From Streptomyces sp. NRRL B-3428 (lineage in GTDB: Bacteria > Actinomycetota > Actinomycetes > Streptomycetales > Streptomycetaceae), in assembly GCA_000721375.1 (NCBI GenBank), contig JOGW01000013.1, positions 1-64,000 of the forward strand: a stretch of 64,000 nucleotides of DNA, written 5' to 3'. Under the pieces are notes generated by a model. The model was not told the DNA's origin, did no database searches, and saw only the letters and a list, made by a program, of their open reading frames with translations. Below, piece after piece: positions 1 to 64,000 of this stretch. Every line of letters begins with the position of its first letter. The stretch's first letter is position 1. The position numbers and the translations under genes were made by a program.

Positions 1-5
1 GGCGG

Positions 6-1220
6 GTGGGGGGCGCGGTGGGGCTGGCGCAGGTGATGGCGAATGAGCACCTGATCGACGAACTGGGGGAAGCGGGCATCCGGGGGCTGAGCCGCCTTCT
101 GTGGGCGGCTGACTGCCAGACCTGCGGGGGGCCGCTGGGCGAGGGGGCGCCCGCCCTGGCCGTCGACGCCGGACCCGGTCCGACGCTGGCCATCGCCTCC
201 CTCCACCACGTGGACTGCCGCCAACCGGGCTGGAACGACAGCCCAGTTGTGTCCGGGGCGTTCGAGACGACCTGGTCCGCAGGGGCGCGACTGCTGTTGG
301 TCGAGTATCGGCGCCAGCAGGTGCGGTTGCCGGTGTTCGCCGTCAACCCGTCCTTGGAGGCGGTACGGCTCACCAGGGAGCGGCAGGGTGCAGCGTGGCG
401 CGTCGCTCCGGGTGGCCCGAGCGGGCTCGCGGACTGCGGACTCGTACCGGCAGGACCCGACCTGGCGCATGCGGTCGACTCGCCGGTCGCGGGGGCGCGG
501 GCCCGGATCGACGGGGAACGTCTGCGTCTGGAGTTGGCCGGGTACTCCTTCTGGACGGCGGCGGGTGAGGAGTCCCGCGCTGCCATCCAGCTGGCGGACG
601 GTTTTCTGCTCGCGGTGACCCATGCCTGCGAACCGGGTCGGGCAGCCGACGGCGAGTTCGCGCGGATGATCCAGTCGGGCGAGACGCTCGTCGGCTGGGT
701 CGGCCTTTCGACACAGGCCGCTGTCTCGCGAGCAGCGAAGCTGCGGGAGATCCGCGCCGCCGTGTCGGCCGGCGTGCGGCCTCCGGACTTCACCTTCCGC
801 GCGGCCGGCTATTTCGCCTCCGTACGTGGCTCAGAGCGTTCCGCGGGCGGTGTGCTCGGAGCGTGTCCGGATGACCTTCCCGACGAACAGGCCAAGGCAT
901 GGGCGTCCGGGACAGTCGCCAAGGGGAACCAGCGGCTGCCGGAGTGGTCGCTCGTGAACGCCGACGAACCTGCGGCGGGCTGGCACACCATCGACGTCCT
1001 CTCCCTGGTGCGGCTGCTTCTGCAGCGCCGGGGCGGACGCTGGCTGCTGACCGCGCAGTGGGCGCAGACCCGGACGGCCGGGCCGGTGACCGATGGTGAG
1101 CTCCGCACCTGGGCTTCGGCGGTGATCTCCAGGCGCACCGGCGGTGCGGCGCCGGCCTGGTCCGCGGTGGAGATTTCGAACGGAACGCGTTATGTGTACG
1201 CGTCTCACGACGGGAGCTGA
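6..1220 (+). CDS. Hypothetical protein, first gene of a NACHT module
   Basis: I do not recognise this 404-residue protein (374 to 394 residues if a later start is used). The frame is open to the left edge, so the true start may lie outside the window; GTG at 6 and ATG at 36 are the visible options. Near the N-terminus it has a Cys37-x2-Cys40 pair and a His67-His68-x2-Cys71 group, which could bind zinc. The rest is a soluble alpha/beta-looking sequence with no signal peptide or membrane segment. It ends 2 bp before the next gene and is probably co-transcribed with it and the NACHT ATPase. By analogy with other NTPase-centred modules it could be a sensor or effector, but this is inference only. 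Confidence 0.7.
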   Translation: MGGAVGLAQVMANEHLIDELGEAGIRGLSRLLWAADCQTCGGPLGEGAPALAVDAGPGPTLAIASLHHVDCRQPGWNDSPVVSGAFETTWSAGARLLLVEYRRQQVRLPVFAVNPSLEAVRLTRERQGAAWRVAPGGPSGLADCGLVPAGPDLAHAVDSPVAGARARIDGERLRLELAGYSFWTAAGEESRAAIQLADGFLLAVTHACEPGRAADGEFARMIQSGETLVGWVGLSTQAAVSRAAKLREIRAAVSAGVRPPDFTFRAAGYFASVRGSERSAGGVLGACPDDLPDEQAKAWASGTVAKGNQRLPEWSLVNADEPAAGWHTIDVLSLVRLLLQRRGGRWLLTAQWAQTRTAGPVTDGELRTWASAVISRRTGGAAPAWSAVEISNGTRYVYASHDGS

Positions 1221-1222
1221 CA

Positions 1223-1828
1223 GTGGAAATGGCAGGCATGTCGTTGGCGGCGGCCGGGGCGGTCGTGCTCCGCGAAGGGATCACGTTCTTCTACGCGCAG
1301 GCCACCGAACTGCTGCAACGCAGGCGAGACCGGCATGACCGGCGAAACGCCGAGGCCACGGCCGACGGCACGGAACCGGGGCCGGGCCATGACGGCGGGC
1401 CTGGCCCGGAACCCGAAGTGGCCGCGGCGGCGCTCAGGGCGCCGGAAGGCGTCTTGGACGGTGAGTTGGTCGACCGCGGCGTGGACGAAACGGCGCTGGA
1501 CGAGGAGGCGAGCCGGCTGATCGACCTGACCGGGCGACTGCACGGCTACGAGCAGGGATTCCGTCCGGTGACCACGCAGGACCAGGAGTTGCTGGCCACG
1601 GTGGACGCGCTGCGGCTCGCGCTGGAACACATCTACGGGCAGCGGATCACCCTGGCCGGCGAGGCCAGGCCGACCACCGGCAGCCCTCTGGCGGACGCGG
1701 CGCCTGGTGCGGCGCCGACGGTGTCGGTCAACGTCAGCGGCCAGGGGGCGGTAGGCGTGGGCGGTGACGTCAGCGGGACGATCACCACCCATGCGCCGGC
1801 GCCCCTTCGGAGCCCGCATGAGCAGTGA
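1223..1828 (+). CDS. Hypothetical protein with glycine-rich beta motif, NACHT partner
   Basis: A 201-residue protein of unknown function starting at GTG, 2 bp after the upstream stop. Residues 1-35 are a hydrophobic/amphipathic helix followed by a cluster of Arg residues; the middle (45-70) is low complexity, then acidic helices follow to about 140. The C-terminal stretch 167-190 carries the motif VSGQGAVGVGGDVSG. A close variant, VSGDGAVGVAGNMTG, occurs near the N-terminus of the next protein. The gene overlaps the NACHT gene by 11 bp (ATG at 1818, TGA at 1826-1828), which indicates translational coupling and probably a joint complex. Confidence 0.75.
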   Translation: MEMAGMSLAAAGAVVLREGITFFYAQATELLQRRRDRHDRRNAEATADGTEPGPGHDGGPGPEPEVAAAALRAPEGVLDGELVDRGVDETALDEEASRLIDLTGRLHGYEQGFRPVTTQDQELLATVDALRLALEHIYGQRITLAGEARPTTGSPLADAAPGAAPTVSVNVSGQGAVGVGGDVSGTITTHAPAPLRSPHEQ

Positions 1829-4800
1829 GCGCACCGGCAAAGAGCCCAGCGGCACCCGCCCGTTGGGGTCCGGAGACGACGGGCACGAGCCGCCGGGCGC
1901 CGGTGGAGAAGCGCTGACGCCACCCCCGACGCCGACCCCGCCCCCGTACACCCGGCTCCACGTCTCAGGCGACGGCGCAGTGGGTGTCGCGGGCAACATG
2001 ACCGGCGTGATCAACACCGGCCCCGTGACCGTCACTTCGCGGCCGACCCTCGCCCAAGCGCGGCCCAGCGCGCTGCAGTGGGCCGGCTACCGCGAGCGGA
2101 TCGGCCTGGACACGTACACCCCACGGAAGTGGCTCGTACGGGAGATCGACGACTTCATCGCCGACCACGAGAGCGGCTACTTCCTTGTCATCGCCGACGC
2201 CGGCCTCGGCAAGTCGGCCTTCGCCCTGTCCTTCCAGCAACAACACGACTGCCCAGGGCACTTCGCGGGAACGGGGGCACGGGAGCGCACCACCCGCGCG
2301 GCCGCGATGAGCCTGTCGGCACAGTTGATCGAGCGATGGGGCCTGGCCGACGCCTTCGCGCCGGACGGCTTCCTGCCCTACGGTCTGGACGGGGCTCCCG
2401 GGCTTGAGGCGGTCCTCGTGGCCGCGGCCGAACGGCGGGACGCGGAGCGGACCGGGGAGCCGATCCTCCTGGTAGTGGACGGCCTCGACGAGCACGAACC
2501 CTCCGCGGAGGAGCGTGGTGCGCGCGCGGCCATGCCGTTCGGACTGCCGCCACAACTTCCGCGCCGTGTCTACGTCATCGCCACGGTACGCAGCGGTACC
2601 GACATACCCGGGCTTCGTCAGCCGTATCTCGAATGCGACTGGCGCGAGCGGGTGGACGCCAACCTGGGCGACATGCGCCGCCACCTGGAGAAATACAGCC
2701 GAAGCCCCGCCCTCGCGGAGCGGATCGCCGCGGCGGGCATCTCCCCGCAGGACGTCATCGGCACGCTGCTCGACCGCTGCGCCGGAGTGTGGATCTATCT
2801 GCGGTACGTCCTCATGGAGATCGAACTCGACCGCCGCCGGGTGGACGAACTCAACCGGCTCCCCGCCGACCTGGCCTCGTACTACCGGGACTGCCTCAAC
2901 CCGCTACGGGCCGACTCGACGCTCTGGTACGACGTGTACCTGCCCGTCCTCGCCACGGTCGCCACGGCCGCCGAACCGATCGGCCACGCCACCGTGTCCA
3001 CGCTCGCCGGCGCCACCCAGCCGCTGCGGGTGAGCCGTCTGCTCACCGAGACCCTGCTGCCCTTCCTCTACCGCACACCTGACGGATCGCGTTTCGCCCC
3101 GTACCACCAGACGCTGCGTACGTTCCTCACCGGCGACGACGGCCCCGGCACCCGCTGGTCGGGCTCGCTCGCGGGCTGGCGCACGGAGCTCTCCCAGGCC
3201 GCAGCGCAGGTCCAACACCGGATCTGTGACCACTACCTCGCCGTTTGGGGCGGTCTCGACGACGGCTTGCCGGGACTGACGGCCGCCGCGTCGAGCGGGC
3301 CGCGTGACGCGGAGACCGAGGGGTACGGGCTACGCTCCCTCATCGGTCATCTGGCGGCGGCCGGACGGTACGACGAGCTGCATCAGGTGCTGGCCTGCGA
3401 ACATGACGACCGCAATATCTGGTACGAGGCGCACGATCGCGTCGGGGACATCGAAAGCTACCGCGCGGACATCGCCGTCGCCCGCGGTCTGTGCGCCCCG
3501 GGCAACGCCACCGCGTCCATCGGACGGGAACTGCGCTACCGCCTCATCGACGCCAGCCTGATCTCCATGGCGGGGCAGGTTCCGACTCCGCTGCTCCAAG
3601 CCCTCGTAGCGGCCGGGGTGTGGCGGCCGGAGCGGGCCTTCGCCCATATCGACATGGCGGAGCCAACCGCGGCGGCTGAGGCGGCGGGTGACTTTCTGAC
3701 CGGCGTGCAGGCCGCCCGACTCTGGCAGCGCGCGGTCACGATCGGCGACGCCCACACGCGGGGCGAGGCCATGGCCAAGCTCTTCCGCTACCTCCCCGAG
3801 GATCTGCTCGAAGAGGCCCTTGACCACGTGGTGGCTGCACCGGACGACTACAGCTTCGGCATCAGCCTGATCGCCCTGATCCCGCGACTGCAGGGTGCGT
3901 TGCTGCGCAGAGCGGTGCTGGCCGCCTGCGGTCGCCCCTCCGCCTTCGACCGTGCCGGCGTGCTCCATTCCGTGATGCATCTGGTGCCCGCCGAGCTGGT
4001 GCCGCAGGTGCTCGGGGCCATGCGCGAAGCGGCCGACAACGCGCCCGCGGGCTGGTGGCGCGCGGCCACCTGCTGCTATCTCGCCGACCACGTTCCTGCG
4101 GACGAGCGCCGGGAGTTGCTGCGACGCGCACTCGTGGCCGCGCGGGCCACCCGGGTGAGGGACCGGGGTCTTGCGCTGTCGGTCGTCGGTAGACGAGCCG
4201 CCGACGACCCGCGACTGTGGGGGGAGGTCCTGGAGTCGGTCCATGAACTCGAGTCCACGTCGTCACGGTTGAAGACGCTGACCGACATGGCACAAGCCGC
4301 TGGCGCGCCGGAGCGGGAGGCGCTCGTCGCACTCGCGAGCGACCTCGCCCGCGGCACGAGTGAGCCCTACGAACGGGCGCGCGCGCTCACCGACCTCGTG
4401 CCCCTGGCCGAGGGCGAGCAACGGCGGCGGCTCCTGCGCGAAGCGATGGACGCGGCACGGTCCATCGACAATCTCCAGATCGGGATCCCGCGGTGGGCCG
4501 CGCTCGCGCAGGCCCACCTGGCAGGACCCGAGCGTGAGGAGGAGATGGCCAGGGTCTGGCGCGCATACGAAGAGTGCGACGACAGTTTCCGCAAGGACCA
4601 GGTACTGCGGGACCTGATCCCCTGCCTCACAGGGGACCTGGTCCAGTCGGCCCTGACGGCCGCCCGTGCGATCGACTTCGCCTCGAGCCGGGCGAGTCGG
4701 CTCGGGGAGCTCATCCCCTTGCTGCCACCGGCCGACCGCGCGGCAGTGGCCGCGGAGGCGCTGGCCACGGCCCGCGCCGTCGACGACCACGCAGACCAGC

Positions 4801-5987
4801 GCGCGGCGGTCACCGCGCTGACCGGCGAGCAGTTCCGCACCTGGGCCGAACCAGGCACCTCGGACACGGCCCCGGGCGCGCCCCGTACACCCGGCGCCAT
4901 CGCCGAGGCCATGCTCGAACGCATCACCGCAATCCCCGATCCCTGGCGGCGACTCGAGGCCGTGATCGACGCCTCGGGCGACATCACACCGCCCCTGGCC
5001 GACCGCTTCTACAAGATCGCCGGGGAACTGGGCGAATCGACGGTGCCGACGACGGCCGTCATGAACCTGGGCGCTGGTCTGCCCACGGCGACGCTGGGAC
5101 TGCGCAACACCGGCATCGAGTCCGCCGCCCTGGCGGCGGTGATCCGCATACCCCGCCTTCGTGAGGAGGCGGTGGAGCACATCCTCGACCAGTCCCTCGA
5201 CGCGGCGGCACTGCTGGCCGGGAACCTCCCACCGCAAGCTCCCGCGGTCGCCCGGTGGCCAGTCGACCAGGCGATCCCGATGCACCGCATCCGGTATCGC
5301 GACGCCCGCGACGCCGACGACATGATCTGGGCCGCGTCCCACTCCGTCACCTTCCGCTGGACGCTCGCCGAAGCTCTCACCGGGATCGCCGAGCACCTGG
5401 TCGGCGAGGCCCGCTCCGCCGCCGTGGCGGACGCTCTCGCGCTGCTGCGGAGCATCCCTCCCGGCTGGGACTACTTCGGGCACATACGGATGCGAGCGCT
5501 CCGAGTGCTTCCGCTGCTCTCGGAGAGCGGGCGATCCGGCCTCCTGGACGACCTCTTCACGTACGCCGCCGTGGAGCTCGACGGCCTCCACCAGGCGAGC
5601 GTGATCGCCGCCCTGGCGCCGCATCTGCCCGAGCATCTGCTGCGCGAAGCGCTGGACCTGCTCGCCGGGCTGGATGAGAAGAACCGTCGCGTCGCCGTGG
5701 CCGCGGTCGCCGAGGTCTGGCAGGGCGACTCGGCCCCGATCCGTCACCAGATCGCCCGACTGGACATGCACGGGCGGGTGAAGGCGCTCGAAGCGCTCCT
5801 GCGCAATCCCGCTCAGCGAGGCCAGTCCGACGGTCCCGCCTTCGACCCCTGGCCGCCCGGCGCGGACCGTGCGCAAGCGTTGACGATCGTCGCCGCTGCC
5901 GCCTGGTGGGTGCGGCACGAGGGCGGCGCACAAGCGGTCGCCGAGACCGTGCGTGCGATCAACGACACGGCACGGTGGTGGCCTTGA
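1818..5987 (+). CDS. NACHT/STAND-family P-loop ATPase with helical repeats
   Basis: A 1389-residue NTPase. After a Pro-rich disordered start comes the glycine-rich motif at residues 49-65. The Walker A motif ADAGLGKS is at about 126-133 and the Walker B-like motif ILLVVDGLDEHE at about 216-227, the acidic extended form typical of NACHT/STAND ATPases. From about residue 450 to the end the protein is alpha-helical repeats rich in Ala, Leu and Arg, with recurring ALxxARxI/V and LPxxDR phrases, as expected for a sensor array. No nuclease, protease, TIR or membrane effector domain is visible, so any effector may be in a partner protein. ATG at 1818 is preferred over GTG at 1764 because the latter overlaps the upstream gene by 65 bp. 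Confidence 0.85.
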   Translation: MSSERTGKEPSGTRPLGSGDDGHEPPGAGGEALTPPPTPTPPPYTRLHVSGDGAVGVAGNMTGVINTGPVTVTSRPTLAQARPSALQWAGYRERIGLDTYTPRKWLVREIDDFIADHESGYFLVIADAGLGKSAFALSFQQQHDCPGHFAGTGARERTTRAAAMSLSAQLIERWGLADAFAPDGFLPYGLDGAPGLEAVLVAAAERRDAERTGEPILLVVDGLDEHEPSAEERGARAAMPFGLPPQLPRRVYVIATVRSGTDIPGLRQPYLECDWRERVDANLGDMRRHLEKYSRSPALAERIAAAGISPQDVIGTLLDRCAGVWIYLRYVLMEIELDRRRVDELNRLPADLASYYRDCLNPLRADSTLWYDVYLPVLATVATAAEPIGHATVSTLAGATQPLRVSRLLTETLLPFLYRTPDGSRFAPYHQTLRTFLTGDDGPGTRWSGSLAGWRTELSQAAAQVQHRICDHYLAVWGGLDDGLPGLTAAASSGPRDAETEGYGLRSLIGHLAAAGRYDELHQVLACEHDDRNIWYEAHDRVGDIESYRADIAVARGLCAPGNATASIGRELRYRLIDASLISMAGQVPTPLLQALVAAGVWRPERAFAHIDMAEPTAAAEAAGDFLTGVQAARLWQRAVTIGDAHTRGEAMAKLFRYLPEDLLEEALDHVVAAPDDYSFGISLIALIPRLQGALLRRAVLAACGRPSAFDRAGVLHSVMHLVPAELVPQVLGAMREAADNAPAGWWRAATCCYLADHVPADERRELLRRALVAARATRVRDRGLALSVVGRRAADDPRLWGEVLESVHELESTSSRLKTLTDMAQAAGAPEREALVALASDLARGTSEPYERARALTDLVPLAEGEQRRRLLREAMDAARSIDNLQIGIPRWAALAQAHLAGPEREEEMARVWRAYEECDDSFRKDQVLRDLIPCLTGDLVQSALTAARAIDFASSRASRLGELIPLLPPADRAAVAAEALATARAVDDHADQRAAVTALTGEQFRTWAEPGTSDTAPGAPRTPGAIAEAMLERITAIPDPWRRLEAVIDASGDITPPLADRFYKIAGELGESTVPTTAVMNLGAGLPTATLGLRNTGIESAALAAVIRIPRLREEAVEHILDQSLDAAALLAGNLPPQAPAVARWPVDQAIPMHRIRYRDARDADDMIWAASHSVTFRWTLAEALTGIAEHLVGEARSAAVADALALLRSIPPGWDYFGHIRMRALRVLPLLSESGRSGLLDDLFTYAAVELDGLHQASVIAALAPHLPEHLLREALDLLAGLDEKNRRVAVAAVAEVWQGDSAPIRHQIARLDMHGRVKALEALLRNPAQRGQSDGPAFDPWPPGADRAQALTIVAAAAWWVRHEGGAQAVAETVRAINDTARWWP

Positions 5988-6431
5988 GGTGAGGCGGGCG
6001 GGGGTGAGGCGGTTCGCCGGCGTGGCCGCTCCCAGGGGCGCCGGAGGTCCTCGGCGAGGGGTCGGGCGACTTCGCGGAACTGGGCGGCGGTGATCGCGAT
6101 GGCGTCGTCGGCCGGACCGGGACGGATCGCGGCCGGCCCCGAGTCGCCGAGCGCAAGATGTCCGACACCCTGACGCCGTACCTGCTCAAACGGGCCCAAC
6201 ACCGTGCCTGGCCCCAGCCCGCCAGAGCACACGCCGACGCCGTCGCCAGGGGGCAGCTGTGGCCGGGATGAGGCCCACCTGAGCCACACCCGCTTCCGCG
6301 TCTTCTGTGTCCGACCGATCAGGAGCGGGGCTCCGGAGAACAGCACCAGGCCGGCTGCGACGAGTCCGACGTACATCGCCGGGCTGCCGAGGGGCAGCTG
6401 GGCCGGGACGGCGGGTCAGCCGGCGCTCGGA
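5988..6431. other. 444-bp convergent gap without a supported gene
   Basis: This gap separates the + strand NACHT gene from the - strand response regulator. The - strand frame from 6376 begins with one plausible membrane helix (MYVGLVAAGLVLFSGAPLL) followed by a basic stretch, but then turns into low-quality sequence. A short + strand frame at 6160-6271 (37 codons, start MSDTLTPYLL) also looks partly protein-like. Neither has enough support. The stretch may hold decayed gene remnants. No clear terminator hairpin was found. Confidence 0.3.
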
Positions 6432-7121
6432 TCAACCCGTGCTTGAGGCCTCGTCCAGCGCGCGCGTGAACAACCCGCGGTGGTCGTTGGCGAGAAGGGC
6501 CAGCTGAGTCCGGTTGTCGAGGGCGAGCTTGTGCAGGGCACGGGACACATACGCCTTGACGGTGCCCTCGGCGACACCGATCAGCTCCGCGATCTCCCGG
6601 TTGCCGAGCCCGTCGGCCACCGCGAGGACCACCCTCAGCTCCTGCGCGGACAGTTGGCGGACCTCGCGCCCGAACTCCTCGGTGTCGACGGGGTGGCGAT
6701 GACTCGCGAACCGGTCCAGCACAGAGGTGATGAGGGCCGGGGAGAGCACCGCGCGGTGTTCCACCGCCTGATGGACGGCGGCCACCAGGTCCGGCGCGGA
6801 GGCGGTCTTGAGCAGATAGCCGTCGGCACCGGCCCGCCACACCCGGGCCACCGACTCCTCGTCCGTGTCCGTGGTGAGGATCAGGATGCCGAGGCCGGGG
6901 TGGTGTGCGCGCAGGGTTCTGGCGGTTTCGGCGCCGTCCGGTCCGCCGGGCATGATCAGGTCGAGGACCGCCAGGTCGGGCGTGGTGCGCTCGACGGCTT
7001 CGACGGCCGCCGTGCCCGTCGCCGCTTCGGCTACCACTTCGATGTCGCCCGAGGCGGTGAGGATCGTCCGCAGACCGGTGCGGATGACGTCCTCGTCGTC
7101 GGCGATGACGATACGGATCAT
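6432..7121 (-). CDS. NarL/LuxR-family response regulator
   Basis: A 229-residue two-component response regulator. The receiver domain has acidic residues D8-D9-E10, phospho-acceptor Asp54 in VLDLIMPGG and the conserved Thr and Lys farther on. The C-terminal LuxR-type HTH includes LSAQELRVVLAVADGLGN and IAELIGVAEGTVKAYV. ATG at 7121 begins the receiver exactly (MIRIVIADDED). It overlaps the upstream kinase gene by 4 bp on the same strand, so the pair is translationally coupled. The target genes cannot be read from the sequence. Confidence 0.95.
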   Translation of the reverse strand: MIRIVIADDEDVIRTGLRTILTASGDIEVVAEAATGTAAVEAVERTTPDLAVLDLIMPGGPDGAETARTLRAHHPGLGILILTTDTDEESVARVWRAGADGYLLKTASAPDLVAAVHQAVEHRAVLSPALITSVLDRFASHRHPVDTEEFGREVRQLSAQELRVVLAVADGLGNREIAELIGVAEGTVKAYVSRALHKLALDNRTQLALLANDHRGLFTRALDEASSTG

Positions 7122-8299
7122 GTGGGGGTGCCTCCGTGGTTGCGCGGCGCCCGGGCACACACCCGGAACCCGCCGCCGGGCGCGGGGGCCGCGTCGAGGG
7201 TGCCGCCGAGCAGGCTCATGCGGTCGCGCAGTCCGCCCAGGCCTAGGCCCGTGCCGCCGCCGGAGCCTGCGGTGGACGCGGTCGCGGGTGGTGGGCCGTT
7301 CTCCACGACGAGAGTCCAGTCGTGGTCGGTGAGGTCCAGACCGAGTCGGGCCTCGGACCCGGCGGCGTGGCGCAGCACGTTCGTCAGCGCCTCGGTGACC
7401 ACGCGGTGGGCCGCATCCTGCGCGGCCAGGTCCAACCGCTCGTACGCGGTGAAGAACCCGGGATCGGTACGGACCTCCGTGCCGGCCGACCGCACCTGCG
7501 CGACGGCCCGCTGAAGGACCTCGCCGAGCGCCTGCGGCGGCTCGCCCTCGAGCGCCCGCAGGCGCAGCCGGACCGTCATGCTGCGCAGGTGCTCGGTGGC
7601 GGCGGCGCACTGCTCGTGTACGCCGTCGAGGAGGGCCGAGGTCCGGGGCGACGGGTGGTCGAGGGTCACCTGCAGCGACCCGGCCAGGACGTTCAGGACC
7701 GCCACGTCATGGCCGAGCAGATCGTGGAACTCCCGTACGAGGCGGCCGCGTTCCTCGTTCACCGCGTCGGTCGCGAGCCGTCGCGCCTCGAGAGCGGCCC
7801 GCGTACGGTCCTCGTCGCGCTGGCGCAGCGCGGTGCCTGCGACGAGGAGGCCGGTCACCATCAGCGTGACCGCCATACAGCCGGCGACCGTGCCGGGGCG
7901 TACGAACTGCGGACCGGAGCCGATCGCGGTGAGTACGACGAGTTCGGCTACGGCGACGGCCGCGAACTGCCAGGCGCGTGCCCCGGACCAGAAGCGACCT
8001 GCCGCGTAGGCGAGGAAGAACAGCGGTGTGAAGGCCATGCTCAGGCCGGTGGCCGCGAGCACCACGACCGCGACCGGCAGCGGTCGGCTGCGGCGGCGAA
8101 GCAGGGCGGCCGAAGCGACGAGGATGGCGAGGTAGCGCAGCAGCGGATGGGAGGCCCAGGAGGCATGCTCCCAGACCCGGGCGATCTCCAGACCGAGTCC
8201 GATGCAGGCGGAGGCGAGCGCGGCCAGGCGGTCCCAGGTCTCGGGGCGTGTGCCGGCCAGTGCGCGGGCGAGGCGTTCGCTCCACGGCGGTCCGCTCAC
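7118..8299 (-). CDS. DesK/NarX-type sensor histidine kinase
   Basis: A 393-residue membrane kinase. Residues about 22-155 contain roughly five hydrophobic segments with no large extracellular sensor domain, so it probably senses the membrane or an envelope signal. The HisKA_3 dimerisation helix holds phospho-acceptor His192 in EFHDLLGHDV. The ATPase domain has an N box (TEALTNVLRHA) and a G box (GTGLGLGGLRDRM). The start is GTG. The gene precedes and overlaps the response regulator gene by 4 bp, so they form one cognate two-component system. Confidence 0.95.
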   Translation of the reverse strand: MSGPPWSERLARALAGTRPETWDRLAALASACIGLGLEIARVWEHASWASHPLLRYLAILVASAALLRRRSRPLPVAVVVLAATGLSMAFTPLFFLAYAAGRFWSGARAWQFAAVAVAELVVLTAIGSGPQFVRPGTVAGCMAVTLMVTGLLVAGTALRQRDEDRTRAALEARRLATDAVNEERGRLVREFHDLLGHDVAVLNVLAGSLQVTLDHPSPRTSALLDGVHEQCAAATEHLRSMTVRLRLRALEGEPPQALGEVLQRAVAQVRSAGTEVRTDPGFFTAYERLDLAAQDAAHRVVTEALTNVLRHAAGSEARLGLDLTDHDWTLVVENGPPPATASTAGSGGGTGLGLGGLRDRMSLLGGTLDAAPAPGGGFRVCARAPRNHGGTPT

Positions 8300-8405
8300 G
8301 TGCGTCGCACCCTGCGCTCGGCTGCCCGCCCGGCTGCCCGCCCGGCCGGCCGTCGGGGCGGTCGGTGGGCGCAGGGGCGGCGCAGGCCTCGCAGGACGGG
8401 CTCCG

Positions 8406-9005
8406 TCACGCTCCTCGCTGCCACGCCACCCGCTCCTTCCGTAGCGGCCGCTTGCCTGAGTTCACTTTCGCCGAACGGGCAGGGGGTCGCCAGGTGAGGA
8501 GATCAGAGGGGGCCGGCAAGGGCGGCTGCGGGTAGGGACCGCCTCGGTGACAAGCGGGCCGACACTCGATCAGCGCCGCAGTCCCAGGGAGGACAGCGCG
8601 GCTCCTGCGATCCGGTGGGCGGCCGGTGCCCCCCCGGCCGGTCAGCGGCGGCAGCCGCGAGGCCGACGATGTGTGGCGGGCGGTCGCCACTCGGCCCGAA
8701 CGCATGATGCGCAGGACATGGCCCTGGCACCGGGGGCAGGTGGGCCTGGACAGCGGCGAGGGGACCTGCTGCCCGTCGACGCCGTAGCGCACATGGCGCC
8801 GGCCCTCGACGTCGGTCCACGGGGTGACGTCGAAGTCGGCCTCCCAGCCGTTGCCGCAGTCCAGACAGGTCAGACGTAGGCCTCGTGAGTACCGACGCGG
8901 CCGCCGGTGGGGCGAGTTGGGGTGGAGGCGCTGGTCCTGGCGGGGTTCCTCTCGGTCCCGGGGCGGCTGCGGGCGCCGTCCCACCTCTTCGGGGAACAAC
9001 CGCAC
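8406..9005 (-). CDS. Probable zinc-ribbon protein
   Basis: Up to 199 residues. The convincing part is residues 43-110: Cys47-x2-Cys50 (LTCLDCG), a short acidic beta region (WEADFDVTPWTDVEG), then Cys90-x2-Cys93 (TCPRC), a standard four-cysteine zinc ribbon. The N-terminal 40 residues are basic and Pro-rich. The last 80 residues are Arg/Pro/Ser-rich and do not look like folded protein, so the native end may have been lost or the frame may run on past a former stop. Function is unknown; it is not linked to its neighbours. Confidence 0.5.
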   Translation of the reverse strand: MRLFPEEVGRRPQPPRDREEPRQDQRLHPNSPHRRPRRYSRGLRLTCLDCGNGWEADFDVTPWTDVEGRRHVRYGVDGQQVPSPLSRPTCPRCQGHVLRIMRSGRVATARHTSSASRLPPLTGRGGTGRPPDRRSRAVLPGTAALIECRPACHRGGPYPQPPLPAPSDLLTWRPPARSAKVNSGKRPLRKERVAWQRGA

Positions 9006-9485
9006 CAGCCCTCACGAGCCCGCCGGACGGCCCGACTTCAGGGCCCGGAAGGACCGTCGTGCCCGGTTTCCTGTAAACGGAAGGAGATCCGCGGACACCG
9101 CGTTCACCGTCGTGCAGGAGCTGCGCGCCAAAGGTCTGCACCACGGCCGACTCCACGCGCGTCCCCGTGCAGCGACTCCAACGGAACCACTCGTACCGCG
9201 GGTCATAAAGCATGCCTTCTTGGCCATGAACCCATAGGCGTTCAGCCATCGACGGAGACTGGCTCAAAGCTTGAGCACATTTTCCACACAACCTCTCTGC
9301 ACGTTGGCCCTGATGCTCTAGATTGACCGTGCTTCACCGGCTTGAGCATGAGCGGCCAGTAAAGATCATTAGGTCCCGAGGGGACCCGAACACCACAAGA
9401 CAGGCGATTCCGCTGTGATTTGGGCGGGTTGTTCGGGCGGCACGAGAAGACCGGCATATCAGGCGCCGGACCGGGATGTCGGGTA
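9006..9485. promoter_or_regulatory. Non-coding control region upstream of the polysaccharide cluster
   Basis: No supported gene lies here. At 9262-9276 there is a dyad, GCTCAA-AGC-TTGAGC, and its right half GCTTGAGCA recurs at about 9341-9349, so two sites for one regulator are possible. A TTGACC hexamer at 9323-9328 could be a -35 element, but no good -10 sits 16-18 bp downstream. A DnaA-box-like TTTTCCACA at about 9280 stands alone. Promoter activity is inferred from position, since this is the only sizeable gap before 21 genes on the + strand. Confidence 0.4.
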
Positions 9486-9609
9486 CGGGAGGCGGGGGTC
9501 TCCCGGGGGAGGAACATCACGGGAGACGGGGGTCTCCCGAGGGGTGGGTCATCGCGGGGGACGGGGGTCCCCCGAGGGGTGGAGTTTCACGGGGGACGGG
9601 GGTCTCCCG
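9486..9609 (+). repeat. Four tandem 35-bp units, each a hairpin with GGGG loop
   Basis: Four consecutive units with a spacing of 34-35 bp. Each can fold as C-7 bp stem-GGGG-7 bp stem-G: 9486-9505, 9520-9539, 9555-9574 and 9590-9609. The stems are GGGAGGC/GTCTCCC, GGGAGAC/GTCTCCC, GGGGGAC/GTCCCCC and GGGGGAC/GTCTCCC. The fourth base pair goes A-U, A-U, G-C, G.U and the sixth G.U, A-U, A-U, A-U, so every change keeps pairing in + strand RNA. Each hairpin is followed by a G-rich, Shine-Dalgarno-like linker; the last one (GGGGGGAG) directly precedes the start of the first polysaccharide gene. The 35-bp period is not a multiple of three, so the array is not a peptide repeat. Confidence 0.75.
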
Positions 9610-9622
9610 GGGGGGAGTGACT

Positions 9623-11146
9623 GTGTTAGGCGAACACGTCGAACCCACTGGCGACCTGGGGGGGTCAGTGCAGCAGGGGGAGTTATTGAGCCCTTTTCCC
9701 TCCGCTCGCGGGCCTCTGGCCACCGGGGCGATCGGCCGGCCCGCGAGCGACTGGGAGCAGCGCTACCGCCGTTCGGTGATCACCAGCGACACCGCGGCCA
9801 CCGCCTTCGTCGTAGGGGCGATCGGCGGCTTCTTCGGAGTACGTGACGCGGCCAACTGGCATGAGAACTGGGCCATATTGGCCTTCGGCACCGAACTTCT
9901 GGTGCTGGGAGCGCTCGCTCTGAGCCGCTCCTGGGCGCCGGCGGTCCTCGGCCAGGGCGCGGAGGAATTCCGCCGGCTCGGACGCGCGCTGTTCGCGGCG
10001 GTCGTCGTGCTGTCGCTCGGCGGGATCGCCCTCACCTCGCGCAACATCAAGCTGTGGATCTTCGTCGCGATCCCGGCCATCGCACTCGCCACCATGACCG
10101 AGCGCTATCTGCTGCGGCTGCGGCTGCACAGACAGCGCAAGGAGGGTGAATGTCTGCGGCCTGTGCTCGCCGCCGGGAGCCCGGCCACCGTACGCGATCT
10201 GATCACCCGGGCCCGGAAATTCCCGCACCTCGGCTGGCGGGTGGACGCTGTGTGCACGGCCGACGGCCGCGGGCTCGACGGTGACTTCCTGGACGGTGTG
10301 CCCGTCGTCGGCCTGCTGACCGACGTCGCACGCTATGTCCGGCGTGACGGGTTCCGTGTCGTCGCCGTCACTCCCGACCCGCACTGGTCGCCGGACCAGC
10401 TGCAGCGGCTGGCCTGGAACCTCGAGGGCAGCGATGCCGAGATGGTCGTGGCACCGGTTCTGATGGAGGTGGCGGGACCGCGGCTGCATGTCGACGCGGT
10501 GCTCGGGATACCGCTGCTGCGGGTCAGCATGCCTGCGTTCACCGGCGGCCGCCGCGTGGTCAAGGCCTTCTTCGACCGGCTGGGCGCGATGTTCCTGCTC
10601 CTGCTGTTCTCACCGCTGATGGTGCTCGTCGGGGTGCTTGTGCTCCTCGACAGCCGCGGTGGAGCGCTCTACAGCCAGCGCAGGGTCGGCAAGGACGGCC
10701 GCGAGTTCACCATCTTCAAGTTCCGCACCATGGTCACCGGCGCCCACAAGGCACGCGCCCAGCTGGCCGACGTCGACGAGGGCGCGGGCCTGCTGTTCAA
10801 GGTCCGCAGGGATCCGCGGGTGACGCGGGTGGGAGCGGTGCTGCGCCGGTACTCGCTCGACGAGCTTCCGCAGTTGTTCAACGTTCTCACCGGCTCCATG
10901 TCGCTCGTCGGTCCGCGGCCGCCGCTGCCGGAGGAGTCCGCCGCGTACGGCCCGGACATCCGGCGGCGCCTCCTGGTGAAGCCCGGGCTCACCGGCCTGT
11001 GGCAGATCAGCGGACGCAGCGACCTGCCGTGGGACGAAGCGGTCCGCCTCGACCTGCGGTACGTGGAGGACTGGTCGCTGGCCCTCGACGCGGTGATCTT
11101 GTGGAAGACGCTGCGTGCGGTGCTCCAGGGGCAGGGGGCCTACTGA
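9623..11146 (+). CDS. Polyprenyl glycosylphosphotransferase initiating exopolysaccharide synthesis
   Basis: A 507-residue WbaP/CpsE-type enzyme that moves a sugar-1-phosphate onto undecaprenyl phosphate at the membrane, the first step of repeat-unit assembly. It has four N-terminal hydrophobic segments (about residues 50-165), a central CoA-binding-like domain, and a C-terminal bacterial sugar transferase domain with a membrane re-entrant helix. Family motifs are QRRVGKDGREFTIFKFRTM, LDELPQLFNVLTGSMSLVGP and KPGLTGLWQISGRSDL. GTG at 9623 is chosen because GGGGGGAG lies 6 bp upstream; GTG at 9617 or 9669 and TTG at 9686 are alternatives. With the chosen start the second codon is TTA (9626) and another TTA is at 9683, both rare in Streptomyces. 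Confidence 0.9.
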   Translation: MLGEHVEPTGDLGGSVQQGELLSPFPSARGPLATGAIGRPASDWEQRYRRSVITSDTAATAFVVGAIGGFFGVRDAANWHENWAILAFGTELLVLGALALSRSWAPAVLGQGAEEFRRLGRALFAAVVVLSLGGIALTSRNIKLWIFVAIPAIALATMTERYLLRLRLHRQRKEGECLRPVLAAGSPATVRDLITRARKFPHLGWRVDAVCTADGRGLDGDFLDGVPVVGLLTDVARYVRRDGFRVVAVTPDPHWSPDQLQRLAWNLEGSDAEMVVAPVLMEVAGPRLHVDAVLGIPLLRVSMPAFTGGRRVVKAFFDRLGAMFLLLLFSPLMVLVGVLVLLDSRGGALYSQRRVGKDGREFTIFKFRTMVTGAHKARAQLADVDEGAGLLFKVRRDPRVTRVGAVLRRYSLDELPQLFNVLTGSMSLVGPRPPLPEESAAYGPDIRRRLLVKPGLTGLWQISGRSDLPWDEAVRLDLRYVEDWSLALDAVILWKTLRAVLQGQGAY

Positions 11147-11219
11147 TGGGCGGGGGGCGTCGCCCGATCGACGCGGGGAGCGCAGGCCGACGGGGCCTGC
11201 CTTGGGGGAGGGACGTTTC

Positions 11220-12536
11220 ATGAAGGTCAGCGTCTTCGGGCTCGGCTACGTGGGCTGCGTTTCGGCGGCATGCCTGGCGAGCATCGGGCACGAGGTCATC
11301 GGGGTGGACGTGAACCCGGTGAAGGTGGACCTGGTCAACGAGGGCAAGGCCCCGGTGGTCGAGGAGCGGATCGGCGAGCTGATCGCCGACGTCGTGAAGA
11401 GCGGGGCGTTACGCGCCACCGACGACGTCCGTGAGGCGATCATGGCCAGCGAGGTGTCGCTGATCTGTGTGGGTACGCCCTCGGCGCCCAACGGCAGCCT
11501 GAGCACTGCCTACTTGGAGCGGGTGACCGAGCAGATCGGCGCCGCGCTGGCCGAGCGGGGCGGGCGGCACACCGTCGTGTTCCGCAGCACCATGCTTCCC
11601 GGTACGTGTCTGAACCTGCTGGTCCCGATCCTGGAGAAGCACCTCGGCGGTACGGCCGGAGTGGATGTCGGGGTCGCGGTGAACCCGGAGTTCCTGCGCG
11701 AGGGCACCAGCGTGCGGGACTTCTTCGATCCGCCGAAGACGGTCATCGGCGAGCTGGACCCGGCCAGCGGCGATGTGGTCGCGTCGTTGTACGGGTCCCT
11801 GCCCGGCGAGGTGTTCCGGGTGCCGGTCCCCACCGCCGAGGCGATCAAGTACGCGGACAACGCGTTCCACGGTCTCAAGATCGGCTTTGCCAACGAACTG
11901 GGTGCGGTGTGCCAGGCGCTCGGCGTGGACTCGCACCAGGTGATCGACGTGTTCCTGGCGGACCGGAAGCTGAACATCAGCCCCGCGTATCTGCGGCCCG
12001 GCTTCGCCTTCGGCGGTTCCTGCCTTCCCAAGGACCTGCGCAGCCTGGTGCACGCGGCGCAGCGGGCCGATGTCTCGGTGCCGATACTCGCCCACGTCCT
12101 GCCCTCCAACTCCGCCCATCTGCAACGGGCGGTGGAGCTCGTCGAGCGCACCGGCAAGCGCAAGGTGGGGCTCTTCGGTCTCTCCTTCAAGCCCGGTACC
12201 GACGACCTGCGCGAGAGCCCGCTCGTCGAGCTGGCCGAGCGTCTCTTCGGCAAGGGCTACGACCTGCGGATCTACGACGCCAACGTAAGCCTGTCGCGAC
12301 TGCTCGGCGCGAATCGCGAGTACATCGAGACCCGGCTTCCGCATCTGGCGCAGCTGCTCGCCGAGTCCGTGGACGAGGTGCTCGAGCACGCCGAGGTCTG
12401 CCTGGTCGGGACCAAGGATCCGGCCGTCCTGTCGGCGCTGCCCCACGGGGGCGCGCCGGTGATCGTCGATCTCATCCGTCTACCCGACGCCGAAGAGCGC
12501 CGGACCGAACCGGGGTACATGGGCCTTGCTTGGTGA
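11220..12536 (+). CDS. AlgD-like nucleotide-sugar 6-dehydrogenase (GDP-mannose or UDP-hexose)
   Basis: A 438-residue NAD-dependent enzyme oxidising a nucleotide hexose to its uronate. The N-terminal Rossmann motif is VFGLGYVGCVSAACLA and the catalytic cysteine is Cys268 in FAFGGSCLPKD, the same number as in Pseudomonas AlgD. Much of the protein follows AlgD closely, for example LICVGTPS, NPEFLREGTS, KVGLFGLSFKPGTDDLRESP and IYDAN, which favours GDP-mannose as substrate over UDP-glucose. ATG at 11220 follows a GGGGGAGGG ribosome-binding site. It contains a TTA codon at 11409. It supplies the uronic acid of the polymer. Confidence 0.85.
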   Translation: MKVSVFGLGYVGCVSAACLASIGHEVIGVDVNPVKVDLVNEGKAPVVEERIGELIADVVKSGALRATDDVREAIMASEVSLICVGTPSAPNGSLSTAYLERVTEQIGAALAERGGRHTVVFRSTMLPGTCLNLLVPILEKHLGGTAGVDVGVAVNPEFLREGTSVRDFFDPPKTVIGELDPASGDVVASLYGSLPGEVFRVPVPTAEAIKYADNAFHGLKIGFANELGAVCQALGVDSHQVIDVFLADRKLNISPAYLRPGFAFGGSCLPKDLRSLVHAAQRADVSVPILAHVLPSNSAHLQRAVELVERTGKRKVGLFGLSFKPGTDDLRESPLVELAERLFGKGYDLRIYDANVSLSRLLGANREYIETRLPHLAQLLAESVDEVLEHAEVCLVGTKDPAVLSALPHGGAPVIVDLIRLPDAEERRTEPGYMGLAW

Positions 12537-13791
12537 AACAACCGGCGCCGACCGGCACGGCCGGAGCGCGCTGATCCTCGTGGAGAACCTGTCGGTGCCG
12601 TTCGACCGGCGGGTGTGGCAGGAGTGCACGACGCTGCGCGACGCGGGCTGGACGGTGCACGTCATCTGTCCCCGGGGAGAGAAGCGGGACACCGAACCGG
12701 AGGCCGTGATCGACGGAGTGCGGATCCACCGCTATCCGTTACGCGCGGCCACCGGCGGGCCCGCCGGCTATCTGCGCGAGTACGGAACGGCGCTGTGGCA
12801 CACGCTCCGGCTGGCCCGCAAGGTCGGCCCGGTGGATGTGGTGCACGCCTGCAACCCGCCCGACCTGCTGTTCCTGCCGGCGCTGTGGCTGAAGCGCCAG
12901 GGTGCGCGCTTCGTCTTCGACCAGCACGACCTGGTACCGGAGTTGTACCTCTCGCGGTTCGATCGCGGCGAGGATCTGCTCTACCGGGCCGTGTGCGCCC
13001 TTGAACGGCGCACCTACCGGGCTGCCGACATCGTGCTGGCCACGAACGAGAGTTATCGGGACATGGCGCTGAGCCGTGGCGGCAAGCGGTCCGAGGATGT
13101 CTTCGTGGTACGCAGCGCGCCGGACATCGACCGGTTCCACCCGGTGCCGCCCGAGCCGGAGTTGAAGCGTGGCAAGCCTCATCTGCTGTGCTATCTGGGC
13201 GTGATGGGCCCGCAGGACGGCGTCGACTACGCGCTGCGGGCGCTCGCGAAGCTGCGCGACGAGCTCGGACGCACCGACTGGCATGCGGTGTTCGTCGGCG
13301 CCGGTGACGCCTTCGACGCGATGGTGGCGCTGTCACGGCAGCTCGGGCTCGGCGAACAGGTCCAGTTCACGGGCCGAATACCGGACGCCGACCTGGTGCG
13401 CTACCTGTCCACCGCGGACGTGTGCCTCTCCCCCGACCCGCGTAATCCGCTGAACGACGTGTCGACCATGAACAAGGTCCTCGAGTACATGGTGATGGGC
13501 CGTCCGATCGTCTCGTTCGACCTGAAGGAGGCGCGCGTCTCCGCCGGTGACGCCGCCGTCTACGCGCCCGCGAACGACGAGGCCGAATTCGCCAAGCGCA
13601 TCGCGCTGTTGCTCGACGATCCGCAGGAGCGAGACCGGATGGGCAAGATCGGCCAGGAGCGGATCAGTGGTCCGCTCTCCTGGCCGAACTCGCAAGCTTC
13701 GCTGCTCGCCGCCTACACCGCCGCCTGCAAGGACCACTCTCCGGTGGCCGCGCGCGGACGAGTTCGCACAAGGAAGAGGCCGCAGCGTTGA
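12526..13791 (+). CDS. Glycosyltransferase family 4
   Basis: A GT-B fold glycosyltransferase of about 421 residues, expected to add a sugar to the lipid-linked repeat unit on the cytoplasmic side. The N-terminal domain has VENLSVPFDRRVWQE and FDQHDLVPELYLSRF, typical of family 4 enzymes in capsule clusters. The C-terminal domain has CYLGVMGPQDGVDYA, VGAGD and DVSTMNKVLEYMVMGRPIV, which forms the donor site. The start is uncertain: TTG at 12526 overlaps the upstream gene by 11 bp. A TTA codon occurs at 12739. Confidence 0.88.
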   Translation: MLGETTGADRHGRSALILVENLSVPFDRRVWQECTTLRDAGWTVHVICPRGEKRDTEPEAVIDGVRIHRYPLRAATGGPAGYLREYGTALWHTLRLARKVGPVDVVHACNPPDLLFLPALWLKRQGARFVFDQHDLVPELYLSRFDRGEDLLYRAVCALERRTYRAADIVLATNESYRDMALSRGGKRSEDVFVVRSAPDIDRFHPVPPEPELKRGKPHLLCYLGVMGPQDGVDYALRALAKLRDELGRTDWHAVFVGAGDAFDAMVALSRQLGLGEQVQFTGRIPDADLVRYLSTADVCLSPDPRNPLNDVSTMNKVLEYMVMGRPIVSFDLKEARVSAGDAAVYAPANDEAEFAKRIALLLDDPQERDRMGKIGQERISGPLSWPNSQASLLAAYTAACKDHSPVAARGRVRTRKRPQR

Positions 13792-15158
13792 ACGACGACA
13801 CGGTACGTCTGGTCACGATCGGGAGGGTTGTCCGCCGACGCCGACGTCTTCTCGCTGTGCTCGCCCTGCTCGGCGCTCTCGTCGGACTCGGCCTGTCCGT
13901 GGTGTTCCCACCCCACTACACGACATCCGCTTCGGTGCTGCTCTCAGGGCAGTGGGAGGAACGCGAGCTGCTGACCCAGGCGGAGCTCGCGACCAGTTCG
14001 GTGGTCGTGGACCGCACGGCCGACACGCTCGGGTGGGACGGGGTCGACGGCGCCGAGCTGAGCGATCAGGTGAGTGCCGGCGCCGCCGACGGGAACATCA
14101 TCAAGATCTCGGGTACGGCCGAGACCCCGGAGCGTGCGCAGCAGCTCGCCGACGAGGTGGCGCAGCAGTTCGTCGCCTTCGCCGCGCGGATCGGCGGCGA
14201 CACCTCCGACTCCGGAGCGGTGATGACCCCCGAGGCGCTGCGGAAGCTGGTGGACAAGACCAGCCGTCGTATCACCGAACTGGCCGACGCGGCCGATCCG
14301 GGGAAGACCGTGGAGAGCGTGCAGGGCCGCACCGAGCTGGAGAAGCTCCGCACCACACTGCGCGAGGCTATGGAGAAGCTGGACGAGGTCGGACCGGCGA
14401 GCGCCCGGTCCGACATGGTCGTGATGGGTCCCGCGGCCCGGCCGGCCGGCGAGGCTCCGCCGACGCGGATACAGCTCGTCGTCGGCGGGGCGCTGGTGTT
14501 CTTCCTGGTCGCGGTGATCGCTCATCTCGCCGCCGCGCGGGTGAGCCGCCGGCTGCGCACCGATACGGAGATCTCCGCGGCGCTCGGCGCATCGGTACTC
14601 GGGACCGTCGACGTACCCGGTGAACTGCTCGCGCACGGGCCCAAGGGTGACGGCAGGCGGGCCTGGCTGCGCTGGTTCCTCGGCCTCGACGTCCGGTGGG
14701 ACGTACCGACCCTGCAGGCGTCCGGCGGCGAGGCCAGCAGGAAGATCCGCTACGGACGGGTGTGCGCCCGGCTGCGGGACCGACTGCCGGTCCCCGGGCG
14801 GCAGTTGCTGGTGATCGTCCCGGACGGCGACGAGATCGGCCGGCTCGCCGCCGGGCAGCTCGTCACCGAGGCGGACAGCGATCCCGCGCTACGGGTGGTG
14901 GGGATCTCGGTGGACCAGCCGCTGGTACCGGACCGCGACACCGAGTCCGGCGCGGTGGTCGTACTCGGCGCCGGCAACTGGAACGCCGAGGAACTCACCG
15001 GTATCGCAGAGGCCTGTGCGGACGCCGGGCACGAGGTCGTCGGCGTGGTCGTGGCCGGCGCGGTGCGGCCCGGCGCCTCGCGCCCCGCCGGTGATTCCAA
15101 AGAGGGCGCCCTGCCGACGGTCTCGGTCGGCGCCGATTCGAGCGGAGGTGTGCTGTGA
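13788..15158 (+). CDS. Wzz-like chain-length protein with degenerate kinase-like tail
   Basis: A 456-residue polysaccharide co-polymerase-like protein. A membrane helix at about 22-44 follows a very basic start, then comes a periplasmic region with helices and a second membrane helix at about 226-246. The cytoplasmic tail resembles a BY-kinase domain (RKIRYGRVCARLR, then GRQLLVIVPDGDEIGRLAA), but the P-loop GEGKT-type lysine is missing and no C-terminal tyrosine cluster is present. TTG at 13788 overlaps the previous stop as TTGA. It probably sets polymer length by scaffolding the polymerase and is not likely to be an active kinase. Confidence 0.8.
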   Translation: MNDDTVRLVTIGRVVRRRRRLLAVLALLGALVGLGLSVVFPPHYTTSASVLLSGQWEERELLTQAELATSSVVVDRTADTLGWDGVDGAELSDQVSAGAADGNIIKISGTAETPERAQQLADEVAQQFVAFAARIGGDTSDSGAVMTPEALRKLVDKTSRRITELADAADPGKTVESVQGRTELEKLRTTLREAMEKLDEVGPASARSDMVVMGPAARPAGEAPPTRIQLVVGGALVFFLVAVIAHLAAARVSRRLRTDTEISAALGASVLGTVDVPGELLAHGPKGDGRRAWLRWFLGLDVRWDVPTLQASGGEASRKIRYGRVCARLRDRLPVPGRQLLVIVPDGDEIGRLAAGQLVTEADSDPALRVVGISVDQPLVPDRDTESGAVVVLGAGNWNAEELTGIAEACADAGHEVVGVVVAGAVRPGASRPAGDSKEGALPTVSVGADSSGGVL

Positions 15159-16666
15159 GGACCCCCAAGACTTCGGAGTCGACGGGCGGCGCTCCGCTGC
15201 TCGATCTGCAATCCCTGGTGGTCTCCGTGCGCAGGCGCCGCCGGCTGTGGAGCTTCGTCGCGCTGCTCGGGCTCGTGGCCGGTGCGGCGCTCGCCGTGCT
15301 GATGCCGCCGCCGCCGACCGCGGTGACCACCGTGCTCGTCGCCCACGAGGGGGACCAGCCGAACGATCCGGGCACGCTGATCCGTACCGACGCCTCGCTC
15401 CTGACGACGACACGGATCGCCGACCGCGCCCTGAAGTCCCTCGACTCCGCGGAAAAGGCGGAGGACTTCATGAAGGACTACCGGGGCGCAGGCCTCACCA
15501 ACAATCTGCTGCAGATCACCGTGACAGGTGACTCCGAGACACAGGCGGTGGCTCGGGCCAAGGCGCTGGGCGAGGCGTTCGTCGCCGACCATGTGCGGCG
15601 GATCCAGGAGGCCGCGGACGCCGAGGCGAAGGGTCTGCTCGACCAGCGTGACCGGCTGCGGGACGAACTCGCCGACGTCAACACGGAGATCGGCGACGGC
15701 ACACCGGAGACCACCCCGGGCTCTTCGGCCGACCTCGAGTCGCTCTTCGCCCGCAGGGCCGAACTCACCTCCCGTATCGCCGATTTCGACCAGCGCGCGG
15801 AAGAGGCGCGTCTTGGCGCGCCCCGGCTGATCGCCGGGACGCAGATCGTGGACGGCCCGCGCGCGGTGCCGCACTCGCTGCGCAAAGCCGCGGTCACCAA
15901 CGCAGGAATCGGTCTCGCCCTCGGTCTTGTGCTCGGGCTCGCGCTTGCCGCGGTCGGCGCCGTGGTGCGGGACCGCCCCGTTCTTCGCCGGGAGATCTCG
16001 GCGAACCTGGGTGCGTCGGTCGTCGCGGAGCTGCGGCGCAGGCCGCGCCGGACGGCCGGGTGGTGGCAGCTGCGCCGGACCCGGGCGGCACGGACCCGGC
16101 TCACCACGACCCTGGCCCGCGCCGTACGCGGCTCGGCGGAGCCGGTGTCGCTGCTCGAACTGGGCTGTGCGCGCGGCACGGGCGTGATCGCCCTGGACCT
16201 CGCCAACGCACTCGCTGAGGACGGTCCTGTGGTGATCGTGGACGGGCTGCCCAAGCGGCAGCTCGCCAATCGCCGCCACAAGCCCGGCGAACCGACCGTG
16301 GTGGCCGGCGAGCGCGTCGATTCCGTGCCGCATCACATCCGCCGGATCGGCGTCGGCTCGGTCGCACCCGGTACGGCGTGGACCGATCTGCACTACCTCG
16401 GTACACAGACCGTGCTCGTGGTGCGGGCCGGGCACGGCAGCGCCGCATGGCTGCACACCGTGGCACGCCAGCTCGCGGACCTGCGGATCCCGGTGATCGG
16501 TGTGGTGCTGCTCGACCCGGATCCGCGGGACCGTACCGACGGCACGCTGTGGGACGAGCTGAACACCGCGCTGCGCGGCCGCAGCGAGCGGCTGCCCCGG
16601 CAGAACGGGACGGAGCGGCCGACCTGGTCCGTACGCGTTCCTGACAGCGAGCAGGAGGCGCGGTAG
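15155..16666 (+). CDS. Second Wzz-like protein with periplasmic coiled coil
   Basis: A 503-residue paralogue of the preceding protein. The first membrane helix is at about 30-48, the periplasmic part includes a coiled coil at about 148-185 and 195-215, and the second membrane helix is at about 247-272. The cytoplasmic tail has the layout of a BY-kinase, but the P-loop reads LELGCARGTGVIALDLANAL without the catalytic GKT/S, followed by a Walker A'-like VVIVDG. Enzymatic activity is doubtful. GTG overlaps the previous stop by 4 bp, so the two are made together and may form hetero-oligomers. Confidence 0.8.
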   Translation: MRTPKTSESTGGAPLLDLQSLVVSVRRRRRLWSFVALLGLVAGAALAVLMPPPPTAVTTVLVAHEGDQPNDPGTLIRTDASLLTTTRIADRALKSLDSAEKAEDFMKDYRGAGLTNNLLQITVTGDSETQAVARAKALGEAFVADHVRRIQEAADAEAKGLLDQRDRLRDELADVNTEIGDGTPETTPGSSADLESLFARRAELTSRIADFDQRAEEARLGAPRLIAGTQIVDGPRAVPHSLRKAAVTNAGIGLALGLVLGLALAAVGAVVRDRPVLRREISANLGASVVAELRRRPRRTAGWWQLRRTRAARTRLTTTLARAVRGSAEPVSLLELGCARGTGVIALDLANALAEDGPVVIVDGLPKRQLANRRHKPGEPTVVAGERVDSVPHHIRRIGVGSVAPGTAWTDLHYLGTQTVLVVRAGHGSAAWLHTVARQLADLRIPVIGVVLLDPDPRDRTDGTLWDELNTALRGRSERLPRQNGTERPTWSVRVPDSEQEAR

Positions 16667-16668
16667 TC

Positions 16669-18591
16669 ATGTGCGGAATCGCAGGTACCTACCTCTGGCC
16701 CGACGGGCGCCAGGTGACCGACCGGCTCACCGACACTCTCGCGCATCGCGGCCCGGACGGCGCGGGCCGCTACAGCCACGGCGCCGGGGACGGCGAGGTG
16801 CACTTCGGGCACCGTCGCCTCGCCATCATCGACCTGTCCGAGACCGGCGCCCAGCCGATGGTCTCGGACGGTCTGGCCCTGACGTACAACGGCGAGCTCT
16901 ACAACGCGCCGGAACTGCGCGGCGAGCTGGAGGCCGCCGGGGTGCGCTTTCGCGGGACGTCCGACACCGAGGTGGTGCTCGAGGCCTGGCGGCGCTGGGG
17001 CACGGACTGTCTGCCGCGGCTGCGCGGCATGTTCGCGTTCGGCATCTTCGACGAGCGCACCGGTGAACTGGTGCTCGTGCGCGACCAGTTGGGCATCAAG
17101 CCGCTGTTCCTGCTGCGGCGCGGCGCCGGCCTGGTGTTCGCCTCCGAGCTCAAGGCGCTCGCCGCGGTGACCTCGCTCGAGCCCGACCCGGCGGCACTGG
17201 TGGCCTCGCTCCTCTACTACTGGGTGCCCGACTCGCGCTGTGCGTTCCGCGAGGCGGAGAAGCTGGCGCCGGGCAGCTGGCTGCGGGTCCGGCCCGACGG
17301 GCAGGTGGAGCGCGGGCAGTTCTGGAATCTGAAGGAGGTCGCGGCCGAGGGGCAGGAGCGGTCGCTCAGCGGTGAGGTGCCGGATCTGGCGGCGATCGTC
17401 GAGGAGTCGACGAAGCGCCATCTGCTCTCCGACGTGCCAGTGGCGACCTTCCTGTCCGGCGGACTCGACTCCAGCTATCTGACCGCGCTCGCGGCCCGCC
17501 ACCAGCCCGGGATCTCCGCCTACACGATCGGATTCCGCGCCGAGGACGCCAAGTTCGAGGCGATGCCGGACGATCTGCGCTACGCCCGGCAGGTGGCGGG
17601 GCAGTTCGGAGTGGATCTGCACGAGATCGAGATCGCTCCCGATGTCCTCGATCTGCTGCCGAAGATGACGTACCACCTGGACGAGCCGATCGGCGATCCG
17701 GCCGCGATCAACACGTATCTGATCTGCACGGCCGCCCGCGAGGCCGGCGTCAAGGTGATGCTCTCGGGGATGGGCGCCGACGAGCTGTTCGCCGGCTACC
17801 GCAAGCACCTCGCCAACCTGATCGCGCTGCGCTACCAGCGCGTCCCGCGGCCCCTGCGGCGCGGGGTGCACGCGGCCGTGGACCGGCTTCCGGTGGCCAC
17901 GGCACGGCGCGGGTACCGGTCGGTGCGCTTCGCGAAGCGGTTCCTGTCGTTCGCCGAGCTGCCGGAGGAGACCGCGTTCCGGCGCAGCTACACGATGTAC
18001 GACGAGGACGAACTGCTCGCCCTGATCGACCCCGACCTCGCCGGGACGGTCAAGGACGTCCTCACCGAGCATGCGGACATCTACCAGGACAACGAGCTCG
18101 ACGACTTCGTCAACCGCATGTGCCTGGGCGACTCCCGGATGTTCCTGCCGGGTCTGAACCTCACGTACACGGACCGGTCCAGCATGGCCGCGTCCACCGA
18201 GGTACGGGTGCCGTACGTGGATGTCGAGGTGGTGAAGGCGGCGTTCGCCTTCCCCGGCGAGCGGAAGATCGCCGGCCGGCAGGGCAAGGCGGTGCTCAAG
18301 GAGGCGGCCACCTCGATCCTGCCCAAGGAGATCGTCTACCGGCCCAAGGGCCTGTTCAGCGCTCCGCTGCGGGCCTGGATGAGCCGGGATCTGGCTCCCC
18401 TCGTCCGCGAGGTGATCAATGACGGCGTACTCGTCAACTCCGGCTTCCTGCGCCGTGATGCGCTGCAGAAGCTGGTCGCGGCGGACGCCGCCGGGCAGAG
18501 CGACTACTCCAAGCATCTGTGGCATGTGCTGACCCTCGAGTACTGGTATCGCGGCGCGACCTCTGGTTCCGGCCAGAGCCGGGCGGCTTGA
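16669..18591 (+). CDS. Asparagine-synthase-type glutamine amidotransferase
   Basis: A 640-residue class II glutamine amidotransferase fused to an ATP-dependent synthase domain. The N-terminal nucleophile Cys2 is present (MCGIAGTYLW), with HRGPDG and NGELYN for the glutaminase site. The synthase PP-loop SGGLDSSY is at about residue 263. AsnB-like enzymes inside surface-polysaccharide clusters amidate sugar carboxylates or other acceptors instead of making free asparagine. Next to an AlgD-like dehydrogenase the likeliest role is turning a uronic acid into its amide, but this is inferred from context. It starts 2 bp after the upstream stop. Confidence 0.88.
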   Translation: MCGIAGTYLWPDGRQVTDRLTDTLAHRGPDGAGRYSHGAGDGEVHFGHRRLAIIDLSETGAQPMVSDGLALTYNGELYNAPELRGELEAAGVRFRGTSDTEVVLEAWRRWGTDCLPRLRGMFAFGIFDERTGELVLVRDQLGIKPLFLLRRGAGLVFASELKALAAVTSLEPDPAALVASLLYYWVPDSRCAFREAEKLAPGSWLRVRPDGQVERGQFWNLKEVAAEGQERSLSGEVPDLAAIVEESTKRHLLSDVPVATFLSGGLDSSYLTALAARHQPGISAYTIGFRAEDAKFEAMPDDLRYARQVAGQFGVDLHEIEIAPDVLDLLPKMTYHLDEPIGDPAAINTYLICTAAREAGVKVMLSGMGADELFAGYRKHLANLIALRYQRVPRPLRRGVHAAVDRLPVATARRGYRSVRFAKRFLSFAELPEETAFRRSYTMYDEDELLALIDPDLAGTVKDVLTEHADIYQDNELDDFVNRMCLGDSRMFLPGLNLTYTDRSSMAASTEVRVPYVDVEVVKAAFAFPGERKIAGRQGKAVLKEAATSILPKEIVYRPKGLFSAPLRAWMSRDLAPLVREVINDGVLVNSGFLRRDALQKLVAADAAGQSDYSKHLWHVLTLEYWYRGATSGSGQSRAA

Positions 18592-18648
18592 CGGCATGAC
18601 GGATCGACGGTGTGACGGCATGACGGTGTGGACGAAAGAGGAGCTCCG

Positions 18649-20829
18649 GTGAAACAGGTTGTGCAGAACTACAAGAGCGGCGAGCTGGCGCTGCTCGACG
18701 TGCCGGCGCCCGGGTGCAAGCCCGGCGGGGTGCTGGTGCGGACCGCGTACTCGCTGATATCCACCGGAACCGAGCTCATGAAGGTGTCCGAGGCCGGTAT
18801 GTCGATGGTGGGCAAGGCCCGCTCACGGCCCGACCAGGTGGCCAAGGTCGTGCAGAGCGTGGCCACCAACGGGCTGCCCGCCACGTATCGCAAGGTGATG
18901 GGCAAGCTCGACTCCTATACGCCGCTCGGCTATTCGCTGTGCGGGGTGGTCGAGCAGGTGGGCGCCGGGATCGACGATGTGAAGGTCGGCGATCTGGTGG
19001 CCTGCGCGGGCAATGAGCACGCGCTGCACGCCGAGGTGAACTGGGTACCGAAGAACCTCTACTCCCCCGTGCCGGGCGGTCTCGCACCGCGGCACGCGGC
19101 GTTCGGCACCGTCGGGTCCATCGCTTTGCAGGGTGTACGCCAGGGTGAGCCGCAGCTCGGCGAGAACGCGCTGGTGATCGGCCTCGGGTTGATCGGCCAG
19201 CTGGTGGTGCAGCTCCTGACGGCCGCGGGTGTACGCGTGGTCGGGGCCGATCCCGACCCGGCCCGCTGCGAACTCGCCGAGCGGCTGGGCGCGGTGGCCT
19301 GCGGCGACCCGTCCTCGGCCGCCGTGGAGGCCTCCGTCGCCGAGCTCACCGATGGCCATGGCGTGGACCAGGTGTATCTGGCGGCCGGCGGCTCCAGCAA
19401 CCAGCCGGTGGAGCTGGCCGCCCGGCTCTGCCGCGACCGCGGCCGGGTGATCGACATCGGCAAGTGCCGCCTCGATCTGCCGTGGAACGCGTATTACGAG
19501 AAGGAGCTCGACGTCCGCTTCTCGCGTTCGTACGGTCCCGGGCGCTATGACCCGTCGTACGAACTCGAAGGCCGTGACTACCCGATCGGCTATGTGCGCT
19601 GGACCGAGCGCCGCAATCTGGCCTGCTTCCTGGATCTCATGGCCCGCGGCCGGGTCGATGTGGAGCCGCTCGTCTCCCATGTCGCCGAGTTCGACGACGC
19701 GGTGCAGACGTACCAGAGCCTGAAGGACGGCGAACTCAAGGCCGTGGCCGTGCTGTTCCGCTATCCCGAGCAGAAGGGCGACGCGGCGGCGCCCGCGGTC
19801 TCCGTGCCCGCGGTGAAGGTGACGCCGAGGCCGGTGCGGGCCTCGTCCGCTCCGGTGCGTCTCGCGTTCGTCGGCGCCGGTAACTACGCCACGTCGATGC
19901 TGCTTCCGCATCTGTCGCAGCGCGACGGCGTCGAGCTGTCCACGGTCGTCACCACGACGGCGCTGTCCGGGGCCAACGCGCAGCGCAAGTTCGGCTTCGC
20001 CCAGGCCACCACCGATCTGGACGCCGTGCTCGGCGACAAGTCGATCGACGCGGTGTTCGTGGTCACCCGGCACAGCTCGCACGCCGACCTCACCCGCAAG
20101 GCGCTGCTCGCCGGCAAGGCCGTGTTCGTGGAGAAGCCCCTGGCGCTCACCGAGGACGAACTGGCCGGTGTGCTCGCGACGGTGGAGGAGTCCGGCAACG
20201 ACCGGCTGCAGGTGGGCTTCAACCGCCGTTTCGCGCCACTGCTTCGCGAGGCCAAGGAGCGGTTCGGTGCGCGCACCGGTCCGGCGAGCCTGCGCTATCT
20301 GGTGAACGCGGGCCGTCTGGAGCACGGCAGTTGGTATCTGCGGCAGGGCACGGAGGGCTCGCGGTTCGCCGGCGAGGGCGGCCACTTCATCGATACGGCG
20401 AGCTGGCTGCTCGGCGCCGACCCGGTCTCGGTGTACGCGGTCGCCGCCTCCGGCGGAGCCGGCCACGACGATCTGCAGATCGTGCTGCGCTACGCGGACG
20501 ACTCCACCGCGACCATCAGCTATGTGACCAGCGGTTCCTCCGCCTTCCCCAAGGAGACCCTCGACCTGGTCGCGGACGGCAAGGTCCTCAGGCTCGACGA
20601 CTTCGTCCGCGCCTCGGTGTACGGCCGCAAGCGGTGGGTGAGTTCGCGACTGCCGAAGGCCCGGGACAAGGGGCAGGAAGCCGAACTGGCCGCGTTCGTC
20701 AAGGCCGTACGCGGCGGTGGGCCGATGCCCGTGCCGCTGGACTCGATCGTCGCCACCACGACGGCCACCCTCGCGGTGCAGGCGGGTCTGGCCGCCGGCA
20801 CGCCGGTGACGCTGACGGGGGCCCGATGA
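18649..20829 (+). CDS. Fused zinc-type alcohol dehydrogenase and Gfo/Idh/MocA oxidoreductase
   Basis: A 726-residue two-domain oxidoreductase. Residues 1-375 are a medium-chain dehydrogenase with the Rossmann motif VIGLGLIGQLVVQLL. After a Val/Ala/Pro linker (380-405) there is a complete Gfo/Idh/MocA domain starting LAFVGAGNYATSMLLPHL, with the catalytic EKPLAL motif and the substrate-side NRRFAPL. The two redox sites could work in sequence on one sugar, such as oxidation then reduction giving epimerisation; the substrate is unknown. GTG at 18649 is preferred because AAAGAGGAG lies just upstream, although the frame opens earlier. Its stop overlaps the next ATG. Confidence 0.85.
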   Translation: MKQVVQNYKSGELALLDVPAPGCKPGGVLVRTAYSLISTGTELMKVSEAGMSMVGKARSRPDQVAKVVQSVATNGLPATYRKVMGKLDSYTPLGYSLCGVVEQVGAGIDDVKVGDLVACAGNEHALHAEVNWVPKNLYSPVPGGLAPRHAAFGTVGSIALQGVRQGEPQLGENALVIGLGLIGQLVVQLLTAAGVRVVGADPDPARCELAERLGAVACGDPSSAAVEASVAELTDGHGVDQVYLAAGGSSNQPVELAARLCRDRGRVIDIGKCRLDLPWNAYYEKELDVRFSRSYGPGRYDPSYELEGRDYPIGYVRWTERRNLACFLDLMARGRVDVEPLVSHVAEFDDAVQTYQSLKDGELKAVAVLFRYPEQKGDAAAPAVSVPAVKVTPRPVRASSAPVRLAFVGAGNYATSMLLPHLSQRDGVELSTVVTTTALSGANAQRKFGFAQATTDLDAVLGDKSIDAVFVVTRHSSHADLTRKALLAGKAVFVEKPLALTEDELAGVLATVEESGNDRLQVGFNRRFAPLLREAKERFGARTGPASLRYLVNAGRLEHGSWYLRQGTEGSRFAGEGGHFIDTASWLLGADPVSVYAVAASGGAGHDDLQIVLRYADDSTATISYVTSGSSAFPKETLDLVADGKVLRLDDFVRASVYGRKRWVSSRLPKARDKGQEAELAAFVKAVRGGGPMPVPLDSIVATTTATLAVQAGLAAGTPVTLTGAR

Positions 20830-22784
20830 CCATGAACGCGGGCTGGTACCTGCGCCGGCTGTCCCGGATGGGGCCGGCGGAGGTCGGCGGCCGGGTGGCC
20901 GACGCGGTACGCAGGCGACGGTGGCGCTCGGCGCTGCCGGACGCCCCGGCCGTGACGGGCGCCCGGTTCACCGCCGTACTGCCCGAAGGGACGCTCGCCG
21001 GCGTGGCGCCGGACGCCACGAAGCGTCTCGTGGCCGAGGCGGACCGGCTCATGGAAGGCCGGGTCGAGTACTTCGGGGTGCTCCGTGACGACCTCGTCGA
21101 CCCGGACTGGTGGTACGACCCGAAGACCGGGCGGCGCGCACCGTGGGGCTACGCCTTCGACGTGCCGTACCGCGACGAGGACGCGGCCGGGGACATCAAG
21201 CAGATCTGGGAGCTGTCCCGGCACCAGTACCTCACCGTGCTCGCCGCGGCCTACGCGCTCACCGGCGAGGAGCGGTACGCCGAGCGGGTGGCCGCGCATC
21301 TGCGGTCGTGGTGGTCGGCCAACGCGCCGCTGCGCGGGGCGCATTGGATCAGCGGGATCGAGCTGGGGATCCGGCTCCTGTCCTGGGTGTGGATCCGCCG
21401 GCTGCTCGACGGCTGGGCGGGGGTGGGCGCCCTGTTCGAGTCCAACCCCGTGGCACTGAACCAGATCTGGCACCACCAGCGCTGGCTTGCCGCGTTCCCC
21501 AGCCGGGGGTCGTCGGCGAACAACCACATCATCGCCGAGGCCGCCGGACAGGCCGCCGCGGCCTGCGCGTTCGGCTGGTTCCCCGAGTCGGCGCGCTGGC
21601 GCGGCGACGCGCTGCGGTCGCTCGACCGGCAGCTGCGCGCCAACACGTTCGGCTCCGGGCTCAATCGGGAGCTCGCCACCGAGTACCACGGCCTCGTCCT
21701 CGAACTCGGCCTGGCCGCCGTCGCCGAGGCGGATGCCGCGGGTGTGGCGGTGCCCGCGTCGACCCGTCTGGTGCTGCTGCGGATGAGCGACGCGCTCGCG
21801 GCCGTCGTGGACAACCGGCTGCGGCCGCCGCGTCAGGGCGACGCGGACGACGGACACGGACTCGTGCTCGACGGCGCGGGCACCGGCCGCTGGGGTTCGC
21901 TCCTGGCCACCGGGGAAGCCGCGTTCGGGCGGCTCGACTGGTGGCCGACGGTGACCGGCACCGATGTCCGTACGCCGCTGCTCGCCGCGCTCATCAAGCC
22001 CGCACGACTGTCCGTGACGCGCCCGGCTGAGCGGCCCGCCCACTTCGCGGATGCCGGGCTCACCATCCTGCGCGGGCCCGAGGAGATCTGGTGCCGCTGC
22101 GACGGAGGGCCGCACGGCTTCCTGTCCATCGCCGCGCACGCGCACGCCGACGCGCTGTCCCTGGAAGTACGCCATGACGGTGTCGACGTGCTCGCCGACC
22201 CGGGGACGTACTGCTATCACGGACAGCCCGCATGGCGGCAGTACTTCCGCTCGACCCTCGGCCACAACACCCTGCGGCTGGACGGCGCCGACCAGTCCGT
22301 CTCCGGCGGCCCGTTCCTGTGGACCCGGCATGCCGTGAGCCGTGTGCTCGTCGCGGATGCGTCGGGGACCGAAGGGGGGACGGCCCGTTGGTGCGCCGAG
22401 CACGACGGCTACGAGCAGTCCACGCACCGCCGCCAGGTCGAACTCACGGCGGCGAGCCGGGAGTTACGGGTGGTCGACGAGGTACACGGCCCACGACGTG
22501 ACGTGCACCTGGCATTCCATCTCGGTCCGGAGATCGTCGCCGAGCTGACGGAATTGGCGGACAGCCGTGCGCGGCTCACCTGGACCCGGGACGGCGAACA
22601 GCGCTCCGCGGTGCTCGAACTGCCCGAGCAGCTCGACTGGCAGGCGCACCGCGGCGAGAGCGATCCACCGCTGGGCTGGTACTCCGCCGGCTTCGGACGC
22701 AAGGAACCCGCCACCACGCTGATCGGCACGGGCCACAGCGAGGGCGCGCAGGGGTTCACCACCGTACTCAGGTTCCAGAGCTAG
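20826..22784 (+). CDS. Heparinase II/III-family (alginate-lyase-like) protein
   Basis: A 652-residue polysaccharide lyase-like protein. The N-terminal alpha-alpha toroid spans about residues 60-400 and includes HHQRWLAAFPSRGSSANNH; the C-terminal beta sandwich of the Hepar_II_III family includes HAHADALSLEVRHDG and GHNTLRLDGADQS, where the catalytic Tyr/His and metal-binding residues normally sit. No signal peptide is visible, so it may act inside the cell or use another export route. It probably cleaves uronate linkages in the cluster's own product. ATG at 20826 overlaps the upstream stop. A TTA codon lies at 22464. Confidence 0.85.
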   Translation: MTMNAGWYLRRLSRMGPAEVGGRVADAVRRRRWRSALPDAPAVTGARFTAVLPEGTLAGVAPDATKRLVAEADRLMEGRVEYFGVLRDDLVDPDWWYDPKTGRRAPWGYAFDVPYRDEDAAGDIKQIWELSRHQYLTVLAAAYALTGEERYAERVAAHLRSWWSANAPLRGAHWISGIELGIRLLSWVWIRRLLDGWAGVGALFESNPVALNQIWHHQRWLAAFPSRGSSANNHIIAEAAGQAAAACAFGWFPESARWRGDALRSLDRQLRANTFGSGLNRELATEYHGLVLELGLAAVAEADAAGVAVPASTRLVLLRMSDALAAVVDNRLRPPRQGDADDGHGLVLDGAGTGRWGSLLATGEAAFGRLDWWPTVTGTDVRTPLLAALIKPARLSVTRPAERPAHFADAGLTILRGPEEIWCRCDGGPHGFLSIAAHAHADALSLEVRHDGVDVLADPGTYCYHGQPAWRQYFRSTLGHNTLRLDGADQSVSGGPFLWTRHAVSRVLVADASGTEGGTARWCAEHDGYEQSTHRRQVELTAASRELRVVDEVHGPRRDVHLAFHLGPEIVAELTELADSRARLTWTRDGEQRSAVLELPEQLDWQAHRGESDPPLGWYSAGFGRKEPATTLIGTGHSEGAQGFTTVLRFQS

Positions 22785-22797
22785 GGAGGGAGGGCGC

Positions 22798-24339
22798 ATG
22801 GGGATCAAGTGGCGGCGCTGGGCCTGGCCCGCGGCACCGGTCGTGCTGGCACTGCTGGCCGCGACCGGCTGTACCGGCTCGCCGGACGACTCGGCGAAGC
22901 CGGGCGACGGTGCGCCCTCCACGTCCGGCGCCTCGGCCAAGGGCGTCGCGCGGGTGTGCGCGAAGCCCGCGGCAGGTCCGGCGAACGCGCCGGCGGGCGC
23001 GGTGACCGTCGACCCCGCGGTGGTGGACGATCTGGTGCGAAAGACCAAGGACAGCCCGCCCGGCACCACATTCTGGCTGCGGCCCGGCACGCACCGGCTG
23101 GAACCGGACCAGTTCGCGCAGGTCATCCCCAAGAAGGGGAACCGCTACCTCGGCGCACCGGGCGCGGTCCTCGACGGCCGCAAGACCAACCAGTACGCCT
23201 TCGGCGGCTCCGCCCCTGACGTCACCATCGGCTATCTGACCGTCGAGAACTTCGTCGCGCCGCACGACCAGGGCGTGGTCAACCACGACTCGGCCGACGG
23301 CTGGGTGATCGAACACGCCACGATCCAGCGCAACTCGGGTGCGGGGCTGATGGCCGGTGCGCGCCAGGAGGTCCGCGACAGCTGTCTGCGCGACAACGGC
23401 CAGTACGGCATCAACGCGTACAAGCCCGGTGACTCCATCACCGATCTCGTGATCGAGGGCAACGAGATCACCGGCAACAACACCGGGGACTGGGAGCGCA
23501 AGAAGGAGGGCTGCGGCTGCACCGGCGGCATCAAGTTCTGGGCGGTCAACGGCGCGGACGTGACCGGGAACTGGGTGCACGACAACCGCGGTACCGGGTT
23601 GTGGGCGGACACCAACAACAACGACTTCCGCATCGAGGGCAACGTCCTCGAGGCCAATGACGGTGCCGCACTGATCTACGAGACCAGCTACAACGCGGTG
23701 ATCAGGAACAACACGATCCTGCGGAACAACTGGGTCGAGGGCCGTGCGAACGCCGACCGCGGTGACACCTTCCCGTTCGCGACCGTCTATCTCTCCGAGT
23801 CCGGCGGCGAACCACGGGTCAAGGCCCGCACCGACAAGATCGAGGTCTACGGCAACGCCCTGGAGAACAACTGGTCGGGGATCACCCTGTGGGAGAACGC
23901 GGACCGGTTCTGCAACAGTCCGGCCAACACCTCCACCGGCGACTGCACCTTGCTGGTCCCGGACACCAAGCGCTGCACACAGCCCGCGATCGCCAAGGCT
24001 CCGCTCTACTCCGACTGCCGGTGGAAGACCCAGCGCGTGGAGATCCACGACAACCGGTTCGTCCTCGACCCGGCCGTGCTCAAGTGCAAGACGGAATGCG
24101 CCCGCATGGCGGTGCTCGCCAACTACGGCACATATCCGGACTGGTCCCCGTACAAGGGCGACAAGGTGGCGGAGGCGGTCACCAGCAAGCAGCAGAACCG
24201 CTGGTACGACAACGTCTACCGCGGCCCGTGGAGCTTCGTCGCCCACGACCCGAGCACGACCCTCGACTTCAGGGAGTGGCAGAGCAGGAAGTACCAGCAG
24301 GACACGGGCAGCAACTTCCGGCTGCGGGCGGGTGATTGA
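22798..24339 (+). CDS. Lipoprotein with right-handed parallel beta-helix
   Basis: A 513-residue secreted lipoprotein. A basic start and hydrophobic core lead to a lipobox-like AATGC with lipidation Cys25. Residues about 120-360 are beta-helix coils with repeated Asn ladders (for example VIEGNEITGNNTG and IRNNTILRNN) seen in pectate lyases and mannuronan C5-epimerases. Several Cys pairs (such as CGCTGG) suggest disulphides. It sits right after the heparinase-like gene, so it is likely a cell-surface epimerase, lyase or binding protein for the exopolysaccharide. The exact activity is not determinable. Confidence 0.85.
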   Translation: MGIKWRRWAWPAAPVVLALLAATGCTGSPDDSAKPGDGAPSTSGASAKGVARVCAKPAAGPANAPAGAVTVDPAVVDDLVRKTKDSPPGTTFWLRPGTHRLEPDQFAQVIPKKGNRYLGAPGAVLDGRKTNQYAFGGSAPDVTIGYLTVENFVAPHDQGVVNHDSADGWVIEHATIQRNSGAGLMAGARQEVRDSCLRDNGQYGINAYKPGDSITDLVIEGNEITGNNTGDWERKKEGCGCTGGIKFWAVNGADVTGNWVHDNRGTGLWADTNNNDFRIEGNVLEANDGAALIYETSYNAVIRNNTILRNNWVEGRANADRGDTFPFATVYLSESGGEPRVKARTDKIEVYGNALENNWSGITLWENADRFCNSPANTSTGDCTLLVPDTKRCTQPAIAKAPLYSDCRWKTQRVEIHDNRFVLDPAVLKCKTECARMAVLANYGTYPDWSPYKGDKVAEAVTSKQQNRWYDNVYRGPWSFVAHDPSTTLDFREWQSRKYQQDTGSNFRLRAGD

Positions 24340-24340
24340 G

Positions 24341-25654
24341 ATGGCAGGGGACCTCAGGCACGGCGATACGGCGAGCGCGGCGGACACGACGGACACGGCG
24401 GACACCCCGCCGGCCGTCGAAGTGCGCCCGGCCGGTGCGCCCAGGCTCGCCGGGACGGCGTGGGGACTGCTGATCCTCAACACGCTCGGCTCCGCCGGGG
24501 CGCAGACGATCATTCCGCTGCCCCGCTCCCTCATCCAGATGGTCACGATGGGCTCGCTGGTGGCCGCGTTCACGCTGGCGCTCGCCGTCAATCTGCGGCT
24601 GCGGATCAGGCCCACCGCGTACGTGCTGCTGCTCACGCTGCTGCTGGTGCCGAGCGTCCTGTCCAGCGTGGAGCTGGAGTCCGGGATGGGCGCGTTGTTC
24701 CGCTGCGGCCGCCTTGCGCTCTTCATCGCCACGCTGTGGCTGCTCACGCGCTGGTGGGACGGCAGTCTGACGTTCGTCCGCAGTCATATCCGGATGTACT
24801 TCGCGGTGCTCGGCTCGGTGGCCGCCGGCCTGCTCCTGTCACCGGGCGCCGCGCTGCCCGACCTCTACGGGGGGCGACTCGTCGGCGCGCTGTGGCCGCT
24901 CACGCCGCCGCAGATCGGACAGTACGCGGCCGTGATCATCGGGCTCACGGTCCTGCTGCTGATGGGCCGGCGGACCGACCGGGCCAGTGCGGCGGTGGTG
25001 ATCGTGCCCTCGCTCGTGCTGCTCGCGCTCACCCACACCCGCACCGCCACCATCGGCCTGCTCGTCGGGCTGCTCCTTGCGATCGGTTCGCTGGTCCTGA
25101 CCAGCGCGGCCGCCCGCCGGTTCTTCACCTGGGCGGTCGTCGTGGCCGTGGTGGCCGCGGTGGGGTTCGGCTCGATGCTGCAGGCGTGGTTCCTGCGCGG
25201 GCAGACCCAGGAGTACTTCACCAGCCTCACCGGCCGGGCCAAGGTCTGGGACGCCCTGCTCGCCGCTCCACGGAGCACCAAGGAGGAGCTGTTCGGCATG
25301 GGGCTCGGCGACAAGTCCTACGGCGGGCTGCCCATCGACAACAGCTGGCTTGCCGCGTACCACGAACAGGGTCTGATCGGTGTCACGCTCGTGGCCGCGT
25401 TCATCGCCGTACTCGGCGGTGTCGCGCTGCTGCGGCCGCCGTCGCTGCAGCGGGCCTGCGCCATCTTCCTGATCACCTACTGCGCGATCGCCTCGTACAC
25501 CGAGGCCGGTCTCGCCGACGCATCGCCGTATCTGCTCCATCTGGGCCTCGCCGCCTCGCTGTTGGCGGCGCCCGCCGCGACCGCTCCCCTCCCGGCGCCC
25601 GAGGTCCCACGGCGACGTGTCCCGCGGTGGGCCCGGGATCGGAAGGTGGGCTGA
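24341..25654 (+). CDS. O-antigen-ligase/polymerase-like membrane protein (Wzy candidate)
   Basis: A 437-residue integral membrane protein with about ten to twelve hydrophobic helices between residues 40 and 410. The central arrangement of a large loop between helices, with LTHTRTATIGLLVGL and then GRAKVWDAL and GMGLGDKSYGGLPIDNSWL, is characteristic of the O-antigen ligase/Wzy superfamily. It likely polymerises the repeat units outside the membrane. ATG at 24341 is used; GTG at 24332 would overlap the upstream stop. The first 40 residues are a disordered Thr/Ala/Asp-rich cytoplasmic tail. Confidence 0.85.
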   Translation: MAGDLRHGDTASAADTTDTADTPPAVEVRPAGAPRLAGTAWGLLILNTLGSAGAQTIIPLPRSLIQMVTMGSLVAAFTLALAVNLRLRIRPTAYVLLLTLLLVPSVLSSVELESGMGALFRCGRLALFIATLWLLTRWWDGSLTFVRSHIRMYFAVLGSVAAGLLLSPGAALPDLYGGRLVGALWPLTPPQIGQYAAVIIGLTVLLLMGRRTDRASAAVVIVPSLVLLALTHTRTATIGLLVGLLLAIGSLVLTSAAARRFFTWAVVVAVVAAVGFGSMLQAWFLRGQTQEYFTSLTGRAKVWDALLAAPRSTKEELFGMGLGDKSYGGLPIDNSWLAAYHEQGLIGVTLVAAFIAVLGGVALLRPPSLQRACAIFLITYCAIASYTEAGLADASPYLLHLGLAASLLAAPAATAPLPAPEVPRRRVPRWARDRKVG

Positions 25655-25656
25655 GC

Positions 25657-26934
25657 ATGCACATCCTCGTGGTGCACAACCGCTACTCCTCGGCGCAGCC
25701 GAGCGGCGAGAACAAGGTCGTCGACCAGGAAGTCGCCCTGCTGCGCGAGGCCGGGCACCGGGTCGAGCTCTTCGAGCGGCGCAGCGACGACATCGCCGCC
25801 CGTTCCCTGCTCGGCAAGGTGGCGGTACCGCTCCTCGTGCCGTGGAACCCGGCGGTGCGCAAGGAACTCACGGCCCTGCTGCGGGCCGAGCGGCCGGACG
25901 TGGTGCATGTGCACAACGTCTTCCCGCTGCTGTCCCCCGCGGTGCTCGCCGCCTGCGCCGACGCCGGTGTGCCGGTCGTCGCGACGCTGCACAACTACAC
26001 GCAGATCTGCCCGCCGGGGACGCTGCAGCGGGACGGCCGGCCCTGCACGGAGTGCGTGGGCGCCACTCCCCTGCCCGCCGTACGGCACGGCTGCTACCGC
26101 GACTCGCGGCTCGCGACGGTGCCGCTCGCGGTCAACCTGTCGGTGAACCGGCGGCGTTGGTGGACCGGGGTGGACCGTTTCTTCTGTATCTCCGCGGCGC
26201 AGCGCGACGTCCTGGTGGCGGCGGGTATGCCGGCCGAGCGGCTCGCGGTGAAGCACAACTTCGTACCGGACCCGGGCACTTGTCGCGAGGGCGCCGGCGA
26301 GCACGTGCTGTATCTCGGGCGGCTCGCGGAGACCAAGGGCATCCGGCTCCTGATGGCCGCGTGGGACGAACTCGCCGCGGCCGGTGGCGTGGGCGTACCC
26401 CTGGTGATCGCGGGCGCGGGACCGCTGGAGGGCGAGGTGACCGCCTGGGCCGCGGGCCGCGACGACGTACGGGTCGTCGGTCTGTACGACCAGGCGCAGT
26501 GCCGTGAGGCCGCCCTGCGGTCGGTCGCCGTGGTGGCCCCTTCGACCTGGCTGGAGGCCTTCGGCCTGGTGGTCGTGGAGGCGATGGCGGCCGGGGTGCC
26601 GACCGTCGCCGCCGGTCACGGGGCCTTCGTGGAGCTGGTCGAGGACGGGAAGACGGGACTGCTGCACCGGCCGAACGACGCCGGTTCACTCGCGGACTGT
26701 CTGCGCCGGATCACGGCCGATCCGGTCCGCAACCAGGAGTGGGGCCAGGCGGCCCGGCGCCGTTACGAGCAGGGCTTCAGCCCTGCCGTCGGCCTGGAGC
26801 GCCTGCTTGAGGAGTACCGCACCGCGATCGCGGGACGGTCGGCCGACGGGGAGAGCACGCCGTCGGCAGTGAACAGGAGCAATGGCTCGCGTCGGGGGGA
26901 CCGCGTGGGCCGGGGGGATGGGGACAGCACATGA
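25657..26934 (+). CDS. Glycosyltransferase family 4
   Basis: A 425-residue GT-B glycosyltransferase. The acceptor domain has VVHNRYSSAQPSGENKVVD and VVHVHNVFPLLSP, followed by a Cys-containing insert at about 120-150 (ICPPGTLQ, CTECVG) common in family 4 members of polysaccharide clusters. The donor domain has VLYLGRLAETKGIRLL, IAGAGPLEG and the EX7E-like WLEAFGLVVVEAMAAGVP. The C-terminal 30 residues are a Ser/Arg/Gly tail. Its stop overlaps the next gene by 4 bp. It adds one sugar of the repeat unit; the specificity is unknown. Confidence 0.9.
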   Translation: MHILVVHNRYSSAQPSGENKVVDQEVALLREAGHRVELFERRSDDIAARSLLGKVAVPLLVPWNPAVRKELTALLRAERPDVVHVHNVFPLLSPAVLAACADAGVPVVATLHNYTQICPPGTLQRDGRPCTECVGATPLPAVRHGCYRDSRLATVPLAVNLSVNRRRWWTGVDRFFCISAAQRDVLVAAGMPAERLAVKHNFVPDPGTCREGAGEHVLYLGRLAETKGIRLLMAAWDELAAAGGVGVPLVIAGAGPLEGEVTAWAAGRDDVRVVGLYDQAQCREAALRSVAVVAPSTWLEAFGLVVVEAMAAGVPTVAAGHGAFVELVEDGKTGLLHRPNDAGSLADCLRRITADPVRNQEWGQAARRRYEQGFSPAVGLERLLEEYRTAIAGRSADGESTPSAVNRSNGSRRGDRVGRGDGDST

Positions 26935-28184
26935 CACGATGCCGACTCTGTGGTTCGGCGGCGCTGGCGAGCGTCGTCGATCTGGGGGCGACCCCGCCGT
27001 GCGAGAGCTTTCTCGCGGCGGACCAGCTCGACCTGCCCGAGCCCGCCTACCCGCTGCATCTGCGGGTCTGCACGGACTGCTGGCTGGCACAGATACCTCC
27101 GCTGATCACGCCGGAGGAGACGTTCAAGGAGTACGCGTACTTCTCCTCGTACTCGACGTCCTGGGTGGAGCACGCGCGTACCTTCGTGGCCGGCGCGGCC
27201 GAACGTGTGGGCCTGGGACCCGACGCGTTCGTGGTCGAAGTGGCCAGCAATGACGGGTACTTGCTGCGCCATGTGGTGGACCATGGGATCCGCTGCCTCG
27301 GCGTCGAGCCTTCGGTGAACGTCGGTGCGGCGGCGCGGGATGCGGGGGTGCCCACCCTCACGGAGTTCCTGAGCCCAAAGACCGGCGCGGCGGTGCGCGC
27401 GGAGCACGGCCCGGCGGATCTGGTCGTGGCCAACAACGTGTACGCGCACATCCCTGACGTGGTCGGTTTCACCCAGGGGCTGCGGGCCCTGGTCGCCGAC
27501 GACGGCTGGGTCTCCATCGAGGTGCAGCATCTGCTGACCCTGATCGAGGAGAACCAGTACGACACGATCTACCACGAGCACTTCCAGTACTACACGGTCG
27601 CCTCGGCGATCCGGGCGCTCGCGAGCGGTGGACTCTCCCTCGTGGACGTCGAGTTGCTGCCCACGCACGGCGGTTCGATCCGGCTGTGGGCCCGGCCCAC
27701 CGAGGCGGCCGGCGAACCCTCGCGGCGCGTGGCCGACGTACTGGACCGGGAGAAGGCCGCCGGTCTGCAGGAGGTGTCCGGGTACACCGAGTTCTCCGCC
27801 CGCGTGTCCAAGGTCCGCCGCGATCTCCTCAAGTTCCTGATCGAGGCCGCCGAGCGCGGTGAGACCGTCGTCGGCTACGGCGCACCGGGCAAGGGCAACA
27901 CCCTGCTCAACCACTGCGGCATCCGGCCCGATCTGCTCGCGTACACGGTCGACCGCAACCCGTACAAGCACGGCAGGTTCACCCCGGGCACCCGTATCCC
28001 GATCCTGGCGCCCGAGCAGATCGCCGAGGACCGGCCCGACTACGTACTCGTCCTCCCGTGGAATCTCCGGGAGGAACTGACCGAGCAGCTGTCCTTCGTC
28101 CACGAGTGGGGCGGCCGCCTGGTCTTCCCGATCCCGGAACTGAGCATCGTCGAGGTGCCCGTCAAGAAAGAGGTCGCGGTATGA
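26931..28184 (+). CDS. Sugar C-methyltransferase (SAM-dependent, TylC3/NovU-like)
   Basis: A 417-residue three-domain C-methyltransferase. The N-terminal zinc site uses Cys4, Cys7, Cys47 and Cys50 (CRLCGS and CTDC). The SAM-binding core has VVEVASNDGYLLRH and the C-terminal domain has VVGYGAPGKGNTLLNHCGI, with the catalytic region around YHEHFQYYT. Relatives such as TylC3 place a methyl group at C3 of 4-keto-deoxysugar nucleotides. Its presence with a cytidylyltransferase suggests a branched sugar in the polymer. It overlaps both neighbours by 4 bp. Confidence 0.92.
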   Translation: MTRCRLCGSAALASVVDLGATPPCESFLAADQLDLPEPAYPLHLRVCTDCWLAQIPPLITPEETFKEYAYFSSYSTSWVEHARTFVAGAAERVGLGPDAFVVEVASNDGYLLRHVVDHGIRCLGVEPSVNVGAAARDAGVPTLTEFLSPKTGAAVRAEHGPADLVVANNVYAHIPDVVGFTQGLRALVADDGWVSIEVQHLLTLIEENQYDTIYHEHFQYYTVASAIRALASGGLSLVDVELLPTHGGSIRLWARPTEAAGEPSRRVADVLDREKAAGLQEVSGYTEFSARVSKVRRDLLKFLIEAAERGETVVGYGAPGKGNTLLNHCGIRPDLLAYTVDRNPYKHGRFTPGTRIPILAPEQIAEDRPDYVLVLPWNLREELTEQLSFVHEWGGRLVFPIPELSIVEVPVKKEVAV

Positions 28185-28990
28185 AGGTCGTCCTTTTCTG
28201 CGGCGGTTACGGGCTGCGCATGCGCAACGGAACCTCCGACGACATGCCCAAGCCGATGGCGATGGTCGGACCTCGCCCGCTGATCTGGCACGTGATGCGC
28301 TACTACGCGTACTACGGACACAAGGAGTTCATCCTGTGCCTGGGGTACGGGGCGCACCACATCAAGGACTTCTTCCTCAACTACGAGGAGACGACGTCCA
28401 ACGACTTCGTGCTGCGCGGCGGCGAGACCGAGTTGCTCTCCACCGACATAGCCGACTGGACGATCACCTTCGCGCAGACCGGCATCGAGTCGCCGATCGG
28501 TGAGCGGCTGCGCCGGGTACGCCACCACCTGGACGGGGACGAGATGTTCCTCGCCAACTACGCGGACGTGCTCACCGACGCACCGCTGCCGGCGATGATC
28601 GACCGGTTCACCGCGCGCGACGCGGGGGCGTCGATGATGGTGGTGCCGCCGCAGTCCTCGTTCCACTGCGTGGACCTGGGCGAGGACGGTCTGGTCGGCG
28701 GCATCACCCCGGTGAGCGATCTGCCGCTGTGGGAGAACGGCGGCTACTTCGTCCTTCGCCAGGAGGTCTTCGACCACATACCCGAGAACGGGGACCTGGT
28801 CGCCGACGGCTGCGCCCAACTGGCCAAGCGCGGACGGCTCGCCGCGTATCAGCACCGCGGTTTCTGGAAGCCCACCGACACCGTGAAGGAGCGGGCCGCA
28901 CTCGACGCCGCCTACGCGCGGGGCGACCGTCCGTGGGTCGTGTGGGAACAGGACGGCGCCGTGGCCGGCGCAGGGGCGGGGACCGCGTGA
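28181..28990 (+). CDS. Glucose-1-phosphate cytidylyltransferase-like enzyme
   Basis: A 269-residue nucleotidyltransferase related to RfbF. It has the GGYGLRMRNG nucleotide-binding loop, DDMPKPMAMVG, the metal-binding region FLANYADVL, and the family C-terminus GFWKPTDTVKERAALD followed by PWVVWE. The first loop is unusual: RfbF normally has GGxGTRL. It probably activates a hexose-1-phosphate to a CDP sugar. No CDP-glucose 4,6-dehydratase is found in the window, so either that enzyme is elsewhere or this pathway differs. Confidence 0.85.
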   Translation: MKVVLFCGGYGLRMRNGTSDDMPKPMAMVGPRPLIWHVMRYYAYYGHKEFILCLGYGAHHIKDFFLNYEETTSNDFVLRGGETELLSTDIADWTITFAQTGIESPIGERLRRVRHHLDGDEMFLANYADVLTDAPLPAMIDRFTARDAGASMMVVPPQSSFHCVDLGEDGLVGGITPVSDLPLWENGGYFVLRQEVFDHIPENGDLVADGCAQLAKRGRLAAYQHRGFWKPTDTVKERAALDAAYARGDRPWVVWEQDGAVAGAGAGTA

Positions 28991-29634
28991 TCCGGCTCGG
29001 ACCCGCTCGCCTGGAGCGGATCGTCGCCCTGGGCGCGCACTGCGACGACATCGCCATCGGCGCGGGCGGCACGCTGCTCACGCTGTGCCTGGCGCACCCG
29101 GGCATCCGTGTCGACGTGCTCGTCCTGTCCGGCGGCGGCAGTGAGCGCGAGCAGGAGGAGCAGGCCGCGCTCGCCGCCTTCTGCCCGGACGCCGACCTTC
29201 GGCTGACCGTGCTCAAGCTGCCGGACGGCCGGCTGCCCGCGCACTGGGAGGAGGCCAAGAACGCGGTCGAGGAGCTGCGCGAGCGCACCGAGCCCGATCT
29301 GGTCCTGGCCCCGCGCACCGAGGACGCGCACCAGGACCACCGGGGTCTGGCGCAGCTCGTGACGACGGCGTTCCGCGACCACTTGGTGCTCGGCTACGAG
29401 ATCGTCAAGTGGGACGGCGATCTCGGCCGTCCGGTGGCGTATCAGCCGCTGTCCCCGGAGCTCGCCGAACAGAAGGTACGGCTGCTGCAGGAGCACTACG
29501 CCTCGCAGCGGCACCGGCCCTGGTACGACCGGGAGGCCTTCCTCGGGCTCGCCCGGATCCGCGGTATCGAATGCCACGCGCGCTACGCCGAGGCGTTCTC
29601 CGTCACCAAACTCACGCTCGACCTGGGGGACTGA
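28987..29634 (+). CDS. PIG-L-family deacetylase
   Basis: A 215-residue zinc-dependent N-deacetylase-like protein. The AHCDDIAIGAGG motif (His18, Asp20, Asp21) is the metal/catalytic site, in which the usual Pro of HPDD is Cys. The second metal region is EDAHQDHRG. Substrates of the family are N-acetyl amino sugars, so it may free an amine on the nucleotide sugar or on the lipid-linked sugar. GTG at 28987 overlaps the previous stop by 4 bp. Confidence 0.88.
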   Translation: MIRLGPARLERIVALGAHCDDIAIGAGGTLLTLCLAHPGIRVDVLVLSGGGSEREQEEQAALAAFCPDADLRLTVLKLPDGRLPAHWEEAKNAVEELRERTEPDLVLAPRTEDAHQDHRGLAQLVTTAFRDHLVLGYEIVKWDGDLGRPVAYQPLSPELAEQKVRLLQEHYASQRHRPWYDREAFLGLARIRGIECHARYAEAFSVTKLTLDLGD

Positions 29635-29637
29635 ACC

Positions 29638-30660
29638 TTGCGCGTACTCCTCACCGGACACCAGGGCTACCTGGGCACCGTGATGGCTCCGGTCCTCACC
29701 GCCGCCGGTCACGAGGTCGTCGGCCTTGACGCCGGCCTGTTCGCCGACTGCGTCCTCGGCCCGAAGCCCACCGATCCGCAGGGACACCGGGTCGATCTGC
29801 GCGATGTCACCGCCGAGCACGTGGCCGGCGTGGACGCGGTGATCCATCTGGCGGCTCTCTCCAACGACCCCCTGGGATCGCTGGCGCCGCAGCTCACCTA
29901 CGACATCAACCACCACGCGTCCGTTCACCTGGCCCGCCTCGCCCGTGAGGCCGGGGTGCGGCGCTTCCTGTACGCCTCCACCTGCTCGGTGTACGGCGCG
30001 GCGGGCGGCGACGAACTGGTCGGCGAGGACGCCCCGTTGCGCCCCGTCACGCCGTACGCGGAGTCCAAGGTCCGGGTGGAGGACGATCTGCACGAGCTGG
30101 CCGACGACGACTTCACGCCGGTCTTCATGCGCAACGCCACCGCGTTCGGCTTCTCGCCGCGGCTGCGCGCCGACATCGTCCTCAACAACCTCGTGGGCCA
30201 CGCACTCCTGTCCGGCGAGGTGCTCGTGCTCTCCGACGGCACGCCCTGGCGCCCGCTGGTGCACGCCGCCGACATCGCACGGGCCTTCACGGCCGCGCTG
30301 AGCGCGCCACGGGAAGCGGTGCACGACCGAGCGTTCAACATCGGCAGCGAGGTCAACAACGTCACGGTCGCCGAGATCGCCGAGCAGGTCGCCGCCGCGG
30401 TGTCCGGCTCGAAGGTGGTGATCACCGGCGAGAACGGCGCCGACCCGCGCTCGTACCGGGTGGACTTCTCACGGCTACGCGCCGCGCTGCCCGGCTTCGA
30501 CTGCGAGTGGACGGTGAAGCAGGGTGCGCTGGAACTCGCCGACGCCTACAAGGAGTTCGGCCTGACCCGGGAGGCCTTCGACCAGCGCTTCACCCGCCTG
30601 GCCGTACTGCGCGCGGCCTCCGACAGCGGCGCGGTCGACGACACCCTGCGGTGGCGCTGA
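29638..30660 (+). CDS. Extended SDR, NAD-dependent sugar epimerase/dehydratase
   Basis: A 340-residue extended short-chain dehydrogenase. The NAD-binding motif is TGHQGYLG and the catalytic set is the STCSVYG serine region plus YAESK (Tyr and Lys). It lacks the TGHTGFKG and SDKCY signatures of CDP-glucose 4,6-dehydratase, so it is more likely an epimerase or 4-ketoreductase for the branched sugar. It starts at TTG, 3 bp after the upstream stop, and overlaps the next gene by one base. Confidence 0.88.
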   Translation: MRVLLTGHQGYLGTVMAPVLTAAGHEVVGLDAGLFADCVLGPKPTDPQGHRVDLRDVTAEHVAGVDAVIHLAALSNDPLGSLAPQLTYDINHHASVHLARLAREAGVRRFLYASTCSVYGAAGGDELVGEDAPLRPVTPYAESKVRVEDDLHELADDDFTPVFMRNATAFGFSPRLRADIVLNNLVGHALLSGEVLVLSDGTPWRPLVHAADIARAFTAALSAPREAVHDRAFNIGSEVNNVTVAEIAEQVAAAVSGSKVVITGENGADPRSYRVDFSRLRAALPGFDCEWTVKQGALELADAYKEFGLTREAFDQRFTRLAVLRAASDSGAVDDTLRWR

Positions 30661-31958
30661 TGGCCACGGCCGGCGGCGGGCCCGCGGCCTCCGCGGGCGA
30701 CGCGATGTACGCGCTGGTGGAGCGGCTCTACCCGCTGTGCCGGAGCATCACCGGAAACGGTGTGCGCGCCACTTTGGACATCGTCGGCGAGTACCTCCCG
30801 CTGACGGTGCACGAGGTGCCGACCGGGACGCAGGTGCTCGACTGGACGGTGCCGCAGGAGTGGAACATCCGCGACGCGTACATCGCCGACTCCGCCGGCC
30901 GTCGGGTCGTCGACTTCCAGGCCTCCAGTCTGCACGTGCTCGGCTACAGCGTGCCGGTGGCGAGGACCCTGCCGCTGGCCGAGCTGCGCGCGCATCTGCA
31001 CACGCTGCCCGACCAGCCGGATCTGGTGCCGTACCGAACCAGCTACTACCGGCCGGACTGGGGCTTCTGCCTGTCCCAGAACACCCTGGACGCGCTGCCC
31101 GACGGCGAGTACGAGGTGTGCGTCGACTCGACGCTCGAGGACGGTCATCTCACGTACGCCGAGCATGTGATCCCCGGCCAGGTCCCGGACGAGGTGATCG
31201 TCTCCAGTCACGTCTGCCATCCGTCGCTCGCCAACGACAACCTGGCGGGTATCGCGGTGGCGACGTTCCTGGCCCGGGCGCTGGCCGCGCAGACGCCGTA
31301 CTACACCTACCGGTTCATCTACGCGCCCGGCACCATCGGGGCGATCACGTGGCTGGCCCGGAACGCGGAGCGGGTGGAGCGCGTCAAGCACGGCCTGGTG
31401 CTTGCCTGCGCCGGCGACTCCGGCTCCTTGACGTACAAGCAGAGCAGACGGGGTGACGCGGAGATCGACCGCGTGATGGCGCACGTCCTGTCCGCCTCCG
31501 AACGCCCGCACCTCGTCAAGGAGTTCACGCCGTACGGCTACGACGAGCGGCAGTACTGCTCGCCCGGGTTCGATCTCGGAGTGGGCTCGCTGAGCCGCAC
31601 TCCTTACGCGGGCTATCCGGAGTACCACACCTCGGGGGACAACCTCGGCTTCGTCTCCCCCGCGGCGATGGCGGACACGCTCGCCGTCTGCCACGAGGCG
31701 TTCGCCCTGCTCGACCGCAACCGGCGCTACCTCAACCTCAGCCCGTACGGCGAACCTCAGCTCGGCAGACGGGGGTTGTACGAGGCGCTCGGGGGCCGCA
31801 GCGATGCACAGGAGGCCCAGATGGCCATGCTGTGGGTGCTCAGCCTGTCCGACGGCGAGCACAGTCTCCTCGACGTGGCCGAGCGGTCGAAGCTGCCGTT
31901 CAGCGCCGTCGCCGGCGCGGCCGACGCCCTGCTCGGCGCCGGTCTGATCAAGGCATGA
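30660..31958 (+). CDS. DUF4910-family aminopeptidase-like protein
   Basis: A 432-residue protein of the DUF4910 group: an M28-like zinc aminopeptidase fold with an inserted DUF2172 domain and a C-terminal winged helix. Visible metal-site candidates are SSHVCHPSLANDN, ACAGDSGS and PEYHTSGDN. The last 70 residues (LWVLSLSDGEHSLLDVAERSKL and on) form the winged helix. The family is often found in surface polysaccharide clusters and its role is unknown; hydrolysis of an amide bond on a sugar has been considered. It overlaps the genes on both sides. Confidence 0.85.
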   Translation: MATAGGGPAASAGDAMYALVERLYPLCRSITGNGVRATLDIVGEYLPLTVHEVPTGTQVLDWTVPQEWNIRDAYIADSAGRRVVDFQASSLHVLGYSVPVARTLPLAELRAHLHTLPDQPDLVPYRTSYYRPDWGFCLSQNTLDALPDGEYEVCVDSTLEDGHLTYAEHVIPGQVPDEVIVSSHVCHPSLANDNLAGIAVATFLARALAAQTPYYTYRFIYAPGTIGAITWLARNAERVERVKHGLVLACAGDSGSLTYKQSRRGDAEIDRVMAHVLSASERPHLVKEFTPYGYDERQYCSPGFDLGVGSLSRTPYAGYPEYHTSGDNLGFVSPAAMADTLAVCHEAFALLDRNRRYLNLSPYGEPQLGRRGLYEALGGRSDAQEAQMAMLWVLSLSDGEHSLLDVAERSKLPFSAVAGAADALLGAGLIKA

Positions 31959-33256
31959 CGGCGATGGCCACCGAGGGTGAGCAGACGGCGTCGGCGGCGA
32001 CCGAGGGCAGACCCGCCCGGCCGACCGCCTGGCGCGCGGTCGCCGGCCGACTGTCCTGGGGCCTCGCCGACCAGGCGGCGTCCAGCCTGGCCAACTTCGC
32101 GGTGGGCGTGTACGTGGCCCGCTCGCTCGGCCTGTCCGCGTTCGGTGTGTTCAGCCTGGCGTGGGTGACGTACGGGGTGGTGCTCAGCGTCTCGCGCGGA
32201 CTCGCCACCGATCCGCTCGTCGTGCGGTTCAGCGGTGTGCCCGAGGAGGACTGGCGCGCCGCGGCGGCCCGTTCGTCGGGGACCGCCCTCGGCGTGGGTG
32301 TCGCACTCGGCGCGGCGTTCCTCGCGGCCGGGCTCGCGCTCGGCGGCAGCGTGGGGCCCGCGTTCGCCGGGCTCGGACTCGTCCTGCCGGCGCTGTTGCT
32401 GCAGGACGCCTGGCGGTTCTCGTTCTTCGCGGCGGGCACCGGGCAGAAGGCGTTCGTCAACGACTTCGTGTGGGGTCTGGCGCTGGTTCCGGCCATGGTG
32501 ATCGCGGCCCGGGTGGGCAGCGTGGCCGCCTTCGTGCTCGCGTGGGGCGGGTCTGCGGCGGTGGCCGCCGTGTACGGCTGCTTCCAGTCCGGGATACGAC
32601 CCCGTCCGGGCAAGGCGCGCGGATGGCTGCGTGACCAACGCGATCTGGGCTATCGGTACTTGGCCGAGAACGTAGGCGTCAGCGGCGCCGCCCAGCTGCG
32701 AGCCTATGGTCTCGGCGCGATCGTCGGCGTCAGCGCGGTGGGTGTGGTCCGGGGTGCCGAGTTGCTGCTCGGCCCGTTCATGGCGGTGCTGATGGGTCTT
32801 TCACTGGTCACCGTCGCGGAGGCCGCACGGGTGCTCAGACAGGCCCCGAACCGGCTGGCCGCGTTCTGCTTCCGGCTCTCGGTCGGCCTCTCCGCCGCCG
32901 CGCTGCTGTGGGGCGGGGCGCTGCTGCTCGTCCCCGACCGGATCGGCCGGCGCGTACTCGGCGATGTCTGGCCCGCGGCCTCGGAGCTGATCGTGCCCGC
33001 GACACTCGGCGTCGCGGGCGTCAGCCTCGGGATCGGTGCGGCGGCCGGACTGCGCGCACTGGCCGCGGCCCGGCGCAGTCTGCGCTGTCAGATGTTCGCC
33101 TCCCTCTGTTACGTCGGCGGCGGGCTCGGCGGTGCGGCTCTGGGCGGCACCGTCGGTTCGGCATGGGGCGTGGCCGCCGCGACCGTCACCAGCTCGGCCG
33201 TGTGGTGGCTGCAGCTGCGGACCGCCCTCAGTGAGCACCACCGAGGGGGTGCCTGA
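31955..33256 (+). CDS. Wzx-like polysaccharide flippase
   Basis: A 433-residue MOP-superfamily membrane protein with about twelve hydrophobic helices, starting near GLADQAASSLANFAVGVYVARSLG, a standard Wzx first-helix phrase. It should flip lipid-linked repeat units across the membrane for the Wzy-type polymerase. ATG at 31955 overlaps the upstream stop. The stop codon lies inside the left arm of a 17-bp perfect inverted repeat. Confidence 0.88.
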   Translation: MTAMATEGEQTASAATEGRPARPTAWRAVAGRLSWGLADQAASSLANFAVGVYVARSLGLSAFGVFSLAWVTYGVVLSVSRGLATDPLVVRFSGVPEEDWRAAAARSSGTALGVGVALGAAFLAAGLALGGSVGPAFAGLGLVLPALLLQDAWRFSFFAAGTGQKAFVNDFVWGLALVPAMVIAARVGSVAAFVLAWGGSAAVAAVYGCFQSGIRPRPGKARGWLRDQRDLGYRYLAENVGVSGAAQLRAYGLGAIVGVSAVGVVRGAELLLGPFMAVLMGLSLVTVAEAARVLRQAPNRLAAFCFRLSVGLSAAALLWGGALLLVPDRIGRRVLGDVWPAASELIVPATLGVAGVSLGIGAAAGLRALAAARRSLRCQMFASLCYVGGGLGGAALGGTVGSAWGVAAATVTSSAVWWLQLRTALSEHHRGGA

Positions 33257-33300
33257 TGGATCTCCGCTGGGTCTGCGACGCCACGGAGATCCATCAGGCA
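33250..33300 (+). terminator. 17-bp perfect inverted repeat across the flippase stop codon
   Basis: The arms 33250-33266 and 33284-33300 pair perfectly with a 17-nt loop. The stop codon TGA (33254-33256) is in the left arm. A second dyad follows (AGAGCTC at 33308-33314 and GAGCTCT at 33327-33333). There is no U-run, as usual for Streptomyces hairpin terminators. It sits in the only internal gap of the cluster over 100 bp, so it may cut or attenuate transcription into the next four genes or protect the upstream mRNA 3' end. Confidence 0.65.
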
Positions 33301-33362
33301 GCCCCTGAGAGCTCCCGCGCCTTTGCGAGCTCTGAACTCTTCATCCGCGAAGCGAGGACGCC

Positions 33363-34310
33363 ATGACCCCCCAACCCCGGCTCAGCATCGGCCTTCCGGT
33401 GTACAACGGCGAGGAGTACCTCGCCGAATCGCTCGACGCCCTCCTCGGCCAGACCTATGAGGACTTCGAGCTGGTGATCTCCGACAACGCCTCGACCGAC
33501 AGGACCCAGGAGATCTGCCGGAAGTACGCCGCGCTCGACTCACGTATCCGGTACATACGACTGCCGGTGAACATCGGCGCCGCACCGAACCACAACTACG
33601 TGTTCACCGAGTGCCGCGGTGAACTCTTCAAGTGGGCCTCGCACGACGACCTTTACGCCCGGGATCTGCTGCGGCGCTGCATCGAAGCGCTCGACGAGCG
33701 GCCCGATGTGGTGCTCGCACACGCCGACCAGGCGGTGATCGACGAGAACGGCCAGGTCAAGGTCCCCTACGAGTACACGCTCGCCACCAACTCGCCGCGT
33801 GCACCGGAGCGTTTCCGCAGCATGCTGTTCGAGCCCGGCGGCGACGACTTCTACGGGGTGATCCGCGCGGACGTGCTGCGCCGGGTGAAGCCGCACGACA
33901 GCTATCACCACGCGGACCGTACGTTCGTCGCCGAGATCGCTCTGCACGGGGCCTTCCACCAGGTGCCTGAGTTGCTGTACTTCCGCCGCGACCACCCCAC
34001 CCGCGCCGAACGCGCCAACCCCTCAAAGCGCTCGCGCTGCGTCAACCTCGACCCGCGCCGGGCCGGCCTGCTGCACCCGACGCCCCGGCTGCTCGCCGAG
34101 TACGTGTGGGGATTCGCGTCCGCGCTCCGGCGGGCGCCTTTGTCGCGGGCCGACCGGCGCCAGTGCTACCGCCATCTGGCCTCGTGGATGGTGAGCCGGA
34201 CCCGGCCCGGCGCCGGTGAGCGGGTCGAGGACCGCACCCCGGTCGACCCGGCCCAGCTCACCGTCTCCGTCGACGCCCTGGTCGCCGGCCGTGAGGGGAG
34301 GCACGCGTGA
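33363..34310 (+). CDS. Glycosyltransferase family 2
   Basis: A 315-residue GT-A glycosyltransferase. The nucleotide-binding part is SIGLPVYNGEEYLAESLDAL and ISDNASTD, with the metal-binding region FKWASHDDLY in place of a simple DXD. No membrane helices are seen. It transfers a further sugar to the repeat unit. It opens the second block after the hairpin and its stop overlaps the next start by 4 bp. ATG at 33363 follows the GCGAGGACGCC stretch, a fair ribosome-binding site. Confidence 0.9.
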   Translation: MTPQPRLSIGLPVYNGEEYLAESLDALLGQTYEDFELVISDNASTDRTQEICRKYAALDSRIRYIRLPVNIGAAPNHNYVFTECRGELFKWASHDDLYARDLLRRCIEALDERPDVVLAHADQAVIDENGQVKVPYEYTLATNSPRAPERFRSMLFEPGGDDFYGVIRADVLRRVKPHDSYHHADRTFVAEIALHGAFHQVPELLYFRRDHPTRAERANPSKRSRCVNLDPRRAGLLHPTPRLLAEYVWGFASALRRAPLSRADRRQCYRHLASWMVSRTRPGAGERVEDRTPVDPAQLTVSVDALVAGREGRHA

Positions 34311-35518
34311 GCCCTGCCCGTATCGGGGTGTTCGGGCTGCTCGGCTCCGGGAACCTGGGCAACGACGGGTCGTTGGAGGCCGTGCTCGCGTATCTGCGCG
34401 CCGAGCATCCGGACGCGGTGGTGGACGCGCTGTGCGGCGGACCCGAGGTGGTCATGGCCCGCTACGAGATCCCCGCGCAGCGGCTGCACTGGTACGGCGG
34501 CGAGTACCGCACGGCCTCGCGCGCGGGCGCGATCGCGGCGAAGGCCTTCGGCAAGCTCGTCGACCCGTTCCGTACGGCCGCGTGGGTGCGCCGGCACGAC
34601 GCGGTGATCGTGCCGGGCATGGGCGTTCTCGAGGCCACACTGCCGCTGCGGCCCTGGGGATTCCCGTACTCGTTGTTCCTGCTCTGCGCCTCGGGACGGC
34701 TGCTTCGTACGAAGGTCGCGCTGGTCGGCGTCGGCGCCGCGCCCATCGCCGACCGGCCCACCCGCGCGCTGGTGCGGTGGTCGGCACGCCTCGCCGCCCA
34801 CCGCTCGTACCGCGACGACCTCTCCCGTGACGCGCTGCGGGAGATGGGCGTGGACACCTCGCGCGACAAGGTCCACCCCGACCTCGCGTTCGCACTGCCC
34901 GGCCCGCCCGAAAGCGTGGCTCCGGGGCCCCGGGGCCCGGTCTGTGTCGGCGTGATGGACTTCCACGGCGGGAACGACGACCGGGCCAGGGCCGAGGAGA
35001 TCCACCGACGCTACGTCGATGGAATGACCCGTTTCGTCCGCGCACTGGCGGACGAGGGACGGACCGTACGGCTGCTCACCGGCGACACCTGCGACACGTC
35101 GGTGGTCGACACGATCCTCGACGCCGTGGACTCCCCGCTGGTCACCGCCTCAAAGGCGGCCTCGCTGGCCGAGCTCATGAAGGAGACGGCGGCCGCCGAG
35201 ACCGTGGTGGCGACCCGCTACCACAACCTGATCTGCGCTCTGAAGGCCACGACGCCGACGCTCGCCGTCAGCTACGCGGCGAAGAGTGAGGCGCTGATGG
35301 AGTCGATGGGCCTGGGCGCCTACTGCCACTCGGCGCGCGAGGTGGACGCCGATCAGCTCCTTGAGCTCTTCCGCTCGCTGGAGAAGCGTTCGGACGACCT
35401 GCGGCGGACGCTGGCCGAGCGGAACCTCGTCGCCACCCGACAACTGGAAGAACACTTCGCCGAGTTGACCGCGGCGGTGTTCCCCGAGAAGGCCCGTGAA
35501 CGCCAGGAGGCACCATGA
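34307..35518 (+). CDS. Polysaccharide pyruvyltransferase
   Basis: A 403-residue member of the PS_pyruv_trans family, which adds pyruvate ketals from PEP to sugars of exopolysaccharides. It has the N-terminal Rossmann-like GVFGLLGSGNLGNDGSLEAVL, a central VIVPGMGVLE, and the C-terminal VATRYHNLICALKATTPTLAVSYAAKSEALM, the signature end of the family. A pyruvate ketal would add another acid group to the polymer. GTG at 34307 overlaps the previous stop. Confidence 0.9.
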   Translation: MSPARIGVFGLLGSGNLGNDGSLEAVLAYLRAEHPDAVVDALCGGPEVVMARYEIPAQRLHWYGGEYRTASRAGAIAAKAFGKLVDPFRTAAWVRRHDAVIVPGMGVLEATLPLRPWGFPYSLFLLCASGRLLRTKVALVGVGAAPIADRPTRALVRWSARLAAHRSYRDDLSRDALREMGVDTSRDKVHPDLAFALPGPPESVAPGPRGPVCVGVMDFHGGNDDRARAEEIHRRYVDGMTRFVRALADEGRTVRLLTGDTCDTSVVDTILDAVDSPLVTASKAASLAELMKETAAAETVVATRYHNLICALKATTPTLAVSYAAKSEALMESMGLGAYCHSAREVDADQLLELFRSLEKRSDDLRRTLAERNLVATRQLEEHFAELTAAVFPEKARERQEAP

Positions 35519-36066
35519 GGACGACCCGAGTCACGGCGATCGAGGGTGCGTACCTCTTCGAACCCACCCCGCACGCCGACGAACGCGGTTTCTTCTGCCG
35601 TACGTTCGACGCCGACGTGATCCGCTCGGTGGGCCTCGACCCGGCGGCCTTCGTCCAGGACAGCGTCTCCCGCTCGGTGCACGGTGTGGTGCGCGGCATG
35701 CATCTGCGCTCGGGCGCGGGCGAGGCCAAGCTGGTGCGCTGCTCGTACGGGCGGATCTTCGACGTGGTCGTGGACCTGCGGCCGGACTCCCCCACGTATC
35801 TCGGCCACGGCTTCTTCGAGCTTTCGGGTGAGACACAGCAGACGCTCTACATTCCCGCGGGGTGTGCGCACGGTTTCCAGGCGCTGACCGGGACCGCCGA
35901 CACCTCGTACAAGATCGACCGTCCGCACGATCCGGCCGAGGACGTGACGATCGCCTTCGACGATCCGGAGCTCGCGATCCCCTGGCCGCTGCCGGCCGTA
36001 TCGATGTCCCAGCGGGACCGGGAGGCGCCGAGCCTCGCCCAGGTCCTGAAGCAATTGGAGAGGTGA
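35515..36066 (+). CDS. RmlC-like dTDP-sugar 3,5-epimerase family protein
   Basis: A 183-residue cupin of the RmlC family, usual length. His63 (VVRGMHL), Lys72 and Asp168 fit the catalytic positions of RmlC. The second tyrosine of the YKxTDYY signature appears to be His138 in SYKIDRPHDPAED, so the usual proton donor for C5 is replaced. It may therefore be a single-position epimerase or work on another nucleotide sugar. It overlaps the upstream gene by 4 bp. Confidence 0.85.
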   Translation: MRTTRVTAIEGAYLFEPTPHADERGFFCRTFDADVIRSVGLDPAAFVQDSVSRSVHGVVRGMHLRSGAGEAKLVRCSYGRIFDVVVDLRPDSPTYLGHGFFELSGETQQTLYIPAGCAHGFQALTGTADTSYKIDRPHDPAEDVTIAFDDPELAIPWPLPAVSMSQRDREAPSLAQVLKQLER

Positions 36067-36073
36067 AGTCGGC

Positions 36074-37399
36074 GTGGACACGGAAGAGTTCGAGCTGCCC
36101 AGGTCACGCGGAGCGGCCGAGCGCCTGCACGAGTTGGTCCCCGGGGGCGCACACACCTACGCCAAGGGCGACGATCAGTACCCCGAGGATCTGGCCCCGG
36201 TCATCAGCCACGGCCGCGGCGCCCATGTGTGGGACGTCGACGGCAACCGCTATGTCGAGTACGGCTCCGGTCTGCGCTCGGTCAGCCTCGGCCACGCCCA
36301 CCCCCGCGTCACGGAGGCGGCGCGCCGTGAACTCGACCGCGGCAGCAACTTCGTCCGGCCGTCCATGGTCGAACTCGACGCCGCGGAACGGTTCCTGGCC
36401 ACCGTGCCGACCGCGGAGATGGTGAAGTTCGCGAAGAACGGCTCGGACGTGACGACCGCCGCGGTGCGTCTGGCGCGTGCCGTCACCGGTCGTACCCGGG
36501 TGGCCATCTGCGGCGACCATCCCTTCTTCTCCGTGGACGACTGGTTCATCGGCACCACACCGATGTCGGCCGGCATCCCGGCGGCGACCACGGAGCTCAC
36601 CGTGGCGTTCCCGTACGGGGACCTGGCGGCCACGGAAGCGCTGCTCAGCCGGTACCAGAACGAGGTCGCCTGTCTGATCCTCGAACCCGCGGGACACAGC
36701 GAGCCGCCGCCCGGTTACCTCAGCGGTCTGCGTGAACTGGCCGACCGGCACGGCTGTGTGCTGATCTTCGACGAGATGATCACCGGCTTCCGCTGGTCGG
36801 AGGCGGGCGCGCAGGGGCTGTACGGCGTGGTGCCGGATCTGTCCACGTTCGGCAAGGCGCTGGGCAACGGGTTCGCCGTCTCCGCACTGGCCGGGCGTCG
36901 TGAGCTGATGGAGCGGGGCGGCCTTCGGGACCCCGGCGACCGGGTGTTCCTGCTGTCCACGACGCACGGCGCCGAGACCCACTCGCTGGCCGCCGCGATG
37001 GCCGTGCAGGCCACCTACTCCGAGGAGGGTGTGACCGCTCAACTGCACGCGCTCGGTGAGCGGTTGGCCGCCGGAGTGCGTGAGGCCGCGGCCGGGATGG
37101 GCGTCGCCGAGCACGTCGTCGTACGCGGCCGGGCCAGCAACCTGGTCTTCGCCACGCTCGACCCGGACGGGCAGCCCTCGCAGGAGTACCGGACGCTGTT
37201 CCTGCGCCGGCTTCTCGCGGGCGGGGTGCTCGCCCCGTCGTTCGTGGTGAGCAGCGCGCTGACGGAGGCGGACATCGAGCACACCGTGGATGTGGTGGGC
37301 CAGGCCTGCGCGGTGTACCGCAAGGCACTGGACGCCGGCGACCCCACGCCCTGGATGGGCGGACGACCCGTGAAGCCGGTGTTCCGCCGCCTGGCGTGA
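36074..37399 (+). CDS. Class III PLP aminotransferase (glutamate-1-semialdehyde-aminomutase-like)
   Basis: A 441-residue PLP enzyme. Lys261 in STFGKALGNGF is the Schiff-base lysine; IFDEMITGFRWS holds the Asp that contacts the PLP ring nitrogen, and KNGSDVTTAAVRLAR is the phosphate-binding region. It resembles HemL, but its place at the end of a polysaccharide cluster suggests it aminates a keto-sugar or a carbonyl side group. GTG at 36074 follows GAGAGGTGA with good spacing, 7 bp after the upstream stop. It is the last gene of the cluster. Confidence 0.85.
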   Translation: MDTEEFELPRSRGAAERLHELVPGGAHTYAKGDDQYPEDLAPVISHGRGAHVWDVDGNRYVEYGSGLRSVSLGHAHPRVTEAARRELDRGSNFVRPSMVELDAAERFLATVPTAEMVKFAKNGSDVTTAAVRLARAVTGRTRVAICGDHPFFSVDDWFIGTTPMSAGIPAATTELTVAFPYGDLAATEALLSRYQNEVACLILEPAGHSEPPPGYLSGLRELADRHGCVLIFDEMITGFRWSEAGAQGLYGVVPDLSTFGKALGNGFAVSALAGRRELMERGGLRDPGDRVFLLSTTHGAETHSLAAAMAVQATYSEEGVTAQLHALGERLAAGVREAAAGMGVAEHVVVRGRASNLVFATLDPDGQPSQEYRTLFLRRLLAGGVLAPSFVVSSALTEADIEHTVDVVGQACAVYRKALDAGDPTPWMGGRPVKPVFRRLA

Positions 37400-37417
37400 G
37401 CGTCCGGCGCGACGTCC

Positions 37418-37490
37418 GAGATGAGCTCACTTCGCGTGAAGTGAGCTCATCTCACGTGAGGTGGCCTCATTTCGCGTGAACCGAGCTCAC
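37418..37490. terminator. 16-bp perfect hairpin inside a 20-bp tandem repeat
   Basis: The arms 37418-37433 and 37438-37453 pair perfectly with a 4-nt loop (GCGT). The region also repeats with an exact 20-bp period from 37422, 37442, 37462 and partly 37482, consensus TGAGCTCATTTCGCGTGAAG. It lies between the converging aminotransferase and PAP2 genes, so a bidirectional terminator is the simplest reading. The extra repeats beyond the hairpin are unexplained. Confidence 0.75.
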
Positions 37491-37491
37491 G

Positions 37492-38154
37492 TCAGAAGCC
37501 GGCCCGCGGCTTGCGTTCCGCCAGGTGATCGGTCAGCCACGCGGTCGCCGGAACCACCGCGAGCGCGGTGCACCAGCCGCCGATGACATCGGTCGTGTAG
37601 TGGGCGCTCAGGGCGACCTGCGCCCAGCCCATCAAGGCGCCGGCGACCAGGGCCGCACCGAGGACGAGCGAGAGGCCGGCCGGCTTGGCCAGACCGAGCC
37701 GGCCGGCCGCGACCAGCGCGACCGCGAGGGTGAGCGCGGCCGCGAAGGCGGTGTGCCCGCTCGGGTACGACAGGTTGTCCTCGCCGTGGATGGTGCGTCC
37801 CACAACGGACTTGAGCAGTGTCCCGACGACGACGGTCAGGCCCACACCGGCCACGACGAACACGGCGGCCCGTGGGCGGCGCAGCAGCAGACAGCCGAGC
37901 ACCGCGATCGCGATGAGCGCCGCCGCTCCGGCCGGCTCCCCCAGGAAGTCGATGGCCAGCGCGACGGACCTCCAGGGAGCGCCCACCGCGTCCGCCGTCG
38001 GGTCCACGAGCCAGGCGTCCACTCCGCCGGGCGCTTTGTGGCCCGCGTACACGATGCCGAGCAGGGCGACCACCAGCGCGGCGAGCACCGCGATCGGCCC
38101 CAGCCACTCGCGCAGCGAGGTGGGCAGCACTCGGCCTTCTGCTTCAGTCGACAC
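37492..38154 (-). CDS. PAP2-superfamily membrane phosphatase
   Basis: A 220-residue integral membrane phosphatase with about six helices. The three motifs are visible: KSVVGRTIHGED (degenerate KxxxxxxRP), YPSGH, and SAHYTTDVIGGW, giving the catalytic His pair. Such enzymes hydrolyse lipid phosphates such as undecaprenyl pyrophosphate or phosphatidic acid. It might recycle lipid carrier for the adjacent polysaccharide system, although it is on the opposite strand. GTG at 38154 is chosen for the GGGGGA just upstream. Confidence 0.85.
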   Translation of the reverse strand: MSTEAEGRVLPTSLREWLGPIAVLAALVVALLGIVYAGHKAPGGVDAWLVDPTADAVGAPWRSVALAIDFLGEPAGAAALIAIAVLGCLLLRRPRAAVFVVAGVGLTVVVGTLLKSVVGRTIHGEDNLSYPSGHTAFAAALTLAVALVAAGRLGLAKPAGLSLVLGAALVAGALMGWAQVALSAHYTTDVIGGWCTALAVVPATAWLTDHLAERKPRAGF

Positions 38155-38312
38155 CGATCCCCCAGTAACGAGCCCCAGTTCATGGCCGACCCGCCCATGG
38201 TGACGTCGAACCGCCCCTTGGACATCCCCCCGGCCCGTACGACAACGAACCCTAGCCAACAAGGCGTTCGCACCGCACCCCTACCAAATGGCCACGGCTC
38301 GGACGGCCTGAT

Positions 38313-40088
38313 TCACCCCCGCCGCTGGGCCGCGAGCCGTACCGCCGCGTTGGCCGCCCCGTACCCCCGATAGCCGCGTCCGCGCTGCACCAGCTCGAAG
38401 AAGACCCGGCCCACCGTCTCCGTGTAGCAGTGCAGGAACGTGCCGCCCGGCTCCTCGTCGTAGAGGATCCCGAGTTCTCGGTACGTGGCCAACTCAGGCT
38501 CGACGAGCGGGAATCTGGCAGCGAGGTCCTCGTAGTAGTTGCCCGGCACGCGAAGGATGCGACCGCCTGCCTCTCGGTAGCGGCGGACGGCGGTGACGAG
38601 ATCGCCGGTGGCCAGCGCGACGTGCTGGGGCCGGGCCGCGGCATCGGCGGGTGCGGGGCCGACGGCCAGGGCGATCCGGACACGGCCGTCGGCGGTGGCG
38701 ACGGCGCGACTGCGCAGGAGGCCGTACGGATCCGCCACGTCCACACTGCCCTCGGGGTCGAGGCCGAGCACGGTGCGGTGGAACAGCGCCGCCTCGTCGA
38801 ACTGGTGCCAGGGCTGGGTGAGCGCGAGATGGTCGATGCCCCGGATCTCACCGGGGCGCCGCCGCGTCGTGTCACGGGTGAAGTCGCCCCGCCAGGTGGG
38901 GCCTTGGGCGGCGCAGAGGAAGAGTTCGGTGCCGTCGGGTGCGGCGATCGCGTCGATCGGCGCGTCCGTGCGGGCTCTGCGCCTGGGGATCAGGGGCGCG
39001 AGGAGCGCTTCGGCGCGCTGCGCGGCCGCGGCGGGGTCGGGTGACTCCAGACCGATGGCGGCCAGCCGCGTCTCGGTGCGGTGGGCGGTGGCACCGCTGT
39101 TGACGAGGATCCGCGCCTCACCCTGCTCCCACAGGTCGACCGGCTTGGAGCGGTGGCGCGCCGTACGGGAGAAGCCGAGCGCGCGCAGGGTCGCGGCGAC
39201 CGGCTCGGGGTCGGAGGCGACGAGCTCGGCGAAGGCGAACCCGGTGGGCGGGACCGGGGGTTGGAGCGCGGGAGCCAGACCGGCCTGCTCCTGCAGGGCG
39301 AGCAGGGAGCGGCGTGCGTCCACGGCGGTGGGTCCGGCGTCCGCCTGCCGGAAGACGTCATTGAAGACTTCGAGGGAGAGCGGCCCGGTGTATCCGGCGC
39401 GCAGGACATGACCGAGCAGGCCCGCGATGTCGAAGGCGCCCTGTCCGGGGAAGCAGCGGTGGTGGCGGCTCCACTGCAGGACGTCCATGGCGAGTTGGGG
39501 TGCGTCGGCGAGCTGGAGGAAGAAGATCTTCTCGCCGGGGATGTCCTCGATGGCCTCGGGGTCGCTGCCCCGCGCGAGGATGTGGAAGCTGTCGAGACAG
39601 ACACCGAGCGCGGGATGGCCGGCCGCTTCGACGATGCGCCAGGCGTGGTCGTAGGTGTCGACCCGGCGCCCCCATGCGAGAGCTTCGTAGGCGACGCGTA
39701 TGCCGTGCTCGTCGGCGAGCCGGGCCAGGCGGTGCAGGTGCTCCGCGGCGAGCGCGTCGTCGTCGGCGGTGTGCGGCGAGACGCTGGAGCAGACGAGGAC
39801 GGTGTCGGCGCCCAGGCGCCGCATCAGACGGAACTTGTGCTCGGCCCGCCGGAGGTTGCGGGCGAACTGCCGCTCGTCCGGGACGCCTTCGATGTCCCGC
39901 AGCGGCTGGTAGAGGTCGATCGCCAGACCGAGGTCGGCGGTGCGGGCGCGAATCTCCTCGGGGCTCTGCTCCGCGGCCAGCAGGTCGTTCTCGAAGAGTT
40001 CCACCGCGTCGAAGCCGGCCCGTGCGGCGGCCGTGAGCTTCTCGGTGAGGCTGCCGCTCAGGGAGACGGTGGCTATGGCGGTGCGCAT
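38313..40088 (-). CDS. qsuB: 3-dehydroshikimate dehydratase (QsuB-type fusion)
   Basis: A 591-residue two-domain protein. Residues 1-275 are a sugar-isomerase-like TIM barrel with metal-site residues in ELFENDL, YEAL, CLDSFH and LEVFND, which converts 3-dehydroshikimate to protocatechuate. Residues 290-591 are a VOC fold related to 4-hydroxyphenylpyruvate dioxygenase, with IDHLALTQP and GGTFLHCYTETVGRVFFELVQR. This layout is that of QsuB from Corynebacterium. It is divergent from an MHS transporter and close to a shikimate dehydrogenase, all fitting quinate/shikimate catabolism. Confidence 0.9.
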   Translation of the reverse strand: MRTAIATVSLSGSLTEKLTAAARAGFDAVELFENDLLAAEQSPEEIRARTADLGLAIDLYQPLRDIEGVPDERQFARNLRRAEHKFRLMRRLGADTVLVCSSVSPHTADDDALAAEHLHRLARLADEHGIRVAYEALAWGRRVDTYDHAWRIVEAAGHPALGVCLDSFHILARGSDPEAIEDIPGEKIFFLQLADAPQLAMDVLQWSRHHRCFPGQGAFDIAGLLGHVLRAGYTGPLSLEVFNDVFRQADAGPTAVDARRSLLALQEQAGLAPALQPPVPPTGFAFAELVASDPEPVAATLRALGFSRTARHRSKPVDLWEQGEARILVNSGATAHRTETRLAAIGLESPDPAAAAQRAEALLAPLIPRRRARTDAPIDAIAAPDGTELFLCAAQGPTWRGDFTRDTTRRRPGEIRGIDHLALTQPWHQFDEAALFHRTVLGLDPEGSVDVADPYGLLRSRAVATADGRVRIALAVGPAPADAAARPQHVALATGDLVTAVRRYREAGGRILRVPGNYYEDLAARFPLVEPELATYRELGILYDEEPGGTFLHCYTETVGRVFFELVQRGRGYRGYGAANAAVRLAAQRRG

Positions 40089-40100
40089 GGACGGGGCCTC

Positions 40101-40230
40101 GCAATCTCTTGTGCAATCCCTTGACAGCTGCGCGGACGCTCGGCAGCATCCGCTTCAAGTTAATTAACTATCTAGTACGTTAACGAGCCGCCGGCTCCAG
40201 CAGAACCCCCGTGCTCCAGCAGAACCCCCC
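40101..40230. promoter_or_regulatory. Divergent control region with AT-rich operator candidate
   Basis: This is the divergent gap between the dehydratase and the transporter. At 40159-40168 there is GTTAATTAAC, and 40164-40183 is an inverted repeat (TTAACTATCTAGTACGTTAA), standing out as AT-rich in a GC-rich genome. A 12-bp direct repeat lies at 40101-40124 (GCAATCTCTTGT, GCAATCCCTTGA), overlapping TTGACA at 40121. A 17-bp direct repeat (GCTCCAGCAGAACCCCC) lies at 40194-40210 and 40213-40229. The TetR protein at 42643 is the natural candidate ligand-responsive repressor. Confidence 0.55.
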
Positions 40231-40247
40231 GTCCCCGAGGAGTCACC

Positions 40248-41615
40248 GTGTCCGCTCACCCGCAGACCGACCCGCCACCGCCCCCACCGGTGCAGGGCAA
40301 ACCCCGCAAGGCCGCGTTCGCCGCCTGGATCGGCAGCGCCCTGGAGTACTACGACTTCTTCATCTACGGCAGTGCCGCAGCCCTCGTCTTCCCCAAGGTC
40401 TTCTTCGACCCCGACGACCCGGCCACCGCCACGCTCATCTCGCTCGCGACGTTCGGCGTCGCCTACGCCGCCCGTCCGATCGGCGCGCTCTTCCTCGGAC
40501 ACTTCGGCGACCGGCTCGGCCGGCGGCGGATCATGGTGTGGACGCTGATCCTGATGGGTCTGTCCACCTTCCTGATCGGCTGTCTTCCCACGTACGCCCA
40601 AGTCGGCACGCTCGCCCCGGTGTTGCTGGTCCTCATGCGTGTGCTGCAGGGGCTCTCCGCGGCCGGTGAACAGGCCAGCGCCAACTCGATGACCCTCGAG
40701 CACGCGCCCGACGACCGGCGCGGCTACTTCACCAGCTTCACCCTCAACGGCACCCAGGCCGGGCAGATCCTCGCGACCCTGATCTTCATCCCGATCGCCT
40801 CGCTGCCCGAGCACCAGCTGTACACCTGGGGCTGGCGGATCCCGTTCCTGCTGAGTGTGGTCGTGGCCGTCGCGGGCTATGTGATCCGTCGCAAGCTGGA
40901 GGAGACCCCGGTCTTCGAGCAGGCGGCGGCCGAGAACGCGGTGGCCAGGCTGCCGCTCGCGGAGCTCCTGCGCGACCACTGGGCGAGCGTGCTCCGGGTC
41001 GTCGCGGCCGCGCTGATCGCCACGGTGAGCACGATCTTCTCCGTCTGGGCCCTGACCTTCGCGACCAGCGACTCGGTGGGCCTGAGCAGGACGGGGATGC
41101 TGTGGGTGAACGGCGCCGCCAACGGAGTCGCCCTGCTCGCCATCCCCCTGTGGGCCCGGCTCTCCGACCGGATCGGGCGCAAGCCGGTCTTCGTCGGCGG
41201 TGCGCTCGGCTGCGGCGTGATGATCTTCGTCTATCTGTGGGCGATCTCCACGGGCAGCTATCCGCTGGTGTTCTTCGTCGGCCTGGCGTTCTTCGGCGTG
41301 GTCTACAGCATGGCCAACGGCATCTGGCCCTCCTTCTACGGGGAGATGTTCCCGGCGCGGGTCAGGCTCTCCGGGATGGCGATCGGTACACAGATCGGCT
41401 TCGCCATCGCCGGGTTCGCCGTGACCTTCGCCGCCGAGATCGACGGTCCCGCCGGCGACGACTGGCTCCCGGTCGCCATGTTCACCGCCGCGTTCTGCGT
41501 GATCTGCGCGGTGGCGGTGGGCACCGGACGCGAGACGCACAAGGTGCCGACGGCCGAACTCGGGCTGCGGCCGCGGAAGGAACCGGTAGGCGAGCGCATC
41601 CCCGCCGCACTCTGA
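40248..41615 (+). CDS. MHS-family MFS transporter, probably shikimate/quinate uptake
   Basis: A 455-residue twelve-helix transporter of the metabolite:H+ symporter group. The first helix reads AAFAAWIGSALEYYDFFIYG and the loop 2-3 motif is GHFGDRLGRRRIMVWTL, both diagnostic for MHS proteins such as ShiA and ProP. Position between the QsuB-type dehydratase and shikimate dehydrogenase supports quinate, shikimate or protocatechuate as substrate. GTG at 40248 follows GAGGAGTCACC. Confidence 0.9.
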   Translation: MSAHPQTDPPPPPPVQGKPRKAAFAAWIGSALEYYDFFIYGSAAALVFPKVFFDPDDPATATLISLATFGVAYAARPIGALFLGHFGDRLGRRRIMVWTLILMGLSTFLIGCLPTYAQVGTLAPVLLVLMRVLQGLSAAGEQASANSMTLEHAPDDRRGYFTSFTLNGTQAGQILATLIFIPIASLPEHQLYTWGWRIPFLLSVVVAVAGYVIRRKLEETPVFEQAAAENAVARLPLAELLRDHWASVLRVVAAALIATVSTIFSVWALTFATSDSVGLSRTGMLWVNGAANGVALLAIPLWARLSDRIGRKPVFVGGALGCGVMIFVYLWAISTGSYPLVFFVGLAFFGVVYSMANGIWPSFYGEMFPARVRLSGMAIGTQIGFAIAGFAVTFAAEIDGPAGDDWLPVAMFTAAFCVICAVAVGTGRETHKVPTAELGLRPRKEPVGERIPAAL

Positions 41616-41716
41616 GCCCCGGGGCGGCCTCCCTCGCGCGGGGAGGCCGCCCGCTGTCGTACGCAGAAGTGGTACGCGGCCGCCGAGTCGCCTCGTACCC
41701 ATGGAAGAAGGACATC

Positions 41717-42604
41717 TTGACCTCGTACCTCACCGGCCTCATCGGCGCCGGCATCGGCCCCTCGCTCAGCCCGCAGCTGCACGAGCGGGAGGCGGACCGG
41801 CAGGGTGTGCGCCTGCTCTACCGTGTACTCGACCTCGACACCCTGCGCCGATCGCCCGCGGACGTGGGTGAGTTGGTGCGGGCGGCACGGGCCGTCGGCT
41901 TCGACGGGCTCAACATCACCCATCCCTGCAAGCAGTTGGTCATCGAGCATCTCGACGAACTCTCGCCCGAGGCGGGCCGGCTCGGCGCGGTCAACACGGT
42001 CGTCTTCCGCGAGGGTCGTGCGATCGGCCACAACACCGATGTCACCGGGTTCGCGACCTCCTTCGCGCGCACTCTGCCGGATGTGGCGCTCGGCCGGGTC
42101 GTCCAGCTCGGCGCGGGCGGTGCGGGGGCGGCCGTCGCCCATGCGCTGCTCACCCTGGGCGCGGACCGGCTCACGCTCGTCGACACCGACCCCGCCCGGG
42201 CCGCCCGGCTGGCCGAGGATCTGACCGCGCGCTTCGGGCCGGACCGCGCGGTGGCCGGTCCGCCGTCGGCGCTCCAGGGTCCGGCATCGGTGCTCGCCGA
42301 TGCCCACGGCCTGGTGAACGCCACCCCGATCGGCATGGCCGCGCACCCCGGACTCCCGCTGCCCGCCGAGCTGTTGCACCCCGGCCTGTGGGTGGCCGAG
42401 GTGGTCTACCGGCCGCTGCGGACCGCGCTGCTCGACGCGGCGCGCGAGCTCGGCTGCCGCACGCTGGACGGGGGCGGGATGGCGGTCTTCCAAGCGGCCG
42501 ACGCCTTCCGCCTGTTCACGGGCCTGAGCCCGGACACCGAAGCGATGCTCGGCGACTTCGCTACCCTCGCGGGCTCCCCGGAGCCACTGCAGCGCCGCAG
42601 TTAG
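41717..42604 (+). CDS. Quinate/shikimate 5-dehydrogenase
   Basis: A 295-residue AroE/YdiB-type dehydrogenase. The substrate domain has GAGIGPSLSPQLHEREA, catalytic Lys in NITHPCKQ and Asp in GHNTDVTGF. The cofactor domain has LGAGGAGAAVAHAL followed by LVDTDPARA; the acidic residue after the second beta strand favours NAD over NADP, as in catabolic quinate/shikimate dehydrogenases. TTG at 41717 follows GAAGGA. It feeds 3-dehydroquinate or 3-dehydroshikimate to the dehydratase. Confidence 0.9.
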   Translation: MTSYLTGLIGAGIGPSLSPQLHEREADRQGVRLLYRVLDLDTLRRSPADVGELVRAARAVGFDGLNITHPCKQLVIEHLDELSPEAGRLGAVNTVVFREGRAIGHNTDVTGFATSFARTLPDVALGRVVQLGAGGAGAAVAHALLTLGADRLTLVDTDPARAARLAEDLTARFGPDRAVAGPPSALQGPASVLADAHGLVNATPIGMAAHPGLPLPAELLHPGLWVAEVVYRPLRTALLDAARELGCRTLDGGGMAVFQAADAFRLFTGLSPDTEAMLGDFATLAGSPEPLQRRS

Positions 42605-42642
42605 ACTGGCGGGCGCCGCATCGTCCGTACCCGAGGAGCCGC

Positions 42643-43302
42643 ATGCCCGCCGCGCAGCCCACCGAGTCCTCTTCGCGGCGCACCCGGGACGCGGCCCGCA
42701 CCAAGGCGGAGATCCTCGATGTGGCCACGGAGGAATTCGCCCGGGCCGGCTACACCGGGGCGCGTGTGGACGAGATCGCCGCACGGATGCGCACCACGAA
42801 GCGGATGATCTACTACTACTTCGGCAGCAAGGAACAGCTCTTCACCGCCGTGCTCGAACGCGCCTACACGGTGATCCGCACCCAGGAGCAGAAGCTCGAC
42901 GTCGAGCATCTGGATCCGGTCGCGGCGATCCGCCGGCTTGCCGAGCTGACCTTCGACCACCACGAGGCCCACCCCGACTTCATCCGCCTCGTGAGCATCG
43001 AGAACATCCACGGCGCGGAGCATGTGGCGGGCTCGGAGCATCTGCGCTCGCTCAACTCACCGGCGATCGAGGTGATCGGCCGCATCCTGGCGGCGGGCCG
43101 CGCGGAGGGTTCCTTCCGCGACGACGTGGACGCCATCGACGTCCACGCCATGATCAGCTCGTTCTGCTTCTTCCGTGTCGCCAACCGGCATACGTTCCAG
43201 GCCTTGTTCGGCCGGGATCTGACGCAGGCGGGGCGGCGGGAGCACTACCGGACGATGCTCGGGGACATGGTGATCGGGTATCTGACGGCGCGGGGCGCCT
43301 AG
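42643..43302 (+). CDS. TetR-family regulator
   Basis: A 219-residue repressor. The N-terminal HTH (FARAGYTGARVDEIAARMRTTKRMIYYYFGSKEQLF) is typical of TetR. The C-terminal domain is helical and resembles the fatty-acid/aromatic regulator type. It lies 38 bp after the shikimate dehydrogenase gene and is likely co-transcribed with it. It probably controls the quinate/shikimate genes through the AT-rich site at 40159-40183, an inference from context. Confidence 0.88.
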   Translation: MPAAQPTESSSRRTRDAARTKAEILDVATEEFARAGYTGARVDEIAARMRTTKRMIYYYFGSKEQLFTAVLERAYTVIRTQEQKLDVEHLDPVAAIRRLAELTFDHHEAHPDFIRLVSIENIHGAEHVAGSEHLRSLNSPAIEVIGRILAAGRAEGSFRDDVDAIDVHAMISSFCFFRVANRHTFQALFGRDLTQAGRREHYRTMLGDMVIGYLTARGA

Positions 43303-43377
43303 GCCCCACGGGCCGCGCCCGGCCCTACACTCCATGAACCAATTGGGACCATTCGGACAAAAGGATGGGTTCGGTTC

Positions 43378-45063
43378 ATGGGTATGCGGCTCAGGGCAGG
43401 CCTCACGAGCGTCGCGCTTCTCGCTTCCTTGCTGACGGTGACCGGCTTCGGGGCGGGCGGCGAGGACGGCCCGCCCGCCCCGTCCGCCGGACCCCCGGTG
43501 CCCGAGATGGTGGTGACGAACAATCCCTCGGGCAGTGCGGCGCAGCAGAACGCCATCGAGACGCATGTACGCGAGCTGATCAAGGGCGCTCCCCCCGGCT
43601 CGACCATCCGCTACGTCTCGTACTACACGTGGGCCGGCGCGCTGACCGCGGACCTCATCGCGGCACACCGGGACCGGGGCGTCGATGTGCAGGTGGTCCT
43701 GGACGAGCTGGAGGCGAACAACCCCAAGTCCGCGCTGCCCTCGCTCGCGGACGCGCTCGGTACGAACACCTCCGCGAAGTCGTTCGTCAAGGTGTGCCCC
43801 AAGGGCAAGGCGTGCATCGGCCCGAAGGGCGGCATCACCCACTCCAAGTTCTGGCTGTTCTCGCAGACGGGCGGATCGCACAACGTGATCGTGAGCGCGT
43901 CCGCGAACATCAGCCCGGGCAGTCGGCAGAACCTGTGGAACTCCTCGGTGACCCTCGTCGGCCGCGACAAGGTCTACGAGGGGTTCCGCGCCTTCTTCAC
44001 CGACATGGCCAGAACCGGCACCCAGCCGAACTACTACCGCACCGCGGCACAGGGACCCGCCGAGGCGTTCTTCTTTCCCCGGGCCGGCGCGGGGGACGCC
44101 ACCGACACGATCGTCGGCGCCCTGCAGAAGGTGAGCTGCACCAAGCAGTCCACCGGGTCCCCCACCACCCTTCGGGTCAACATGTTCAGCCTCGAACGCC
44201 CGGGTGTGGCACGGCAGTTGTGGGAACTCGGCAGAAAGGGCTGCAAGGTCGACATCGTCTACAGCTTCCTGTCGGACGGAGCCCACAAGGAACTCCTGAA
44301 GAAGTCCGGGAACTACCACGGTCCGTCGCTTTGGCCGTCGCAGAACACCTACGTACGGGGCTGCGTCACCTTCGACACCTTCACGCACGAGAAGTACCTG
44401 CTGATCGAGGGCGGGTACGCGGGGAAGAGCAACCAGAAGATCGTCTTCTCGGGCAGCCACAACTACACCTCCCGCGCCCTGCGCACCAACAACGAGCAGC
44501 TGGTGAAGCTGGCCTCCCCCGCGCTGTACGACGGCTACCGGCAGAACTTCCTCGCCGTACGCGCGAGTCTGCAGCCCCGCCTCGACCCCGACGAGAACGG
44601 TCTGCCGGACGCCCCGGCACCGCCGCGGGCCGTCACCATGCCGCGGTGGCTGCTCGAGGAACTCGACATCCCCCTGGAGCAGAACGGTCCGCCGCTGCCG
44701 ACCTCGCCCGGCTGCGTCTGCCCCGCGCAGGGCGACTTCGCCAAGAAGTGGAAGGAGCTCGGCGCGCAGGGCGGCAAGCTGAAGTGCCCGACCTCGAACT
44801 CCCGGAAGGCCACCGGAGGCGTTCAGCAGTCCTTCGTGGGCGGGACCCTGTACTGGTCGAGGGCTACCGGCGCCCATGTGGTCTGGAAGAACGGCGCGAT
44901 CGGGCCCCGCTACACGTCCCTGGGAGCCGACGGCGGCCGCCTCGGCCTGCCGGTCACCGATGAGTGGAAACTGTCCAGCGGCAAGGGGTGGCGGCAGATC
45001 TTCCAGCACGGTCGCATCACGTGGGACAAGGGGACGAAGAAGACGGTCGTGACGTACTCCTGA
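43378..45063 (+). CDS. Secreted phospholipase D-like protein with LGFP repeats
   Basis: A 561-residue exported protein. Residues 1-26 are a signal peptide. Two HxK motifs of the PLD superfamily are present, HSKFWLF followed by SASANIS and HEKYLLI followed by SGSHNYTSRAL, although the Asp of HxKxxxxD is not obvious in either. The C-terminal 110 residues are LGFP-type repeats (WKELGAQGGKLKCP and YTSLGADGGRLGLPVTDEW), which bind the cell envelope. It may attack phospholipids or other phosphodiesters outside the cell. ATG at 43378 has AAAAGGA upstream. Confidence 0.88.
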   Translation: MGMRLRAGLTSVALLASLLTVTGFGAGGEDGPPAPSAGPPVPEMVVTNNPSGSAAQQNAIETHVRELIKGAPPGSTIRYVSYYTWAGALTADLIAAHRDRGVDVQVVLDELEANNPKSALPSLADALGTNTSAKSFVKVCPKGKACIGPKGGITHSKFWLFSQTGGSHNVIVSASANISPGSRQNLWNSSVTLVGRDKVYEGFRAFFTDMARTGTQPNYYRTAAQGPAEAFFFPRAGAGDATDTIVGALQKVSCTKQSTGSPTTLRVNMFSLERPGVARQLWELGRKGCKVDIVYSFLSDGAHKELLKKSGNYHGPSLWPSQNTYVRGCVTFDTFTHEKYLLIEGGYAGKSNQKIVFSGSHNYTSRALRTNNEQLVKLASPALYDGYRQNFLAVRASLQPRLDPDENGLPDAPAPPRAVTMPRWLLEELDIPLEQNGPPLPTSPGCVCPAQGDFAKKWKELGAQGGKLKCPTSNSRKATGGVQQSFVGGTLYWSRATGAHVVWKNGAIGPRYTSLGADGGRLGLPVTDEWKLSSGKGWRQIFQHGRITWDKGTKKTVVTYS

Positions 45064-45151
45064 ACCGGACTCCTGAACCGGAATTCCGAACCGGATCCCT
45101 GAACCGGACTCCCGAACCGGACTCCCGAACCGGACTCCCGAACCGGACTAC
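45061..45151. repeat. Seven exact 13-bp tandem repeats filling a convergent gap
   Basis: Seven head-to-tail units of exactly 13 bp, consensus YGAACCGGACTCC, occupy 45061-45151. The first unit begins with the stop TGA of the phospholipase-like gene, and the stop of the DeoR gene (45148-45150) lies in the last unit. The units differ at few positions (first base T or C; two units change the ACT part). It looks like a minisatellite between converging genes. No hairpin strong enough for a terminator is obvious. Confidence 0.85.
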
Positions 45152-45936
45152 GCCTGGATCACCGTCATCCCCCGGTCCTCGAACGCCCTGGCCTTCTCCG
45201 GCGAGCGGCTGTCCGTGACGACCGTGTCGATGTCCTGGGGCGGGCAGATACGGGCGAAGGCCTGGATGCCGAGCTTGGAGGAGTCGGCGACGACCACGAG
45301 GCGGTCGGCCTGTGCGGCGAGCAGGGCGTTGATGCTCGCCTCGTGTTCGCTGCGGGCGCTGGCGCCACGGTCCGGGTCCAGTGCGTCCACCCCGACGAAG
45401 GCGATGTCGAGCCGGATCTCCTTGAGGATCAACCCGGCGAGCGGGCCCACCAGTTCGTACGACTGGGCCATCGCGACACCGCCCGTGGTGACGACCTTGA
45501 TGTGGGTGCGGACCGCGAGCTCGTGCGCGATGTTCAGCGCGTTGGTGACGAGGGTGAGCGCGGGGCCCTCGGACGGTTCGCGTTCGAGGAGGTCGGGGCG
45601 GGCGGCCAGGGCGCGGGCGACTTCGGTGGTGGTGGTGCCTCCGTTGATGCCCACGACCATGCCGCGTTCGGCGAGGGCGGCCGCCGCCCGGCCGATCCGC
45701 TCCTTCTCGGCGGAGTCGCGCGCGTAGCGGTAGCGCAGCGGGAGGTCGTAGGTGACGTCGTTGGGCATCGCACCACCGCGGGTGCGGATGAGCAGGCCCT
45801 GCTCGGCGAGCTGGTCGAGGTCGCGGCGGATCGTGGCCGCGGAGACGTCCAGATCCTTGGCCGCCGTCTCGACGTCCAGCTGGCGCTGCTCGGCGAGCAG
45901 GCGGAGCAGTTCGCCGTGCCGCTCGTAACGGTTCAC
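45148..45936 (-). CDS. DeoR-family transcriptional regulator
   Basis: A 262-residue DeoR/GlpR-type regulator. The N-terminal HTH has ERHGELLRLLAEQRQL and VSAATIRRDLDQLAEQGLLIRTRGGA, the family signature. The C-terminal DeoRC sensor domain has GINGGTTTTEVARAL and FVGVDALD, which bind phosphosugars. GTG at 45936 is chosen because it precedes the HTH and GGGGGAT lies upstream. No sugar genes lie next to it, so the target is unknown. Confidence 0.92.
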   Translation of the reverse strand: MNRYERHGELLRLLAEQRQLDVETAAKDLDVSAATIRRDLDQLAEQGLLIRTRGGAMPNDVTYDLPLRYRYARDSAEKERIGRAAAALAERGMVVGINGGTTTTEVARALAARPDLLEREPSEGPALTLVTNALNIAHELAVRTHIKVVTTGGVAMAQSYELVGPLAGLILKEIRLDIAFVGVDALDPDRGASARSEHEASINALLAAQADRLVVVADSSKLGIQAFARICPPQDIDTVVTDSRSPEKARAFEDRGMTVIQA

Positions 45937-46055
45937 CCGTGATCCCCCTTGCCGTTCCTTCCGCGGCGCCGTGATCGGCGAGCGCGCTCTGGCAAGCATG
46001 ATGCATCGCCTCGGGGCGATCGTGGCCGGGTGCGGGGGATTTGCGGTCCGCGCAG

Positions 46056-46098
46056 CGCGGTGGGGCGCGTCCGCCGAGGTCCTCCGCACCCCACCGCG
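46056..46098 (-). terminator. Hairpin after the VOC gene
   Basis: CGCGGTGGGG at 46056-46065 pairs perfectly with CCCCACCGCG at 46089-46098 (10 bp, 23-nt loop). It lies just past the - strand VOC gene stop, before the DeoR gene start, and fits a factor-independent terminator lacking a U-run. Confidence 0.5.
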
Positions 46099-46109
46099 TG
46101 CCCGAACTG

Positions 46110-46901
46110 TCAGGCGAACTCCGGCATTTCACCTTCCATCGTCGTGACGTCGATCACCGAGAACGCGGCGCCCTGCGGGTCCGTGACCGACGCGAAGCGG
46201 CCGAAGGGGCTGCCGGTCGGCCCCATGTGGACCGCGCCGCCCAGGCGCTTGACGGTGTCGACGGCCGCATCGCAGTCGTCGACCACGAAGTAGACGTTGA
46301 CGTACGAGGGGACCTCCGCCGGGAAGTCCTCCGTCATCTTGAAGCGCCCGAGGACGGGCTCGGCGCCCAGGTCCCAGGCCGCGAAGTCGACCTCTCCGTC
46401 GGACATCTGCTGTGCGTGGTAACCGAAGACCGCCGGGAAGAACGTGTCGGCCGCCACGGCGTCGCGCGTGGTGACCTCGGCCCAGCAGAACGCTCCGGGC
46501 TCGTTGACCTTCTCGAAGCCCTGGTGCTCACCGGCCTGCCAGGCGCTGAAGAAGACACCGCCGGGGTCCTGCGCGACGAGCATCGAACCGAACGGACCGA
46601 CCTCCATCGGCTCCATCGCGAGCGTGCCGCCGCAGGCCTTGATCTTCTCGGCGGTGCCCGCGAGGTCGGGCGTCGCCAGATACAGGCTCCATGCCGACGG
46701 AGTGCCCTCCATGCCGGGCATCTGCGGAACGACCGCGGCCACCGCCTTGCCGTCGGAAAGCGCCTGGGTGTAGCCGCCGAACTCGGCGGAGCCCTCGGCG
46801 AAGGTCCAGCCGAGGAGCTCTCCGTAGAAGGATTTGGCGGCTTCGAGGTCCGGGAACATCGCGTCGGCCCAGCACGGCGCGCCCAGCGGATATGCGGGCA
46901 T
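46110..46901 (-). CDS. VOC-family protein with two glyoxalase-like domains
   Basis: A 263-residue protein made of two vicinal-oxygen-chelate halves. The first begins PCWADAMFPDLEAAKSFYGELLGW and the second FCWAEVTTRDAVAADTFFPAVFGY, each ending with a DPxGxxFS/V phrase. It resembles the Streptomyces proteins annotated as hydroxylases or glyoxalase-like, with no proven reaction. ATG at 46901 has CAGGAGG 7 bp upstream. Confidence 0.9.
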   Translation of the reverse strand: MPAYPLGAPCWADAMFPDLEAAKSFYGELLGWTFAEGSAEFGGYTQALSDGKAVAAVVPQMPGMEGTPSAWSLYLATPDLAGTAEKIKACGGTLAMEPMEVGPFGSMLVAQDPGGVFFSAWQAGEHQGFEKVNEPGAFCWAEVTTRDAVAADTFFPAVFGYHAQQMSDGEVDFAAWDLGAEPVLGRFKMTEDFPAEVPSYVNVYFVVDDCDAAVDTVKRLGGAVHMGPTGSPFGRFASVTDPQGAAFSVIDVTTMEGEMPEFA

Positions 46902-46928
46902 GGCACTGCCTCCTGCTCGGGAATCTCG

Positions 46929-46984
46929 GGGAGTCTCGGGGATCTCTGAGATCTCCGGGAGTCTCGGGGATCTCAGAGATCTCG
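46929..46984. repeat. Two 28-bp direct repeats with internal dyads
   Basis: Two adjacent 28-bp units (46929-46956 and 46957-46984) match at 26 of 28 positions. Each contains a perfect dyad GATCTC-N-GAGATC (46941-46953 and 46969-46981). They lie upstream of the - strand VOC gene and could be paired operators or part of its leader. Confidence 0.6.
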
Positions 46985-47068
46985 GGGGATCCGTATCTGC
47001 CACGTTATGCGCCCGTACGGGGGACGGCGCGGCGAAGACCGCTCGCGGCCCGGGAGTGCCCGAAAAGG

Positions 47069-47108
47069 CCGGTGGCCCGGTCCTCAACGTTCAGGACCGG
47101 GCCACCGG
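47069..47108 (-). terminator. Strong hairpin after the MMPL gene
   Basis: Arms 47069-47084 and 47093-47108 form a perfect 16-bp stem with an 8-nt loop, rich in G and C. It begins 24 bp past the - strand MMPL stop, the expected place for a factor-independent terminator. Confidence 0.8.
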
Positions 47109-47132
47109 GTGCCACCGAATGCGCGGGACGGA

Positions 47133-49358
47133 TCAGACTCCGGCCGGCTCGGGCTCGCGCTTCTCCTGCGCGGGCGCCTCGGTGTCACCGAGCTCCTTGT
47201 GCAGCTTCTCGCCCTCGACGTCGACGTTCGGCAGGAGGCGGTCCAGCCACTTCGGCAGCCACCAGGCCTTGTGGCCGAGCAGCGCCAGGACGGCGGGAAC
47301 GATCGCCATACGGACCACGAACGCGTCGAAGAGGACCGCGATCGCGAGGCCGAAGCCCATCATCTTGACCATGTCGTTGGTCTCGAGGATGAAGCCCGAG
47401 AACACGCTGATCATGATGACCGCGGCGGCGGAGACCACCCGGCCGCCCAGGGTGAAGCCCTTGGTGATGGCTTCGGCGGGCGACGAGCCGTGCACGTACG
47501 CCTCACGCATACGCGTCACGAGGAAGACCTCGTAGTCCATGGCCAGACCGAAGACCACACCGATCATGAAGATCGGCATCATCGACATGATCGGGCCGGG
47601 CTGCTCCACACCGAAGACGTCCGCGAGCCAGCCCCACTGGAAGACAGCGACGAGTGCGCCGAGCGCGGCCATCACCGAGAGCAGGAAGCCGAGCGCGGCC
47701 TTCAGCGGGACGAGGACCGAGCGGAACACCAGCATCAGCAGGACGAACGCCAGGCCCACGATGATGCCGAGGTACGGCAGCAGCGCGTCGTTGAGCGTCT
47801 GCGAGAAGTCGATGGTCATGGCGGTCATGCCGGAGACCAGCACAGTGGCGCCGGTCTCGGCCTTGAAGTCGCCGGACAGATCCCGCAGGTCGTGGACCAG
47901 GGCCTCGGTCTTCGGGTCACTCGGACCCGTCTTCGGCACCACGGTCATGGTGGCGGTGTCGCCGGCCGTGTTGAAGTAGGCCGGGGTGACGGCCGCGACG
48001 TCCTTCTGGTCGGCGATCTTCTTGCCGATCTCGTCCGCGGCGGCCTCCGGGTCCTTGGCACCGTTGGTGTCGACGACGACCATCAGCGGACCGTTGAAGC
48101 CGGCGCCGAAGGACTCCGACAGCATGTCGTACGCCTTGCGCTGCGTGGAGTTGGGCGCGGAGCTGCCCTCGTCGGGCAGACCGAGTTCGAGGCTCGTGGC
48201 CGGAATGGCGACGACGCCGAGGCCGATCACCGCGGTGATCAGGACGGTCACCGGGCGGCGCAGGACGAAGTGCGCCCAGCGGGTGCCGAGCTTCTCCTTG
48301 CCGGAGCCCTTCGGCTCGACGCCGGCCTTGAGGGCCTTGCGGTCCTTGCGGCTGAGCGCCTTCTTGCCGGCGAAGGCGAGCAGCGCCGGGGTGAGGGTGA
48401 GCGCGATCATCACGGCGAAGGCGACGGTGGCCGCGGCGGCCAGGCCCATCTTCGTGAGGATCGGGATGTTGACGATCGCGAGGCCCGAGAGGGCCACGAT
48501 CACGGTGAGACCTGCGAAGACCACGGCGGAGCCGGCGGTGCCGACGGCGCGGCCCGCGGCCTCCTCGTACGAACGGCCCTCGGCGACCTCGGCCCGGTAG
48601 CGGGCGATGATGAACAGCGCGTAGTCGATGGCGACCGCGAGGCCGATCATCGAGGCGAGGGTGCCGGTGGTGGCGGACAGACCCAGCGCGGCGCCGAGCG
48701 CACCGATCAGGGAGGTGCCGATACCCACGCCGATGATGGCGGAGAGCAGCGGCATACCGGCCGCGACGAGCGAGCCGAAGGTCAGGACGAGGACGACGAG
48801 CGCGACGCCCATGCCGATCAGCTCGGCGGTGCCGCCCATCTCGGGCTCGGCCTGGACGGCGTCGCCACCGGTCTCGATGGTGTAGCCGTCGGTGCGGGCG
48901 TCGTCGGTGGCCTCGGTGAGGGACTCACGGGCCTTGTCGGTCAGCTCCTGAGCGTTGACCTTGTACGAGACGGAGGCGTAGGCGGTCGAGCCGTCCTTGC
49001 TGACCGTGTTGTCCTTGAAGGGGTCGGCCACCTTGTCGACCTGCGGGCCCTTGCCGAGCGCGGCGACGAGGTCCTCGACATGGGCCTTGCCGGCCGCGTC
49101 GGTGAGCTTCTCGCCCTCGGGGGCCTTGATCACGACGCGGGCCGTGGCGCCCTCGGCGTTGCCGTCGGGGAAGCGCTGCTCCAGCAGGTCGAAGGCCTTC
49201 TGCGACTCGGTGCCGGGCATCGTGAAGGAGTCTTCGGGCGCGGCGGGCGCGACAGACGCGGCGCCACCGATGCCCACGAGTATGGCCACCCAGAGAAGGG
49301 CGACCAGACCACGGCGCCGGAACGCGCCTCGGCCGAGTCGATAAAGGAACGTAGCCAC
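47133..49358 (-). CDS. MMPL-family RND transporter
   Basis: A 741-residue MmpL/RND protein with two halves, each a membrane helix, a large external loop and five more helices. Family phrases are IGLAVAIDYALFIIARYRAE in the first half and GVVFGLAMDYEVFLVTRMREAY in the second, which hold the Asp of the proton relay. Such proteins export lipids or hydrophobic compounds. GTG at 49358 (VATFLYRLGRGAFRRR) is favoured; an in-frame ATG at 49448 would add 30 residues unlike the family. No regulator gene is adjacent. Confidence 0.92.
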   Translation of the reverse strand: MATFLYRLGRGAFRRRGLVALLWVAILVGIGGAASVAPAAPEDSFTMPGTESQKAFDLLEQRFPDGNAEGATARVVIKAPEGEKLTDAAGKAHVEDLVAALGKGPQVDKVADPFKDNTVSKDGSTAYASVSYKVNAQELTDKARESLTEATDDARTDGYTIETGGDAVQAEPEMGGTAELIGMGVALVVLVLTFGSLVAAGMPLLSAIIGVGIGTSLIGALGAALGLSATTGTLASMIGLAVAIDYALFIIARYRAEVAEGRSYEEAAGRAVGTAGSAVVFAGLTVIVALSGLAIVNIPILTKMGLAAAATVAFAVMIALTLTPALLAFAGKKALSRKDRKALKAGVEPKGSGKEKLGTRWAHFVLRRPVTVLITAVIGLGVVAIPATSLELGLPDEGSSAPNSTQRKAYDMLSESFGAGFNGPLMVVVDTNGAKDPEAAADEIGKKIADQKDVAAVTPAYFNTAGDTATMTVVPKTGPSDPKTEALVHDLRDLSGDFKAETGATVLVSGMTAMTIDFSQTLNDALLPYLGIIVGLAFVLLMLVFRSVLVPLKAALGFLLSVMAALGALVAVFQWGWLADVFGVEQPGPIMSMMPIFMIGVVFGLAMDYEVFLVTRMREAYVHGSSPAEAITKGFTLGGRVVSAAAVIMISVFSGFILETNDMVKMMGFGLAIAVLFDAFVVRMAIVPAVLALLGHKAWWLPKWLDRLLPNVDVEGEKLHKELGDTEAPAQEKREPEPAGV

Positions 49359-49645
49359 CTGAGACCAAGCTTCCGTCGAGATTACGGGCAGGACGAAGAC
49401 CGGGCAGACGGAGTTCGCAGGAAGGTTCTGTCCGGTGTACTCATCCATCGTCAGTGCCGGAATCGGTGATTCGATCAGCCCCTGGGTCTGGACTCATGTA
49501 CTGCGCTGGGTGTAGTGCACGGGGCCGTTCCCTCCACCTGCTGTAGATCCGGCGGTGATAGATGTAAGCCACACCCGGATCGACCGGGGGCAGAAAAGGG
49601 GCAGGTGGGGCGCCTGGGGGCCCGGCCGCCTGGGGCCGAGGGACA

Positions 49646-50116
49646 ATGGCGCCCATGTCACGACGCCCCAAACGCCGCGCTCAGACGCCCTCCGCGCAGC
49701 GCGCTTCGACGCCCGCCGTCACCCCCGCCTCCCCCTGCCCGTGCGGTCGGGGTATCCCCTACGGGGAGTGCTGCGCCCGTCTGCACTCGGGGGCGGCGCG
49801 GGCCGCGAGCCCCGAGCAGCTGATGCGGTCCCGTTATGCGGCCTTTGTCGTACGGGACGAGTCGTATCTGCTCCGGACCTGGCACCCGGACACCCGGCCG
49901 CCGGGTGTGGACTTCGACCCGGGGATGCGATGGGCGGGCCTGACCGTCGAGGCGACGACCGAGGGCACGGCCTTCCACAGCACGGGAACGGTGACCTTCC
50001 TGGCCCGCTATACCGACGACAGCGCGACCGGCTCCCCCGGCGAGCTGCACGAGCGCAGCCGCTTCGAGCGGGTGGACGGGTCATGGGTCTATCTGGATGG
50101 TGACTTTCTCTCCTGA
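49646..50116 (+). CDS. YchJ-family protein
   Basis: A 156-residue protein. The Cys-rich SEC-C-like motif CPCGRGIPYGECCARLH at about 31-47 is followed by the YchJ cystatin-like domain (LMRSRYAAFVVRDESYLLRTWH, ending RFERVDGSWVYLDGD). The function of the family is not known. ATG at 49655 is an alternative start. Confidence 0.9.
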   Translation: MAPMSRRPKRRAQTPSAQRASTPAVTPASPCPCGRGIPYGECCARLHSGAARAASPEQLMRSRYAAFVVRDESYLLRTWHPDTRPPGVDFDPGMRWAGLTVEATTEGTAFHSTGTVTFLARYTDDSATGSPGELHERSRFERVDGSWVYLDGDFLS

Positions 50117-50152
50117 CGTGCCCGCTCGCGCGTCCGGCATCATGGACGTGAC

Positions 50153-50686
50153 GTGCACGAATACCGAGGAGGGTGGGCGACTGTGGGCTCCGATCAGGTC
50201 GTAGTGATCATGGGGGTGACCGGTACGGGGAAGTCCACGGTCGGCCGTCTGCTGGCCGAGGAGCTCGGAGTGCCGTACGCGGAGGCTGACGAGTTCCACT
50301 CGGCGGCCAACGTCGAGAAGATGCGCTCGGGCACACCGCTCACGGATGAGGACCGGTGGCCGTGGCTCGACTCGATCGGCGCGTGGGCGGCGTCCCGTGC
50401 CGGGCTCGGCGGGGTTGTGAGCTGTTCCGCGCTCAAGCGCGTGTACCGGGACCGGTTGCGGGCGGCCGCGCCCGGGCTCGTGTTCGTGCACCTCTCCGGT
50501 TCGCGTGAGCTGATCACCGAGCGGCAGTCGGCCCGCGAGGGACACTTCATGCCCGCCTCCCTGATCGCTTCGCAGTTCGAGACGCTCGAGGAGCTGGGCG
50601 CGGACGAGTCGGGAGTGGTCGTCGATGTGGCGCCGGGGCCCGAGGCGATCGCGGCGGAGGCGGTACGGGGTCTGCGCGAGCTCTGA
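50153..50686 (+). CDS. gntK: Gluconokinase
   Basis: A 177-residue GntK-type kinase that phosphorylates gluconate to 6-phosphogluconate. The P-loop is GVTGTGKSTVG; the substrate region is EADEFHSAANVEKMRSGTPLTDEDRWPWL, and VSCSALKRVYRDRLR and REGHFMPASLIASQFETLE are family hallmarks. It starts at GTG with the core at residue 14, so the real start could be the GTG at 50183. Confidence 0.93.
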   Translation: MHEYRGGWATVGSDQVVVIMGVTGTGKSTVGRLLAEELGVPYAEADEFHSAANVEKMRSGTPLTDEDRWPWLDSIGAWAASRAGLGGVVSCSALKRVYRDRLRAAAPGLVFVHLSGSRELITERQSAREGHFMPASLIASQFETLEELGADESGVVVDVAPGPEAIAAEAVRGLREL

Positions 50687-50693
50687 GGCTTGC

Positions 50694-50771
50694 GGCGGCT
50701 GTCGACTCCTCGGCTCCTGGACTCCTCGGCTCACGGCGGTTGTCGACTCCTCGGCTCACGGCGGCTGTCGG
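50694..50771. repeat. Degenerate 25-bp tandem repeats
   Basis: Units of about 25 bp (GGCGGYTGTCGACTCCTCGG core) repeat from 50694, with a shortened second unit at 50717-50734, a full one at 50735-50759 and a partial one after 50760. They fill the gap between gluconokinase and the HAD gene. No function is evident. Confidence 0.6.
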
Positions 50772-50821
50772 CACAGCGGCTCGCGGGCGGCGCCCGTGCG
50801 GCACGGATCTATGCTGCGCGG

Positions 50822-51472
50822 ATGATCACACCCATCGAACTGGTGATATTCGACTGCGACGGAGTTCTGGTCGACAGCGAACGCATAGCCGTACGCGTGC
50901 AGGTCGCACTCGGCGACGCCCTCGGCTGGCCACTCACCCCCGAGGAGGTCGTCGCACGCTTCATCGGGCGCTCGCACGCCGACATCCGGGGGCAGGTGGC
51001 TGATCGGCTGGGTGCGCGGACGGCGGCGATCTGGTCGGAGCAGTTCGAGGAACGCCACCGTGCGGCCGTGGACAGCGAACTCGTGGCCGTCGAGGGAATC
51101 TCCGAGGCGCTCGACTCGATCACCCTGCCGACCTGTGTCGCCTCCAGCGGTTCGCACGACAAGATGCGGCACACACTGGGCCGCACCGGACTGTACGAGC
51201 GCTTCTCGGGCCGTATCTTCAGCGCCTCCGAGGTCACGCGCGGCAAGCCGGCCCCCGACCTCTTCCTGCATGCCGCCAGTCGGATGGGCTTCGATCCCGC
51301 GGTCTGCGCGGTGGTCGAGGACAGCAGCCCCGGCGTCCAGGCGGCGCGCGCCGCGGGCATGCGCGCCTTCGGCTACAGCGGCGGACTCACCCCGGCGCAG
51401 CGGCTCACCGGCCCCGGTGTGGTCGTCTTCGACGACATGCGCAAACTGCCCGGGCTGCTGAGCGGCCACTGA
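50822..51472 (+). CDS. HAD-superfamily phosphatase/phosphomutase-like
   Basis: A 216-residue HAD hydrolase. Motif I is FDCDGVLVDSE with nucleophile Asp10, motif II is ASSGS, motif III includes GKPAPDLFLHAA and motif IV is VVEDSSPGVQAARAAG. The small helical cap after motif I is the beta-phosphoglucomutase/phosphatase type. The substrate is probably a sugar phosphate. Its position after gluconokinase may be incidental. Confidence 0.9.
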   Translation: MITPIELVIFDCDGVLVDSERIAVRVQVALGDALGWPLTPEEVVARFIGRSHADIRGQVADRLGARTAAIWSEQFEERHRAAVDSELVAVEGISEALDSITLPTCVASSGSHDKMRHTLGRTGLYERFSGRIFSASEVTRGKPAPDLFLHAASRMGFDPAVCAVVEDSSPGVQAARAAGMRAFGYSGGLTPAQRLTGPGVVVFDDMRKLPGLLSGH

Positions 51473-51488
51473 GAGCCGGCGTCACGGC

Positions 51489-52100
51489 TCACGGGCGCCA
51501 CAGCGGGTGCTCGCGCTCCGCCCACCTCCGGTCCACCGACCCCGTACGCAACCCCCTGCGCGACTCCGGATCCGCGAGCGCCTTGGCGATATGGCCGGCC
51601 AGGACGATCGAGATCGCCACGGCCAGCCAGTCGTGGACGAACGTGGACCCGGTGCGCCAGGTGAGGGGCGCGAGGTGGGTGAACCACATGAGCAGGCCCG
51701 TGCCGAGCATCACCAGGGTCGCGCCCGCGATCCACGCCGCGTACGACTTCTGCCCCGCGTTGAACTTCCCCGCAGGCCGCGGCCCCTTCTCACGGCGCAG
51801 CGCGGCACGCCACCACTGCCTGTCGTGGGCGCCGAAGCGGTTGAGGCGGCGCAGGTCGGCACGGAAGGCGCGGGAGACGAGGCCGACGAGGAACGGGGCG
51901 AACAGCAGCACGCCCGACCACTCGTGGACGGTCACCACCAGGCGCCTGCGGCCGACCAGTTGGGCCAGCGACGGCAGATAGAGACAGGCCGCCGAGAAGA
52001 GACAGACGGCCATGAGCACGGCGGTCGTGCGGTGGATCCAGCGTTCACCGCGACTGAACCTGCGCACCCGCGAAGGGAGTTCAGTCCGTGGGCTCGTCAT
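51489..52100 (-). CDS. Cytochrome b561-type membrane subunit
   Basis: A 203-residue four-helix membrane protein. Candidate haem ligands are His in RWIHRTTAVLM, VTVHEWSG, FTHLAP, VHDWL and LAGHIAKAL. It probably passes electrons between the quinone pool and the molybdopterin enzyme encoded just upstream. ATG at 52100 overlaps that gene by 20 bp; the in-frame ATG at 52139 would overlap by 59 bp. Confidence 0.88.
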   Translation of the reverse strand: MTSPRTELPSRVRRFSRGERWIHRTTAVLMAVCLFSAACLYLPSLAQLVGRRRLVVTVHEWSGVLLFAPFLVGLVSRAFRADLRRLNRFGAHDRQWWRAALRREKGPRPAGKFNAGQKSYAAWIAGATLVMLGTGLLMWFTHLAPLTWRTGSTFVHDWLAVAISIVLAGHIAKALADPESRRGLRTGSVDRRWAEREHPLWRP

Positions 52101-52800
52101 CGCGTCCGTTGGACCGGCCGACCCAGGCGTCGACGTCATAGCCTGCCTCCTCCCAGTACCCGGGGATGACCTTGTCGGTGACCGTGATCCGGGAGAGCCA
52201 CTTGGCCGACTTGTAGAAGTACATGGGGGCGACGTAGAGCCTGACCGGTCCGCCGTGCGCGTGACCGAGCTCCTTGTCCTGCATACGGTGGCAGACCAGG
52301 ACGTCTTTGCGCCTCGCCTGCTCCAGGGTCAGGCTCTCGCTGTACGCGCCGTCGAAGCACTCGAAGCGGATGGCCCGGCCTTCGGGGCGCACACCGGCGG
52401 CGTCCAACAGCGTGGAGAGCACGACCCCTTGGAAGGGGGTGTCGGGCACGCGCCACCCTGTCACGCACTGCACGTCGCGTACGAGCCTGGTCTGCGGGAG
52501 CGCGCGGATTTCACCGAGGGTGTACGTCGCCTTGTTCTCGACGAGTCCGTCGACGGTGAGGCGGTAGGTCTCCTCGTTCTTGCGCGGCACGGAGGCGACC
52601 ACGGAGTAGTAGCGGAAGCCGCCACCCGCGGGCAGTACGTCGGTCAGACCCGTGGGGTCCTTGGCGGCCACGGCTTCGACGCCGCGCTGCAGCACGGGCG
52701 CGGCGGCGATACCGGCGGCACCGAGCCCGATCATGCCGAGCACGACGCGCCGTCCGACGGGGCTGCCCCGGCCGTCGGCGTCTGGCGATGGGGAGTTCAC
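52081..52800 (-). CDS. Exported molybdopterin-dependent oxidoreductase
   Basis: A 239-residue sulfite-oxidase-fold protein. A Tat-type start (VGRRVVLGMIGLGAAGIAAA) exports it folded. The molybdenum-binding cysteine is in RDVQCVTGW, and the family phrases LSTLLDAAGV, HAHGGPVRLYVAPMYFYKSAKW are present. It resembles the MsrP/YedY group and pairs with the cytochrome b subunit, suggesting a periplasmic reductase or oxidase; the substrate is unknown. Start is GTG. Confidence 0.88.
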   Translation of the reverse strand: MNSPSPDADGRGSPVGRRVVLGMIGLGAAGIAAAPVLQRGVEAVAAKDPTGLTDVLPAGGGFRYYSVVASVPRKNEETYRLTVDGLVENKATYTLGEIRALPQTRLVRDVQCVTGWRVPDTPFQGVVLSTLLDAAGVRPEGRAIRFECFDGAYSESLTLEQARRKDVLVCHRMQDKELGHAHGGPVRLYVAPMYFYKSAKWLSRITVTDKVIPGYWEEAGYDVDAWVGRSNGRDDEPTD

Positions 52801-53110
52801 ACAACGATTCGAGCACTTGGGGCGTGCGGAGTGAAGGGGCGACGGGGTGGTGTCAGCGTTTCGTCATATCCGGCGGCCGGGCTGCCGGGCGTTCGGCCCC
52901 GCCCGCCCTGGGCCGCTGCTCGATCAACTGATCGCCGCCGTGATCATGAGTTCTGGCACAGCCAGGAGGTGCTCGACTCGCTCGGCGGCCCCGGCGTCCG
53001 GGGCACGGACGACACCCTTGTCGTCGCCGAGCGGTTCTGGGTGGTCGAACGGCTCGACCACCCGTACCCGTACAAGAGGAACCAGAGCACCTCAGGGGTC
53101 TGCCGCGGAC
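52801..53110. other. 310-bp gap with a short coding-like remnant
   Basis: The gap lies between two - strand genes. Its only notable content is the + strand stretch described separately at 52942-53085. No start codon, ribosome-binding site or terminator is evident in the rest. Confidence 0.4.
52942..53085 (+). pseudogene. Possible gene remnant
   Basis: Forty-eight codons with Streptomyces-like codon use encode a protein-like stretch beginning DHEFWHSQEVLDSL and ending RLDHPYPYKRNQ. No start codon or proper C-terminus is attached, and the frame runs into the antisense of the next gene. It may be the relic of a deleted gene. I do not recognise the family. Confidence 0.35.
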
Positions 53111-54766
53111 CTAACCCACGGCCTTCGCCGCCGCCCGCCCCGCTGCCCGGCCCGAGAAGATGCAGCCGCCGAGGAACGTGCCCTCCAGGGAGCGGTAGCC
53201 GTGGACGCCGCCGCCGCCGAAGCCGGCCGCCTCGCCCGCCGCGTAGACACCCTCGAGCACCTCGCCGCCGTCCGTCAGCACCCTGGACGACAGATCCGTC
53301 TCCAGGCCGCCCAGCGACTTGCGGGTCAGGATGTTGAGGCGGACGGCGACCAGCGGGCCCGCCTTCGGGTCGAGGATCGGGTGCGGGGCGACGGTGCGGA
53401 TCAGCTTGTCGCCGAGGAAGTTGCGCGAACCGCGGATCGCCGTGATCTGCAGGTCCTTGGTGAACGGGTTGATGATCTCCCGGTCGCGTGCGGTGATTTC
53501 GCGCCGCAGCTCCGCCTCGTCGATCAGATCGTCCTTCGTGAGCGCGTTCATGCCGCGTACGAGTGCGGAGAGGTCGTCCTCGATGACGAAGTCGACTCCG
53601 TTGTCCATGAAGGCCTTGACCGGCCCGGGAACGTCGGCGCGGGCGCGGTCGATGACGCCGCGTACCGACTTGCCGGTGAGATCCGGGTTCTGCTCGGAGC
53701 CCGAGAGCGTGAACTCCTTGCCGATGATGCGCTGGTTGAGCACGAACCACGTGTAGTCATGGCCGGAATGCATGATGTGCTCAAGCGTGCCGAGCGTGTC
53801 GAAGCCCGGGAAGAGGGGGACGGGAAGGCGCTTGCCCCGGGCGTCGAGCCAGAGCGAGGACGGGCCGGGCAGGATCCGGATGCCGTGCTTGCGCCAGATC
53901 GGGTTCCAGTTCTCGATGCCCTCGGTGTAGTGCCACATCCGGTCGCCGTTGATGAGACGGCCGCCGGCCTCTTCGGCGATGCCCAGCATCAGGCCGTCCA
54001 CGTGCGCGGGGACGCCGGAGAGCAACTTGTCGGGAGCCTTGCCGAGACGGGCCGGCCAGGCCCTGCGGACGAGATCGTGGTTGCCGCCGATGCCGCCCGA
54101 AGTGACGATCACCGCCTGGGCCTTGAGCTCGAAGGACCCTGTCGCCGTACGGCTGGACTCCTGGCCGCGCTCGATCGAGGAGGCCTCCAGGATCTCGCCG
54201 CTGACCGTGTCGACCGAGCCCGCGCTGCGGGTCAGGCCGGTGACCCGGTGGCGGAACTTCAGCTGGACGAGGCCGCGTGCCACCCCTTCGCGTACGCGCC
54301 GCTCGAAGGGTGCGACCAGGCCCGGACCCGTGCCCCAGGTGATGTGGAAACGCGGCACCGAGTTGCCGTGACCGGTGGCGTCGTAGCCGCCGCGCTCGGC
54401 CCAGCCGACCACCGGGAAGAAGCGCACACCCTGGCCGTGCAGCCAGGAGCGCTTCTCGCCGGCCGCGAAGTCCACATACGCCTCGGCCCACTTGCGGGGC
54501 CAGTGGTCCTCGTCGCGGTCGAAACCGGCCGTGCCCATCCAGTCCTGCAGGGCGAGCTCGTGGCTGTCCTTGATCCGCAGCCGGCGCTGCTCGGGCGAGT
54601 CGACGAAGAAGAGACCGCCGAACGACCAGTGCGCCTGACCGCCGATGGACTGCTCGGGCTCCTGGTCGAGCAGGATCACCTTGCGTCCGGCGTCGACGAG
54701 CTCAGCGGTGGCCACCAGACCGGCCAGGCCCGCTCCGATCACGATCACATCTGCGTCGTACGCCAT
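53111..54766 (-). CDS. FAD-binding dehydrogenase (fumarate reductase/KstD-like)
   Basis: A 551-residue flavoprotein. The FAD motif is VIVIGAGLAGLVATAELV with EQSIGGQAHWSFGG after it; the C-terminal FAD region is GVYAAGEAAGFGGGGVHGYRSLEGTFLGGC. It belongs to the FAD_binding_2 group with fumarate reductase flavoproteins and 3-ketosteroid dehydrogenases. Substrate is unknown. ATG at 54766 matches the family start (MAYDADVIVIG). Confidence 0.9.
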   Translation of the reverse strand: MAYDADVIVIGAGLAGLVATAELVDAGRKVILLDQEPEQSIGGQAHWSFGGLFFVDSPEQRRLRIKDSHELALQDWMGTAGFDRDEDHWPRKWAEAYVDFAAGEKRSWLHGQGVRFFPVVGWAERGGYDATGHGNSVPRFHITWGTGPGLVAPFERRVREGVARGLVQLKFRHRVTGLTRSAGSVDTVSGEILEASSIERGQESSRTATGSFELKAQAVIVTSGGIGGNHDLVRRAWPARLGKAPDKLLSGVPAHVDGLMLGIAEEAGGRLINGDRMWHYTEGIENWNPIWRKHGIRILPGPSSLWLDARGKRLPVPLFPGFDTLGTLEHIMHSGHDYTWFVLNQRIIGKEFTLSGSEQNPDLTGKSVRGVIDRARADVPGPVKAFMDNGVDFVIEDDLSALVRGMNALTKDDLIDEAELRREITARDREIINPFTKDLQITAIRGSRNFLGDKLIRTVAPHPILDPKAGPLVAVRLNILTRKSLGGLETDLSSRVLTDGGEVLEGVYAAGEAAGFGGGGVHGYRSLEGTFLGGCIFSGRAAGRAAAKAVG

Positions 54767-54995
54767 CGTCGCCGTCCGTTTCTGTCGTTCCCGCACCGGG
54801 TCGCCGGTCACGCATACATGGTTACCGGTCGGTTCAGATCCTCGGTACCCGCGCGGTTTCCGTCAACTGTCTGCCAAGTCCTGGTCAGCACTCTGTGCGA
54901 CGGCCCACAGACGGCCCACAAGAGAGGCGATCAAGGGCGGGTCCCGCTATCGTCGCCCAAGTCCCCCAAGAACGACCGCTCTTGAGGTCCCCTTC

Positions 54996-55898
54996 GTGAC
55001 GCTCCCCGTCTTCCTCTTCGCCGTGGGCGCCGCCTGCTGCCTCGGTTTCGGCTTCGTACTGCAGCAGAGCGCCGCACGCAGCGCGCCGCTCGGCGACTTC
55101 CTGTCCCCGAGGCTGCTGCTCGACCTCGTCCGGATGCCGCGCTGGCTCGCCGGTGTCGCGATGATGTCGGCGGGCACCGCGCTCGGCGCGATCGCCCTGT
55201 CCTGGGGCGAGATGTCCCTGGTGGAACCGCTGCTCGCCACGCATCTCCTCTTCGCGATGACCCTGGTGCGCTGGCGCACCGGCCAGCCGCTCGGCCGCCA
55301 GGGCTGGGGCGGACTGCTGCTGCTCGCGGGCGGGGTGAGCGCCTTCCTGATCGCCGGACATCCGCAGGGTTCAGACGCGAGCGTCCCGCCGCTGCGGCAC
55401 TGGCTGGTGGTGGGAGCGGTGATCGGCACGGCCCTGGTCCTGACCGCCTTCGCGCGCCGCTTCCGGCTCGGCATCGGCCCGGCGCTGCTCGGCGCCGCGG
55501 GCGGTCTCCTGTACGGCCTGCAGGACGCGCTCACCCGGATCAGCGGCCAGCTGGTCTCCGGTGAACAGGGGGTGCTCGGACTGCTCACCACCTGGCAGCC
55601 GTACGGCGTACTGGCCCTCGGTCTCATCGGGCTGCTCCTCGTGCAGAGCGCGTTCGAGATGGCACCCCTGCGCAGCTCGCTGCCCGCCCTCACCGCCGCC
55701 CAGCCGCTCGCCGGGATCGTCTGCGGGGTCGGTTTCCTCGGCGACCGGCTGCGGACGGACGCGGGCGCGCTGGCCTGGCAGGCGGCGGGTCTTGTCGCGA
55801 TCGTCAGCGGGATCGTGCTCCTGTGCCGCCATCCCTCGATGCCCACGGGTGCCGTCGCACCTGAACCGGTGCTCGCGGGGGCGACGAACCGGGTCTGA
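54996..55898 (+). CDS. DMT/EamA-like transporter
   Basis: A 300-residue protein with about nine to ten membrane helices, in two EamA-like halves. The start GTG at 54996 gives TLPVFLFAVGAACCLGFGFVLQQ, a clear first helix. It is similar in layout to DMT transporters of actinomycetes; the substrate is unknown. A frame running further upstream is not supported. Confidence 0.85.
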   Translation: MTLPVFLFAVGAACCLGFGFVLQQSAARSAPLGDFLSPRLLLDLVRMPRWLAGVAMMSAGTALGAIALSWGEMSLVEPLLATHLLFAMTLVRWRTGQPLGRQGWGGLLLLAGGVSAFLIAGHPQGSDASVPPLRHWLVVGAVIGTALVLTAFARRFRLGIGPALLGAAGGLLYGLQDALTRISGQLVSGEQGVLGLLTTWQPYGVLALGLIGLLLVQSAFEMAPLRSSLPALTAAQPLAGIVCGVGFLGDRLRTDAGALAWQAAGLVAIVSGIVLLCRHPSMPTGAVAPEPVLAGATNRV

Positions 55899-55922
55899 CC
55901 GCGCTCCTGTTGAATGGCGGGC

Positions 55923-56444
55923 ATGAGCAGCGACTCCGGTGTCAACCACGACGAGATCATCGACATCGTCGACGAGCAGGACGAAGTGGTCGGCCGGTCC
56001 CCGCGCTCCGTCGCGTACCGCGAGGGTCTGTGGCACCGCTGCGCGTTCATCCTGGTGCGCGACGCCGAGGACCGGATCTTCGTCCACCGGCGTACGGCGA
56101 CGAAGGCCGTGTTCCCGTCCTTCCACGACATGTTCGTCGGCGGAGTCGTGGGCGCCGGCGAGTCCTACGACGAGGCGGCGCTGCGCGAGGCCGAGGAAGA
56201 GCTCGGCGTCTCGGGGCTCCCCCGGCCGGTCCCGCTCTTCAAGTTCCTGTACACGGCGGACGGCCAGGGCTGGTGGTCCACCGTGTACGAGGTGCGCTGC
56301 GAACTCCCCGTGTCGCCGCAGGAGTCCGAGGTCGCCTGGCACACCTTCCTCACCGAGGAGGAGCTGGAGCAGCGCCTGGGTGAGTGGCAGTGGACTCCGG
56401 ACGGCCTCGACGCCTACCGGCGTCTGCGCGAGTTCAAGGCTTAG
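55923..56444 (+). CDS. Nudix hydrolase
   Basis: A 173-residue Nudix protein. The Nudix box is GGVVGAGESYDEAALREAEEELGV, with all of the Gx5Ex7REUxEExGU residues. The layout (DEQDEVVGRSPRS, HRCAFILV, VHRR) is like isopentenyl-diphosphate isomerase-related Nudix proteins of actinomycetes. ATG at 55914 is another start. Confidence 0.92.
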   Translation: MSSDSGVNHDEIIDIVDEQDEVVGRSPRSVAYREGLWHRCAFILVRDAEDRIFVHRRTATKAVFPSFHDMFVGGVVGAGESYDEAALREAEEELGVSGLPRPVPLFKFLYTADGQGWWSTVYEVRCELPVSPQESEVAWHTFLTEEELEQRLGEWQWTPDGLDAYRRLREFKA

Positions 56445-56453
56445 GGTGCGGGC

Positions 56454-56849
56454 GTGAACGGCTTCCTCTCCTCCCTCCGGCTCTGGTTCGCTCCCGCCCG
56501 GGTACGGGAGGAGGGCGAGACCCCCGACTACCGCTTCTCGCTCGCCAACGAGCGGACCTTCCTGGCCTGGGTGCGCACTGCGCTCGCGCTGATCGGCGGC
56601 GGCTTCGCGGTCGACCAGTTCCTGCCGGATCTGCGCTGGGCCTGGCGTATCGGCCTGTCCCTCGCGCTGCTCGCGGTGGGCGCGATGTGCGCGCTGCGGG
56701 CCGTGAACCACTGGGTGCGCTGCGAGCTGGCGATGCGCCGCGGCGAGGATCTGCCGGTGACGCGTTTTCCGGCGCTGTTGTCGCTCGCCGTCGGGGTGGT
56801 CGCGCTGATCATGGTCGTGGTGGTGCTGTTCGGGTGGGCGGAGCAGTGA
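56454..56849 (+). CDS. DUF202/YidH-family membrane protein
   Basis: A 131-residue membrane protein with three helices. The DUF202 signature is LANERTFLAWVRTALALIGGGFAV. It starts at GTG 9 bp after the Nudix gene. A second, related small protein follows immediately; the two probably work as a pair. Function is not established. Confidence 0.9.
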   Translation: MNGFLSSLRLWFAPARVREEGETPDYRFSLANERTFLAWVRTALALIGGGFAVDQFLPDLRWAWRIGLSLALLAVGAMCALRAVNHWVRCELAMRRGEDLPVTRFPALLSLAVGVVALIMVVVVLFGWAEQ

Positions 56850-56850
56850 T

Positions 56851-57177
56851 GTGGGGTCGGGCGCGGTGGTGACGCCGGTCCGCGATCCCGGGCTGCAGCC
56901 CGAACGCACCCGGCTGGCCTGGCGCCGTACGACGCTCTCCTGCACGGTCGCGGCGGTACTCGCGGGCAAGCAGGCCCTGCAGGGCGGGCCCTCGGCGGTG
57001 GGACTGCTCGCCGTGGCGGCATCCCTGCTGGTGTGGCTGGCGTTCGTCGGCCTCGCACATCGGCGGATCCGGGCGCTGAGCGTGCCGCGGCCGGGGGTGC
57101 TCTCGGTGCGGACGGCTTGGGGTGCGGCTGCGTGCGTGGTGGCGTTCACGGTGTTCGCGGTGGCAGTGGTGCGCTGA
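56851..57177 (+). CDS. DUF202-family small membrane protein
   Basis: A 108-residue protein with three helices and a shortened DUF202 start (PERTRLAWRRTTLSCTVAAVL). It begins at GTG one base after the previous stop and forms an operon with it. Function unknown. Confidence 0.85.
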   Translation: MGSGAVVTPVRDPGLQPERTRLAWRRTTLSCTVAAVLAGKQALQGGPSAVGLLAVAASLLVWLAFVGLAHRRIRALSVPRPGVLSVRTAWGAAACVVAFTVFAVAVVR

Positions 57178-57189
57178 CGCCGTCCGGCC

Positions 57190-58149
57190 TCACCTGCGCA
57201 AAGCACCTGCGAGCGCCCGCACTTCACGGTCTGCGAATCCTGGATCGCGCGCCATCAGGCGTACGAGCCGGTCGCGCACCTCGCGACCTCGTCCTGCCTC
57301 GACGAGTGCCTCGGCCCGGGCGAGGGCTGGGGCCACGCCGCGGTGGCGGACCACCCCGGGGAGCTCTTCCGCCTCGAGCCAGCGCCAGGTCGGGAACCAG
57401 CTGGTCAGTTTCGGCTCATGGTCGGCGAGTTCGCTCCACACGAACCGGTCGAGCGACACGTTCACGACGTGGCCGGCGGGCAGCGTGCCGACCCACTCCA
57501 GGTCCTGGTGCCACCGCCTGTGGTGAGGGCTCGGCTTGCCGCGCGAGGTCACACCCACGTACCGCAGCGTGCGGCGGATCACCGGCCACGGCTCGCGGCA
57601 CTCCTCGATCCAGTCCCTGAGCCGCTCGTGGACGACGGTGAAGGTACTGCCCGACGCCACCACGTCCACCAGCGCGACGGGCCGTTTGCGCCGGGCCAGC
57701 GCGTACGGGGAGAGGCCGACGGACGCGAGATGCTCGCGGAAGCGCACCACCTGTGCGCGGCTCCATGCCGCGTGCGTGCACGACAGTGGCAGTCGGTCGA
57801 TCCGGCCGTGCCAGTCGGCGTGCTCGAGGGCCCCGCTGAGCAGGTCGTACATGCCGTCGAGCGAACGCCCGACAAAGCACAGATCGGCGCCGCCCGCGCG
57901 GGCCAGGACCTTCGCCGTGCAGTCGGTCAGCGCGCCCAGATACCCCTCACCGACGGAGCCGTCTCCGACGCGGGCGGGCGCGGCGGGCAGTTCGCCGATG
58001 CGGTCCGGCCGACCACCCCCGCAGGACGACAGCACCCAGCGGTACGGCTGAGGCGGCGCGGGCGGACGTGCCGCGGACCCGACCGCACGGGCACCGCGAC
58101 GCCCCGACCGTGAGGCGGCCTTGCGCGACCGTGCGGCAGACATGGACAT
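57190..58149 (-). CDS. Conserved unknown with phosphoribosyltransferase-like motif
   Basis: A 319-residue cytoplasmic protein. After a basic N-terminus, residues about 75-205 resemble a phosphoribosyltransferase fold: FVGRSLDGMYDLLSG, then VALVDVVASGSTFT, which matches the PRPP loop pattern (hydrophobic strand, Asp, small residues, Ser/Thr). The second acidic residue of the usual pair is replaced by Val. The C-terminal third is helical. ATG at 58149 or 58143 starts it. I cannot name the reaction. Confidence 0.75.
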   Translation of the reverse strand: MSMSAARSRKAASRSGRRGARAVGSAARPPAPPQPYRWVLSSCGGGRPDRIGELPAAPARVGDGSVGEGYLGALTDCTAKVLARAGGADLCFVGRSLDGMYDLLSGALEHADWHGRIDRLPLSCTHAAWSRAQVVRFREHLASVGLSPYALARRKRPVALVDVVASGSTFTVVHERLRDWIEECREPWPVIRRTLRYVGVTSRGKPSPHHRRWHQDLEWVGTLPAGHVVNVSLDRFVWSELADHEPKLTSWFPTWRWLEAEELPGVVRHRGVAPALARAEALVEAGRGREVRDRLVRLMARDPGFADREVRALAGALRR

Positions 58150-58282
58150 GCCCACCAGCACAGCAGGTGGCGCCCGCCCTGCGCATGCGGTTTTCCGCGC
58201 TCGCGCGAGCGCCGCCACTCCCCCGCCCCACCCCCGGCTGACAGGATCGAAGGGACCAGTCGGACCGTGCAGGGGGACCGCC

Positions 58283-59194
58283 ATGACCGCAGGACAGCCC
58301 TATGTCGAGCAGCTCACTCCCGACGTCAGCGCCTACGTACAGCCCGACGGCGGGTGGTGTCTCAACAACGCCGGGTGGGTCACCGACGGGGACGACACCC
58401 TGCTCGTGGACACCGCCGCCACCGAGCGCCGCGCCCACGATCTGCGCGAGGCGCTGCTCGCCGACGGTGCTCCCTTACCGCGCCATGTCGTCAACACCCA
58501 CCACCACGGCGACCACACCTACGGCAACGGAGTGTTCACGCCGGAAGCCACCGTCGTGGCCCACGAACAGTGCCGCGCCGAAGTGCTCGCCGCCGGGCAT
58601 CAGCTCCATCTGCTGTGGCCGCGGACGGACTTCGGGGACATCCACATCACGCCCGCCTCACTCACGTACAGCCAGAAGCTGACCCTGCACACCGCCGGCT
58701 GCGAGGTCGAGCTGTTCCACCCCGGGGTCGCGCACACGACCGGGGACTCGATCGTGTGGCTGGCGCGGCAGCGGATCGTGTTCACCGGGGACCTGATCTT
58801 CGAGGGCGGTACGCCCTTCATCCCCATGGGGTCGCTCAGCGGCTCGCTGCGGGCCCTGGACCTCCTGCGGGAGCTGGGCGCCACCACCGTCGTGCCCGGG
58901 CACGGCCCGGTGACCGACCCCTCCGCGTACGACCGCACCGAGCGGTATCTGAGGTTCCTCGCCGCGACCGCCGAGGAGGCCCATGCCGCCGGCCGTACGC
59001 CGCTGGAGGCCGCGCAGGCCACGGATCTCGGCGAGTTCGGGAAGTGGCCGGAGAGCGAGCGGTTCGTGGCCAATCTGCACCGTGCGTACGCCGAGCTCGA
59101 CGGCAGGCCCGAGGGCGCTCCCCTCGACCCGGTGGCCGTCTTCGGCGACATGGCGGTCATGAACGGCGGGGAGATGGTGAGCTGCCACGCCTGA
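58283..59194 (+). CDS. MBL-fold metallo-hydrolase
   Basis: A 303-residue metallo-beta-lactamase-fold protein. The zinc motif is THHHGDH, with further ligands in HPGVAHTTGDS, VFTGDLIF and VVPGHGPV. It resembles class B quorum-quenching/cyclase-type hydrolases in Streptomyces. ATG at 58283 follows AGGGGGA. A TTA codon lies at 58475, unusual for this genus. Confidence 0.92.
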   Translation: MTAGQPYVEQLTPDVSAYVQPDGGWCLNNAGWVTDGDDTLLVDTAATERRAHDLREALLADGAPLPRHVVNTHHHGDHTYGNGVFTPEATVVAHEQCRAEVLAAGHQLHLLWPRTDFGDIHITPASLTYSQKLTLHTAGCEVELFHPGVAHTTGDSIVWLARQRIVFTGDLIFEGGTPFIPMGSLSGSLRALDLLRELGATTVVPGHGPVTDPSAYDRTERYLRFLAATAEEAHAAGRTPLEAAQATDLGEFGKWPESERFVANLHRAYAELDGRPEGAPLDPVAVFGDMAVMNGGEMVSCHA

Positions 59195-59310
59195 TACGGC
59201 GGGGAGGGCGGGGAGAGCGGGGGCGAGGCCGGCGAGACACCGAACAAACGGGGCACTTCGGGCGTGTGGCGACGAGAGACCGATCACTTCACGTATACGC
59301 ACTGGACTAC

Positions 59311-59328
59311 ATACCGACTGGTCGGCAT
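59311..59328. promoter_or_regulatory. TetR-type operator candidate
   Basis: The stretch ATACCGACTGGTCGGCAT has a perfect 12-bp dyad CCGACTGGTCGG. It is like the ACCGACCGGTCGGT sites bound by TetR-family lipid regulators in actinobacteria. It sits 33 bp upstream of the APH-like gene that opens the acyl-CoA block. The TetR protein at 62379 is a plausible partner. Confidence 0.55.
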
Positions 59329-59360
59329 CATGCTGTCCAGTCCACCACGAGGAGCGACGC

Positions 59361-60383
59361 ATGAGCTCAGACCAGCTGCCAGGTCTCGATCTGGACCGGC
59401 TGCGTGACCGTCTCGACCAAGAAGTACCCGGTCTCGTACAAGGTCCGCTACAAGGACGGCACATCCAGGGCGGCAGGTCGAACCTCACGTACGACGTCAC
59501 CGACGGCACCTCGCGCTGGGTCGTACGGCGTCCGCCGCTCGGCCACGTCCTGGCCACGGCGCACGACATGAAGCGCGAGCACCGGGTGATCGACGCGCTG
59601 TACGAGACGACGGTGCCAGTGCCGAAGCCGCTGCTCCTGTGCGAGGACGAGGAGGTGATGGGGGCGCCGTTCTACGTGATGGAGTTCGTGTCCGGCACCC
59701 CGTACCGCACCGACGAGGAGCTCGCACCGCTCGGCCCCGAGCGGACCCGGGCAGCGGTCTTCTCCCTGGTGGACACCCTGGTCGAGCTGCACGCGGTCGA
59801 CCCGGCGGCCGTCGGGCTCGCCGACTTCGGGCGGCCCGAGGGCTTCCTCGACCGGCAACTGCGGCGCTGGGGCAAGCAGTTGGACGCCTCGCGCAACCGT
59901 GAGCTGGTCGGGATCGACGAGCTGCACGCCGCGCTCGGCCGCTCCCTGCCCACCTCGCCGGCCGCCACGGTGATCCACGGCGACTACCGCCTCGACAACG
60001 TGCTGCTCGGCGAGGACGACCGGATCAAGGCCGTCCTCGACTGGGAGATGTCCACGCTCGGCGACCCGCTCACCGACCTCGGACTGCTCGTGATGTACAG
60101 CGTGCCCCTGGAACTCGAGAACTCCGTCATCAGCACCACCGCCACGGCCGCGGGACATCCGACGCCGCAGGAGCTCGTCGAGCGGTACGCCGAGCGCTCC
60201 GGCCGCGATGTCTCGCAGGTGTCCTGGTACACGGCCTTCGCCTGGTTCAAGCTCGCCGTGATCCTCGAGGGCATCCACTACCGCTACACGCTCGGCCAGA
60301 CCGTCGGCTCCGGCTTCGACCGGATCGGCGAACTCGTCCCCGTCTTCATCGAGCACGGCCTGACCACCCTTCAGGAAGGCTGA
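59361..60383 (+). CDS. APH-like phosphotransferase of the acyl-CoA dehydrogenase type
   Basis: A 340-residue kinase-like protein of the group fused to acyl-CoA dehydrogenase in ACAD10. The ATP site has WVVRRPP; the catalytic loop is HGDYRLDNVL and the metal-binding site is LDWEMSTLGDPLTDLG. It probably phosphorylates hydroxyacyl-CoA in fatty-acid breakdown. It stops 6 bp before the acyl-CoA dehydrogenase gene. Confidence 0.9.
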   Translation: MSSDQLPGLDLDRLRDRLDQEVPGLVQGPLQGRHIQGGRSNLTYDVTDGTSRWVVRRPPLGHVLATAHDMKREHRVIDALYETTVPVPKPLLLCEDEEVMGAPFYVMEFVSGTPYRTDEELAPLGPERTRAAVFSLVDTLVELHAVDPAAVGLADFGRPEGFLDRQLRRWGKQLDASRNRELVGIDELHAALGRSLPTSPAATVIHGDYRLDNVLLGEDDRIKAVLDWEMSTLGDPLTDLGLLVMYSVPLELENSVISTTATAAGHPTPQELVERYAERSGRDVSQVSWYTAFAWFKLAVILEGIHYRYTLGQTVGSGFDRIGELVPVFIEHGLTTLQEG

Positions 60384-60389
60384 TCCAGC

Positions 60390-61604
60390 ATGGACTTCGC
60401 ATTCGACACCCGCACCGAGGAGCTGCGCGCCAAGCTGCTCGCCTTCATGGACGAGCACGTCTATCCCGCGCAGCAGGTGATGCACGAGCAGCACGCCGAG
60501 CAGTCCGACCCGTGGGTGGTACCGCCGGTCGTCGAGGAGCTCAAGGCCGAGGCCAAGCGGCAGGGGCTGTGGAACCTCTTCCTGCCGGACGCCGAGTACG
60601 GCGCGGGACTGACCAACCTCCAGTACGCGCCGCTGGCCGAAATCACCGGCCGGGCCCCGCAGTTGGCGCCCACCGTGCTGAACTGCGGCGCCCCGGACAC
60701 CGGGAACATGGAGGTGCTCTTCCAGTTCGGCACCGAGGAGCAGAAGAAGCAGTGGCTCGAGCCGCTGCTCGCCGGTGAGATCCGCTCGGCCTTCGCGATG
60801 ACCGAGCCCGACGTGGCCTCCTCGGACGCCACCAATATCGAGACCCGCATCGAGCGCGACGGTGACGACTACGTCATCAACGGCCGCAAGTGGTACATCT
60901 CCGGGGCGATGAACCCGGCCTGCCAGATCTTCATCGTGATGGGCAAGACGGACCCGGACGGCGAGGACATCCGCCGTCAGCAGTCCATGATCCTGGTCCC
61001 GCGCGACACTCCGGGGCTCACCGTGAAGCGCGCCATGCAGGTCTTCGGCTACGAGGACCACTGGCACGGCGGCCACGCCGAGGTGGTCTTCGACAACGTC
61101 CGGGTGCCCGCGAGCAGCCTGATCGGCGAGGAGGGCGGCGGCTTCGCCATCGCCCAGGCGCGGCTCGGCCCGGGCCGTATCCACCACTGCATGCGCCTGA
61201 TCGGTATGGCGGAGACCGCGATCGAGCTGATGTGCAAGCGTGCGGTGGCCCGTACGGCCTTCGGCAAGCCGCTCGCGCAGCAGGGCGTGATCCACGAGTG
61301 GATCGCGGACGCGCGGGTCGCGGTCGAGCAGCTGCGGCTGCTCGTCCTGAAGACCGCCTGGCTGATGGACACCGTCGGCAACAAGGGCGCCCACACCGAG
61401 ATCCAGTCCATCAAGATCGCGACGCCTCGTACGGTCGTGGACATCCTGGACCGCGCGATCCAGATCCATGGCGCGGGCGGTGTCAGTCAGGACTTCCCGC
61501 TCGCGGAGCTGTACGCCGGGGCGCGGACGCTGATGATCGCGGACGGCCCGGACGAGGTGCACCAGCGCTCGCTCGCCCGCCGGGAGCTCAAGAAGTACCT
61601 GTAG
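60390..61604 (+). CDS. Acyl-CoA dehydrogenase
   Basis: A 404-residue FAD-dependent dehydrogenase. Signatures are AFAMTEPDVASSDATN for the FAD site, the catalytic base region near IQIHGAGGVSQDFPLAELY, and the C-terminal GPDEVHQRSLARRELK. It resembles ACAD10/11-type enzymes and pairs with the preceding kinase for hydroxyacyl-CoA degradation. Confidence 0.93.
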   Translation: MDFAFDTRTEELRAKLLAFMDEHVYPAQQVMHEQHAEQSDPWVVPPVVEELKAEAKRQGLWNLFLPDAEYGAGLTNLQYAPLAEITGRAPQLAPTVLNCGAPDTGNMEVLFQFGTEEQKKQWLEPLLAGEIRSAFAMTEPDVASSDATNIETRIERDGDDYVINGRKWYISGAMNPACQIFIVMGKTDPDGEDIRRQQSMILVPRDTPGLTVKRAMQVFGYEDHWHGGHAEVVFDNVRVPASSLIGEEGGGFAIAQARLGPGRIHHCMRLIGMAETAIELMCKRAVARTAFGKPLAQQGVIHEWIADARVAVEQLRLLVLKTAWLMDTVGNKGAHTEIQSIKIATPRTVVDILDRAIQIHGAGGVSQDFPLAELYAGARTLMIADGPDEVHQRSLARRELKKYL

Positions 61605-61618
61605 GCGTGGGACTTTCG

Positions 61619-61656
61619 CCCCGCCTCCCCGGGGACTCAAGCCCGGGGAGGCGGGG
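61619..61656 (+). terminator. Strong hairpin after the acyl-CoA dehydrogenase
   Basis: Arms 61619-61633 and 61642-61656 form a perfect 15-bp GC stem with an 8-nt loop, starting 14 bp after the stop codon, followed by TCCTTCG. It fits a factor-independent terminator. Confidence 0.85.
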
Positions 61657-61710
61657 TCCTTCGCGTCCGGGGCACGGCGTACGGCGCACGTAGCGTTGGA
61701 AGGTCGTCGA

Positions 61711-62370
61711 GTGAAAGTGTCCCCACACACCATGTCCAGCGCTCTTCTCGAAGCCCCCGCTTCTTCCGCCCCGGTCCACGCCGAGGCTCCTGCCGCCGCC
61801 CCCGCGCCTGCCGCCAAGCTCGCCAACCCCGGCCCGCTGGGCCTGGCCGCCTTCGCCCTCACCACGTTCGTGCTCAGCATGTTCAACTCGGGGCTGATCT
61901 CGAACGCGGCGCTCAGCGCCGTCGTACTGCCGCTCGCACTGTTCTACGGCGGTCTCGCGCAGTTCGTCGCGGGCCTCTTCGAGTTCCGCCGCGGCAACAC
62001 CTTCGCCACCACGGCGTTCATCTCGTACGGCGCGTTCTGGATGTCCTTCGCGGGATACGTGAAGTTCGTCGTGCCCACGCTGCCGGCCGCGGACGCGCAC
62101 CTGGCGACCGGGCTCTACCTGATCGCGTGGTTCGTCTTCACGCTGTACATGACGGTGGCCGCGATGAAGTCCGACCTCGCGCACAAGGTCGTCTTCGTCT
62201 CGCTGACCCTCACGTTCCTGTTCCTGGCGCTCGGCGACCTGACCGAGTCCACCGCCCTCGCGCACACCGGCGGCTTCCTCGGCCTGATCTGTGCCGCGGC
62301 CGCCTGGTACACCTCGTTCGGCATCGTCACCAACGAGTCCTGGGGCCGCAAGGTCATCCCGCTGGGCTGA
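61711..62370 (+). CDS. SatP/YaaH-type acetate uptake transporter
   Basis: A 219-residue membrane protein with six helices of the GPR1/FUN34/SatP family. NPGPLGLAAFALTTFVLSMFNSGL matches the NPAPLGL signature of the family. Substrates are acetate or succinate. GTG at 61711 follows GGAAGG; ATG at 61732 is an alternative. Confidence 0.9.
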   Translation: MKVSPHTMSSALLEAPASSAPVHAEAPAAAPAPAAKLANPGPLGLAAFALTTFVLSMFNSGLISNAALSAVVLPLALFYGGLAQFVAGLFEFRRGNTFATTAFISYGAFWMSFAGYVKFVVPTLPAADAHLATGLYLIAWFVFTLYMTVAAMKSDLAHKVVFVSLTLTFLFLALGDLTESTALAHTGGFLGLICAAAAWYTSFGIVTNESWGRKVIPLG

Positions 62371-62378
62371 GCCCTGCT

Positions 62379-62990
62379 CTACGGACGCAGCGCCCGCAGC
62401 AGCATGTCGGCCAGATGGTCGGCGACCTGCTGCGGGGTCAGCGGCCCGTTCGGCCGGTACCAGGTCGACAGGTGGTGCACGGACCCGAAGTGGTAGTCGA
62501 CCACCAGGTCGGCGGGCGTGGCCGAGGAGAACACCCCGGCGTTCTGGCCCTCCTCCACCAGCGCGCGGAAGCGCTCGTGGTAGCGCCGGCGCTCGGCCCG
62601 CACCTGCTTGTTCTTCTCCGGGCTGAGGTGGTGCATGGAGCGGAAGAAGATCTGGCCGTCGTCGAGGTTGTCGATCGAGGTCACCACCACGTCGGCAGCC
62701 GCCTTGCGCAGCCGCTCCTCGACCGGCTCGTCGGCCTGGGCCAGCACGTCGAGCCGCTCCTGCTGGAGGCGCAGCACCCGGGCGTAGATCTCGTGCAGGA
62801 GATCGTCCTTCGACCCGAAGTAGTGGTAGAGCGCACCCTTGGTGACGCCCGCCGCCTCCACGATCTCCTGCACCGACGTCCTGTCGTACCCCTGCTCGGC
62901 GAAGAGCCGCGTGGCGGCGGCGAGCAGCCTCTGCGGGACGGGTGTGGTGCTGTTCTCCGTCGCGCCTGCTGTCTTTGGCACTGTCGCCAC
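62379..62990 (-). CDS. TetR-family regulator of lipid-type metabolism
   Basis: A 203-residue TetR regulator. The HTH is FAEQGYDRTSVQEIVEAAGVTKGALYHYFGSKDDLLHEIY, and the C-terminal domain resembles the KstR2/FadR-type group. It lies between the acetate transporter and an acyl-CoA ligase gene, and probably binds the site at 59311-59328. Start is GTG at 62990. Confidence 0.88.
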   Translation of the reverse strand: MATVPKTAGATENSTTPVPQRLLAAATRLFAEQGYDRTSVQEIVEAAGVTKGALYHYFGSKDDLLHEIYARVLRLQQERLDVLAQADEPVEERLRKAAADVVVTSIDNLDDGQIFFRSMHHLSPEKNKQVRAERRRYHERFRALVEEGQNAGVFSSATPADLVVDYHFGSVHHLSTWYRPNGPLTPQQVADHLADMLLRALRP

Positions 62991-63056
62991 CTGCCTTCCG
63001 CTCCTTCTGCCTGCGGGCCTGATCGGCCGGACAGACCCTAGTGCGCCGTACCCGTC

Positions 63057-64000
63057 TCAGGCACGGTCGCGCAGTTCCCTGCGCAGGATCTTCCCACTCG
63101 TCGTCTTGGGCAGCTCCGGCAGGATCTCCACCGCGCGCGGGTACTTGTACGCGGCCAGTCTCTCCTTGCTGTACGCGACGATCTCGGCGGGGTCCGTCTC
63201 GGCGCCGGGACGCAGGCTGACGTATGCCTTGACGCTCTCGCCCCGGTAGCTGTCGGGTACCCCGACGACGGCGGCCTCACGGACGGCCGGGTGCGTGTAG
63301 AGGACGTCCTCGACCTCGCGCGGCCAGACCTTGAAACCGGACGCGTTGATCATGTCCTTCTTGCGGTCCACGACGTAGAGCCAGCCGTCGGTGTCCATGA
63401 ACCCGATGTCGCCCGTGCGCAGTTCACCGTCCGGGAAGGCCTCGGCCGTCGCGTCGGGGCGGCCCCAGTAACCCGGCACGACCTGCGGCCCGCGGACGAC
63501 GATCTCACCCTGCTCGCCGAACGGCAGCTCCCCGCCGTTCTCGTCGAGGATCCGCACGACGGTGTCAGGACCGGGCACGCCCACGGACAGGGTGCCGGAC
63601 TCGGGATCGACCGGTGCCTCGTGCTGCGGCGGTACGGCGGCGCAGGGAGCGGTGCATTCGGTGAGGCCGTACCCGTTACGGATATAAGGCCCGAATTCCG
63701 TACGGAACTTCTCGACGAGCGCGGGCGGTACCGGCGCCCCTCCCGAGGAGATCACCTCGAACGATGCGAAGTGCTCGCGGGTGACTCCGGGGGTGGCGGC
63801 CAGCGCCATGAAGGCCGTCGAAGGGCCGACCGTGTACGCGGGCTTGTGCTCGGCGAAGGCGTCGAGGACGACTCCCGGGTGGAAGCGGTAGGCGAGCACC
63901 AGGGTGCCGGCGTTGGCGACGCAGGAGGCGAGCTGGCACACCATGCCCGTGATGTGGAAGAGCGGCGCGAGCGCGAAGTACGCGGAACCCTCGGCGATCG
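63057..64000 (-). CDS. Acyl-CoA synthetase (AMP-binding), N-terminus outside window
   Basis: The C-terminal 314 residues of a class I adenylate-forming enzyme. It includes GYGLTECT, GTLSVGVPGPD, GYWGRPDATAEAFPDGELRTGDIG and VVDRKKDMINASGFKVWP, with the catalytic Lys in PKTTSGKILRREL. The gene continues past 64000. It is separated from the TetR gene by 66 bp and should activate a fatty acid or related acid for the acyl-CoA dehydrogenase. Confidence 0.92.
   Translation of the reverse strand, partial: IAEGSAYFALAPLFHITGMVCQLASCVANAGTLVLAYRFHPGVVLDAFAEHKPAYTVGPSTAFMALAATPGVTREHFASFEVISSGGAPVPPALVEKFRTEFGPYIRNGYGLTECTAPCAAVPPQHEAPVDPESGTLSVGVPGPDTVVRILDENGGELPFGEQGEIVVRGPQVVPGYWGRPDATAEAFPDGELRTGDIGFMDTDGWLYVVDRKKDMINASGFKVWPREVEDVLYTHPAVREAAVVGVPDSYRGESVKAYVSLRPGAETDPAEIVAYSKERLAAYKYPRAVEILPELPKTTSGKILRRELRDRA

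Follow-up and report, generated by a model that had tools for sequence, protein, structure and literature searches.

A tandem array of GGGG-loop hairpins as a probable leader RNA element of an exopolysaccharide gene cluster in Streptomyces

In the 64,000-nucleotide stretch of Streptomyces sp. NRRL B-3428 DNA analysed here (the window) four tandem hairpins precede a long exopolysaccharide gene cluster. The best explanation of this array is that it belongs to a cis-acting, Streptomyces-specific leader RNA of the cluster, in which the units would be repeated binding sites for a putative factor; we give this reading a probability of about 0.6. The hairpins are specific to this locus and conserved throughout the genus, their pairing is kept in register when the units are pooled, they show a + strand bias, and no reading frame is conserved in the leader. 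Since the pairing is kept by matching mutations, the array is probably an uncatalogued regulatory RNA. An earlier note on this DNA had proposed a repeated leader RNA element controlling translation or transcript stability; the repeated leader RNA element is supported, its pairing being kept at homologous loci, although a tree-aware test of the last hairpin alone is not significant, and the translational part of the proposal is weak.

The presence of four tandem hairpins at 9486-9609 of the + strand was confirmed, each of them 20 nt long with an 8-bp stem and a GGGG loop. Counted from the base of the stem, hairpin 1 (9486-9505) has G.U as pair 7, hairpin 2 (9520-9539) has A-U as pairs 5 and 7, hairpin 3 (9555-9574) carries G-C at pair 5, which is a two-sided change, and the last one, hairpin 4 (9590-9609), has G.U at the same place; over units 1-4 pair 5 runs A-U, A-U, G-C, G.U and pair 7 runs G.U, A-U, A-U, A-U. 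The hairpins are separated by linkers at 9506-9519, 9540-9554 and 9575-9589, and their start-to-start distances are 34, 35 and 35 nt. The variation that had been assigned to the fourth and sixth base pairs, counted without the outer C-G, was found again at pairs 5 and 7, although only one two-sided change is available from the window alone, because the remaining differences at these pairs are wobble steps. Folded singly, every unit gave 8 pairs with a GGGG loop at -14.0 to -17.0 kcal/mol. No other hairpin with 8 pairs (G-U included) and a GGGG loop exists on the + strand of the 64-kb window, and its - strand is free of them. In the source genome (8.57 Mb) these four sites are the only ones that match the degenerate hairpin word perfectly, the next-closest ones having two mismatches. 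The array also received the top Tandem Repeats Finder score among the 14 rows for the window; further tandem repeats lie at 37422-37490 (20 bp, 3.5 copies, just past a gene end), at 45056-45149 (13 bp, 7.2 copies) and at 46916-46987, where arrays of 9, 19 and 28 bp overlap. A 161-nt + strand RNA folded better than all of 200 shuffles (z -3.5), and the - strand of the array region reached z -4.1 against its own shuffles, one of 200 being as good; fold energy does not tell the strand, since the two are nearly equal in this respect.

The gene behind the array (9668-11146, + strand) encodes a WbaP-like sugar transferase (PF02397, E 5.6e-64) and is followed at 11214-37399 by co-directional polysaccharide genes on the same strand, including those for a UDP-sugar dehydrogenase, glycosyltransferases, two Wzz proteins, asparagine-synthase-like, heparinase-like and PIG-L proteins, an epimerase, a pyruvyl transferase and others. 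This co-directional cluster of about 27 kb reaches to about 37.4 kb in the window, and its genes are presumably transcribed in common. Among named genomes 475 relatives were found, of which the best 80 (83-88% identity) were kept; all of these best 80 of 475 are titled Streptomyces, bar one 'Actinobacteria bacterium', and the same hairpins are visible in many of their leaders. With the window these 80 loci made up 81 sequences, and 72 of them were used in alignment A1, nine short or irregular ones being excluded. A covariance model (R1) was built from the last hairpin, the counterpart of hairpin 4, and the downstream leader. It matched at E <=0.01 in 115 of 295 genomes of the genus, and the transferase protein matched at E <=1e-100 in 113 of the same 295. 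With the orthologs defined as the proteins of 112 genomes with at least 79% identity (a 45% identical protein of genome G121 being excluded), the leader was found in 111 of the 112, that is, in the conserved position before one gene family by which a cis-regulatory leader is recognised. At the sole ortholog that had no leader match (G242) the gene match starts at base 24 of the contig. Four further R1 matches lacking the gene (G072, G142, G186 and G245) are weak, with E values of 0.001 to 0.008, and were treated as chance.

In an order-level sample 77 of 245 genomes matched at E <=0.001, all of them in one of the eight genera, the share of the 245 outside that genus not being given. The leader is also present in three Streptomyces plasmid records, and a search of phage records with the leader of locus L085, rather than with that of the window, returned no match. 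The excluded transferase (G121:C140:443714-445174) stands in a genome that has no leader match and might serve as an outgroup when the origin of the element is traced. Of the additional leader matches in genomes that do have the gene, those of G168 and G222 were inspected. In genome G168 a second, partial leader copy with one hairpin unit, followed by no sugar transferase (locus L201, G168:C1:337600-339700), looks like a remnant. The exact hairpin word was found elsewhere in the genus in 14 of 392 genomes. Thirteen of these loci were read, seven of which lie in this same leader (L012-L016, L018, L019) and six outside it; the latter were rejected as copies of the element, as by eye five (L009, L010, L017, L020, L021) resemble LacI-type helix-turn-helix coding sequence, where the word appears to be a coincidence, and one (L011) resembles other coding sequence.

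The open frame of the window runs from 9476 and passes through the array, and the start of the transferase gene was placed by conservation at GTG 9668. A GTG in this register is found in 143 of 160 leaders, and in 136 of the 160 the start is preceded by 6 or 7 consecutive G (in the window 7 G at 9658-9664); in a plasmid record of Streptomyces sp. KN37, furthermore, the annotated start of the ortholog is the equivalent codon. Linker 4 and the strongly conserved stretch that leads to the start codon, as seen in alignment A1, occupy 9610-9667 of the + strand. Because the conserved start is GTG 9668, 59 nt past the last hairpin, the last G-rich linker does not serve the first gene as its Shine-Dalgarno sequence, and this claim of the earlier note is unsupported. 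The nearest GTG 5' of a conserved CGTCGA was compared with the gene frame in 70 of 81 leaders (six had no GTG and five were unmatched): the frames were divided 36/29/5, and in eight leaders the second codon after this GTG is a stop. No conserved short reading frame of the leader peptide or attenuator kind was found in the 81 leaders, and both a leader peptide and a ribosome-binding site after the last hairpin were rejected for this lack of frame conservation. Judged from the frame split and the conserved GTG 9668, the stretch of 58 nt separating the start from the last hairpin seems to be conserved as nucleic acid rather than as peptide. What lies upstream varies: the window has a histidine-kinase gene there, KN37 a polyketide synthase and locus L030 what we take to be an RNase J-like protein. 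The window also holds a 1407-aa open frame at 1764-5987, in which an NTP-binding part is apparent by eye near the N terminus.

Over the leaders of relatives the consensus of the hairpin is CGGGRGGC-GGGG-GCCTCCCG, and that of the short linkers is RGGGGAGGAACAGYG, with a longer form ending in CGGCG as the alternative. The loop on the + strand is GGGG in 123 of 130 units, and the unit spacing, determined in 66 cases, was 35 nt in 20, 40 nt in another 20 and 34 nt in 8. The number of units is variable: among 146 full-length leaders nine had none, 38 one, 48 two, 37 three, 12 four and two had five units, so that one to five were present in 137, where up to two transversions from the consensus were accepted and zero means that no copy passed this threshold. 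The 3' arm reads GTC in all four units of the window but GCC in most of those found in relatives; this may be taken as a sign of homogenisation. A four-loop G-quadruplex, a variant of the G-quadruplexes suggested earlier, cannot be general, because 123 of the 146 leaders carry only one to three copies. Pairing between the linker and the 3' arm was rejected as an alternative structure: the consensus unit would allow it, but the 3' arm of the window's unit 2, when deprived of its partner, pairs elsewhere. Fourteen of the 80 fetched loci (L024, L026, L029, L040, L042, L043, L044, L051, L056, L067, L078, L090, L091 and L095) start at a contig end 36-202 nt 5' of the gene match, in or beside the position of the array, and the assemblies seem to be broken by the hairpins.

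The pairing is retained in the homologous loci. The 72 aligned last units have 96.2% of their cells paired, a value that none of 500 shuffles attained (93.9%), and none reached their covariation score of 0.210 either (shuffles 0.165), which drops below 0.10 when the register is slid. A pooled set was collected from 160 leaders, which remained of 171 once duplicates were removed, with one transversion from the consensus allowed at most; it contained 251 units, 72 of them distinct. At pairs 2, 3, 4, 6 and 7 of these distinct units T stands opposite a 5' A in 11 of 18 cells and opposite a 5' G in 31 of 332 (Fisher P 3.6e-7, permutation P 0.0002, one-position shifts P 0.95 and 0.93), the A-T cells being spread over five pairs and ten loci with three of the 11 from the window itself; the pooled-unit tests ignore shared descent, the units are homogenised within species, and the G-rich sequence makes alignment errors easier. 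In a tree-aware null, where parsimony events were re-placed on the tree, the last hairpin of 153 leaders taken alone was not significant, as 68.5% of the deviating cells were paired against 50.9% expected (P 0.17) and 15 two-sided changes were counted against 18.5 expected (P 0.34); this test is low in power because conservation is high. The covarying stems proposed earlier are supported in register by the pooled units without correction for the tree, but not by the last hairpin alone in the tree-aware test.

The kind of mispairing bears on the strand. In the pooled units G.U or U.G was found in 78 cells and A.C or C.A in 13 (41 against 13 when pair 5 is left out), and with two transversions allowed (115 distinct units) the counts were 136 against 30; the excess of G.U over A.C fits a + strand that is read as RNA, as the earlier note had it. 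In the tree-aware test of the last hairpin the 18 A.C cells fell short of the 75 expected (P 0.055), but so did the G.U cells, with 126 where 201 were expected. From this sequence evidence it is likely, though not proven, that the array is read as RNA.

Upstream of the array the window contains, at 9315-9328 of the + strand, GCTCTAGATTGACC, its version of a conserved block with the consensus GGTCTAGATTGACC, which is a candidate promoter or operator region. With up to three mismatches the block was found in 65 of 81 leaders, about 230-520 nt 5' of the match start, and of the 16 leaders without it 14 are cases of a contig end; in the window and the 64 other loci it is very conserved and has conserved flanks. 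The GGTCTAGA in this upstream block may resemble a DasR site, but the window has GCTCTAGA. The scan of 9150-9700 revealed neither a sigma-70-like promoter nor a terminator-like site on the + strand. Between block and array a further hairpin, CTTGGGTGC-GGGGA-GCACCCGAG, was found in 58 of 80 loci when up to three transversions were allowed, a few of these apparently being spurious. Its pairing is 92.7% and drops to at most 52% in the three slid registers computed. The tree-aware support for it is borderline, with 18 two-sided changes against 8.4 (P 0.038), retained pairing at P 0.058 and A.C cells at 20 against 40 (P 0.004), it being the sole one with some support among eight helices tried singly and the P values being uncorrected for the eight tries. 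The window lacks most of this upstream stretch, having 221 nt against a typical 319. A large multi-helix upstream domain, for which alifold predicted many pairs, was rejected: in 96 of 134 sequences, selected by length, retained pairing reached P 0.12 and two-sided changes numbered 68 against 79.6 expected (P 0.80). An R-scape-like scan of this domain recovered no pair of the predicted structure and one pair (E 0.017) outside it, in the block near GGTCTAGATTGACC.

Other explanations of the array were weighed against these data. The inverted repeats could be tandem double-stranded sites of an operator array for a dimeric transcription factor, acting at the level of DNA. Their arrangement ahead of an operon, the strongly conserved block upstream and the non-significant tree-aware pairing test are all compatible with such an operator; nevertheless we consider it unlikely in view of the near-constant GGGG loop of one strand, the compensating changes between the arms and the prevalence of G.U over A.C, and the common spacings of 35 and 40 nt are out of helical phase and speak against phased operators, because they differ by about half a helical turn. 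That the array is a neutral tandem repeat which slippage maintains in G-rich sequence is very improbable: the varying copy number and the homogenised GTC of the window units would suit this, yet the array stands beside nearly every ortholog sampled, and its loop, linker and pairing are conserved.

Two further possibilities accept the array as RNA. The hairpins might signal processive antitermination in a long polysaccharide operon, like the EAR, ops/JUMPStart or LoaP hairpin elements. Such leaders are described for polysaccharide operons (PMC2864571; PMC12691694), and this possibility was retained as a candidate because the cluster is long, with about 27 kb of co-directional genes behind the leader; it is doubtful all the same, as a single NusG-domain match (E <=0.01) was found in the source genome and no LoaP or RfaH paralog, no Rfam family reached its threshold, and the region is devoid of the + strand terminator-like site that was sought in 9150-9700. 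Alternatively, the G-rich linkers might be Shine-Dalgarno-like stand-by sites, by which 30S subunits would be loaded for GTG 9668 or the leader would be shielded. The Shine-Dalgarno-like character that the earlier note had ascribed to the linkers is real insofar as GGAG, GAGG or AGGA occurs in 121 of 149 inner linkers; moreover, the consensus linker, taken together with the G before it, pairs with the anti-Shine-Dalgarno sequence at -14.9 kcal/mol, compared with -10.5 and -11.0 for the two start regions tried, and is predicted to be mostly unpaired in the consensus unit. The median of the inner linkers, however, is -10.8 kcal/mol against -9.7 for shuffles and -11.2 for start regions, only 59% of them beat their own shuffle, the AACAG outside the Shine-Dalgarno-like part is conserved about equally, linker 2 of the window is predicted to be partly paired, and no conserved reading frame follows, all of which makes ribosome docking an improbable function of the array.

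Comparison with catalogued RNAs gave no assignment. Searching the 4227 families of Rfam at the gathering threshold yielded no match in 10 loci; four sub-threshold matches were returned for 9200-9900 of the window (best E 0.53) and none at E <=5 for the L085 leader. The best thematic one for the window is the Guanidine-II riboswitch (mini-ykkC, RF01068), likewise a pair of short hairpins that follow one another in a leader; at 9553-9608 it scored 12.9 bits (E 6.2), far below its threshold of 32 bits, and no RF01068 match was obtained in the L085 leader. CsrA/RsmA-type targets are repeated hairpins with G-rich single strands that offer multiple sites to a protein, and the array shares this repeated-hairpin layout, but differs by its GGGG loop and by the source genome, where no CsrA match was found (the control was positive in 3 of 14 genomes). 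The EAR or epsC motif RNA of Bacillus and its relatives is described as an RNA structure located 5' of exopolysaccharide genes, in their leader (PMC2864571); the likeness lies in being a leader RNA of polysaccharide genes, whereas here simple tandem hairpins occur in varying number, in another phylum and below every Rfam threshold. The ops/JUMPStart element acting with RfaH is also presented as a leader element of polysaccharide operons (PMC2864571), and the resemblance drawn here is one of setting; it differs in that a NusG paralog was not found in the source genome. The LoaP element is reported to be a small RNA hairpin with a UNCG-type loop, located in the long leaders of large biosynthetic operons (dfn, mln; PMC12691694); the Streptomyces array differs by its GGGG loop and by a source genome in which a second NusG-family gene was not found. 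In the open-access literature no paper was recognised as dealing with this hairpin leader; the main text of a 2024 search of 50 genomes, including S. avermitilis, does not contain the word 'polysaccharide' (PMC11109978).

If the array belongs to a cis-acting leader RNA, as we prefer, this leader would be transcribed ahead of the exopolysaccharide cluster, with the WbaP-like sugar transferase gene as the first one, and each unit would consist of a short, rigid stem exposing a C-GGGG-G loop, with the conserved linker behind it. Units would duplicate and drop out in tandem, and for this reason the number of sites would differ between species. Each unit would most likely be a binding site for one trans-acting factor, putatively a protein, and the locus specificity together with the repeated loop and linker fit repeated sites for a single factor. 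No candidate binding protein for the array was found, and factors of the CsrA and NusG-paralog types are not available, because the genome gave no match to the former and a single NusG-domain match. The factor might meet the leader and set the expression level of the cluster, where the controlled step could be the stability of the mRNA, the translation of its first gene or elongation beyond the leader; any single one of these steps receives less than half of the probability given to the reading as a whole.

A more speculative extension, offered tentatively, is that the variable-number array works as a dosage dial, in which one putative RNA-binding factor of Streptomyces would be recruited by every unit, and species would come to differ in exopolysaccharide output as units are gained or lost. 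As the genome gave no CsrA match, conservation of a repeated RNA hairpin would mean that a regulator has gone unrecognised. Orthologs of the first gene of the polysaccharide cluster behind the element occur in 112 of the 295 genomes sampled in the genus, and the differences in copy number of the element offer a natural experiment that is already at hand.
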